DNA from: Bacillota bacterium | GTDB taxonomy: Bacteria; Bacillota; Limnochordia; Darwinibacteriales; Darwinibacteriaceae | Length of the DNA stretch: 42,203 nucleotides | Direction: 5' to 3' | Assembly: GCA_012518735.1 (NCBI GenBank) | Contig: JAAYRO010000147.1 | Location: 1 to 42,203, forward strand | Shown: positions 1 to 42,203 of the stretch, piece after piece | Position numbering within the stretch: the first letter of the stretch is position 1 | Layout: each line of letters starts with the position of its first letter | Translations under genes and position numbers: made by a program | Notes under the pieces: model-generated | What the model saw: only the letters and a program-made list of their open reading frames with translations | The model's database searches: none | Told to the model about the DNA's origin: nothing

Positions 1-852
1 CCTACACTAACAGATATTCAAGCCTACTCTACCAGTTTACGGCCCTTTGTAACCAATCCCACTCTATCTACACAAAAGCTGCGCCTATCAGGTAACCATT
101 GGCTGGAAATTGTGTCAGACCACAATGGTATTGTTCTTGCTGCACATGCCTTTACACCTCATAAGGGAGTTTATGGGAATTGTGTCTCCCAGTTGAAAGA
201 AATGTTTACCCATCCTGACAAGATAATAGGTTTAGAATTAGGTTTAAGCGCAGATATTCACATGGCCCAATCGATTAAAGACACCCATTCCTATCCCTAT
301 ATCGCCAGCTCTGATGCTCACTCCCTGGGAAATATTGGTCGAGAATTTACGGTATACGAAATGCCCGCCCTAAATTTCAATCAATGGGTCAAAGTTCTAA
401 AGGGAGAAGAAGGAAGAATAGCTGCTGTTCACGGAATGAATCCACTCTTAGGCAAATACTACCGCAGTTACTGTCCTGATTGTCACTACACAGCTGAGGA
501 AATGGAAGCTGTATTCACATGCCCCCACTGCAGCAATAGAATGGTTAATGGGGTTTGGGATAGAATCATGCAGCTGAAAGATGCTTCTGAACCCTTTCCA
601 TCTCGACCACCATACATTTCCCATATCCCGCTGCGCATGATCCCTGGAGTGGGTGAAAGAACTTACAGGAAGCTCTTAAACACTCTGGGTTCGGAAATTG
701 ACATCTTGTACCGAACTTCGATTAATGATATTGCACAAATCGCTGGCCCAAGAATCGCACATCAGATCACTGCCTCACGCAGCGGAACGCTTTCTCTTAT
801 CCCCGGTGGAGGAGGAAAATATGGAAGGGTAGCGAAATCCATGGAGAGGTGA
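1..852 (+). CDS. PHP-domain endonuclease Q-like protein (YqxK/TIGR00375-like), 5' truncated by window edge
   Basis: Frame 1 is open from base 1, so the listed ATG at 112 is internal. Contains an H-containing PHP segment (AAHAFTPHKG, ASSDAHS), a CPDC...CPHC four-Cys zinc finger and a C-terminal helix-hairpin-helix (IPLRMIPGVGERTYRKLL). Confidence 0.75.
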   Translation, partial: PTLTDIQAYSTSLRPFVTNPTLSTQKLRLSGNHWLEIVSDHNGIVLAAHAFTPHKGVYGNCVSQLKEMFTHPDKIIGLELGLSADIHMAQSIKDTHSYPYIASSDAHSLGNIGREFTVYEMPALNFNQWVKVLKGEEGRIAAVHGMNPLLGKYYRSYCPDCHYTAEEMEAVFTCPHCSNRMVNGVWDRIMQLKDASEPFPSRPPYISHIPLRMIPGVGERTYRKLLNTLGSEIDILYRTSINDIAQIAGPRIAHQITASRSGTLSLIPGGGGKYGRVAKSMER

Positions 853-856
853 CAAG

Positions 857-1474
857 ATGACTAAGATTCTGCTGATCCGACATGGAGAAACAGTTTGGAA
901 TAAAGAAAAAAGATATCAGGGTCAAAAAGACAGTCCACTGTCAGATGAAGGAATCCGACAAGGGCAAAAAACAGGAGCGTTTCTTGCTCAGCAAGAAATA
1001 GCCGCGGTATACTCGAGTGACCTATCTCGAGCAGTTTGGACAGCTGAGGCCATCAGCGGTCATCATGGACTCACTCCCATCCAGGATCAACGCATTCGGG
1101 AAATGTCTTTTGGAGTATGGGAAGGGATGACTCGGGAGGAAATAAAACAAAAGTTCCCTGATATATTTTACGCTCGCTATAGGGACAGCATGAACACACG
1201 GGTACCTGGTGGGGAGCTTCCTCATGAAGTGGTTGAACGTTTCCATGCGTTTTTGAACGAGCTGATCAAGACTCATGTAAGCGAGACCGTAGTTGTCGTT
1301 TCTCATGGAGGATGTTTGCGTTTTACGATTGCCGCTTTGCTAAGCATTCCGCTAGAGAAATCCTACTGTTTACATTTGAGCAATGCAGGAATATCTGAAC
1401 TCCAGTATGTAGGAGCAGATCGACAGTGTCCTTGGGAAGCCATTACGATTAACTCCACTGGGCATCTGACATAA
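857..1474 (+). CDS. Histidine phosphatase family (phosphoglycerate mutase/CobC-like)
   Basis: LIRHGETVWN catalytic motif and VVVSHGG second histidine motif. Confidence 0.88.
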   Translation: MTKILLIRHGETVWNKEKRYQGQKDSPLSDEGIRQGQKTGAFLAQQEIAAVYSSDLSRAVWTAEAISGHHGLTPIQDQRIREMSFGVWEGMTREEIKQKFPDIFYARYRDSMNTRVPGGELPHEVVERFHAFLNELIKTHVSETVVVVSHGGCLRFTIAALLSIPLEKSYCLHLSNAGISELQYVGADRQCPWEAITINSTGHLT

Positions 1475-1497
1475 GGTCGTTTTCCTCGGCATACAAT
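1469..1497 (+). promoter_or_regulatory. Candidate SigE-type promoter upstream of spoIIM
   Basis: ACATAAG (1469-1475), N14, CATACAAT (1490-1497). The -10 exactly matches the B. subtilis SigE consensus; the -35 is partial. Confidence 0.55.
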
Positions 1498-1529
1498 TAG
1501 GTGATGCATGATGTAGAGGAGTGAGGTAG

Positions 1530-2180
1530 GTGTTTGCTGCTGGCGCCCTTAGTGAACTGGTGAAAGGATACTTTTATCGTCATCTGCCGTTATACATTGC
1601 CCTGATCATACTCTTCAGTATGGGAGTTGGTTTTGGAGCTCTTGCTACACAGAAGCTTTCTCCACCTCAAAGAGCAGACTTAGTAAGTTATCTCTCCAAT
1701 ATCTATTCATCATTGACTCAAGAGGACAATCCGGTCATCAACCGAGGCCAAATTGTCCGCCAGGGGATGATGGATAACATTGTAAAAACTACAGGTCTCA
1801 TGTGGGTTTTAGGTCTAACAGTAATAGGAGCACCGGCCATATTGGGTGTGGTGTTTTTAAGAGGTTTTGTTCTTGGATTTACCGTCGGTTTTCTAGTACA
1901 GGAAATGGTATTCAACGGTTTCATCCTATCCACAAGTTCGGTTTTGCCCCACAACTTACTGGTAGTACCTGCTGTACTACTAGGAGCGGGGGGCGCGTTA
2001 TCGTTTGCTGCCTCTGCTTTCAAGACCCTAATCGGTATTTCAAAGGAAAACATATATGGGCAGTTTGCCACAACAACTCTGCTCGCTCTCTGCAGTTGTG
2101 GTTTACTAGGTCTGGCTGCATTTGTAGAGACCTATATTACACCAATCTTTGTCCAACTCACGCGGGGATTCCTAGTATGA
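1530..2180 (+). CDS. spoIIM: Stage II sporulation protein M
   Basis: Multi-TM protein of about 216 aa with SpoIIM/DUF95-like sequence (GFGALATQKL..., RGFVLGFTVGFLVQEM). Lies between the phosphatase and xerD, as in many sporeformers. GTG start. Confidence 0.85.
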   Translation: MFAAGALSELVKGYFYRHLPLYIALIILFSMGVGFGALATQKLSPPQRADLVSYLSNIYSSLTQEDNPVINRGQIVRQGMMDNIVKTTGLMWVLGLTVIGAPAILGVVFLRGFVLGFTVGFLVQEMVFNGFILSTSSVLPHNLLVVPAVLLGAGGALSFAASAFKTLIGISKENIYGQFATTTLLALCSCGLLGLAAFVETYITPIFVQLTRGFLV

Positions 2181-2193
2181 AAGGAGGAGACAA

Positions 2194-3099
2194 ATGAGCA
2201 CTGCCCAACGATTACTAACAGAGTATCTAGCTTATATTCGTATTGAAAGGGGACTAGCTGCCAATACTGTTCAAGCCTATACTCGAGACTTAAAGCAATT
2301 CCTTCAATATCTAGCTGATAACTCTCTCCGCCTAGAAGAAGTAGAACCAGAGGAAATAACTGACTTTATCCAATCCATTGGGGGGGACAAGCTTGCTGCT
2401 CGTACTAGAGCCCGCAAAACAGCATCTCTGCGCGGTTTTTTTGAATATCTAGTGAATGAAGATTTGATGGACAGCAATCCCTGTGCCTACTTGGCTTCAC
2501 CGAAAATTCCCCTTAACCTACCAAATACATTAACGGTTCAGCAGGTGGAGACATTACTCCAATCACCACCCCTGGACAGGCCAACAGGATATCGAGATAG
2601 AGCTATGTTTGAAGTACTGTACGGTTCAGGCATGCGCGTTTCGGAATTGATCGGTCTTAATGTAGGAGACATTGACGAGTTAGGATTTGTACGATGTTTT
2701 GGAAAAGGAAACAAGGAACGGATAGTTCCTCTAGGGCGTCCAGCTTTGAACGCAGCAGATTCTTATTTGAAATACGCTAGACCCAAACTGGTCAAGAATA
2801 ACCGAGAACGAGCTCTCTTTGTGAACGCCCGTGGAAATCGATTAACTCGGCAAGGCTTCTGGAAAATTCTCAAAAAAAGGGCCAAAGCTTGTGGAATTCC
2901 CCAGGATATTTCACCACATGTGCTGCGGCACTCCTTTGCTACACATCTGCTTCAGAATGGAGCAGATCTTCGTTCAGTACAGGAAATGCTGGGTCATGTA
3001 GATATTTCTACTACCCAAATTTACACACATTTAGATAAAAGTCATCTGCGGGATGTATATCTTAACACTCATCCCCGAGCAAAAAAATGGGAGGAATAG
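2194..3099 (+). CDS. xerD: Site-specific tyrosine recombinase XerD
   Basis: Phage-integrase catalytic motifs ([44 protein letters not shown]). SD aaggagg. Confidence 0.92.
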
Positions 3100-3101
3100 C
3101 T

Positions 3102-4286
3102 GTGAAACGAATTGTTCTAGTAGTTTTAGATAGTGTTGGTGTAGGTGAACTCCCCGATGCGTTTAAGTACGGAGATGAGGGAAGCAATACATTAGGAAAC
3201 ACAGCAACTGCTGTAGGTGGGTTGAACTTGCCCAATCTCCAATCCCTAGGTATTGGTAACATCATTCCTATCAAAGGAGTCCCGCCAACACAAAATCCTC
3301 AAGGAGCCTGGGGCAAAATGGCTGAGCTGTCAACGGGCAAAGATACAACAACAGGGCATTGGGAGATAGGAGGGCTGATTCTGGAAAAACCTTTCCCCAC
3401 TTACCCTAATGGCTTCCCCCAGGAGATTATGGAGGAGTTTGAGAAGGAAATTGGTCGAGGGACATTAGGAAACTATCCTGCTTCTGGAACAGTAATCATT
3501 GATGAACTGGGAGAAGAACATATTAAGACAGGTTCGCCCATTGTATACACCTCTGCCGACAGCGTATTCCAAATTGCAGCCCACGAGGAGATCGTTCCTC
3601 TAGAAACCTTATATGAATGGAGTCAAATTGCCCGCAATATTCTCCAGGGTGAACACGGGGTAGGACGAGTAATTGCCCGACCCTTCATTGGAGAACCTGG
3701 CAGCTTTACACGAACTGCCAACCGAAAAGATTTCAGCTTAACACCTCCCCAAAAAACTGTGCTGGACGCTCTGACAGAGAACGGCATTCCAGTGTACAGT
3801 GTAGGCAAGATCATTGATATCTACGCAGGACAAGGAATTACAGAATCTCTTAAGTCAAAAAACAATCATGAGACAGTAGACGGTATACTTCATTATCTTG
3901 AACATAAACAAGAATCGTGCCTGATTTTCGCCAATCTAGTAGACTTCGATATGCTGTGGGGCCACCGGAACAATCCAGAAGGTTACGCAAAAGGACTAGA
4001 AGAGTTTGATGTCCGTCTGAAGGAGATTCTTGCAGCACTACAGCCTCAAGATCTCTTGGTTATTACGGCAGATCACGGTTGTGATCCAACTACAGAGAGT
4101 ACTGACCACTCTCGGGAATACGTTCCTCTCTTAGTGACTGGAGCTGGAGTAAATCCTGTAAATCTTGGTTTTAGAGAAAGTTTCACCGACATTGCCAAAA
4201 CCATAGCCCAGTATTTCGAAATCGAGTACCATACTTATGGAACAAGTTTTTTGGATCGGATTTTGACAGACCAGATGAAGAGGTGA
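3102..4286 (+). CDS. deoB: Phosphopentomutase
   Basis: [14 protein letters not shown]..., [34 protein letters not shown]. The GTG at 3102 after SD gggagg is a better start than 3087. Confidence 0.93.
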
Positions 4287-4293
4287 TAGATCT

Positions 4294-5610
4294 ATGCATG
4301 CTGTAGACATTATCCGTAAAAAGCGAGATGGAGAAAATTTAACAACGGAGGAAATCGAATTCATAATTGACGGTTATGTGTCGGGAACAATCCCCGATTA
4401 CCAAATATCCGCTTTCTGCATGGCCATTTTCTTTCAAGGAATGGATCATGAAGAGACAACTGATCTGACTCTAAAAATGGCCAATTCTGGAGAAATACTC
4501 GATCTCAGCTCTATCCAAGGTCGTAAGATCGATAAACATTCGACTGGAGGTGTAGGTGATACCACAACCCTCATCGTGGCACCGTTAGCAGCCAGTTGTG
4601 GAGTACCAGTTGCAAAAATGTCTGGTCGAGGATTGGGGCACACAGGCGGTACTGTTGATAAACTCGAGAGTATACCTGGCTATAAAGTGAACTTATCACC
4701 AAGAGAGTTTATGGAACAGGTGAACCGCATTGGTGTCAGTATCGTAGGCCAAACGGGTGAATTAGCTCCTGCTGACAAACTCCTCTATGCTCTGCGAGAT
4801 GTTACAGCTACTGTCGAATCGATTCCCCTAATTGCATCGTCGATTATGAGCAAGAAAATCGCGGCTGGAGCAGATGGATTTGTCCTTGATGTTAAAGTTG
4901 GCCGGGGTGCATTCATGAAAACAGTAGATGATGCTGTCGAATTGGCCAAGACGATGGTATCCATCGGCCGTCTAGCCAAGAAAGAGACTGTGGCCTTAGT
5001 AACAGATATGAATCAGCCGCTGGGACGAGGAATCGGCAATTCTCTAGAAGTGAAAGAAGCCGTCTTAACTCTCGATGGTCAAGGACCGGCTAATCTCCAG
5101 GAATTGTGCCTAACGCTAGCTGCAGAAATGCTGATTTTAGCAGGGCATACAGATCAGTATGGAGAAGCCCGCCGCATCTTAGAAGGAAAGCTGAAGAACA
5201 AAGCTGGGCTGCAGAAACTAGCAGAGCTCATTGAAGCACAAGGGGGAAATCCAAAGGTAGTTCAAGATCTAAGCCTCCTTCCGACAGCCCAATACCAAGA
5301 ACCAGTCTTAGCCAAACAATCTGGATACGTAACAGAAATAGACCCTCTTGCAATAGGTACAGCAGCCATGTACTTGGGAGCAGGACGAGAAACAAAGGAA
5401 AGTCAAATAGATCTGGCTGTAGGAATCGAGCTCAAGCACCAAGTGGGAGACTGGATCTCACAAGGAGAAGAGTTAGCCATAATCCACGCTAACAAAGAAA
5501 CAGACATTCAAGAAGCTGCTCAAACCGTTAGGCAAGCTTTTCACATTCACCAGAACAGAATCTCTCCAAATCCGCTAATTTACACGAAAATCACTTCGAA
5601 AGATGTATAA
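4294..5610 (+). CDS. pdp: Pyrimidine-nucleoside phosphorylase
   Basis: DKHSTGGVGDTTTLIVAPLAASCGVPVAKMSGRGLGHTGGTVDKLESIPG signature. Confidence 0.92.
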   Translation: MHAVDIIRKKRDGENLTTEEIEFIIDGYVSGTIPDYQISAFCMAIFFQGMDHEETTDLTLKMANSGEILDLSSIQGRKIDKHSTGGVGDTTTLIVAPLAASCGVPVAKMSGRGLGHTGGTVDKLESIPGYKVNLSPREFMEQVNRIGVSIVGQTGELAPADKLLYALRDVTATVESIPLIASSIMSKKIAAGADGFVLDVKVGRGAFMKTVDDAVELAKTMVSIGRLAKKETVALVTDMNQPLGRGIGNSLEVKEAVLTLDGQGPANLQELCLTLAAEMLILAGHTDQYGEARRILEGKLKNKAGLQKLAELIEAQGGNPKVVQDLSLLPTAQYQEPVLAKQSGYVTEIDPLAIGTAAMYLGAGRETKESQIDLAVGIELKHQVGDWISQGEELAIIHANKETDIQEAAQTVRQAFHIHQNRISPNPLIYTKITSKDV

Positions 5611-5636
5611 TGGGGCCTCAGGCCCCATATTTATTT
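5610..5636 (+). terminator. Candidate intrinsic terminator after pdp
   Basis: GC-rich inverted repeat ATGGGGCC-TCA-GGCCCCAT followed by ATTTATTT. Confidence 0.6.
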
Positions 5637-5662
5637 AAGTGAGGGAAGGAGGGAAGGAGCAA

Positions 5663-6832
5663 TTGAAATCAGCGATGAAACAGGTCTGGATTGTGGTCTC
5701 CACATGTTTAGTGCTCTCCATGAGTATAGGTAGTTTTACCGCCTTTGGTCTTGAGATTAGTGGCAAAGCTGCTTTACTAATGGATAGTCAAAGTGGGCGC
5801 GTTCTATATGAGTACAACAGCACGGAAAAGCTGCCTATTGCCAGCATTACCAAACTTATGACTCTGATAATCATCTTAGAAGCTGTAGAGCGAGGTGAAC
5901 TTTCCTTAGCTGATGTAGTAAGTACAAGTCCTTTTGCTGCAAGTAAGCGAGGTTCACGAGTGTGGCTCGAAACTGGCGAGCAGTTACCCCTCAAGGAAAT
6001 GCTGTACGCAATTGCAGTTGGTTCAGCTAACGATGCGGCCGTGGCAGTAGCCGAATTCGCAGCCGGTAGTGAAGGTGAGTTTGTGACCCTTATGAATCAA
6101 AAAGCGCACGAATTAGGCCTTATGGATACAACTTATGCAAACTCCACTGGTCTGCCTACTCAAGAAAACGAAACACAAGTCATGACTGCCTTAGATGTAG
6201 CTAAATTAGCCCGGTATGCACTCACGGTCCCCCGAATGATGGAGTTTGTCTCTACATATGAATATACAATGCGCGCTGACAGCACAAAAATCCCCGTCCT
6301 CTGGAACTCAAATAAGCTGCTGCGCCGCTATCAAGGAGTAGATGGATTGAAGACGGGGTTCACAACAGAAGCAGGGTACTGTATGGCCGCAACAGCTGAG
6401 CGTCAAGACCTACGCCTTATTGCAGTAGTACTGGGAAGCAAAACAGATGGAGAACGAGAAAGTGATATTCGAGCTCTCCTGGATTACGGTTTTCGAAAGT
6501 ACCACAATTATAGTGTATTACGAAAAGACACCACATCCGGGGAAATCATCTGTATAACTGGGCAGCCCTACAAAATGGACGTTATTCTTGCCGAAGACCT
6601 CTGCGTGACGGTTGAAAGAGGAAAAGAAAATGAGATCGCCACAATCGTAGAAATAAACAAGAATGTTACTGCCCCAATCAAGCGAGGAGCCGCAATTGGC
6701 TCCATAACAGCCTTGTTTGAAGATGAAGTTCTTGGGAGGGCACCACTTACCGCTGCCCAGGACGTTGAAAAAGCAAATCTATTAACCCTCATGCTCCGTA
6801 TGACTCATTCAATGATCGAGGCAGTCTTCTAA
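5663..6832 (+). CDS. dacF: D-alanyl-D-alanine carboxypeptidase (DacF-type)
   Basis: S11 peptidase motifs: SITK (SxxK), SAND (SxN), KTG. Located directly upstream of spoIIAA. TTG start at 5663 after a ggaaggag SD is plausible. Confidence 0.9.
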   Translation: MKSAMKQVWIVVSTCLVLSMSIGSFTAFGLEISGKAALLMDSQSGRVLYEYNSTEKLPIASITKLMTLIIILEAVERGELSLADVVSTSPFAASKRGSRVWLETGEQLPLKEMLYAIAVGSANDAAVAVAEFAAGSEGEFVTLMNQKAHELGLMDTTYANSTGLPTQENETQVMTALDVAKLARYALTVPRMMEFVSTYEYTMRADSTKIPVLWNSNKLLRRYQGVDGLKTGFTTEAGYCMAATAERQDLRLIAVVLGSKTDGERESDIRALLDYGFRKYHNYSVLRKDTTSGEIICITGQPYKMDVILAEDLCVTVERGKENEIATIVEINKNVTAPIKRGAAIGSITALFEDEVLGRAPLTAAQDVEKANLLTLMLRMTHSMIEAVF

Positions 6833-6878
6833 GGGGCGGCAGATCTAGCTGTCCCTATCTGATTTTTTGCAATTTAGA

Positions 6879-6906
6879 GAAGGTAAACGGCACCCTTAGA
6901 TAGAAC
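6879..6906 (+). promoter_or_regulatory. Candidate SigH-type promoter upstream of spoIIAA
   Basis: GAAGGTAAA (6879-6887), N12, ATAGAAC (6900-6906). Close to RnAGGAwWW-N11/12-RnnGAAT, in the dacF-spoIIAA gap where a SigH promoter sits in B. subtilis. Confidence 0.42.
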
Positions 6907-6941
6907 CCTTTCTAAACTGGACAAACTGGGAGGGGACAAAT

Positions 6942-7280
6942 GTGCAGTACAGCATTAAAGTTGTAGGACAAGCCCTCATCACTACACTCCAAGGTGAATT
7001 GGATTTGCACACCTCGCCACAATTCAAAGCAGACATTGCAGCAAAAATGGAGGCTTATCCTGATATAAAGCATCTTATTTTTGATGTGAAGAATATGTCA
7101 TTTATTGATAGTTCTGGACTTGGGGTAATCTTGGGTAGGTATCGAGAAATACAACCCCGTGGAGGTAAAATGTACTTTGTGCAGGCCAATCCACAGATCA
7201 AACGGGTTTTACAGGTATCAGGTTTACATAAGATTTCCGAATTTGTCAACTCTTCGCAAGAAGTCCTAGATCGAGTGTAA
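6942..7280 (+). CDS. spoIIAA: Anti-sigma F factor antagonist
   Basis: STAS domain with MSFIDSSGLGVILGRY phosphoserine motif. GTG start. First gene of the spoIIA order. Confidence 0.93.
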   Translation: MQYSIKVVGQALITTLQGELDLHTSPQFKADIAAKMEAYPDIKHLIFDVKNMSFIDSSGLGVILGRYREIQPRGGKMYFVQANPQIKRVLQVSGLHKISEFVNSSQEVLDRV

Positions 7281-7292
7281 GGAGGCAGGCAG

Positions 7293-7724
7293 ATGGAAAC
7301 TAAAAATTGGATAAAGTTAGAGTTTCCCAGCGAAACAGTAAACGTGGCATTTGCTCGTACCGCTATCGCACTTTTCGCAGCACAACTAGACCTAACCTTG
7401 GACGAGCTTGAGGATATTAAAGTGGCAGTATCGGAAGCTGTCTCCAACTCGGTCATCCACGGCTACCAGAATAACCTGGGGACAATTATTGTTCAAGCAT
7501 CGTATGGGAATGGACAGCTCCAAATCGTTGTGGAAGACTTCGGTCAGGGTATTCCTGATATTGAATTAGCTAAAGAAACGGGATATACTACTATCCCCCA
7601 AGAACGAATGGGTCTAGGTCTAACGTTTATTTATGAGTATATGGATGATGTGGTGCTAACCTCTCAGGTCAACCAGGGTACGAAAGTGACTATGAAGAAA
7701 AATGTCCCTAACCAGGAGAGTTAG
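7293..7724 (+). CDS. spoIIAB: Anti-sigma F factor (serine kinase)
   Basis: GHKL ATPase motifs (VAVSEAVSNSVIHGYQN, VEDFGQGIPD, MGLGLTFI). Confidence 0.93.
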   Translation: METKNWIKLEFPSETVNVAFARTAIALFAAQLDLTLDELEDIKVAVSEAVSNSVIHGYQNNLGTIIVQASYGNGQLQIVVEDFGQGIPDIELAKETGYTTIPQERMGLGLTFIYEYMDDVVLTSQVNQGTKVTMKKNVPNQES

Positions 7725-8432
7725 GTGACCCTAATGGAACAGACTCGAGACTTGATCCTCCGTTCTCAGAGTGGCGACTTAGACGCGCGCAGTATTCTGG
7801 TTGAACAGAACCTTCCTCTAGTGGCAAGTATTGTCCGCCGTTTTCTATACAGAGGTTTTGAATACGATGACCTGTTTCAAGTAGGGGCCCTTGGATTGAT
7901 AAAAGCAATTCAAGATTTTGATTTAGAGTATAATGTTCGTTTTTCCACCTACGCAGTTCCGAAAATTATTGGAGAGATAAAGAGATACATTCGAGAATCG
8001 TCAATGATTCGTATTTCCCGCTCCCTCAGAGAGCTGGCGTCAAGGGCAATTGGTGCTAAAGATCATCTTGCCAATGAATTGGGACGCTCTCCCACTATTT
8101 CTGAATTAGCCACCTATCTCAACGTAAGTCGGGAGGAACTGGTTACAGCACTAGATGCTGTAGCACCAGTCCAGTATTTACATGATACGATTTACGAAGG
8201 AGACGGAGACCGGCTTGAACTGGAGGATCTACTGTCAGTGGAAGACAACGAACAACAGATGTTACTAAAAAACGCACTAAAGAATCTTGACCCTCAATCC
8301 CGCCGAATCGTTCTCCTCCGTTATTTTGCAGAAAAGAGCCAAACAGAAGTGGCAAAAGTCCTTGGAATTTCCCAAGCTCAAGTGTCCCGAATTGAACAGC
8401 GAATTGTCCGTGAATTGCGGCACGAAATTTAA
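7725..8432 (+). CDS. sigF: RNA polymerase sporulation sigma factor F
   Basis: Sigma-70 region 2 (GFEYDDLFQVGALGLIKAIQDFD) and region 4 (SQTEVAKVLGISQAQVSRIEQR). Immediately follows spoIIAB. GTG 7725 or ATG 7734 start. Confidence 0.93.
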   Translation: MTLMEQTRDLILRSQSGDLDARSILVEQNLPLVASIVRRFLYRGFEYDDLFQVGALGLIKAIQDFDLEYNVRFSTYAVPKIIGEIKRYIRESSMIRISRSLRELASRAIGAKDHLANELGRSPTISELATYLNVSREELVTALDAVAPVQYLHDTIYEGDGDRLELEDLLSVEDNEQQMLLKNALKNLDPQSRRIVLLRYFAEKSQTEVAKVLGISQAQVSRIEQRIVRELRHEI

Positions 8433-8456
8433 CACCTTTTTTGAGGAGGAACATGC

Positions 8457-9278
8457 TTGAAAGCCGACCTGCATTTGCATACAACAGAATCAGACGGAAC
8501 TTGGACCCCATCACAGATTGGAACAGAAGCAGTAAAGAGAGGGCTTTCCGTCATTGCTATTACAGATCATGACACTACTGCGGGAGTTAAGGAAGCTGTG
8601 AGAAATGCTCCCACCGAGCTGAAGGTCATTCCTGGTATTGAATTAAGTACCACTACCGAAGCAGAGGAGGAAGTTCACATCCTTGGTTATTGGATTGACA
8701 TCTCCAATCCCCATTTGGAGGACAAGTTAATTCGATTCCGTGAATCCCGCATCGGTAGGGCACATGAGATTATATCAAAGCTCAACCAATTAGGGATTCC
8801 ATTAAATTATGAAGATGTACTGCAGTTCGCTTCTCGCAGCGTAGTCAGCCGCAGCCATATTGCGGCCGCTCTCCAAAAAACTGGAGTGGTCCAAAGTAAG
8901 ACTGAAGCCTTTACCAAATGGCTTGGAGTAGGGGCACCTGCGTATGTACCTCGCTTTAAAATAGAACCTCAAGAAGCTGTAGGACTAATTCTGGATGCAG
9001 GAGGCGTACCCGTTTTGGCCCATCCTGGTTTGTTAACAGACTTGCGTATTATTAGTGACTTAATTCCCCATGGCTTGGTAGGTATAGAGGTAGTTCATTC
9101 AGCCCATTCACCTTCCCAAACAGAATACTTTTTGCGAATTGCTGGTGAACTGGGTCTTATCCCCTCTGGTGGTTCAGACTGCCACGGACCAGGAGGAAAA
9201 GATCAACTCTTTATGGGAGATTACACTATACCCATTCATTGGGTCGATGAACTATACAGTCAAAGGGGAAGATACTAG
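8457..9278 (+). CDS. PHP domain phosphoesterase (TrpH/RNase AM-like)
   Basis: ADLHLHTTESDGTW, AITDHDTTAG, PVLAHPG, SGGSDCHGPGG. TTG start with SD gaggagg. Confidence 0.85.
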   Translation: MKADLHLHTTESDGTWTPSQIGTEAVKRGLSVIAITDHDTTAGVKEAVRNAPTELKVIPGIELSTTTEAEEEVHILGYWIDISNPHLEDKLIRFRESRIGRAHEIISKLNQLGIPLNYEDVLQFASRSVVSRSHIAAALQKTGVVQSKTEAFTKWLGVGAPAYVPRFKIEPQEAVGLILDAGGVPVLAHPGLLTDLRIISDLIPHGLVGIEVVHSAHSPSQTEYFLRIAGELGLIPSGGSDCHGPGGKDQLFMGDYTIPIHWVDELYSQRGRY

Positions 9279-9420
9279 CCCTATAGGAAGGTAGGAGGTT
9301 TTTCCAGCAGGTCAATTGAAAGAAGTCCCGAAAGTAACTAGTGAGAATGCATCTCTGAAAATCATCGTACTATTCATCATACCAACTATTAAACAACCAA
9401 TGACGAAGGAGTTGTCGAAA

Positions 9421-9951
9421 ATGTCACAGTTGATGGGAGAGAGAATCTGGCTGCGACCCGTTGAAACCAGAGATTTGCCTGTGCTAGCAGAGTGGGACCA
9501 GGACCCAGAAATCTGCCGATATACCCAAAGTGATTATCCTGGACAGCCTCTCAAAACAAGCACCCGCAATAAAGTGCATTATGCTGTTATTTTGAACAAC
9601 AAGCTTATTGGAGATATTGAGCTTGATCATATTGCCTGGAGAAGTGGTGATGCCGAACTAAAAGTTCGCATTGGCTCTAAGAACCTGTGGAATCAAGGGT
9701 ATGGGACAGATGCTGTTCTCACCATTCTGAACTACGCATTTAGAAGAGTAAACCTCTCTAGAATTTATCTGCGAGTCTACAGCGATAATACTCGGGCCAT
9801 ACGCTGCTATAAAAAAGCTGGTTTCAAAAAGGAAGGTCGATTACAGCGCATGGACAAACAAAACAGTGAAAACACTACTGAGATCATTCTTATGAGAATC
9901 CTCAAAAGTGAGTTTCTTAAACTTCATAAATCTTTTTATGATGCAGTTTAG
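9421..9951 (+). CDS. GNAT family N-acetyltransferase (RimJ/RimL-like)
   Basis: IWLRPVETRDLPVLAEW, NQGYGTDAVLTILNYAF, VYSDNTRAIRCYKKAGFKKEGRL. ATG 9421 is preceded by SD aaggag; the listed ORF start at 9316 is probably too early. Confidence 0.82.
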   Translation: MSQLMGERIWLRPVETRDLPVLAEWDQDPEICRYTQSDYPGQPLKTSTRNKVHYAVILNNKLIGDIELDHIAWRSGDAELKVRIGSKNLWNQGYGTDAVLTILNYAFRRVNLSRIYLRVYSDNTRAIRCYKKAGFKKEGRLQRMDKQNSENTTEIILMRILKSEFLKLHKSFYDAV

Positions 9952-9952
9952 T

Positions 9953-9979
9953 GCCGCAGTTTCTGCGGCTCTTTTTTTT
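9953..9979 (+). terminator. Intrinsic terminator after GNAT gene
   Basis: GCCGCAG-TTT-CTGCGGC followed by TCTTTTTTTT. Confidence 0.85.
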
Positions 9980-10111
9980 CTTCCCCCCACAACCAGCCAA
10001 AACGAACGAAACATATTAACGGAAACTCTAGCCCAAGGCAAGGATTATGAAGGGCAGTGTCGAACATAAGAAAAAGATGTTTCTGTCAGTTACTGTATTG
10101 GAGGGGTATTT

Positions 10112-10726
10112 ATGCTAGAATTTTTCGTCCTTGGTGGCCCAGTAATGATTCCTTTATTATTCTGCTCGATTTTCGCGGTTGCTGTTGGCATTGAAAGACT
10201 GTGGTATTTGCTGCGTTCACGTGTTGATACTGAGGACCTAATGGAAGACATTAGGCTTGCATTGGGACAGGGCAAAGTATTAGAAGCAATGCAGATCGCA
10301 AAGAAATCTCGAGGTCCGGTAGCTGCTGTATTAGCTGCAGGAATAGCTCACTATGACAAAGACAGAGAAGAGATTAAAGAACACATTGAAACAGTGGGGC
10401 GCGAAGAGATCTTTAAGATGGAGCGCCGAATGAACGTATTGGACACAATCGTGATGATTTCTCCATTACTCGGAATTTTAGGGACTGTGACTGGGATCAT
10501 CAAGAGTTTTAATGTAATGGCTGCACTCGAAGGGGTTAATCAAGCATCTGCTCTCAGCGCAGGAATCGCCGAGGCTTTGATTACAACTGCAGCAGGCTTG
10601 ATTATTGCCATCCCAACGATGGCCCTTTACTCTTATTTAAATGGTATCATTGATCGTAATACAGCCGATATGAGCAAGAGAGCGACGGAATTATTAACCA
10701 TCCTAGAGTCGAGGGGTGAGTTTTAG
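10112..10726 (+). CDS. exbB: MotA/TolQ/ExbB proton channel family protein
   Basis: N-terminal TM plus ISPLLGILGTVTGIIKSF...GIAEALITTAAGLIIAIP signature. Overlaps an exbD-like gene. Confidence 0.87.
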   Translation: MLEFFVLGGPVMIPLLFCSIFAVAVGIERLWYLLRSRVDTEDLMEDIRLALGQGKVLEAMQIAKKSRGPVAAVLAAGIAHYDKDREEIKEHIETVGREEIFKMERRMNVLDTIVMISPLLGILGTVTGIIKSFNVMAALEGVNQASALSAGIAEALITTAAGLIIAIPTMALYSYLNGIIDRNTADMSKRATELLTILESRGEF

Positions 10727-11130
10727 TGAATTTCCAGAGAAATAACAGAAGGGGTAGAAGTCCTGATATTCTACCCATGATTGATGTGGTATTCTTTCTG
10801 CTTGTGTTTTTCATGTTATTTACAACAATTAAGACCACTCCGTTTGGACTTGATGTGGAACTGCCAAAAGCAGTTACTGGTAATCCACAGCAAAACACTC
10901 AATTTGAGATAACAGTAAATCGGGATGGCGCATTTTATGTCAGTGGTAAAATGGTCACAGGGCCAGAACTACGGGCCCAACTAGAACAGCGCCTTCGCTC
11001 AAACCCAGATCTTTTTGTTATTGTTAAGGCGGACAAACAAGTCCGCTATGAACATGTAGTAAATGCTCTTGATCATGTTCGCAGCGTAGGTGGTTACAAA
11101 TTGGGGTTAGCTGTCGATCAAGGGTCCTAA
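10726..11130 (+). CDS. exbD: Biopolymer transport protein ExbD/TolR family
   Basis: PDILPMIDVVFFLLVFFMLFTTI TM/Asp signature; periplasmic VIVKADKQVRYEHVVNALDHVRSVG. 1-nt overlap with exbB. Confidence 0.88.
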   Translation: MNFQRNNRRGRSPDILPMIDVVFFLLVFFMLFTTIKTTPFGLDVELPKAVTGNPQQNTQFEITVNRDGAFYVSGKMVTGPELRAQLEQRLRSNPDLFVIVKADKQVRYEHVVNALDHVRSVGGYKLGLAVDQGS

Positions 11131-12120
11131 TTGAAGGGGGAGGATTATGTGTACAATCCGTACGGTGAAGAACAATCACTAAATAAATTCCTATTGATCT
11201 CTGTGGTTCTTCATGCCATCGTCTTCTTAACCTTCCCAAAATGGAATTCTTTCTTGATCTCAGATGTTCCGGGTATGGCAGATGGTGGGGTCATTCAAGT
11301 GATGCATATAGAGTCTTCTGTTAATCCACGACCGTCACCTATAACTGACCCCTTATCACAATCTACAATTCCTCGTGTTACAGAACCCCGTCCAACGCCA
11401 GAGTCAAAACCAACTGAGGCAGCAGTAGCCCAACCGAAACCTGCCGAGGTAGAAAAGCCCGTACTAGAACAGTCAAAACCTGCCTTAGCTTCCGAACCAG
11501 AGGAAGCTCCAGTTTTAGAAGAGCCTGTTCCGTACGAGCCAACTCCTGAAGAGACTGGAGAATCAGGCCCAGGAGAGATACTCACCTCTGAATCGGGAAC
11601 AGAAGCTGTTATTCAAGATGAATCTGAATCAAGAACCGTTATTGAACCACCAACGGAGCCGAAGCCAGAACCTACTCCACGACCGACCCAAACAGATTCT
11701 AGTGGTTCGGGTCATGGAATTCTTGGGGAACAAGACAATGTGGGAACAACACAGTCTGGAGAGGGAGAAGCAGAAACAGCTCCACCGGCCCCACCTCCAC
11801 CACCAAGTGGTCGTTCACTACACGTCGGCGGTGGGACTCCTTTGTACCCAAAGAACGCAGAACATGATGGGGTAGAAGGTACTGTAAAATTGGCTGCCAG
11901 TGTAGCTTCATCAGGAGAGATTATCTCCGTAGTGATTGTTGAATCTTCAGGCGATACCCGCCTGGATCAGCAGGCGTTAAGAACAATTCAGTTAGGTTGG
12001 AAGTTCAAAGATGCTCAGTACGATTATCTAATTGATCTAGAGGTCATATTCACACGACAGCAAGATGGATATACTACCGATGTGCAGTATGGCGAAGTAG
12101 AATGGATTAACGTTCCATAA
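11131..12120 (+). CDS. tonB: TonB family energy transducer
   Basis: N-terminal TM, long Pro/Glu-rich linker, C-terminal TonB_C-like domain (GGTPLYPKNAEHDGVEGTVKLAASVASSGEIISVVIVESSGDTRLDQQALRTI). Adjacent to exbBD. Confidence 0.85.
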   Translation: MKGEDYVYNPYGEEQSLNKFLLISVVLHAIVFLTFPKWNSFLISDVPGMADGGVIQVMHIESSVNPRPSPITDPLSQSTIPRVTEPRPTPESKPTEAAVAQPKPAEVEKPVLEQSKPALASEPEEAPVLEEPVPYEPTPEETGESGPGEILTSESGTEAVIQDESESRTVIEPPTEPKPEPTPRPTQTDSSGSGHGILGEQDNVGTTQSGEGEAETAPPAPPPPPSGRSLHVGGGTPLYPKNAEHDGVEGTVKLAASVASSGEIISVVIVESSGDTRLDQQALRTIQLGWKFKDAQYDYLIDLEVIFTRQQDGYTTDVQYGEVEWINVP

Positions 12121-12134
12121 GGAGGATAGAGAAA

Positions 12135-14162
12135 ATGCGGAGAAAGTTGTTAGTAGTGTTAGTCGTATTGCTATCTCTATCGCTCCCCGTTACTACAGAG
12201 GGTCAAACTATTGAGAGTAGCAAAATCGAGATTCGAAATGAATACATTCGGATTGTGGTCAACACATCTGAGGCGAACAAGGGAAGGTTTTCTGTTGGCA
12301 CTACTGGTGGAGACCCTGACCGAGATACAGATCAGAATAAGCATTTGATTTTTGGAGGGGACGAACCTTGGACGTCCTACACTACTGTACGTATTGGTAA
12401 TGATAACTGGGTCTACGGCAGCCCAACAGACCGTCGTGCCGGGCGAAAAGGCCAATATGGAGAAATGATTCTAGAGCCAACAATAATTGACGATGCCATC
12501 CACAGTGGATGGCAGTTAGGTCCTGTGGAGGTCAGGCAGATCTTGAGTTTTGCTCGGAGTACCACTACTGGACTCATGGATACTGCCAGAATTGAATATC
12601 AAGTGCACAATCGAGACTCTGTGTCTCATATGGTAGGGCTACGTGTGATGGTAGACACCATGCTGGGTGCCAATGACGGGGCGCCCTTTCGAGTAAATGA
12701 CCGGGCTTTATTGACGGATACAGTCTATTATGCCAATGAAATGCCCCAGTTTTGGCAAGCCTTTGACTCTTTATCTAATCCACAAGTCATGTCCCAGGGC
12801 ACCTTGAAAGGACCCGATGTCTCCACACCGGACCGAGTATATTTTACGAACTGGGGAAGCGTAGCCGATGACGTTTGGAACTTTGACTTTACTCCTGGGC
12901 GAGACTACACTCGAAAAGGAGAATTCGAGTTAGATAGTGCTATTGCCTTGTTTTGGGATCCAGTTCCACTGGGGCCAAATGAAACGAGAAGCTACGTAGC
13001 TCAGTACGGTCTGGGAGGAGTAACTATTGCCCCAGGAGATTTAGTGTTAGGCGTTACGTCGCCAGCACAGATCACAGCAGATGCAGAAGGATTCCAGACC
13101 TTCTCCATTATTGCCTATGTTCAGAACGCAGGCAGAGGAGAATCTAGGGATGTAACAGCTGAGATAAAATTGCCTCCAGGTTTAGAATTAGTAGGCAGTA
13201 GTCCTAAACGGAATCTAGGAAACCTTCAAGTAGGTGAGACAGAACAAACTGGCTGGCAGGTAAGAGCCGTCAGCAATGCTAGTGGAGTTCTAACATATGA
13301 AGTATCTGTCACAGCCATTAACAGCAAACCAAATCGGGTTCGACGTGATGTGACAGTTGTAAGTCCTGCCAAACTCAGAGTGTTCTTCAGTGGTCCTCCA
13401 GCTCTAGCCGTGGTAGATGAGAAATATAACCCTTCACCATTTGAAATCAAGGCTGAAATTCACAATGAAGGGGGAACACCAGCGTACCGCGGTATGTTTA
13501 GTGTTCTGCACCCCCTTGGGCTGGAATTGGCTAGTGGTGAAAGAACGCAGAAGTTTACAGGTCCTATTGAGCCAGGTGAAAAAGTTGAGTTAAGCTGGTA
13601 TCTAGAGCCAACTGGTATCTCTGGCCAACTACCTTACTCCTTAACTATCAGTTCAAGCGCGGGACAGGATCTTCAGAATAACTTCATTTTCGTACCTGAA
13701 CTGAATCCAAAAGTTTGGATAGATGAACCTGTAATTTACGGTGACCAATCAATTCGACCTGGAGATTACTTTTCCGTGTCCTTTTGGGCCACCAATATCA
13801 AGGATTTTACTGCAGCACACTTTGACGTCTCGTTCAATCCCAATGTTGTTGAAGTGGTTGGCAAAACACTGGACATTACCCAAGGTACTCTGTTTATTGA
13901 TGACAGTGTAACACCACCAAAACGGTTGCCTTGGACCATGCCTCAAGTCTATAATGACGAAGGTAAAATCATTGGAATCCAAGGAAACCGCGGTGCGGAC
14001 AAACCACTAACCATTTCGTATGGAACCTTAGTAACAATTCATTTTCGAGCTAAGGCTGTGGGAGAAACAGATATTGCTTTAGAGAACATACGCATCTGGG
14101 ACAGCGGTGGTTCTTTGGTTGACTTTGAATTGGTAGGTAGAGACATTAATGTTGAACCCTAG
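12135..14162 (+). CDS. Secreted protein with C-terminal cohesin-like domain and CARDB/Ig-like repeats
   Basis: Signal peptide MRRKLLVVLVVLLSLSLPVTTEG; internal beta-rich repeats; C-terminal VRPGDYFSVSFWATNIKDFTAAHFDVSFNPNVVEVV...LTISYGTLVTIHFRAKAVGETDIALENIRI, which resembles cohesin domains. SD aaggagg. Confidence 0.65.
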   Translation: MRRKLLVVLVVLLSLSLPVTTEGQTIESSKIEIRNEYIRIVVNTSEANKGRFSVGTTGGDPDRDTDQNKHLIFGGDEPWTSYTTVRIGNDNWVYGSPTDRRAGRKGQYGEMILEPTIIDDAIHSGWQLGPVEVRQILSFARSTTTGLMDTARIEYQVHNRDSVSHMVGLRVMVDTMLGANDGAPFRVNDRALLTDTVYYANEMPQFWQAFDSLSNPQVMSQGTLKGPDVSTPDRVYFTNWGSVADDVWNFDFTPGRDYTRKGEFELDSAIALFWDPVPLGPNETRSYVAQYGLGGVTIAPGDLVLGVTSPAQITADAEGFQTFSIIAYVQNAGRGESRDVTAEIKLPPGLELVGSSPKRNLGNLQVGETEQTGWQVRAVSNASGVLTYEVSVTAINSKPNRVRRDVTVVSPAKLRVFFSGPPALAVVDEKYNPSPFEIKAEIHNEGGTPAYRGMFSVLHPLGLELASGERTQKFTGPIEPGEKVELSWYLEPTGISGQLPYSLTISSSAGQDLQNNFIFVPELNPKVWIDEPVIYGDQSIRPGDYFSVSFWATNIKDFTAAHFDVSFNPNVVEVVGKTLDITQGTLFIDDSVTPPKRLPWTMPQVYNDEGKIIGIQGNRGADKPLTISYGTLVTIHFRAKAVGETDIALENIRIWDSGGSLVDFELVGRDINVEP

Positions 14163-14178
14163 GTGAGGAGGCTGACAC

Positions 14179-15426
14179 ATGAAAAGAAAGTCATTTACTT
14201 GTTTTGTCTTAATTGCTTTACTATTTAGTACTATTGGAATTCCTCAAGTCTCAGCTAAACTAACAGATGTACCAACAGATCACTGGGCATATCATGCCGT
14301 GGCAACTCTTGTAAACAAAGGTTACCTAGCAGTATATGAAGATGGAACATTCCAAGGTACAAGGGCGGTTGATCGTTATACCCTAGCTGTAACCTTAGCT
14401 CGAATTCTCGACGAGATTGAAGCAGGTCGTGTTCAAGGTTCAGTAGACGATCTCTCCCTTATTCGAGAGTTATCTTCAGAATTTCGGGAAGAACTGGTCG
14501 TATGGTATGCTGATCGAGATGCACTGGACAGCAAACTGACCGCCATCCAAAAAAGCAGCGTAGCAACGGAAGATAGGGTAAACCGTGTTGTTTCGGCCCA
14601 AGTTGAACTGCAGGAAGAAGTAGAGAAGATTAAGGCCGATTTGTTGAGCGAAATACAGCGACGTGATAATCTAGCAGCAGAGCAGCAGGTAGAGCAGCAA
14701 TTCGCAATAGAACAGCAGGCTCAGCAGATCAGTAATTATGCTGCTCAGATTGATGAACATAAAGCACGCCTAGATGAACTGCTGACAGCCATTGTTCAAC
14801 TGGAAGATGAGCTTCTTAAACAAAAAACAGCAGTTGGTGGATTAGAGAACTGGGCTGGGGAAAAAAGTGCAGTTTTTGCCGCTCTCCAGAATACGGATGA
14901 ACAGCTGCAAGAAGAAACGATGACACTGCGGCTGCGCCTTGACGAACTTGGAGAACTCAGTTCGGCAGATGTTGCAGCACTGCAGGCTGCCTATGACGAA
15001 CTACTAGGTTCTTTAGAAGTATCTCTGGCACAGGTAACCCAACTGAATGAGAGAAACCTTGAGATGGAAAAAGACATGCAGAATCTGGCCGTACTTTTAC
15101 AGCGAGAGACCCAAAGAAGGGAAGATCTGAGTGCTCAAATCGAAACAGCTCAGCACAATCTCCAGCAGTTGGAGGAACAGATCGGACTCTCGGAGGAACA
15201 GCTATCTGAACTCAGCAATCGAGTAAGCTCCGATGTAAGTGTTCAGATGAACGCGGCCCTTATTCGAGAACAACGCTTAGAGCGGCAGATTAAAGAACTC
15301 CAAGAAGAATTTGCCAGCTACAAAGAAACGGCAGAGAGTAAGCAGAAATCATCGAAAACACTGGCATCTATTGCATTAGCAGTTGCAGCTATCGGTGTAG
15401 TTATTGGTTTTCTCCCTGGTAATTAA
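14179..15426 (+). CDS. SLH-domain, long coiled-coil protein with C-terminal TM helix (Omp-alpha-like architecture)
   Basis: Signal peptide; SLH domain LTDVPTDHWAYHAVATLVNKGYLAVYEDGTFQGTRAVDRYTLAVTLARIL; about 300 aa Gln/Glu/Leu-rich heptad-like region; hydrophobic C-terminus TLASIALAVAAIGVVIGFLPGN. Confidence 0.78.
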   Translation: MKRKSFTCFVLIALLFSTIGIPQVSAKLTDVPTDHWAYHAVATLVNKGYLAVYEDGTFQGTRAVDRYTLAVTLARILDEIEAGRVQGSVDDLSLIRELSSEFREELVVWYADRDALDSKLTAIQKSSVATEDRVNRVVSAQVELQEEVEKIKADLLSEIQRRDNLAAEQQVEQQFAIEQQAQQISNYAAQIDEHKARLDELLTAIVQLEDELLKQKTAVGGLENWAGEKSAVFAALQNTDEQLQEETMTLRLRLDELGELSSADVAALQAAYDELLGSLEVSLAQVTQLNERNLEMEKDMQNLAVLLQRETQRREDLSAQIETAQHNLQQLEEQIGLSEEQLSELSNRVSSDVSVQMNAALIREQRLERQIKELQEEFASYKETAESKQKSSKTLASIALAVAAIGVVIGFLPGN

Positions 15427-15441
15427 GGAATTTGGTAACCG

Positions 15442-15477
15442 GCAGGACAGCTCAAAAAAGCTGTCCTGCTTTTTTCT
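15442..15477 (+). terminator. Intrinsic terminator after SLH gene
   Basis: GCAGGACAGCT-CAAAAA-AGCTGTCCTGC followed by TTTTTTCTT. Confidence 0.88.
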
Positions 15478-15508
15478 TGGATAAATACTTTTCTTTTAAA
15501 TCATACTA
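15478..15508 (+). promoter_or_regulatory. Candidate SigG-type forespore promoter upstream of spoVAC
   Basis: TGGATA (15478-15483), N18, CATACTA (15502-15508). The -10 matches the SigG consensus; the -35 matches 5/6. Confidence 0.58.
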
Positions 15509-15537
15509 ACTATGGTTAACTATAGCTGCAGAGGTGA

Positions 15538-15984
15538 ATGCCCATGAAACCTCAAGAGTATCAGAATCTAGTAAAGAAAAATCTTCCCAAGACGCCTATC
15601 TGGAAAAACGTCCTTCTCGCATTCCTCATTGGCGGCGTCATCTGCCTCATTGGCCAAGGTGTACTCAACTTTGCCATCACCATTGAAGAGACAAAAGAGG
15701 AGGCAGCTGCCGTTACATTAGCGATAATGATTCTCATTGGATCAATCCTTACAGGAATTGGGATTTACGATGAAATAGCAGAAATAGGAGGGGCAGGCGC
15801 TGCAATACCTATTACGGGATTCTCCAATACTGTCACAGCAGCTGCCATGGAATTTCGGCGAGAAGGTTTCTTGTTAGGAATGGGAGCTAAAATGTTTATT
15901 ATTGCTGGTCCTGTTTTGGTCTACGGAATTTTATCTGGTTTTATTGTAGCCCTCATAAAAAGCGTCATTCTCGGTCTTTTCTAG
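15538..15984 (+). CDS. spoVAC: Stage V sporulation protein AC
   Basis: SpoVAC/AE membrane family (GGVICLIGQGVLNF, IGGAGAAIPITGFSNTVTAAAMEFRREG), followed by spoVAD and spoVAE. Confidence 0.92.
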   Translation: MPMKPQEYQNLVKKNLPKTPIWKNVLLAFLIGGVICLIGQGVLNFAITIEETKEEAAAVTLAIMILIGSILTGIGIYDEIAEIGGAGAAIPITGFSNTVTAAAMEFRREGFLLGMGAKMFIIAGPVLVYGILSGFIVALIKSVILGLF

Positions 15985-15996
15985 GGAGGTGAGAGT

Positions 15997-17004
15997 TTGG
16001 CAGGAAATAGAATGGGAACTCAAACCATAGTATTCCCAAGACAACCACGCTTAATTGCTATGCATTCCATCGTAGGTCCCGTGGAGGGTCGAGGACCTAT
16101 GGCTGAGTATTTCCATGAGATACTCCCTGACGATATGTTAGAGCAGACCACCCCAGAGAAGGCCGAAAAGCTCATCTTAGAAATGGCTATTGAAAAAGCG
16201 CTAAATCAGAAGAACTTAACCAAGGAGCATATCCAGTATTACATAGCCGGTGACCTTCTAAACCAGATCATTAGTGCTACGTTCAGTGCCCGCTCCCTTA
16301 ATGTTCCCTATATCGGCATTTACGGAGCATGTTCCTCTTTCGCCGAAGGGGTCGGTCTTGCTGCCGTACTTCTTGAGGGTGGTTTTGCCCTAAAAGTATT
16401 GGTTGGCACCTCTAGTCATTACCAAACTGCAGAACGTCAGTACAGATATCCCATTGAGCTAAATGTACAACACAAAGTAACGAGCCAACATACGGTGACT
16501 GGTGCAGGAGCAGTTGTAATATCCATTGACGGTGAGGGACCAAAAGTAACACACGCAACGTTTGGGAAAATCGTGGATATGGGTGTAAAAGATCCAAATG
16601 ACATGGGAAGTGCTATGGCACCAGCTGCCTTTGACACTATCTCTAGGCATCTAGAGGATACAGGTCGGACCATTGATTATTACGATTTGGTTCTTACTGG
16701 AGATCTTGGTCTGCAGGGACTGAAAATGCTTCGAATTCTTGCAGAAAGAAATAACACACCTTTCGGGGAACGAGTCCAAGATGGTGGTGTACTGATTTAT
16801 AATCAACATCAGGGTGTTGGTGCTGGTGGAAGTGGCTGTGCCTGTTCGGCAGTGATTACGTTAGGTTATGTAAACACCAAGATGTACCTTGGTGAACTAC
16901 ACAAAGTCTTAATAGTGGGTACAGGAGCATTACTCAATTCCTTAACTGCGCTGCAGGGCGAATCCATCCCCTGTATCGCTCATGCTATTGCACTTGAAAC
17001 GTAA
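15997..17004 (+). CDS. spoVAD: Stage V sporulation protein AD
   Basis: Thiolase-like SpoVAD sequence (GDLLNQIISATFSARSLNVPYIGIYGACSSFAEGV; TVTGAGAVVIS). TTG start. Confidence 0.93.
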   Translation: MAGNRMGTQTIVFPRQPRLIAMHSIVGPVEGRGPMAEYFHEILPDDMLEQTTPEKAEKLILEMAIEKALNQKNLTKEHIQYYIAGDLLNQIISATFSARSLNVPYIGIYGACSSFAEGVGLAAVLLEGGFALKVLVGTSSHYQTAERQYRYPIELNVQHKVTSQHTVTGAGAVVISIDGEGPKVTHATFGKIVDMGVKDPNDMGSAMAPAAFDTISRHLEDTGRTIDYYDLVLTGDLGLQGLKMLRILAERNNTPFGERVQDGGVLIYNQHQGVGAGGSGCACSAVITLGYVNTKMYLGELHKVLIVGTGALLNSLTALQGESIPCIAHAIALET

Positions 17005-17017
17005 CGAATGGGGGGGA

Positions 17018-17374
17018 TTGTTTATTCAATATCTCATCGCCTTTCTTGTAGGTGGGATTATTTGCGCAGGCTCCCAGATTGTTCTAGAATACACCAAGCT
17101 AACTTCCGCTCATGTCCTAGTTGGGTTAGTTGTTCTAGGTGCTGTACTGAGTGGACTCGGTCTTTACGAACCCTTTCTAAATTTTGCAGGAGCCGGTGCC
17201 TTAATTCCCGTCAGCGGATTTGGAAGCTCTATCACCAGTGGAATGATATCCGAAGTTAGACGCCTTGGTTGGGAAGGATTGTTTACAGGAGCTTTTGAAA
17301 TCACTGGACTAGGTACGGCCGCTGCCGTAATCTTCGGAAGCGTAATCGCCCTTTTATGTAAACCGAAAAAGTGA
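17018..17374 (+). CDS. spoVAE: Stage V sporulation protein AE (SpoVAEb-type)
   Basis: FLVGGIICAGSQIVLEYTKLT..., AGAGALIPVSGFGSSITSGMISE. TTG 17018 follows a gggggga SD; listed start 16982 overlaps spoVAD. Confidence 0.88.
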   Translation: MFIQYLIAFLVGGIICAGSQIVLEYTKLTSAHVLVGLVVLGAVLSGLGLYEPFLNFAGAGALIPVSGFGSSITSGMISEVRRLGWEGLFTGAFEITGLGTAAAVIFGSVIALLCKPKK

Positions 17375-17377
17375 CAG

Positions 17378-17425
17378 TATACTCTAGAGGAACATGATCG
17401 GCCTTTCATGTACTTCTAGAGTATA
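17378..17425. repeat. Long imperfect inverted repeat between spoVAE and cheW
   Basis: TATACTCTAGA (17378-17388)/TCTAGAGTATA (17415-17425) perfect 11-bp arms, plus inner ACATGA/TCATGT, symmetric 3x3 internal loop and 8-nt loop. No U-tract. Confidence 0.75.
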
Positions 17426-17517
17426 ATTATAATCAGGTAAACTAGAAGGATAATAATGTGAAAAGTAGAAGTAACATAACAAGCTTACTCAGTTGGACGT
17501 CATGAAAGGAGATTCTC

Positions 17518-17994
17518 ATGGAAGAGAGACAACTAGTTGTATTCCGTCTGCATAACGAAGAGTTTGGTGTAGAGATCACTAAAGTGCGGGAGATCATAAA
17601 ACCCAGACATATTACGCGGCTTCCTCATGTTAATGATTACATTGAGGGTGTAACAAATCTTCGGGGTGAAGTTATCCCTGTAATATGCTTGCGAAAACGA
17701 TTTGGTATAAGCGCACAGGAGAACACCCAAGATACACGCATTATTATCCTAGAAGTTAACGAAAATCGCGTAGGATTTATCGTAGATGCAGTTACAGAAA
17801 CTCTGCGGCTCCCTGAATCCTCAATCGAAGCACCTCCAAGCAGTATAGCCGGTCTTAAGTCTGATTATCTAGCTGGAGTTGGCAAATTGGATGATCGGTT
17901 GCTTATTTTACTAGAAGTTGATAAAATTCTATCTACAGAAGAAAAAATCCAACTGCAGACCGTTCAAAGTGAAATTGCACCTTCTGAAGAGTAG
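17518..17994 (+). CDS. cheW: Chemotaxis coupling protein CheW
   Basis: VVFRLHNEEFGVEITKVREIIKPRHITRLPHVNDYIEGVTNLRGEVIPVICLRKRFG signature. Confidence 0.92.
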   Translation: MEERQLVVFRLHNEEFGVEITKVREIIKPRHITRLPHVNDYIEGVTNLRGEVIPVICLRKRFGISAQENTQDTRIIILEVNENRVGFIVDAVTETLRLPESSIEAPPSSIAGLKSDYLAGVGKLDDRLLILLEVDKILSTEEKIQLQTVQSEIAPSEE

Positions 17995-18008
17995 AGTCTT
18001 GGTAGACT

Positions 18009-18035
18009 TAAGAAGTTGCGGCAAAATGCCGATAT
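18009..18035 (+). promoter_or_regulatory. Candidate SigD (FliA-type) motility promoter upstream of fliM
   Basis: TAAG (18009-18012), N15, GCCGATAT (18028-18035). The -10 is an exact match to TAAA-N15-GCCGATAT; the -35 is 3/4. Confidence 0.55.
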
Positions 18036-18067
18036 GAGATGGGAGGGATGTATCCCTCTCATTTCAT
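18034..18067 (+). other. Strong 15-bp hairpin in the cheW-fliM intergenic region
   Basis: ATGAGATGGGAGGGA-TGTA-TCCCTCTCATTTCAT pairs over 15 bp as RNA with two G-U pairs. Confidence 0.7.
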
Positions 18068-18094
18068 TAGCTAAGCCATAAGGAGGTGGGTTTA

Positions 18095-19087
18095 TTGCAT
18101 GATATTCTATCGCAAGAGGAAATCGATCTACTAATCCAAGCTGCTACTGCATCCAAAGCTGATGAAGAAGACTACTTAGAAGAAGAGGGACAAGATGTCC
18201 TATATGACTTTAGTAAACCCAACAAATTCTCCAAAGAACATATACGGGGACTTCAAAGGATTTTCGAGCAGTTTTCCCGTACGTATGCTGGTCTAATGTC
18301 AGCAAAACTCCGTAATAGGCTAGAACTAAAAGTTCATTCCATTGAACAGTTGACATTTGGGGACTTTGTTCGTTCCCTTCCCAATCCTTCAGTTTTGAGT
18401 GTGCTGAGCGTTGAGCCTCTCGAAGGTAATGTGGTAGTACAGCTTACCCCAGATATTGCCTTTCTACTGCATGATAGATTATGTGGGGGCAATGGGGAAC
18501 TGATAGAGCGTACTCGAGGTCTAACGGACATTGAAATTGCAGTTTTGCGCCGCCAAGTAATTAGTGTATTTTGCAGTCTGTTAAGAGATGCTTGGCAGGA
18601 TGTACGTGATATTAATTTTGAATTAGAGTACATCGAGAGCAATCCTCAATTCTTACAGGTAGCCTCAGATCGAGATGTAATTGCCCTCGTTACGTTAGAA
18701 TTCGAACTCAATGGACTGCAGGACATGGTCAGTATCTGCCTGCCTTATCGGACTTTAGAACCAGTGATGAAAGACTTAACGCAGGCAAGAATGTTCGAAT
18801 CTCTCAAACGACCCGATCCTGCTCGTGTTGAACAGTTGAAGAAAAGGGTTCGATCAGCAGTCTTACCTGTTGAAGTAGAACTTGGTCAAACAACCGTTTC
18901 AGTTCAAGATCTATTAGAACTAGAAGTGGGCGATGTAATACCCCTTCAAAAACGAAGAAACGAGACTCTAGATGTAAAAATAGGGTCTTTGACAAAATTT
19001 AAAGGGACCCCAGGAAAACTCGGCTCAAGACTAGGTGTAGTGATTACGTCTATCTGCGAGTCTCAAGGAGTGCAAAATGATGAGTGA
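18095..19087 (+). CDS. fliM: Flagellar motor switch protein FliM
   Basis: ILSQEEIDLLIQA N-terminus and FliM core (FDFSKPNKFSKEH-like: YDFSKPNKFSKEHIRGLQRIFEQFSRTYAGLMSAKLR). TTG 18095 follows aggagg (18081-18086); the listed GTG 18086 overlaps that SD. Confidence 0.92.
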   Translation: MHDILSQEEIDLLIQAATASKADEEDYLEEEGQDVLYDFSKPNKFSKEHIRGLQRIFEQFSRTYAGLMSAKLRNRLELKVHSIEQLTFGDFVRSLPNPSVLSVLSVEPLEGNVVVQLTPDIAFLLHDRLCGGNGELIERTRGLTDIEIAVLRRQVISVFCSLLRDAWQDVRDINFELEYIESNPQFLQVASDRDVIALVTLEFELNGLQDMVSICLPYRTLEPVMKDLTQARMFESLKRPDPARVEQLKKRVRSAVLPVEVELGQTTVSVQDLLELEVGDVIPLQKRRNETLDVKIGSLTKFKGTPGKLGSRLGVVITSICESQGVQNDE

Positions 19088-20159
19088 CGAATTAATGAAC
19101 CAAGAGGAAATTGATGCCCTTCTTCGTGGAGAACTGGAGCCCAAACCGTCCGACCAATCTGAACTGCAAATTGATAACCAACTCTCCTCCATGGAGCAAG
19201 ACACATTGGCGGAGATTGGTAATATTTCAATGGGCTCTGCTGCAACGGCCCTGAGTATGTTAGTCAACAAGAAAGTGAGAATTACCGTTCCCAGCGTTTA
19301 TATAAGTACACCACACATGATCAAAGAATCGTATCCTATACCGTGTATCATCGTCAATGTACAGTATTTGTCCGGTCTGCAGGGGGAAAATATCTTAGTC
19401 ATTCGAGAACGAGATGCACTCGTAATTGGCAACTTAATGATGGGTGAAGATGGGACAAGCCTGCCTGAAACTATTGACGAGTTATATCTTAGTGCAGTTA
19501 CGGAAGCCATGAACATGATGATGGGTTCTGCAGCTACCGCCATGTCAGATCTGTTTAGTGACACAATCGACATTTCACCACCAACAACCGAACGGCGTGA
19601 TCTTTCTCTCGACCCGTTAACCTCAGCAATGTCGGACCATAAATCGGTAGTCATTATCGAATTTCGAATCGAAATAGACGATTTAGTTGATAGCTCTATG
19701 CTGCAGATCATCGACATCGAGTTTGCTAAGGAAATGGTGAAAAAGCTGATGCCCCAGGAAGAGGAGGAAGAAGAATCAGTATCTGTATCTGAAACTCCTA
19801 TAACTGAACCGCCTATTTCGACACCTTCGTGGAGTGATCTTAAAGACGAGACACCATCCGAGATATTAACAACACAACCAGCACCTTCTGACTTAGGTAA
19901 TATCAACGTCGATTTAATTCGGGATATTCCTGTCCAGGTCAGAGCTGTGTTAGGACGAACCCGAATGACAATCGATAACATCCTGCGGCTTGGTCCTGGT
20001 CACATCATGGAACTTGAATCTCTGCACGGTGAACCTATTGACGTGTTTGCTAACGACACGTTAATTGCTCGCGGGGAAGTTGTGGTTGTGGGAGAACAAT
20101 TCGGTATCCGCATTACGGAAATAGCCGCCCAACAAGAACGAATCGTCAGTGTTCGTTAG
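19077..20159 (+). CDS. fliY: Flagellar motor switch phosphatase FliY (CheC-like plus FliN domain)
   Basis: MNQEEIDALLRG N-terminus, CheC-type LAEIGNISMGSAATALSML and VTEAMNMMMGSAATAMSD motifs, C-terminal SpoA/FliN domain (VRAVLGRTRMTIDNILRLGPGHIMELES). Confidence 0.92.
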   Translation: MMSDELMNQEEIDALLRGELEPKPSDQSELQIDNQLSSMEQDTLAEIGNISMGSAATALSMLVNKKVRITVPSVYISTPHMIKESYPIPCIIVNVQYLSGLQGENILVIRERDALVIGNLMMGEDGTSLPETIDELYLSAVTEAMNMMMGSAATAMSDLFSDTIDISPPTTERRDLSLDPLTSAMSDHKSVVIIEFRIEIDDLVDSSMLQIIDIEFAKEMVKKLMPQEEEEEESVSVSETPITEPPISTPSWSDLKDETPSEILTTQPAPSDLGNINVDLIRDIPVQVRAVLGRTRMTIDNILRLGPGHIMELESLHGEPIDVFANDTLIARGEVVVVGEQFGIRITEIAAQQERIVSVR

Positions 20160-20179
20160 TGGCCCAAAGGGGGATAGAA

Positions 20180-22126
20180 ATGGATACAAGCGAATTTAGA
20201 GAAGTGTTTGCAGCTGAAGCACGGGATTACCTCCAGTCGTTAAATGATGACCTTCTGCTCTTAGAAAATGATCCGCACAGCAGTGAGATTTTGGACGATA
20301 TGTTTCGTGCAGCTCACAGCCTTAAGGGTATGGCTGGAACCATGGGATTTGAGGAACTAGCTCATTTTACTCACCAGATGGAAAGCGTCCTTGATTTACT
20401 CCGAACTGGAGAACTTGAGGCAAGTGATAGGGTAATCAACGTCTTATTTAGTTCAGTTGACACATTAGAAATACTATTGGAACAGACTATCAATGATGAG
20501 CCTATCAGTTCATTTCAAGATATTGTTTCCGCCTTACAGCGGTTGAGTGATCCTCAAGCTGAGACCACTGAAACGAAACCTTTAGGTACAAAGGATGTTT
20601 CAGTCGTTTTAGATGAATTTAATAGAGAAACGATAAAGCAAGGTCTGGAACAGGGCTATAACGCCTATCAGGTCCTTATTACCCTAAGGCCTAACACCCT
20701 TCTCAAATCGGTAAGAGTGTATACCATATTCCAAGCTCTAGAAGAAGTAGGAACCATCATTCAGTGTAACCCATCTGCCCAGGATTTGGAGGAAGAGCGC
20801 TTTGACAACCAGTTTGCTCTAATTATTCTTACGCATGAGTCCGCGAAAGAAATTCAAGCGATTGTAGAAGGTATTTCTGAAATAGAGCAGGTCCAAGTGT
20901 CAAAACCAGATGATGTAACACGCCAGGAGTCTGCGTCCGCGCTTGAAGTAGAACCTAGAATTCAAAGTAGGCTGAGAACTCGGCGTACAGACAAGTTTGT
21001 TCGGGTAGAGACCGATCGCCTAGACAAACTGATCAACCTGGTTGGCGAATTGGTAATCAGCCGGACCCAAGTTATGGAGATCATGAAACAATTAGAAGAC
21101 TCTGAGCAGAAAAATGCGGCGGCCCAATTAGATCGGGTGACGACCGAGTTACAGTATGCAGCTATGAATTTGCGTATGGTCCCAATCAAGCAGGTCTTTG
21201 ATCGCTTTCCTAGGATGGTCCGGGATTTAGCAAAGGCAAGTCAAAAGGAAATTAATCTGGAAATCTACGGCGAAGAGACCGAGCTCGATCGAGGTATTGT
21301 TAATCAAATTGGCGATCCTCTAGTCCATTTGATACGAAACTCCATCGACCATGGTATAGAACCACGCGCGGAACGAATCGCTAAAGGAAAACCTGAGGTC
21401 GGTACTATCCGTCTAGGAGCCCGTCACGAAGGAAGTCATATTCTTATTGAAATTGAGGATGATGGTCAAGGATTAGATGTAGAGAAAATCCGTCAAAAAG
21501 CTGTGACCCAAGGGTTAGTCAGCGGCGATGCGAAAATTACGATTGATGAAGCGGCCAACTTGCTTTTCCACCCTGGATTTAGTACTGCCGATGCAGTTAC
21601 TGACCTTTCTGGGCGAGGAGTTGGCATGGATGCAGTTAAGGCAGCTGTTGAGTCTCTCAGTGGAACCGTTGATGTACAATCACAGACTGATCAATACATG
21701 CGTGTTACGATCAAACTTCCACTTACCTTAGCCATAATTAAGGCCTTACTGGTGGTCGCAGGTGGGGAGACTTTCGCAATACCCATTCAAGCAGTCAGAG
21801 AGAATATCCAGATCGAACGGAGCCAAGTGAAAACTGTGCAGCAGCATGATGTTATTGTACTCCGTAATGAAGTACTGCCTCTCTATAACCTAGCTGAATG
21901 TCTCGGCTTTGAACCTATACAATCTACCGGACCTCTTGCTGTCATTATTGTTGAATCACGAGGTCAAAAAGTCGGTTTTATTGTTGAAGATCTTATTGGA
22001 CAACAAGAGATTGTAATTGAGTCCCTAAGTGATATTCTAGGCGATATCAGAGGAATTGCTGGCGCAACAATCTTAGGTAGCGGCCGGGTTGCGTTAATTC
22101 TAGACAACAGTACTCTTATTCAATAA
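20180..22126 (+). CDS. cheA: Chemotaxis histidine kinase CheA
   Basis: Hpt motif (AAHSLKGMAGTMGF), dimerisation/ATPase (HLIRNSIDHGIE, SGRGVGMDAVKAAVESLSGTV) and C-terminal CheW-like domain. ATG 20180 has SD gggggat. Confidence 0.94.
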   Translation: MDTSEFREVFAAEARDYLQSLNDDLLLLENDPHSSEILDDMFRAAHSLKGMAGTMGFEELAHFTHQMESVLDLLRTGELEASDRVINVLFSSVDTLEILLEQTINDEPISSFQDIVSALQRLSDPQAETTETKPLGTKDVSVVLDEFNRETIKQGLEQGYNAYQVLITLRPNTLLKSVRVYTIFQALEEVGTIIQCNPSAQDLEEERFDNQFALIILTHESAKEIQAIVEGISEIEQVQVSKPDDVTRQESASALEVEPRIQSRLRTRRTDKFVRVETDRLDKLINLVGELVISRTQVMEIMKQLEDSEQKNAAAQLDRVTTELQYAAMNLRMVPIKQVFDRFPRMVRDLAKASQKEINLEIYGEETELDRGIVNQIGDPLVHLIRNSIDHGIEPRAERIAKGKPEVGTIRLGARHEGSHILIEIEDDGQGLDVEKIRQKAVTQGLVSGDAKITIDEAANLLFHPGFSTADAVTDLSGRGVGMDAVKAAVESLSGTVDVQSQTDQYMRVTIKLPLTLAIIKALLVVAGGETFAIPIQAVRENIQIERSQVKTVQQHDVIVLRNEVLPLYNLAECLGFEPIQSTGPLAVIIVESRGQKVGFIVEDLIGQQEIVIESLSDILGDIRGIAGATILGSGRVALILDNSTLIQ

Positions 22127-22138
22127 GGAGATGAGAAA

Positions 22139-22501
22139 ATGCCAAAGAAAGTTCTAATCACGGATGATACAGCCTTCATGCGTATGACGTTGAAAAACGT
22201 TATCGAAAAAAACGGCTTTGAAGTAGTAGGCGAAGCAGGAGATGGAGAAGAGGCTATTGCAAAGTATAAAGAACTGCAGCCCGATTTAGTAACAATGGAT
22301 ATTACCATGCCAAAGATGGATGGGATTACCGCGATTAAAGAAATAATGAAGATTGACCCCAATGCGAAAATCGTTGTCTGCAGCGCAATGGGACAAAAAC
22401 CTATGGTAATCGAAGCTCTCAATGCAGGTGCGAAAGATTTCCTAGTTAAGCCATTTGATGCCGAGAGAGTTGTGGAAGCTCTACGAAAAGCTGCGCCCTA
22501 G
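22139..22501 (+). CDS. cheY: Chemotaxis response regulator CheY
   Basis: Single receiver domain: ITDDTAFMR, VTMDITMPKMDGI, KDFLVKPF. Confidence 0.92.
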   Translation: MPKKVLITDDTAFMRMTLKNVIEKNGFEVVGEAGDGEEAIAKYKELQPDLVTMDITMPKMDGITAIKEIMKIDPNAKIVVCSAMGQKPMVIEALNAGAKDFLVKPFDAERVVEALRKAAP

Positions 22502-22515
22502 GAGGAAGTTAATTA

Positions 22516-23109
22516 ATGTATGATGCAAAACTTGATTTTCTAAGAGAACTGGGGAATATTGGCACGGGACACGCTACTACAGCCTTATCCCAAATGCTTC
22601 AGGGTAAGCTTTTTCAACTGGTAGTTCCAGATGCTCGTATGCTTCCATTCGAAGAAGCAGCTGATTTTATAGGTGGTCTTGAGCAAGTTGTAGCTGGTAT
22701 TTTTGTAGCTGTCTCTGGGGATGTATCGGGACATATGGCCTTTATTCTTCCCATTGATAGTGCCATGACTTTAGTCCGACTCTTAACATCAGGTCAAAAT
22801 GAAGAACTTGATGAGATGGCATTATCAGCACTGCAAGAGATGGGTAATATCATGATTACATCGTATCTCAATGCCTTGGCGAGTATGACCGATATGGTGT
22901 TTGCACCTAGTGTACCAGGGATTGCCATAGATATGGCTGGAGCAGTTTGGCAAAGCGTATTAGCGGGAGCTCAAGCAGCTGATGAAGTGACAATTATTAG
23001 AACTGATTTTTACGCAGATGGTTCTGCAATCGAAGGACATATTATTTTCCTTCCAGACGAAGAAGACTTCGTTAAGATAGCACGCGTCATGGGTCTGGAG
23101 GATATGTGA
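22516..23109 (+). CDS. cheC: CheY-P phosphatase CheC
   Basis: FLRELGNIGTGHATTALSQML and LQEMGNIMITSYLNALASM motifs. Confidence 0.92.
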   Translation: MYDAKLDFLRELGNIGTGHATTALSQMLQGKLFQLVVPDARMLPFEEAADFIGGLEQVVAGIFVAVSGDVSGHMAFILPIDSAMTLVRLLTSGQNEELDEMALSALQEMGNIMITSYLNALASMTDMVFAPSVPGIAIDMAGAVWQSVLAGAQAADEVTIIRTDFYADGSAIEGHIIFLPDEEDFVKIARVMGLEDM

Positions 23110-23594
23110 TGGAAGAATTATTTGTCAACATGGGGCAGATTCGCTCACTAAAGTCCACTGGGGTGTTAACCACTGTAGGATTAGGTTCGTGTGTTGGAGT
23201 CACTCTATACGACAGTGTAGCGAAAGTGGGGGTCATGGGTCATATTTTCCTGCCTACCAGTAGAGGGAGTAACGGTTCTACAATCACTTCGCCAGGAAAG
23301 TATGCTGATACAGGCATTCCTGCTCTTATTGAGCAAGCGGTAAAACTTGGAGCACAGAAGAGACGATTAGTGGCTAAAATAGCAGGAGGCGCTAATCTTT
23401 TCCCTAATCTCAACCTAAATAGCGTAAGCATAGGTGAACAAAATATTGCGGCAGTAATTAAGAATTTAAGCAATCATAATATTCCTATAGTAGGTAAAGA
23501 CGTGGCTGGCAATCACGGCCGAAAGATGCGTTTTTTCGTTGAAACTGGCAGAGTGTGTGTAACAGCAATAGGCAAAGAACCGATAGAAATCTGA
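23109..23594 (+). CDS. cheD: Chemoreceptor glutamine deamidase CheD
   Basis: TVGLGSCVGVTLYDSVAKVGVMGHIFLP catalytic Cys/His motif; KIAGGANLF. Confidence 0.93.
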   Translation: MEELFVNMGQIRSLKSTGVLTTVGLGSCVGVTLYDSVAKVGVMGHIFLPTSRGSNGSTITSPGKYADTGIPALIEQAVKLGAQKRRLVAKIAGGANLFPNLNLNSVSIGEQNIAAVIKNLSNHNIPIVGKDVAGNHGRKMRFFVETGRVCVTAIGKEPIEI

Positions 23595-23603
23595 GGTGGT
23601 TAG

Positions 23604-24653
23604 ATGTCCATTCGTGTTTTGGTTGTGGACGACAGCGCCTTTATGCGTAAACTTATTTCCGAAATCATTAATGCAGAACCTGATATGGAAGTGGCAGCAA
23701 CTGCTCGAAATGGCAAAGATGCACTTATTAAATTGTCTCAGCTGGATATTGATGTAGTTACCCTAGATGTGGAAATGCCAGTCATGGATGGTCTAGAGAC
23801 TCTGAGGCAAATAATGAGTTCAAATCCCCTGCCAGTTGTAATGCTCAGCAGTATGACAAAACATGGTTCGGATACTACTGTAAAAGCTCTTGCCTTAGGT
23901 GCAGTAGACTTCGTCCCTAAGCCATCAGGTTCCATTTCCCTAGACCTTAAGACCGTATCTCAGGAAATCGTAGAGAAAGTACGTACTGCTGCAAAAGCGA
24001 AAGTTCGAAAAACAAGGAGAACTTGGATACCTCCTCGTTCCATTCACCCCAAACCTCCTGTATTAAAACCCACCGCTGGAAAAGCATCCTCAAGAGTCGT
24101 TATTATTGGTTCTTCAACTGGTGGCCCTAAGGCCATCGAAGAGGTTTTGGCTCATATTCCGCCTAACTTACCTGCAGGAATTATGGTGGTCCAACATATG
24201 CCGAAGGATTTTACGCGGAGTTTTGCAGAACGCCTCAACAGTCTGTTTCCATTATCCATTAAAGAGGCGGAACATGGAGACATGATCGAAGATGGCAAAG
24301 TACTCATCGCACCAGGTGACTACCATATGACCGTAGGAGCTGATCGATGTGTCTATCTAAATCAAGAAGAGCGCGTCATGTTTCTTAGACCTTCTATCGA
24401 TGTAACTATGCTGTCCCTTCCAACTGTATTTGGTACACGGATCCTTGGGGTTGTGCTGACAGGAATGGGAAGGGATGGGGCTAAGGGGATGGCAGCCATT
24501 AAACAGGCTGGTGGTAAGACGATTGCTCAAGATAGGAGTACCTCAACGATTTACAGCATGCCGCGGGTTGTTGCTGAAGAAGGCAACGCTGACTATATTC
24601 TTCCTGTGGATCGAATTGGCGAAAGTATTACCAAAATCGTATCGACAATGTGA
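23604..24653 (+). CDS. cheB: Protein-glutamate methylesterase CheB
   Basis: Receiver domain plus CheB esterase motifs (IGSSTGGPKAIEEVL, VVQHMPKDFTRSFAERLN, LTGMGRDGAKG). Confidence 0.94.
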   Translation: MSIRVLVVDDSAFMRKLISEIINAEPDMEVAATARNGKDALIKLSQLDIDVVTLDVEMPVMDGLETLRQIMSSNPLPVVMLSSMTKHGSDTTVKALALGAVDFVPKPSGSISLDLKTVSQEIVEKVRTAAKAKVRKTRRTWIPPRSIHPKPPVLKPTAGKASSRVVIIGSSTGGPKAIEEVLAHIPPNLPAGIMVVQHMPKDFTRSFAERLNSLFPLSIKEAEHGDMIEDGKVLIAPGDYHMTVGADRCVYLNQEERVMFLRPSIDVTMLSLPTVFGTRILGVVLTGMGRDGAKGMAAIKQAGGKTIAQDRSTSTIYSMPRVVAEEGNADYILPVDRIGESITKIVSTM

Positions 24654-25444
24654 TGAATAGAGGTATGGGATTGGCACAAAATTATGAAACTTTTAAAACA
24701 GATATTAATAAGACCCTGGGAATTGATTTGAACGCATATAAAGAACAGCAGATGCGGCGTAGAATCAATCAGTGGTTGAATCGTTATGGTTTGGAATCAT
24801 TTGATGAGCTCATCAGGAAAATTCAAGATGACCCCGAGCATCGGAGTCGCTTTACTGAGTATCTAACCATCAATACCTCCCATTTCTTTCGTGACACCAC
24901 AGTATTCTCTGCAATCGATAGCACTGTAATCCCCGACATTACCCGTCATAACAAACGACCCCGTATATGGAGCGCTGGAGCATCCATTGGTGCTGAGATC
25001 TACTCTATAGCTATCATGCTTGCGGAAAAGGGAGTGACCGCTCGCGAACTTTTGGCTACAGACATAGATCAGGCAATCCTTACCAAAGCAGAAGCGGGGG
25101 TTTACCACGAAAATCAGATCAGCAACATTGAGCCAGTTTTGTTAAGCAAGTATTTTATTCGGGAAGGAACCAATTCATACGTCATTCACGATGGTATCCG
25201 AAGACAAGTAACATTCCGCCAACACGATCTGCTGAAGGATCCATACCAGCGCGATTTTGACTTAATTCTATGTCGGAATGTGTTTATCTACTTTACAGCA
25301 GAGACGCAGAAAAGATTAATCAGCAATTTCGTTGAATCCTTACGCCCAGGTGGATATTTTGTAGTAGGTTCTGCGGAGCAGATAATGGATCCTGGTTCCT
25401 ACGACCTCCAAAGGGTCAGTTACTGTATTTACCAAAAAGCCTAG
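24650..25444 (+). CDS. cheR: Chemotaxis methyltransferase CheR
   Basis: TINTSHFFRD, WSAGASIGAEIYSIAIML, ATDID, FDLILCRNVFIYF, GSAEQI. The exact start among 24650-24671 is uncertain. Confidence 0.93.
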   Translation: MMNRGMGLAQNYETFKTDINKTLGIDLNAYKEQQMRRRINQWLNRYGLESFDELIRKIQDDPEHRSRFTEYLTINTSHFFRDTTVFSAIDSTVIPDITRHNKRPRIWSAGASIGAEIYSIAIMLAEKGVTARELLATDIDQAILTKAEAGVYHENQISNIEPVLLSKYFIREGTNSYVIHDGIRRQVTFRQHDLLKDPYQRDFDLILCRNVFIYFTAETQKRLISNFVESLRPGGYFVVGSAEQIMDPGSYDLQRVSYCIYQKA

Positions 25445-25474
25445 TGAAAATCTAGTTGGGGAGGTAACAGCACA

Positions 25475-27436
25475 GTGAGGGAATATGTAGGAGAAGGAGC
25501 CACGATTGAAGAGGCCATTGAAAAAGGTCTTCAAGAGTTGGCTGCCTCAAGAGAACAAGTCGAAATTGAAGTACTAGAACATCCAACAAGGCGTCTTTTT
25601 GGGATTTCCAGTAGGAATGCAGTTGTTCGGCTTAGGCTAAAACCGGAAACAATAAAAGAGCAGTCTCTGCCAAAACCCAAGAATGGACTAGTGTGGGTCA
25701 AAGACGGACGACTAGGTTATTCTCCCCCCGAACAGGGAGGGGAAGTACCACGGTGCTTTATCGACCCCCAATTGTCTGTTCAATACAATGGTAAACCTGT
25801 TAGTAAGCATGTTTCGTTGGATCAGGGAATTGAGTCATTAGAAATTACTCTACCACAAGACACCGAACCAGAGTTGCACTATTCCATTAAGGTCGATCCT
25901 ACCAAGACAACAGCAGAGCTTTTTTGGAAAAAAGAACCAGGGGCAGCCTATACCCTCCAGGACCAGGAACCAGCAAATGCACTCACTTTGTCCATCTCCA
26001 AAAGAATAATTGATCCACCGTCCCTTACACTAGATCAGATAAAAGAAATCATTCAGATCGAAGGCATCTGCCATGGAGTCGATCTTAGTTCTATTACCCC
26101 AGAGCTTCTGGCCCGTTCGAGTGGTCTGGTAACAATCGCCCGAGGGACACCACCTGTTTCACCAAAGCATCCAGAGATCCGTTATGTTTTCAAAGACGAG
26201 ACTCCCAAAGTAGATCTTGAATCGCTGCGTATTGACTATTATGAAGTACACGGTATCTCAAGTGTTGAAGTAGGTACTCCTATTGCTGTAAAAATACCCG
26301 GTAAAGAAGGGGTACCTGGCAAGGATGTGTACGGAAATCCTATTCCGTCAGAACCATTGAAGGAAATTGAGATTAAGGTGGGAGAGGGGGCGGTCTTAAG
26401 TGATGATGGACTTACTGCCTCCGCGGCTATAGGAGGTTTGCCCGTTCTAAAAAACGACATCGTGCAGGTTTTACCCATTTTTGAACTGCAGGGCGATGCA
26501 GATGTTTCCACTGGTAATATTACCATGGATGGGGCTGTCATAATTAGAGGCAGCGTGCTGGAAAATGTTAAGGTAGAATCCTGTAATGGAACAATTCTTG
26601 TTGATGGTTTAGTAAGTGGAGCTCAACTGAGAGCGTCTGGCGACATCTCAGTTGGAAAAAACGTTGTCCGTTCCCAGCTATATGCAGGTGGTCAAACGGT
26701 AGTTCAGCTGAAAACAGCATCCATGCTCCACAATATAGGCAGCCAACTGGATCAGCTCATAAAAGCATATGAGGCAGTTACAGAGCAGACTGCCGATATC
26801 CCTGTTGAAAACCTAGTTAAGCATCTCCTAGAACTGAAATTCTACTCACTCCCCAAAGATGTTAAGGCTTTTGCTGACTATTTTTCAACCGTTTCCATCC
26901 CGTTCCACCCTGGACTCCATGAGCTTGTGGCAGGACTAACAGTAAATCTTTTAGGGCAGGGACCTCTGCAGATACGAAACGTTCAAATTCTAAGGGACCT
27001 TCACTCTCTACTTAAAGCTCAGGAGATGATTCTAGACAGCGAAGCACAATCAGACTCTAACGTCACAGTAGGCTACCTGCAGAACAGTCATGTGGAAGCA
27101 TCAGGCACCGTTACTGTTAATGGACAGGGATCATACTATTCCTCTATTGTAGCTGGGAAAGGATTTTTTATGGAACGAGGAGTATTTAGGGGAGGAGAGA
27201 TTACTGTTGCTTCTGGAGACATTACAGTAAAGGAATTAGGAGGTCCAACAGGAGTCTCAACAGAGATATTCATTGTTCGTGAAGGGCGTGTTACGGCAAA
27301 TCGCGTCTATTCGAATGTCAGCGTATCCATAGGAGAACAGCGATACAGATTCGGAGAAGAAGCATCACGAGTAAAGGCTTTTCTAAATAATGGTCTTCTC
27401 ACAGTTTATGCAGGATCCGTCAAACTACTTGGGTAA
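25475..27436 (+). CDS. FapA/DUF342 family protein with N-terminal Jag_N-like domain
   Basis: N-term YVGEGATIEEAIEKGLQELAASREQVEIEVLEHPTRRLFGISSRNAVVRL is Jag_N-like; downstream GIPGKEGVPGKDVYGNPIP and polymer-like beta repeats typical of DUF342. Confidence 0.8.
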   Translation: MREYVGEGATIEEAIEKGLQELAASREQVEIEVLEHPTRRLFGISSRNAVVRLRLKPETIKEQSLPKPKNGLVWVKDGRLGYSPPEQGGEVPRCFIDPQLSVQYNGKPVSKHVSLDQGIESLEITLPQDTEPELHYSIKVDPTKTTAELFWKKEPGAAYTLQDQEPANALTLSISKRIIDPPSLTLDQIKEIIQIEGICHGVDLSSITPELLARSSGLVTIARGTPPVSPKHPEIRYVFKDETPKVDLESLRIDYYEVHGISSVEVGTPIAVKIPGKEGVPGKDVYGNPIPSEPLKEIEIKVGEGAVLSDDGLTASAAIGGLPVLKNDIVQVLPIFELQGDADVSTGNITMDGAVIIRGSVLENVKVESCNGTILVDGLVSGAQLRASGDISVGKNVVRSQLYAGGQTVVQLKTASMLHNIGSQLDQLIKAYEAVTEQTADIPVENLVKHLLELKFYSLPKDVKAFADYFSTVSIPFHPGLHELVAGLTVNLLGQGPLQIRNVQILRDLHSLLKAQEMILDSEAQSDSNVTVGYLQNSHVEASGTVTVNGQGSYYSSIVAGKGFFMERGVFRGGEITVASGDITVKELGGPTGVSTEIFIVREGRVTANRVYSNVSVSIGEQRYRFGEEASRVKAFLNNGLLTVYAGSVKLLG

Positions 27437-27451
27437 GAGAGGTTACAGCAC

Positions 27452-27967
27452 GTGGAAAGTTCAAATGCACGCAGAATAGTATACCTTGGACTAATGACTG
27501 GTTTATCCATGGGACTACACATTTTCGAATCAATGATCCCTATGCCAACCAACCTAGTGGTCCCAGGCGCCAAATTAGGTCTAGCAAACATTGTCAGTTT
27601 GTATGTTATTATGAATTTTGGAACGAAGGATGCAGTCATCGTTGCTGTTCTGCGAACCGTTCTAACTTCATTAATGGCAGGTACATTTCTAACTGTCACG
27701 TTTTTCTTCAGCTTTTTTGGAGGTTTAGTAAGCGCACTTGTGATGGGGATCGCTTATAAACTGTTCGGAAAGCACTTCAGTATGATTGGTATTAGTCTGT
27801 TAGGGGCCTTAACTCACAACCTAACCCAGCTATTAGTAGCAGCTGTCTTCATTGAGAATATAGGAATTCTCCTTTATCTGCCCTACATGCTCCTTTTTGC
27901 AGTCCCAACTGGCATATTTGTAGGAATAGTGACCAATCAAGTAAATAAGTACTACTCAATTTCTTAG
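27452..27967 (+). CDS. Gx transporter family / heptaprenyl diphosphate synthase component I-like membrane protein
   Basis: ECF S-component-like hydrophobic protein; ESMIPMPTNLVVPGAKLGLANIVSLYVI is typical of this family. GTG start. Confidence 0.75.
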   Translation: MESSNARRIVYLGLMTGLSMGLHIFESMIPMPTNLVVPGAKLGLANIVSLYVIMNFGTKDAVIVAVLRTVLTSLMAGTFLTVTFFFSFFGGLVSALVMGIAYKLFGKHFSMIGISLLGALTHNLTQLLVAAVFIENIGILLYLPYMLLFAVPTGIFVGIVTNQVNKYYSIS

Positions 27968-28344
27968 AAAATGTTTTGGAAGGTTAAGATTTCTTGATGG
28001 TGAATCTGGACTAATTGGATCTTGATATGACTAATTTCGGCCAAAGCAGAGCTTTTATCTCTGCTCCCAATATAGCTCACAACGCGACCTAGAGATGATT
28101 CCACGTTGTCCAACTCATGGTTATGAATGAATGGATTCCATTTGTGTTTTACCATGGTCCATTGTCTTTGGACATGAGTTGTTATCGTTAGCGCTTCTTC
28201 CCAATGGTCTTCATCAATGTATTCCTGGACCATGTCAAGATCGGCAGACATATGATTAGTTGTTTCTAGAATTAATTTCTCTACATAGATCCCCAGACCG
28301 ATAATAAGGACCATAATCAGAAACATTACGGTCCACAGTTTCAT
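27964..28344 (-). CDS. DUF4363 family protein
   Basis: Short protein with N-terminal TM and helical region (EYIDEDHWEEALTITTHVQRQWTMVKHKWNPFIHNHELDNVE), overlapping a DUF421 gene. Confidence 0.75.
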   Translation of the reverse strand: MKLWTVMFLIMVLIIGLGIYVEKLILETTNHMSADLDMVQEYIDEDHWEEALTITTHVQRQWTMVKHKWNPFIHNHELDNVESSLGRVVSYIGSRDKSSALAEISHIKIQLVQIHHQEILTFQNIF

Positions 28345-29036
28345 TGGACAACCTCCTCAGTGACTGCAGCACGGGGCTGGAAGAACAGCTTTCCCTCTGT
28401 ATCGATAACAGCAAAAAACACATCCTTAGGTGATTTAATGCCAAACTTGGCCAACTCGGTCCTTAACCAAGCCTCTGTTAGACATGCCTGATTGAGTCCA
28501 TCATTGAGAACCTGACCATCCATGATTAGAACAGTAGGTAACCCTTCATACACCGTATCAATATTTAGATCCTTAGGGGTGACAGGTCGTTTCTGCGATT
28601 TTGGAATAACACTTAAATCGCCGCTGGTTTCCAGAATGGCAAATTCCACATCTGATATATTGTAAAAGCCCTGAACTCGCAATTGCTCCAACAGCTCATG
28701 GAGATTGTAGCGGGCTTTTTGCATTTCCTTTTCTTGAATAATCCCGTTAGCTATAACTACACTGTGTTTGCCGTCAAGAACCGTCCGAAAACCCATGAAT
28801 TTTAGACTCAATAATGATAACGTCACCTGAACAAATAACAGGGTTATGATAGATATGAACCCATTAATCAGAGGAATGTGGCGGTCCTGCATAGGAACAG
28901 CTGCCAATTCGGCGATCATGATCGCAATGACCAATTCGAAAGGCTCCAATTGACCAATTTGACGTTTCCCCATGACACGCATGGTAACTACTACTAAAGT
29001 GTATAAGACGACGGTCCTGGCAAGCGTAATGAGCAT
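28341..29036 (-). CDS. DUF421 family membrane protein (YetF/YrbG-like)
   Basis: ARTVVLYTLVVVTMRVMGKRQIGQLEPFELVIAIMIAELAAVPM signature. ATG 29036 has SD GGGGGAGG; the listed TTG 29057 is probably too early. Confidence 0.87.
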   Translation of the reverse strand: MLITLARTVVLYTLVVVTMRVMGKRQIGQLEPFELVIAIMIAELAAVPMQDRHIPLINGFISIITLLFVQVTLSLLSLKFMGFRTVLDGKHSVVIANGIIQEKEMQKARYNLHELLEQLRVQGFYNISDVEFAILETSGDLSVIPKSQKRPVTPKDLNIDTVYEGLPTVLIMDGQVLNDGLNQACLTEAWLRTELAKFGIKSPKDVFFAVIDTEGKLFFQPRAAVTEEVVQ

Positions 29037-29123
29037 AGAAAACCTCCCCCAGAACAATTATTTCCCCATAGACTTTTTTGATACTCAAAGAACCGAGGTT
29101 AAGAATGGCAATCTTTCAAACGC

Positions 29124-29153
29124 TTGCGAAGCTTGACTATGTAGTAGTATAAT
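29124..29153 (+). promoter_or_regulatory. Candidate SigA-type promoter upstream of miaB
   Basis: TTGCGA (29124-29129), N18, TATAAT (29148-29153). Confidence 0.5.
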
Positions 29154-29191
29154 AGTGTATCGCTAATATTAATAAAGGAGACTATTAATAG

Positions 29192-30511
29192 ATGAAGCAG
29201 TATTATTTGAAGACGATGGGTTGTCAGATGAATGAGCATGACTCAGAAGTTATTGCTGGACTCCTTCTCTCGCTGGGATATGAACCAACCGATTCAGTAG
29301 ATGAAGCAGACTTGATTCTATACAATACCTGCTGTGTTAGGGAAAATCCTGAGCGGAAAGTATACGGTCACATTGCTTCTTACCGGCGCCTAAAAGAACT
29401 CAAACCAGACCTAATTATCGGTATCTGCGGGTGCATGACACAGCAGAAAAACGAACTAAAACAGATCATGAAGCGGCTGCCCCATGTAGACCTTATTTTT
29501 GGGACCCATAACATTCATAGACTTCCTGAACTGCTAGATAGAGTACAAAGCGGAGAACGGATAGTTGAAGTTTGGGATGAAGCACCCTATACAGAAGGGC
29601 AGGACTATCGAGACTCCCTTCCTAAAGAACGGCAAAGCCGCCTAAAGGCTTTCGTAAATGTTATTTACGGCTGTACAAACTTCTGCAGCTACTGTATCGT
29701 ACCATATACTCGCGGCAGAGAACACAGCCGTCTGCCTGAAAATATACTTTCTGAAGTTCGTTCCTTGGCAGAGGCAGGATATAAGGAAATAACACTCTTA
29801 GGTCAAAATGTTAACGCATATGGGAAAGACTTATCTATCGATACGAACTTCAGCACCCTCTTGGCTGAGTTGAATACCATAGAAGGATTAGAGCGAATTC
29901 GTTTTACCACAAGTCATCCGCGGGATATGGGTGATGACTTAATCGCGGCCTTAGCTGATCTAGACAAAGTTTGCGAACATCTCCATCTCCCAGTTCAAGC
30001 TGGCAGCAACGATCTGCTGCGGCGAATGAATCGAGGGTATACACGTGAATACTATCTTGACTTAGTGGATAGAATAAGAAAATCCGTTCCTCATATTAGT
30101 CTAACAACCGATTTAATTGTTGGTTTCCCTGGAGAAACGGATGAAGATTTTGCTCAGACTCTCTCCCTAGTGGAAGAGGTTGGTTTTGATTCTGCCTTTA
30201 CGTTCATCTACTCACCAAGAGAAGGAACACCTGCAGCTAAAATGGAAAATCAAATCCCTGAAGAAATAAAAAAGGAAAGGATCTATCAGCTCATTGAACT
30301 GCAGAACAAAATCAGTGCAGAACACATGGATAAATTAGTTGGTAGAACACTCGAAGTCCTAGTCGAAGGAGAGTCAGAAGATGGAGTAGTGGGGCGAACC
30401 CGAACCAATAGGCAGGTCTATTTCCCTGGGTCTCCTGACCTGATTGGACAGCTAACTCAAGTTCAAGTCCTTGAAGCCAGTACTTGGACCCTAAAGGGAG
30501 AAATGGTATAA
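29192..30511 (+). CDS. miaB: tRNA-2-methylthio-N6-dimethylallyladenosine synthase
   Basis: KTMGCQMNEHDSE, radical-SAM GCTNFCSYCIVPYTRGRE, TTDLIVGFPGETDEDF, C-terminal TRAM. Confidence 0.94.
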   Translation: MKQYYLKTMGCQMNEHDSEVIAGLLLSLGYEPTDSVDEADLILYNTCCVRENPERKVYGHIASYRRLKELKPDLIIGICGCMTQQKNELKQIMKRLPHVDLIFGTHNIHRLPELLDRVQSGERIVEVWDEAPYTEGQDYRDSLPKERQSRLKAFVNVIYGCTNFCSYCIVPYTRGREHSRLPENILSEVRSLAEAGYKEITLLGQNVNAYGKDLSIDTNFSTLLAELNTIEGLERIRFTTSHPRDMGDDLIAALADLDKVCEHLHLPVQAGSNDLLRRMNRGYTREYYLDLVDRIRKSVPHISLTTDLIVGFPGETDEDFAQTLSLVEEVGFDSAFTFIYSPREGTPAAKMENQIPEEIKKERIYQLIELQNKISAEHMDKLVGRTLEVLVEGESEDGVVGRTRTNRQVYFPGSPDLIGQLTQVQVLEASTWTLKGEMV

Positions 30512-30525
30512 GAGGGGGATTCGGT

Positions 30526-30861
30526 GTGTGGATTAACGAGAGCAAAACCCTTTGGGAAGACCGCAACCGAGATACTTGGCAGTTGCCTCTATTCAGCAGC
30601 GATGGAATATACTGCGGGAATGTTGTGGCCCAAGTAGTTGATCCACATCAATGTATGGTTCGTTACTTTATCGTCTTTTCTAGACAGAACCAACGACAGT
30701 TCTTGGTCCCTAGTGATGCAGTAGAACTTATTGATCAGAAGGTCCAGTGTTCAGTTAGGGCCTGTCATCTACGGCAGATTCCTAAATTCTGCCAAACCGT
30801 TTCACCCCAATTAGAATCGGATGTATATCGTGCAATTGAATCGAAACCGTACTGGGAATAG
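30526..30861 (+). CDS. Small PRC-barrel-like protein
   Basis: LPLFSSDGIYCGNVVAQVVDPHQCMVRYFIVFSRQNQRQFLVPSDAVELI is PRC-barrel-like. GTG 30526 has SD gaggggg; the listed ORF start lies inside miaB. Confidence 0.5.
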   Translation: MWINESKTLWEDRNRDTWQLPLFSSDGIYCGNVVAQVVDPHQCMVRYFIVFSRQNQRQFLVPSDAVELIDQKVQCSVRACHLRQIPKFCQTVSPQLESDVYRAIESKPYWE

Positions 30862-30910
30862 AAGCAGGATTTTACCCCCCATAAGCTGAATCTATGGAAG
30901 ATAGACGGGG

Positions 30911-33517
30911 GTGGATGCTTCATTGAAACTCACACCAATGATGAGACAGTATTATGATATCAAAAAGCAATACCCAGACAGTATTTTGTTTTTTCGCCTC
31001 GGTGACTTTTATGAGATGTTTGGGGAAGATGCGAAAGTAGCGTCCAAGGTGCTGGAAATCGCCCTCACCTCAAGAGATGCAGGTCCTGAAGGACGTGTGC
31101 CTATGTGTGGGATTCCCCATCATGCCGCCGAGGGTTATTTGGATAAACTTGTGCGAAACGGGTTTCGTGTAGCCCTATGTGAGCAATTGGAAGACCCTAA
31201 GAAAGCAAAAGGTGTAGTAAAGCGGGATGTTGTTCGGGTTATAACACCTGGAACATTCATTGAAGGAAGCCTAAATGACAAGGAAAATCAATACCTGACG
31301 GCGTTATCCGCTCACATGCATCGATTTGGATTATCTGCCCTAGATATGTCAACAGGAGAGTTCCTCGTTACTAGTTTGGATAATTGGGGCCAGGTTGAGG
31401 ATGAATTAGTTCGACTGCACCCAGTTGAAATCGTAATTCCTTCAGATTTTCCAAAGACAGACACTCTTAGAGCAAACAGTGAACAGTTTGGGGTCACCAT
31501 TTCAACACTCGAGCATCGAAAAGGAACAACAGCAAACGCGGCCCAAGTCCTTATGGATCATTTCAATATTGCCACACTTACTCCCTTAGGACTTGATACA
31601 GAAGAGAAGATTACTGCTGCTGGACTAGCACTGCAGTACGTTCAAGAAACACAGCGCAGTATACTAACCCATATCACTAAAATTCAGTCATACAGTCTAG
31701 AACAGTTCTTGCACATTGATGGGCCCAGCAGACAAAATCTTGAATTAACTAGGACGATTAGGGATGGACGCAAATCTGGTTCTTTGTTAGGGGTAATTGA
31801 CTACACTAAGACCAGTATGGGCGGACGTCTTTTACGCGCGTGGTTGGAAAAACCACTTGTAGACATTTCTCAAATTGAAGCTAGACAAGAAGCAGTAAGC
31901 GCTCTGGTGGAAAACACAGGTCTTAGACTTGAGCTTACCAATATTCTCGATCAGGTATATGACCTACAGCGTCTAGCGGCTCGGTTAGCCTTAGGAAGCG
32001 GTAATGCCCGAGATCTTGTCTCACTTCGCAGTTCGCTTGAAGTGATTCCGACTGTCAAGAGTCTCTTAAGTAAAAGTACAAGTTCCCTCCTTAGTAAAAT
32101 TGAGAAGGAGTTGGACCCACTCACAGCTCTCTGTCAGCGTATTGGGAGAGCCATTGTGGAAAATCCACCGATTTCACTCCGAGAAGGAAATCTCATACGT
32201 GATGGCTACAACGAAAATCTAGACGATCTGCGCTCTGCCAGTCGGGGAGGGAAGGAATGGATCCGTAATCTAGAGACATCAGAACGGAAGAAGACTGGTA
32301 TTAAGTCTCTGAAAGTGGGCTTTAACAGAGTATTTGGATACTATATTGAGGTGACCAACCCCAATTTACACTTGGTACCAGACGAATACCAGCGTAAGCA
32401 GACGCTGACCAATGCAGAACGTTACATTACGCCAGAACTAAAAGAAAAAGAAGCTCTAGTGCTTGGTGCAGACGAACGAATTGCAGACTTAGAATATGAA
32501 CTATTCCTAGAGATTCGAGAAGATGTAAGAGAACATATTTCAATTATTCAAGGAAATGCCCAAGCCTTAGCGGCCCTTGATGTTTTGCAGAGCCTTGCCA
32601 CTGCTGCTGTGGAGAACAATTACGTACGACCCACCATTACAAAGGGTTTAGAACTCAATATTGAAGAAGGCAGACACCCTGTCATTGAAAAGATGCAAGC
32701 AGGGTTTGTCCCCAATGATGTCTATTTTGATGAAAACCAGCAGGTCATTCTGCTGACTGGACCTAACATGGCTGGAAAAAGCACCTATCTGCGCCAGGTA
32801 GCCTTGATTGTTATTATGGCCCAAATGGGGAGTTATGTTCCTGCCAGCAAAGGAACAATTGGATTGGTCGATCGTATCTTTACACGTATTGGAGCTGCCG
32901 ATGATCTTAGTACGGGGCAGAGTACGTTTATGGTAGAGTGTTCAGAGACAGCCTATCTCCTCCTAAACGCCACTGAACGTTCCCTGATTATTCTTGATGA
33001 GCTTGGACGGGGAACTAGCACCTTCGATGGTATGGCCATTGCCCAAGCAGTGATTGAACATATTCACAATGCAGTTAAAGCACGGACCTTGTTTTCTACC
33101 CACTTCCACGAACTAACCAAGCTGGAAAATACGTTACCACGCTTAGCAACGTATCGGGTGGAAGTAGAGGAGAAGCAGGGAACCATCTACTTTCTACATC
33201 AAGTATCCCGTGGGAGTACAGATCGCAGTTACGGGATTAATGTTGCCAGAATGGCAGGTATTCCAAAAAATGTTCTAAAAAGAGCTTTGGAACTTCTTCA
33301 GCAGCTAGAAGCAGGTGGAACTAGACCCGTACAGCTGGACCTGTTTCGCAGTCTCGACTACGATGCTTCTATGCTGGAAGAGGAGAAACCACATCTAGGT
33401 GATCAGATCATTGAAGAGCTATTATCCATAGACGTGAATAACACCACACCACTCCACGCTCTCCAGATCTTGTGGAGATTACAGAAGACGGCTTCATCAA
33501 AGGAGGATGAAGACTAA
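30911..33517 (+). CDS. mutS: DNA mismatch repair protein MutS
   Basis: TPMMRQYYDIKKQYPDSILFFRLGDFYEMFGEDA, TGPNMAGKSTYLRQVALIVIMAQMGSYVPA, DELGRGTSTFDGMAIA. GTG start. Confidence 0.96.
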   Translation: MDASLKLTPMMRQYYDIKKQYPDSILFFRLGDFYEMFGEDAKVASKVLEIALTSRDAGPEGRVPMCGIPHHAAEGYLDKLVRNGFRVALCEQLEDPKKAKGVVKRDVVRVITPGTFIEGSLNDKENQYLTALSAHMHRFGLSALDMSTGEFLVTSLDNWGQVEDELVRLHPVEIVIPSDFPKTDTLRANSEQFGVTISTLEHRKGTTANAAQVLMDHFNIATLTPLGLDTEEKITAAGLALQYVQETQRSILTHITKIQSYSLEQFLHIDGPSRQNLELTRTIRDGRKSGSLLGVIDYTKTSMGGRLLRAWLEKPLVDISQIEARQEAVSALVENTGLRLELTNILDQVYDLQRLAARLALGSGNARDLVSLRSSLEVIPTVKSLLSKSTSSLLSKIEKELDPLTALCQRIGRAIVENPPISLREGNLIRDGYNENLDDLRSASRGGKEWIRNLETSERKKTGIKSLKVGFNRVFGYYIEVTNPNLHLVPDEYQRKQTLTNAERYITPELKEKEALVLGADERIADLEYELFLEIREDVREHISIIQGNAQALAALDVLQSLATAAVENNYVRPTITKGLELNIEEGRHPVIEKMQAGFVPNDVYFDENQQVILLTGPNMAGKSTYLRQVALIVIMAQMGSYVPASKGTIGLVDRIFTRIGAADDLSTGQSTFMVECSETAYLLLNATERSLIILDELGRGTSTFDGMAIAQAVIEHIHNAVKARTLFSTHFHELTKLENTLPRLATYRVEVEEKQGTIYFLHQVSRGSTDRSYGINVARMAGIPKNVLKRALELLQQLEAGGTRPVQLDLFRSLDYDASMLEEEKPHLGDQIIEELLSIDVNNTTPLHALQILWRLQKTASSKEDED

Positions 33518-35301
33518 TGGGAAGAATCCAGATTCTACCAGACGAAGTAGCCCATAAAATTGCAGCAGGTGAAGTAATTGAACGTCCCGCTTCTGTTGTG
33601 AAGGAACTAGTGGAGAATTCCATTGACGCAAATTCGACTCAGATAACCGTAGAGATAAAAGCTGGAGGCATTGAGTTCATTCGAGTAGAAGATAATGGAG
33701 ACGGTATACCGTACGATGATCTAGAATTGGCCTTTCAACCCCATGCCACTAGTAAAATTCAAACAGCAGATGAGTTATTCAGCTTATACACACTAGGCTT
33801 TAGGGGAGAAGCACTCCCCAGTATTGCCAGTGTGGCCCATTTAGAACTGTTTTCACGACCTGCAGATCAGAACCATGGATATAAAGCGGCCCTGACCCAA
33901 AATGGGCCCCAAATTGAGCCCGTAGGTACGCCTCCAGGAACGGCCGTTGAAGTCAGAAACCTGTTTTATAATGTCCCTGCTCGTTATAAGTTCTTAAAGA
34001 CGCCAGCTGCTGAACGGCGGCGCGTCATTGAGGTGGTAACAAACTTAGCTCTAGCCCATCCTCATATTGCCTTCCGATTGGTAACAGATGGCAAAACCGT
34101 CTTATCCACTCAGGGTAACGGAAGACTTCTCGATACAATTCTGATCATTCAGGGTAAGAACACAGCCCAAGAATTATTAGAAATTAACTCTCAATTCCCA
34201 TGGGGTACAGTGCAGGGATATGTAGGCACTCCAACACTGGGCAAAGGTAACCGTAGAGGACAGGTATTCATTATGAATGGCCGAGTAATTCAGAACACTA
34301 CTATAAGAGCAGCTTTGGAAAAAGCGTATCAGGGAATGTTACCAGTAAGAACATATCCCACCGCTGTACTAGTTCTTGATGTAAATCCAAAGCTGGTAGA
34401 CTGCAATGTCCATCCGGCTAAGACAGAAGTACGCTTTGCTGACGAACAGGAAATATTTAGAGATGTTCTTAGTGCCGTACGGTCTGGAGTCATGAGAAAG
34501 AACATAGCGCCATCGCTGGAGAAGAAACAGGTTTCGTCCCGTCCAAAGCCCAAACCTGTAGTGCAGGCTCAATTACAGTGGGAGCCAGAGACGTGGAAGT
34601 TTGTTGACGAGCTTTTGCGCGAATACAGCCCCCAGCAACAGACCACCTCTACCAATCCCTATCAAACTCCCATTGCTCCAACACTTGAAGAAGACCAATC
34701 CAGTATGGTGCAGGATACTGATGATGTACGCCGATTTCTCCTTTCTGGTCGCATCATAGGACAGCTGCATCAAAGCTATATTCTGCTGGAAGTTCCTAGT
34801 GGACTATGGTTATTAGATCAGCATATTGTCCATGAGCGAATTCTTTTTGAAGGGCTGCAGGAAGCTTTCGCACATCGGACAATCCACGTTCAAGAGATTC
34901 TACCTGAGCTTCTAGAGTTTTCGCCTAAAGAAGCTGCTCTTGTCCAAGACAATCTGGAACGACTCAGTTCCCTCGGCATCGAATTAGAAGAATTCGGGAA
35001 TAATGATTTCTTACTGAGAGCGGTCCCCAGCCTTATCAGCCATACAAAAGAAGGGTGGAAGCAGGATATTTTGCGCATTATTGACGGGATGGGAGAAGTC
35101 CAAGACTGGCACGACAAAACTGCTGTTACTCTTGCCTGTAAAGGAGCTGTCAAGGCCGGCGAATTCTTAGACGAACGGGCTATTCGTGCCCTCTTGAAAG
35201 ATTTAGCCGAAACAGAAAATCCTTTCACATGTCCCCATGGACGACCAATTATTGTAAGACTCGAAAATGATGAACTCCTCCGTCGATTTGGAAGAACATA
35301 A
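33517..35301 (+). CDS. mutL: DNA mismatch repair protein MutL
   Basis: IQILPDEVAHKIAAGEVIERPASVVKELVENSIDA, GFRGEALPSIASV; C-terminal ACKGAVKAGEFL and CPHGRPI. Confidence 0.96.
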   Translation: MGRIQILPDEVAHKIAAGEVIERPASVVKELVENSIDANSTQITVEIKAGGIEFIRVEDNGDGIPYDDLELAFQPHATSKIQTADELFSLYTLGFRGEALPSIASVAHLELFSRPADQNHGYKAALTQNGPQIEPVGTPPGTAVEVRNLFYNVPARYKFLKTPAAERRRVIEVVTNLALAHPHIAFRLVTDGKTVLSTQGNGRLLDTILIIQGKNTAQELLEINSQFPWGTVQGYVGTPTLGKGNRRGQVFIMNGRVIQNTTIRAALEKAYQGMLPVRTYPTAVLVLDVNPKLVDCNVHPAKTEVRFADEQEIFRDVLSAVRSGVMRKNIAPSLEKKQVSSRPKPKPVVQAQLQWEPETWKFVDELLREYSPQQQTTSTNPYQTPIAPTLEEDQSSMVQDTDDVRRFLLSGRIIGQLHQSYILLEVPSGLWLLDQHIVHERILFEGLQEAFAHRTIHVQEILPELLEFSPKEAALVQDNLERLSSLGIELEEFGNNDFLLRAVPSLISHTKEGWKQDILRIIDGMGEVQDWHDKTAVTLACKGAVKAGEFLDERAIRALLKDLAETENPFTCPHGRPIIVRLENDELLRRFGRT

Positions 35302-35330
35302 GGTTATCTTTATTGGGAGTTGAACACAAT

Positions 35331-36260
35331 TTGAGCAAACAAGCAATTCTTGTTATTGTAGGGCCCACAGCTGTAGGTAAAACACAGTTGAGCTTAGAAA
35401 TTGGGCAAGCTCTTTCTGGTGAGGTTATCTCTGCCGATTCAATGCAGGTATATAGGGGAATGGATATTGGAACAGCAAAACCTTCCATAGAAGAGCAGAG
35501 GCAGGTACCACACCATCTTATTGACATAAGAGATCCTGACCAGACCTTTAACGCTGCCGATTTCGTATCGTTAGCTGAAGAGGCAGTTGCAGACATAGCG
35601 TCTCGAAGCAAAACCCCGATTGTGTCAGGAGGCACTGGACTGTACATTGACGCTCTCGTAGATGGATTCTTGTTTCCTGATTCGAAGCCAGATCCAAAAC
35701 TGCGCAGAGAACTCCGTTTACGAGCCTCTAAAGAACCAGATAGCCTCTACGAAGAATTGAAGAAAGTAGACCCGAAAAGTGCTGAGCGTTTACATCCCAA
35801 TGACTTACGCCGTATCGTCCGGGCACTAGAAGTCTACTACCGTACCGGTAAACCCATCAGTGTTCTCCAGCAGAAAGCTGCTCAACAGGAAAAACCGTAT
35901 AATCCATTGTTTATTGGTCTAACAAGAGACCGACCTGAATTATATGAGCGAATTAATAAAAGGGTTGACCAAATGCTTCTGGATGGATTGGTAGATGAGG
36001 TGACTCAACTCATAGGACGCTACCCCCACCAGCCAACAGCCCTCCAAGCCCTAGGCTACAAGGAGATTGTCTGGTACCTGCAGAATAAAATGTCTTTAGA
36101 AGAGGCAGTCGAAGTCCTCAAACGAGACACACGGCGTTATGCAAAACGGCAGTTATCGTGGTTTCGCCGAAACTCACGTATCCATTGGTTCAATTTATCA
36201 GATTCAGAACCAATGGAGATAAAAGATAAAGTTATTAAATTGTGGAAAGGCCATGTTTAA
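35331..36260 (+). CDS. miaA: tRNA dimethylallyltransferase
   Basis: VIVGPTAVGKTQLSLEIGQAL, GEVISADSMQVYRGMDIGTAKP, GGTGLYIDAL, DTRRYAKRQLSWFR. TTG start near 35331. Confidence 0.94.
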   Translation: MSKQAILVIVGPTAVGKTQLSLEIGQALSGEVISADSMQVYRGMDIGTAKPSIEEQRQVPHHLIDIRDPDQTFNAADFVSLAEEAVADIASRSKTPIVSGGTGLYIDALVDGFLFPDSKPDPKLRRELRLRASKEPDSLYEELKKVDPKSAERLHPNDLRRIVRALEVYYRTGKPISVLQQKAAQQEKPYNPLFIGLTRDRPELYERINKRVDQMLLDGLVDEVTQLIGRYPHQPTALQALGYKEIVWYLQNKMSLEEAVEVLKRDTRRYAKRQLSWFRRNSRIHWFNLSDSEPMEIKDKVIKLWKGHV

Positions 36261-36275
36261 GGCCTTTCTTTTTTT
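36245..36275 (+). terminator. Intrinsic terminator at the 3' end of miaA
   Basis: GAAAGGCC-ATGTTTAA-GGCCTTTC followed by TTTTTTT; overlaps the miaA stop codon. Confidence 0.87.
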
Positions 36276-36342
36276 CCATCCCTTAAGTTGGAACTTTTTA
36301 TAACGTCATGAGTATAGATATTAGGTGAGGGGTGGGGTTTCT

Positions 36343-37275
36343 ATGATTCATGACGACTTGATCTTACAGATGGAGCAAGGAAAGATCAGCGTAAACGAAG
36401 CGCTAGCTGCCTTACATACTGTACCCATTTTAAAGGAGAATGTCTGTTCACAACGACAGCGTCTTAAGGACTTACAGCACGAACTAGACAGCCTAATCGG
36501 GCTTCATTCAGTTAAGAGCATGATCCGGGAGATCCAGGCATTTGCACAAATTCAGCAGTACCGTGCATCCCTTGAGCTAGCGTCAGAACCGATAGTGCTC
36601 CATACCATCTTTATGGGTAACCCTGGAACTGGCAAGACTACTGTTGCCCGCCTTATAAGCAAAATGCTTAAAGAAATGGGAGTACTGCTGAAGGGACACA
36701 CAGTCGAAGTAGAGAGGGCAGATTTGGTAGCCGAGTACATAGGACAAACAGCTCAAAAGACGCGGGAAGCGGTGAAACGAGCTATGGGAGGCTTACTGTT
36801 CATCGATGAAGCGTACTCGTTAGCCCGTGGTGGAGAACGGGATTTTGGCAAAGAAGCCATCGATACACTTGTAAAGGCAATGGAGGACAATCGGGGAGAC
36901 TTTGTAGTAGTGCTGGCAGGCTATCCAGAGCCTATGAACTATTTTCTCACTTCTAATCCAGGTCTCCGCTCTCGATTTCCAATGACCATTCACTTTCCAG
37001 ACTATTCTGATTTAGAGCTTTTTAAGATTGGAGAAGCAATGTTTGAACAACGCCAGTATTCCTTAACAAAACCGGCCCGCCGCAAAATGGTAGAAGTCAT
37101 ACGTCAGCTTAGGCAGGAAGACCCTTATAACTTCGGTAATGCAAGAGTCATAAGAAACATGGTTGAAAGAGCTCTGCGGCTTCAAGCAGTGCGGCTTGTT
37201 GCTAAAACAGGCGTGACAAAAGAGGAGCTAATGCTTATTTTGGCTGAGGACATTCAGGGAGTGACCGATTCATGA
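36343..37275 (+). CDS. spoVK: CbxX/CfqX-type AAA+ ATPase (stage V sporulation protein K-like)
   Basis: GLHSVKSMIREI, FMGNPGTGKTTVARLISKML, GGLLFIDEAYSLARGGERDFGKEAIDTLVKAMED, NPGLRSRFP. Placed downstream of miaA, as is common in sporeformers. Confidence 0.85.
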   Translation: MIHDDLILQMEQGKISVNEALAALHTVPILKENVCSQRQRLKDLQHELDSLIGLHSVKSMIREIQAFAQIQQYRASLELASEPIVLHTIFMGNPGTGKTTVARLISKMLKEMGVLLKGHTVEVERADLVAEYIGQTAQKTREAVKRAMGGLLFIDEAYSLARGGERDFGKEAIDTLVKAMEDNRGDFVVVLAGYPEPMNYFLTSNPGLRSRFPMTIHFPDYSDLELFKIGEAMFEQRQYSLTKPARRKMVEVIRQLRQEDPYNFGNARVIRNMVERALRLQAVRLVAKTGVTKEELMLILAEDIQGVTDS

Positions 37276-37859
37276 AGCAGATTCTAGTTGTTGGTAAAAC
37301 TAATGTGGGGAAGACTCTGTTTACCCTCAACTTTGCTGCCTACTTGGGAATGACATCGGTTCAGATCACCTTTCGGGATATTCGCACCTCACATTCAAAA
37401 TCATTCTCTATTCAAGAGGCCATCGATCTTTTTGTTTCCGATTCAGAACATCAAACCAAGTGTCTCCAGTCCATCATACTTGCCTTACCCTGGGGGAAAG
37501 GTACCAAGCAGTGTGAACTCATTGATTCTACTGGATTAGTTCCTAATATTCATCCCGATCTGCTGATTCGACAAGCTATGGGGCAGACTCTTACAATGGT
37601 TCGTCAAATTCGCCATATGCTGCATATTATTGATGGCACTCAGCACGCCCAAATCGATGACCTAGACCGTCAACTAGCCAATTATGGAACTTATGTTACA
37701 TCATATGCTGTAATAGCAAACAAATGGGACCTAGTCCAATCTTCACACGCACTGCAGGATTTGAAAAAAGCGTTCCCCAAGCAGCTTGTTATTCCTGTAT
37801 CATCCCTACACAAATCAGGATTCAGGGAGGTAAGGACCTATGTTCGAAATGTCCTCTGA
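37272..37859 (+). CDS. Small TRAFAC-type GTPase of unknown function
   Basis: G1 GKTNVGKT, G3 DSTG, G4 NKWD, G5-like VSSLH. ATGA overlap with spoVK. Confidence 0.75.
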   Translation: MKQILVVGKTNVGKTLFTLNFAAYLGMTSVQITFRDIRTSHSKSFSIQEAIDLFVSDSEHQTKCLQSIILALPWGKGTKQCELIDSTGLVPNIHPDLLIRQAMGQTLTMVRQIRHMLHIIDGTQHAQIDDLDRQLANYGTYVTSYAVIANKWDLVQSSHALQDLKKAFPKQLVIPVSSLHKSGFREVRTYVRNVL

Positions 37860-38427
37860 AGTCATTTCGATTATCATAAAAATCGCTGCCATTCTAGTTA
37901 CTGCTGTAGTAGTAAAAACCATAGACGATGTCTTGGATCTAGAAAACCCGTACGAATCCCCATTTGCAGCTTTTTTCCAAAGAGGGACCTTACCATACAT
38001 GATCGCCATATTTTCCCTAGCCTTGGTGCTCCATTTCGAAACAGCCTTTACCTTGTTTTGGGCAAGTTATACAATAGGAATGGTCAGGGCACCTTTACAA
38101 ATGCTGCCAACTGGTGTAACTGGAGCGGTAGAGATCGTCATTGGAATACTCATATTAATCGTAGTCTCAGGTTGTTCATCAACCATCTGGGGACTGACTG
38201 TCATACTTGCTGTCCAATGTATGGACGATCTCTTGGACCAAGAAGTAGATAATAAACGGAAGGGAACAAATATAGCCATTACTATTGGACAAGGCGAATG
38301 TTTCCTTCTATTTATTATTGCTCTTTATACAGCTGTTACACTGCAGCCGGTGGAATCAACAGCAGCCTTTGTAACAGCACTTTGGATTGGAAATGGATTT
38401 TCTGGAAAAGAGGTGCAGTCAGCATGA
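37840..38427 (+). CDS. Integral membrane protein with duplicated DDxLD motifs, unknown function
   Basis: Multiple hydrophobic segments; KTIDDVLDLENPYES and QCMDDLLDQEVDNKRKG motifs. SD ggagg; overlaps the GTPase end. Confidence 0.65.
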   Translation: MFEMSSEVISIIIKIAAILVTAVVVKTIDDVLDLENPYESPFAAFFQRGTLPYMIAIFSLALVLHFETAFTLFWASYTIGMVRAPLQMLPTGVTGAVEIVIGILILIVVSGCSSTIWGLTVILAVQCMDDLLDQEVDNKRKGTNIAITIGQGECFLLFIIALYTAVTLQPVESTAAFVTALWIGNGFSGKEVQSA

Positions 38428-38624
38428 AGCTGATTCTACCAGTGTTACTTGCTGTCTTTACCCTAGGTTATGGGATTGGAAGGCGAGTTGGGTTCAAGCA
38501 GGGTCAGTCCTTAGGTAGGGCAGCTGCTGTTGTGGAGATTCGTGCCGAATCACTGAAAAAAGACTACTGCATAGTATGCCATCAAAAAAAACAGAAGGAT
38601 TTGACAAACTCAATCACGAATTAG
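38424..38624 (+). CDS. Small N-terminally anchored CxxC protein, unknown function
   Basis: ATGA overlap with the preceding gene; MKLILPVLLAVFTLGYGIG TM then KKDYCIVCHQKKQKD. The listed ORF start at 38298 is upstream of the likely ATG 38424. Confidence 0.55.
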   Translation: MKLILPVLLAVFTLGYGIGRRVGFKQGQSLGRAAAVVEIRAESLKKDYCIVCHQKKQKDLTNSITN

Positions 38625-38654
38625 TTATGAGCACGTTCAGTAGGAGGTTTAGGA

Positions 38655-38912
38655 TTGGTATTCTCAGTTGGATTTGAATTTGAAACAGAAGAAACTATGC
38701 TGACTGTAGCAGAAAAGTTGTGGACAAAATATGGCGTTACAGGTGAACTGGAAATGTATCCTACCAGCAACCAGAAGTATCGCCTCAACATTCATTCAGA
38801 AAAACAGATTAAGGAAAGTATTTTGGACAAGGTTCCAGGAAAACGGATGCAGGCAAAAATCAGCTATGGTACTTCTGTTCCAAAAGAGTCGCAGAATGAA
38901 GACGATGATTAA
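38655..38912 (+). CDS. Small conserved-looking soluble protein, unknown function
   Basis: TTG start with SD aggagg; 85 aa; overlaps the next gene's start. Coding support is positional (operon spacing and SD). Confidence 0.5.
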   Translation: MVFSVGFEFETEETMLTVAEKLWTKYGVTGELEMYPTSNQKYRLNIHSEKQIKESILDKVPGKRMQAKISYGTSVPKESQNEDDD

Positions 38913-40122
38913 ACAAGCAAAACAAGTCATTGAAGAGTATTTTGAACCCATTGAGCAAATTGTTCTGGCAAATCAAGAGAAAGTATTAAAGGCTTTCCAT
39001 CAAGCACGTGTTGGCAGTCACTGTTTTGGTGACTCTACAGGTTATGCCTACAGCGATCCAGGACGGGAGAGTCTGGAAGAGATATACGCCGCTATATTCA
39101 GAGGCGAATCTGCCTTGGTTCGTCCACAGATTGCCTCAGGAACACACGCCATTTCTTTGTGTCTGTCTATCCTTGAACCAGGCGATGAACTAGTTTCTAT
39201 TAGTGGCGCCCCTTACGATACTCTGCAGGTTGTAATTGGTGTAAAAGGCGACTCTAAGCGAAGCCTTATTCACCGAGGAATTCAATACAGGGAAGTCCCT
39301 CTACTACCAGATGGTTCCCTTGACTACGAAGGAATTAAGGAGAGTATCACCAGCAGCACCAGGATGGCAATTCTGCAGCGATCAAGAGGATACAGCTGGC
39401 GTCCTTCCATTTCCATTGCCCAAATCGCTGAAGCGGCAAGGATCGTAAAGAGAAAGAATCCAGACTGTATCTTGTTTGTGGACAACTGTTACGGAGAATT
39501 CGTAGAACAATATGAACCTCTTGAAGCAGGTGTCGATCTAATTGCAGGCTCCCTCATTAAAAATCCAGGGGGAACCTTAGCGGTTAGTGGGGGATACATT
39601 GCCGGGAGAGCTGATTTAGTAGAGTTGTGTTCTGAGATTCTTACTGCTCCAAGTCTTGGCAGTAAGATAGGGCCAACATTTGGATTGACACGTCAGCTAA
39701 TGCACGGCCTTTTTTTAGCACCTCATGTAGTAGGTGAAGCACTTTATGGGGCGATCTTAGCGGCCCAAGTATTTTCGTCTTTAGGCTTTCCTGTATCTCC
39801 TCTGCCTAATGAAAGGCGCACTGATATAGTCCAAGCTATTCGCTTTAAGTCTAAGGAGCAGCTCCTTGCCTTCTGTCACGGAATTCAAAAGGCAGGTCCA
39901 GTTGATGCACATTATATGCCTATTCCTAGTGATATGCCCGGCTACACAGATCAAGTTGTGATGGCAGGAGGAACGTTTATTCAAGGGTCGTCTATTGAAT
40001 TAAGTGCAGATGGACCACTGCGAGAGCCCTATACAGGATATCTGCAGGGAGCCATTTCACGCCAACACGCAGAGATTGGAATTCGATACGCTCTACATCA
40101 GATGGGTCTAGTGAATCCCTGA
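38896..40122 (+). CDS. Methionine gamma-lyase/aluminum resistance family PLP enzyme (YnbB-like)
   Basis: FGDSTGYAYSDPGRESLEEIYAAIFRGESALVRPQIASGTHAISL; ILFVDNCYGEFVE; AGSLIKNPGGTLAVSGGYIAG Lys motif. ATG 38896 inferred. Confidence 0.9.
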   Translation: MKTMIKQAKQVIEEYFEPIEQIVLANQEKVLKAFHQARVGSHCFGDSTGYAYSDPGRESLEEIYAAIFRGESALVRPQIASGTHAISLCLSILEPGDELVSISGAPYDTLQVVIGVKGDSKRSLIHRGIQYREVPLLPDGSLDYEGIKESITSSTRMAILQRSRGYSWRPSISIAQIAEAARIVKRKNPDCILFVDNCYGEFVEQYEPLEAGVDLIAGSLIKNPGGTLAVSGGYIAGRADLVELCSEILTAPSLGSKIGPTFGLTRQLMHGLFLAPHVVGEALYGAILAAQVFSSLGFPVSPLPNERRTDIVQAIRFKSKEQLLAFCHGIQKAGPVDAHYMPIPSDMPGYTDQVVMAGGTFIQGSSIELSADGPLREPYTGYLQGAISRQHAEIGIRYALHQMGLVNP

Positions 40123-40213
40123 GCTGAATCGATTTCTTTGAGCAAAGGAAGGATCTGCCTCATAAGATGGAGAATAGAAGTCCAATCATTATGACGCTAA
40201 GGGGGAACGATAT

Positions 40214-40873
40214 TTGCACATAACCAATATTGAAATTGCAATTCGATTAATTCTGGCCCTGGTCCTTGGCGGTCTTATTGGACTAGAGCGAGAAAGCATG
40301 GGAAGACCTGCAGGGTTTCGGACTCATATCCTTGTTAGTCTCGGGTCTGCTCTGATCATGATTGTCTCAGCTTACGCTTTTTCTGATTTTATGATGGGCC
40401 GATATGATCCGGGACGGATTGCCGCACAAGTTGTGAGCGGAATTGGCTTTTTAGGTGCAGGTACCATCATGCGAGAAGGAGCAAATATTAGGGGCCTCAC
40501 TACAGCTGCCAGTCTTTGGACCGTAGCTGGAATTGGACTAACGGTAGGGTGTGGGTTTTATTTTGCTGCTATCTTAGCTACGATTTTGGTAGTTGCTACA
40601 TTGGTTCTGCTCAACAAACTTGAGTGGGGCTATTTAACCAGCAAACATGAGATCCTAACGTTGTTGATCCAGGATACTCCTGGACAGCTAGCAAGAGTAT
40701 TTGCAGTTTTAGCTAAACATGAAGTAAATGTATTTAATGTAGAGCTATCATCGGAGGACACAGGAGACGCTAAACTGAACCTCGAAATCGAACTCGCTCC
40801 AAAGGCCAGTCGAGTGAAGATTATAGACGAATTAGTTTCCACTCCAGGGATCCGCCGCGCAAGTTACAAATAG
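40214..40873 (+). CDS. MgtC/SapB family membrane protein with C-terminal ACT domain
   Basis: LGGLIGLERESMGRPAGFRTHILVSLGSALIM, GIGFLGAGTIMREGANIRGLTTAASLW; C-terminal DTPGQLARVFAVLAKHEVNVFNVEL ACT-like. TTG start. Confidence 0.92.
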   Translation: MHITNIEIAIRLILALVLGGLIGLERESMGRPAGFRTHILVSLGSALIMIVSAYAFSDFMMGRYDPGRIAAQVVSGIGFLGAGTIMREGANIRGLTTAASLWTVAGIGLTVGCGFYFAAILATILVVATLVLLNKLEWGYLTSKHEILTLLIQDTPGQLARVFAVLAKHEVNVFNVELSSEDTGDAKLNLEIELAPKASRVKIIDELVSTPGIRRASYK

Positions 40874-40889
40874 ATATAGGAGTGAAATA

Positions 40890-41669
40890 ATGAAGTTTTT
40901 GGTCGCCAATGACGATGGAATTTTCGCCCCGGGCATCAAGATGTTAGCAGAAACCTTAGCTCCCTTTGGGACTGTGGCTGTTGTTGGACCTACAGAAGAA
41001 CAAAGCGGAATGGGGCACGCCATTACTGTTCATCGACCACTGCGCGTCCAGGCCGTAGATGTCATTCCCCAATCTGCCAAGAGCTTTACAGTAGATGGGA
41101 CACCGGCCGATTGCGTGAAAATGGCTGTTCAAGGACTAGGTCTTACGCCTGACATTGTCATGGCTGGCATCAACCTTGGTTCTAACCTTGGGACAGATGT
41201 ATTGTATTCCGGAACTGTCTCAGCAGCAATGGAGGGTGTGATTCTTGGAATACGAGCCATTGCTGTATCACTATGTGGACCCCAAACCTATCTGTCCACA
41301 GCCGGACATTATGTGCGGAAAATACTGCTTGAAGATCCTGGTATTCTCAATCAGCCTAATCTTATACCTCAGGACGGACTCTTGAATATTAACATACCTG
41401 CTGTACCCATCGAAGAAGTGAAGGGTATCCGAGTGACGAGGCTTGGAGTACGGAAGTATGAGAACCTGTTTGAGAAAAGAGTTGATCCGCGAGGTAACAC
41501 CTATTTCTGGATGGGGGGAAAACCTCAGCTGACCGAATCCAGTGATCTGGACATTGATATAGTGGCCGTTGAACAAGGATATGTTTCCATCACTCCTATA
41601 CAATTTGACTTAACCTATCATTCACTAGTAGATGGGCTTCAAACGATTTTGAATAAGGAATACATTTAA
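40890..41669 (+). CDS. surE: 5'-nucleotidase SurE
   Basis: LVANDDGIFAPGIKMLAETL, EEQSGMGHAIT, DGTPADCVKMA, GINLGSNLGTDVLYSGTVSAAMEG. Confidence 0.95.
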   Translation: MKFLVANDDGIFAPGIKMLAETLAPFGTVAVVGPTEEQSGMGHAITVHRPLRVQAVDVIPQSAKSFTVDGTPADCVKMAVQGLGLTPDIVMAGINLGSNLGTDVLYSGTVSAAMEGVILGIRAIAVSLCGPQTYLSTAGHYVRKILLEDPGILNQPNLIPQDGLLNINIPAVPIEEVKGIRVTRLGVRKYENLFEKRVDPRGNTYFWMGGKPQLTESSDLDIDIVAVEQGYVSITPIQFDLTYHSLVDGLQTILNKEYI

Positions 41670-41673
41670 AGGA

Positions 41674-41707
41674 ACATGGCAGGGTTGTCTCCCTGCCATG
41701 TTTTTTT
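41674..41707 (+). terminator. Intrinsic terminator after surE
   Basis: ACATGGCAGGG-loop-CCCTGCCATGT followed by a T run. Confidence 0.9.
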
Positions 41708-41710
41708 GCA

Positions 41711-41738
41711 TAGACTCCAAAAGAAGGTGTGATACTAT
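41711..41738 (+). promoter_or_regulatory. Candidate extended -10 promoter
   Basis: TAGACT, N16, TGA-TACTAT; sits just after the surE terminator and before the small ORFs. Confidence 0.35.
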
Positions 41739-41807
41739 AAGCAAACACCTAAAATCTCCAGTTAGAATATGATGGAGTAGAGGTCAAGGGGAAAGGGGCG
41801 ATAAGGA

Positions 41808-41969
41808 ATGACTAAGGAACCATTGACCTTGGAAGGCGAAGCTCATTATGTCGGTTCTTTTCCGCGAGATGGTCATATGTACGATTACTATGAGGTATTA
41901 TTAGACGGCTCTGCAAAATACGTGTTTGTAAAAACTACCATAAGTGAACAAGACACTCAAGGAAAATAG
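41808..41969 (+). CDS. Small 53-aa ORF, unknown function
   Basis: ATG with an upstream AAGGA-like SD; MTKEPLTLEGEAHYVGSFPRDGHMYDYYEVLLDGSAKYVFVKTTISEQDTQGK. Below the length cutoff of the ORF track. Confidence 0.4.
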   Translation: MTKEPLTLEGEAHYVGSFPRDGHMYDYYEVLLDGSAKYVFVKTTISEQDTQGK

Positions 41970-41994
41970 TGGGGGAAAGGGGACAACAAGAGCT

Positions 41995-42203
41995 ATGATC
42001 ATGCTCGCTCGTGACGATGCTTTAAAGGGTCTAAAGCGGTGTATGCGCTTGGCCAAACAAGATATTCTTCTTAGCGGATATACAGATGAGCCTAGGTCGT
42101 GGGAAAGCCAGGCCATTGCTCGGCAGAGTATATATCAATGGTTAACGAAGATCATCGAAGAACAAGGGGTAGATCAGGCATATCTTTTTGCACGAAAAAG
42201 ATA
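41995..42203 (+). CDS. Hypothetical protein, 3' truncated by window end
   Basis: Open frame to the window end: MIMLARDDALKGLKRCMRLAKQDILLSGYTDEPRSWESQAIARQSIYQWLTKIIEEQGVDQAYLFARKR... Confidence 0.45.
   Translation, partial: MIMLARDDALKGLKRCMRLAKQDILLSGYTDEPRSWESQAIARQSIYQWLTKIIEEQGVDQAYLFARKR

Follow-up and report, generated by a model that had tools for sequence, protein, structure and literature searches.

The window, the whole stretch of 42,203 nucleotides that was analysed, contains at 14179..15426 (forward strand, as for the parts of the five-gene unit given below) a gene for a protein of 415 residues with an SLH motif, a coiled coil and a C-terminal helix. The ORF is real: it has an ATG start, and an AGGAGG ribosome-binding site lies in the 16 bp between this start and the upstream stop. 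The gene is the last of a set of five. It is preceded by an ExbB/TolQ-family motor channel of 204 aa (10112..10726; PF01618, E 9e-32), an ExbD/TolR-family stator of 134 aa with an invariant Asp20 (10726..11130; PF02472, E 4e-30), a TonB/TolA-family force transducer composed of an N-terminal SxxxH anchor, a Pro-rich spacer and a TonB_C domain (11131..12120; PF03544, E 9e-15), and COH, an exported all-beta rod of 675 aa characterised by Pfam, AF2 and fold search (12135..14162). Two intrinsic terminators enclose exactly these five genes. The upstream one (9953..9969) has a 7-bp stem and a T8 tail, while the one closing the unit (15441..15470) has a 12-bp stem and a T-rich tail, with spoVAC beyond it.

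The original prediction placed the gene between sigF and spoVA. The position is true, as sigF (at 7725) and spoVAC (at 15538) flank it, but six genes (PHP, GNAT, ExbB, ExbD, TonB and COH) intervene after sigF, and the terminators separate the unit from both neighbours. The implied tie to sigF and spoVA did not hold, since the gene is part of an ExbB-ExbD-TonB-COH-SLH/coil operon whose order is kept without sporulation genes. Elsewhere in the class, families have cheW/fliM or different genes downstream instead of spoVA, and the five genes are still together. A connection of the SLH/coil gene with sporulation was therefore rejected, both by the terminators and by the contexts outside the class that lack sporulation genes.

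The SLH/coil protein starts with a signal peptide (residues 1-26; 14179..14256), read by eye, which ends in VSA-K at residue 26. A single SLH motif follows (residues 28-66, including W36 and Y38; 14260..14376), detected by Pfam above its cut-off (PF00395, E 1.5e-5) and by alignment to the SLH of OmpM and SlpA. The coiled coil (residues 89-390; 14443..15348) lacks Pro and Cys and shows a heptad peak at 3.50 residues, a value reached by 0 of 300 shuffles. AF2 predicts two long helices, 89-230 and 241-410, and the break between them (231-240) adjoins a conserved LENWAGEK motif; Foldseek gave no matches to the coil. The C-terminal hydrophobic helix (residues 395-412; 15361..15414), seen both as a hydrophobic stretch and in the AF2 model, comprises 18 residues starting at 395 and stops 3 residues short of the C-terminus.

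This helix is kept no more than 9 residues from the end in all 55 complete class orthologues, at identities down to ~25%, and 22 further proteins beyond the class set also have a C-terminal helix. The SLH motif was present in 21/21 SLH/coil proteins scanned across the phylum, and short versions outside the class (213-246 aa) still have both the SLH and the C-terminal helix. Across genomes the length of the coil varies between about 100 and more than 1300 residues, with both ends conserved; long coils, of about 700-1340 residues, are found at L092:9861-14303, L091:7678-10191 and L163:8987-11710. Since the C-terminal helix equals the inner-membrane helix of ExbD in hydrophobicity (KD 2.28 vs 2.42), this measure cannot place it, and we dropped this property as proof of outer-membrane insertion. 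Among the 55 class orthologues there are on average 2.6 K/R before the helix and 0.33 after it, a bias that speaks only weakly against the inner membrane. The helix may plausibly insert into the outer membrane.

The protein resembles, in its layout, Omp-alpha/OmpA1 (TM0477) from Thermotoga maritima, as both consist of a signal peptide, one SLH, a coil of about 300 residues and a hydrophobic C-terminus. The Thermotoga protein, with a coil of about 316 residues, has been proposed to be a spacer from the wall to the outer sheath (PMC3387000). Its gene adjoins the porin gene ompB, whereas the gene described here adjoins TonB-operon genes and spoVAC. The closest solved relatives are OmpM from Veillonella and SlpA from Deinococcus, related in the SLH and the start of the coil (E 1e-14 to 1e-10). 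W36 and Y38, in an HWAY motif, align with W34 and Y36 of VpOmpM1 from Veillonella. A tyrosine at Y36 is reported to be typical of diderm Firmicute OmpM, and both SlpA and OmpM are trimers with one SLH per chain running into the coil (PMC10628300). OmpM differs in ending in a beta-barrel, while the SLH/coil protein ends in a helix and its AF2 model contains helices only. The original prediction of a 415-residue protein with signal peptide, one SLH, coil and C-terminal hydrophobic helix was thus confirmed by Pfam, heptad period and AF2 (the signal peptide by eye). Its assignment to an Omp-alpha-like layout holds with the Pfam SLH, the heptad coil and the C-terminal helix, and its exclusion of the OmpM layout agrees with a model free of beta-barrel.

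Regarding the motor, ExbB orthologues across the class are 46-81% identical. In 20 orthologues, D20 of ExbD and H28 of the transducer are invariant and S24 of the transducer is nearly so; the TonB_C domain was found in 16 of the 20 transducers. According to these conserved residues, the TonB-like protein of the operon is likely to be a working force transducer. ExbB and ExbD of the operon match the TolQ/TolR models best. However, receptor-linked ExbB/ExbD copies do the same, so that these scores do not discriminate, and they were dropped as proof of Tol identity.

In COH, a conserved N-terminal domain leads into NEW3/CARDB-like Ig domains, which are followed by a cohesin-like domain. The N-terminal domain, about 270 residues, has no Pfam match, and the AF2 model of the protein is all-beta (pLDDT 86.6). 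Foldseek found Ig-type rods only, with a weak overall fit (TM about 0.2), and TolB was not among the best 50 matches. COH as a TolB homologue is ruled out, as the fold search shows no link to TolB; it holds TolB's place in the gene order and nothing beyond. A COH-like N-terminal domain also occurs within very large ORFs (about 1500-2600 aa) of genomes without Omp85 (G247:C1:395163, G301:C44:108194, G083:C29:103657 and G285:C1:7144).

We ran a COH profile over 399 genomes of the phylum, counting full-length COH. It was present in 88 of them and Omp85 in 103. Both were found together in 87 genomes, COH alone in one (G426), Omp85 alone in 16 and neither in 295 (Fisher 5e-70, a statistic that ignores phylogeny). 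Of the 16 genomes with Omp85 only, fourteen belong to three families; of the other two, one is incomplete and one has a weak match. Our guess is that these exceptions are probably Negativicutes. Outside the class, 20 family representatives show the order ExbB-ExbD-TonB-COH-SLH/coil, on one strand, in unrelated contexts and at GC contents of 29-69%. They include Halanaerobium praevalens (G293; operon at about 1,120,511-1,125,315) and one locus (L165) in which the contig stops inside the transducer gene, so that the motor genes lie beyond its end. The five-gene order is kept at all intact loci that were inspected, those of the class included. COH adjoins the SLH/coil gene in 83 of the 87 loci holding both, mostly within 75 bp, some of these loci being repeat views of one genome; in the remaining 4, the two ORFs are side by side and overlap because the ORF start was called too far upstream. 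A true absence of the SLH/coil gene in four genomes (G014, G055, G045 and G026) was discarded, as contig ends account for the gap. Nearly all two-membraned Bacillota sampled, three families aside, carry the five-gene set, a conserved operon tightly linked to Omp85.

By gene content, the organism of the window is a diderm with an LPS outer membrane. Its genome has one BamA/Omp85 (contig G000:C60) beside OmpH-like genes, and close to it are ORFs for a 729-aa LptD-like protein and for LptA/C-like, LptB, LptF/G-like and LpxB-like proteins, the Lpt and Lpx names being read from the sequence and not from a family search. With one BamA, an LptD-like protein, further Lpt genes and copies of OmpH, the genome does not lack outer-membrane genes, a lack that would have refuted the original prediction. 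Omp85 was found in 25 of the 26 genomes of the search among relatives, and Limnochordia have been described as diderm, with an outer membrane seen in electron micrographs (PMC11456536). In relatives, OmpM has a gene of its own, as in L077, where it encodes 719 aa about 14 kb from BamA. It was not found in the window's own assembly, perhaps as contig C60 ends there. The outer-membrane gene cluster also encodes a membrane protein of 724 aa (L075:3587-5761), next to an ABC ATPase and near the LptB- and LpxB-like genes.

None of the 37 genomes in the order has a plug-type TonB receptor and 9 of 73 in the class have one; a TonB receptor is missing from 58 of the 88 COH genomes. Where receptors exist, they frequently have their own motor: within the class, ExbB/ExbD lie beside the receptor in 6 of the 7 clusters examined and are about 35% identical to those of the operon, and outside it 7 of 12 receptor stretches examined have a separate pair. 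Receptor clusters of this kind (L123-L128, from G034, G036, G056, G043, G033 and G035) also include, where the stretch is long enough, a TonB-type protein and a small exported protein; their ExbB is about 35% identical to that of the operon. TolB is essentially absent, with one weak TolB_N match in the 399 genomes of the phylum. OmpA-domain matches in the class, judging from those examined, lie mostly beside MotA and correspond to MotB rather than Pal. Since receptors are scarce, TolB_N is nearly absent and the OmpA-domain proteins are mostly MotB, the five-gene unit is not a standard system of either the Ton or the Tol-Pal kind.

The best reading of these data is that the unit could be a proton-driven, Tol-Pal-like system with the SLH/coil/helix protein in Pal's place. 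We give about even odds to this protein being the tether from wall to outer membrane in a trans-envelope machine of five genes in diderm Bacillota, three families aside. The order of roles is that of Tol-Pal (proton channel, stator, force transducer, envelope protein and wall-binding tether of outer-membrane type), and the TolQ/TolR/TolA-type motor and transducer share an operon with the tether. In contrast, COH is an Ig/cohesin-like rod and not the beta-propeller of TolB, and the tether has an SLH and a C-terminal helix, while Pal is a lipoprotein with an OmpA-type domain. We hypothesize that the tether is exported and oligomerises through its coil, probably as a trimer like OmpM and SlpA, so that one SLH motif per chain would grip peptidoglycan or polymers attached to it and the C-terminal helix would enter the outer membrane. 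ExbB/ExbD would use proton flow to move the TonB-like protein. With its C-terminal domain, the latter could span the periplasm to reach the COH rod, the tether or both, and pull or relocate the tether. The drive on the tether would pass through COH, in analogy to TolQRA acting on Pal through TolB. Such a machine would probably serve to hold the outer membrane and draw it in as cells grow and divide. Counting against this reading, Veillonella OmpM is a proven tether and OmpM coexists with the unit in relatives. The wide variation in coil length also counts against it, being odd for a fixed spacer.

Alternatively, the protein could be a passive rod of Omp-alpha type that links wall and outer membrane and only shares a transcript with a Ton motor serving another purpose. 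Its layout equals that of Thermotoga OmpA1/Omp-alpha (PMC3387000) and the length of its coil varies freely. However, it stays next to COH and the motor in families and contexts that differ widely. Co-expression alone is a poor explanation for this, and we consider such a rod unlikely. Of the original prediction, an outer membrane tethered by a helical spacer, the diderm setting holds, while a motor-coupled part is more likely than a passive spacer, given that the five-gene order is kept in contexts without sporulation genes. Motor and transducer belong to the families of the Ton system and keep the motor residues, and it might also be that ExbB/ExbD/TonB energise uptake or release via a plug-less outer-membrane protein such as OmpM, COH and the SLH/coil protein positioning the TonB-like protein. 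The TonB_C domain with its Pro-rich spacer, the OmpM porins of relatives and a cohesin-like domain suggestive of contact with a ligand or glycan would fit this transport role. Yet the order lacks a plug-type partner receptor, most receptor clusters examined in relatives use other ExbBD copies and the conserved unit includes no transport gene, making transport improbable in our opinion.

It could also be argued that the C-terminal helix lies in the inner membrane, the protein tying the motor or the inner membrane to peptidoglycan and never reaching the outer membrane. The helix has the hydrophobicity of inner-membrane helices, and the coil break would permit a hairpin. The lengths of the arms on either side of it correlate (rho 0.72), though the hinge is poorly defined in distant members. 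Against this, K/R residues are placed before the helix and hardly after it, contrary to the positive-inside rule for an N-out helix, and the unit is nearly restricted to genomes with Omp85. We regard an inner-membrane anchor as very unlikely.

In the open-access literature searched we found no description of the five-gene unit. Tol-Pal has been reported only in Gracilicutes and Ton, among diderm Firmicutes, only in Negativicutes (PMC12204202), and 'atypical diderms' without pal and tolB have been described (PMC8871954). In Halothermothrix orenii, ExbB/ExbD/TonB without receptors were noted in 2009 as proteins that 'may have a different function' (PMC2626281). An operon in nearly all other diderm Bacillota sampled would fill the Tol-Pal/Ton gap left by these surveys and would give a function to the receptor-less proteins unexplained in H. 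orenii since then. It is tempting to propose, if tentatively and at just under even odds, that diderm Bacillota outside the three Omp85-bearing families share an undescribed tethering system driven by proton motive force. This would be a functional counterpart of Tol-Pal, with an Ig/cohesin-type rod instead of TolB and the SLH/coil/helix protein instead of Pal, having arisen separately from Tol-Pal or before it. If this is true, diderm Bacillota may have a motor-driven mechanism of their own that keeps the outer membrane attached to the cell wall, which would bear on how they hold, divide and repeatedly lost this membrane.

Other SLH proteins were observed in this search. An extra short SLH/coil/helix paralogue lies near the operon at two loci (L156:11302-11994 and L158:2032-2766), and the genome of the window encodes a second SLH protein (L001:1105-2268, on G000:C28) of 387 aa, with two SLH motifs and without the HWAY tyrosine.
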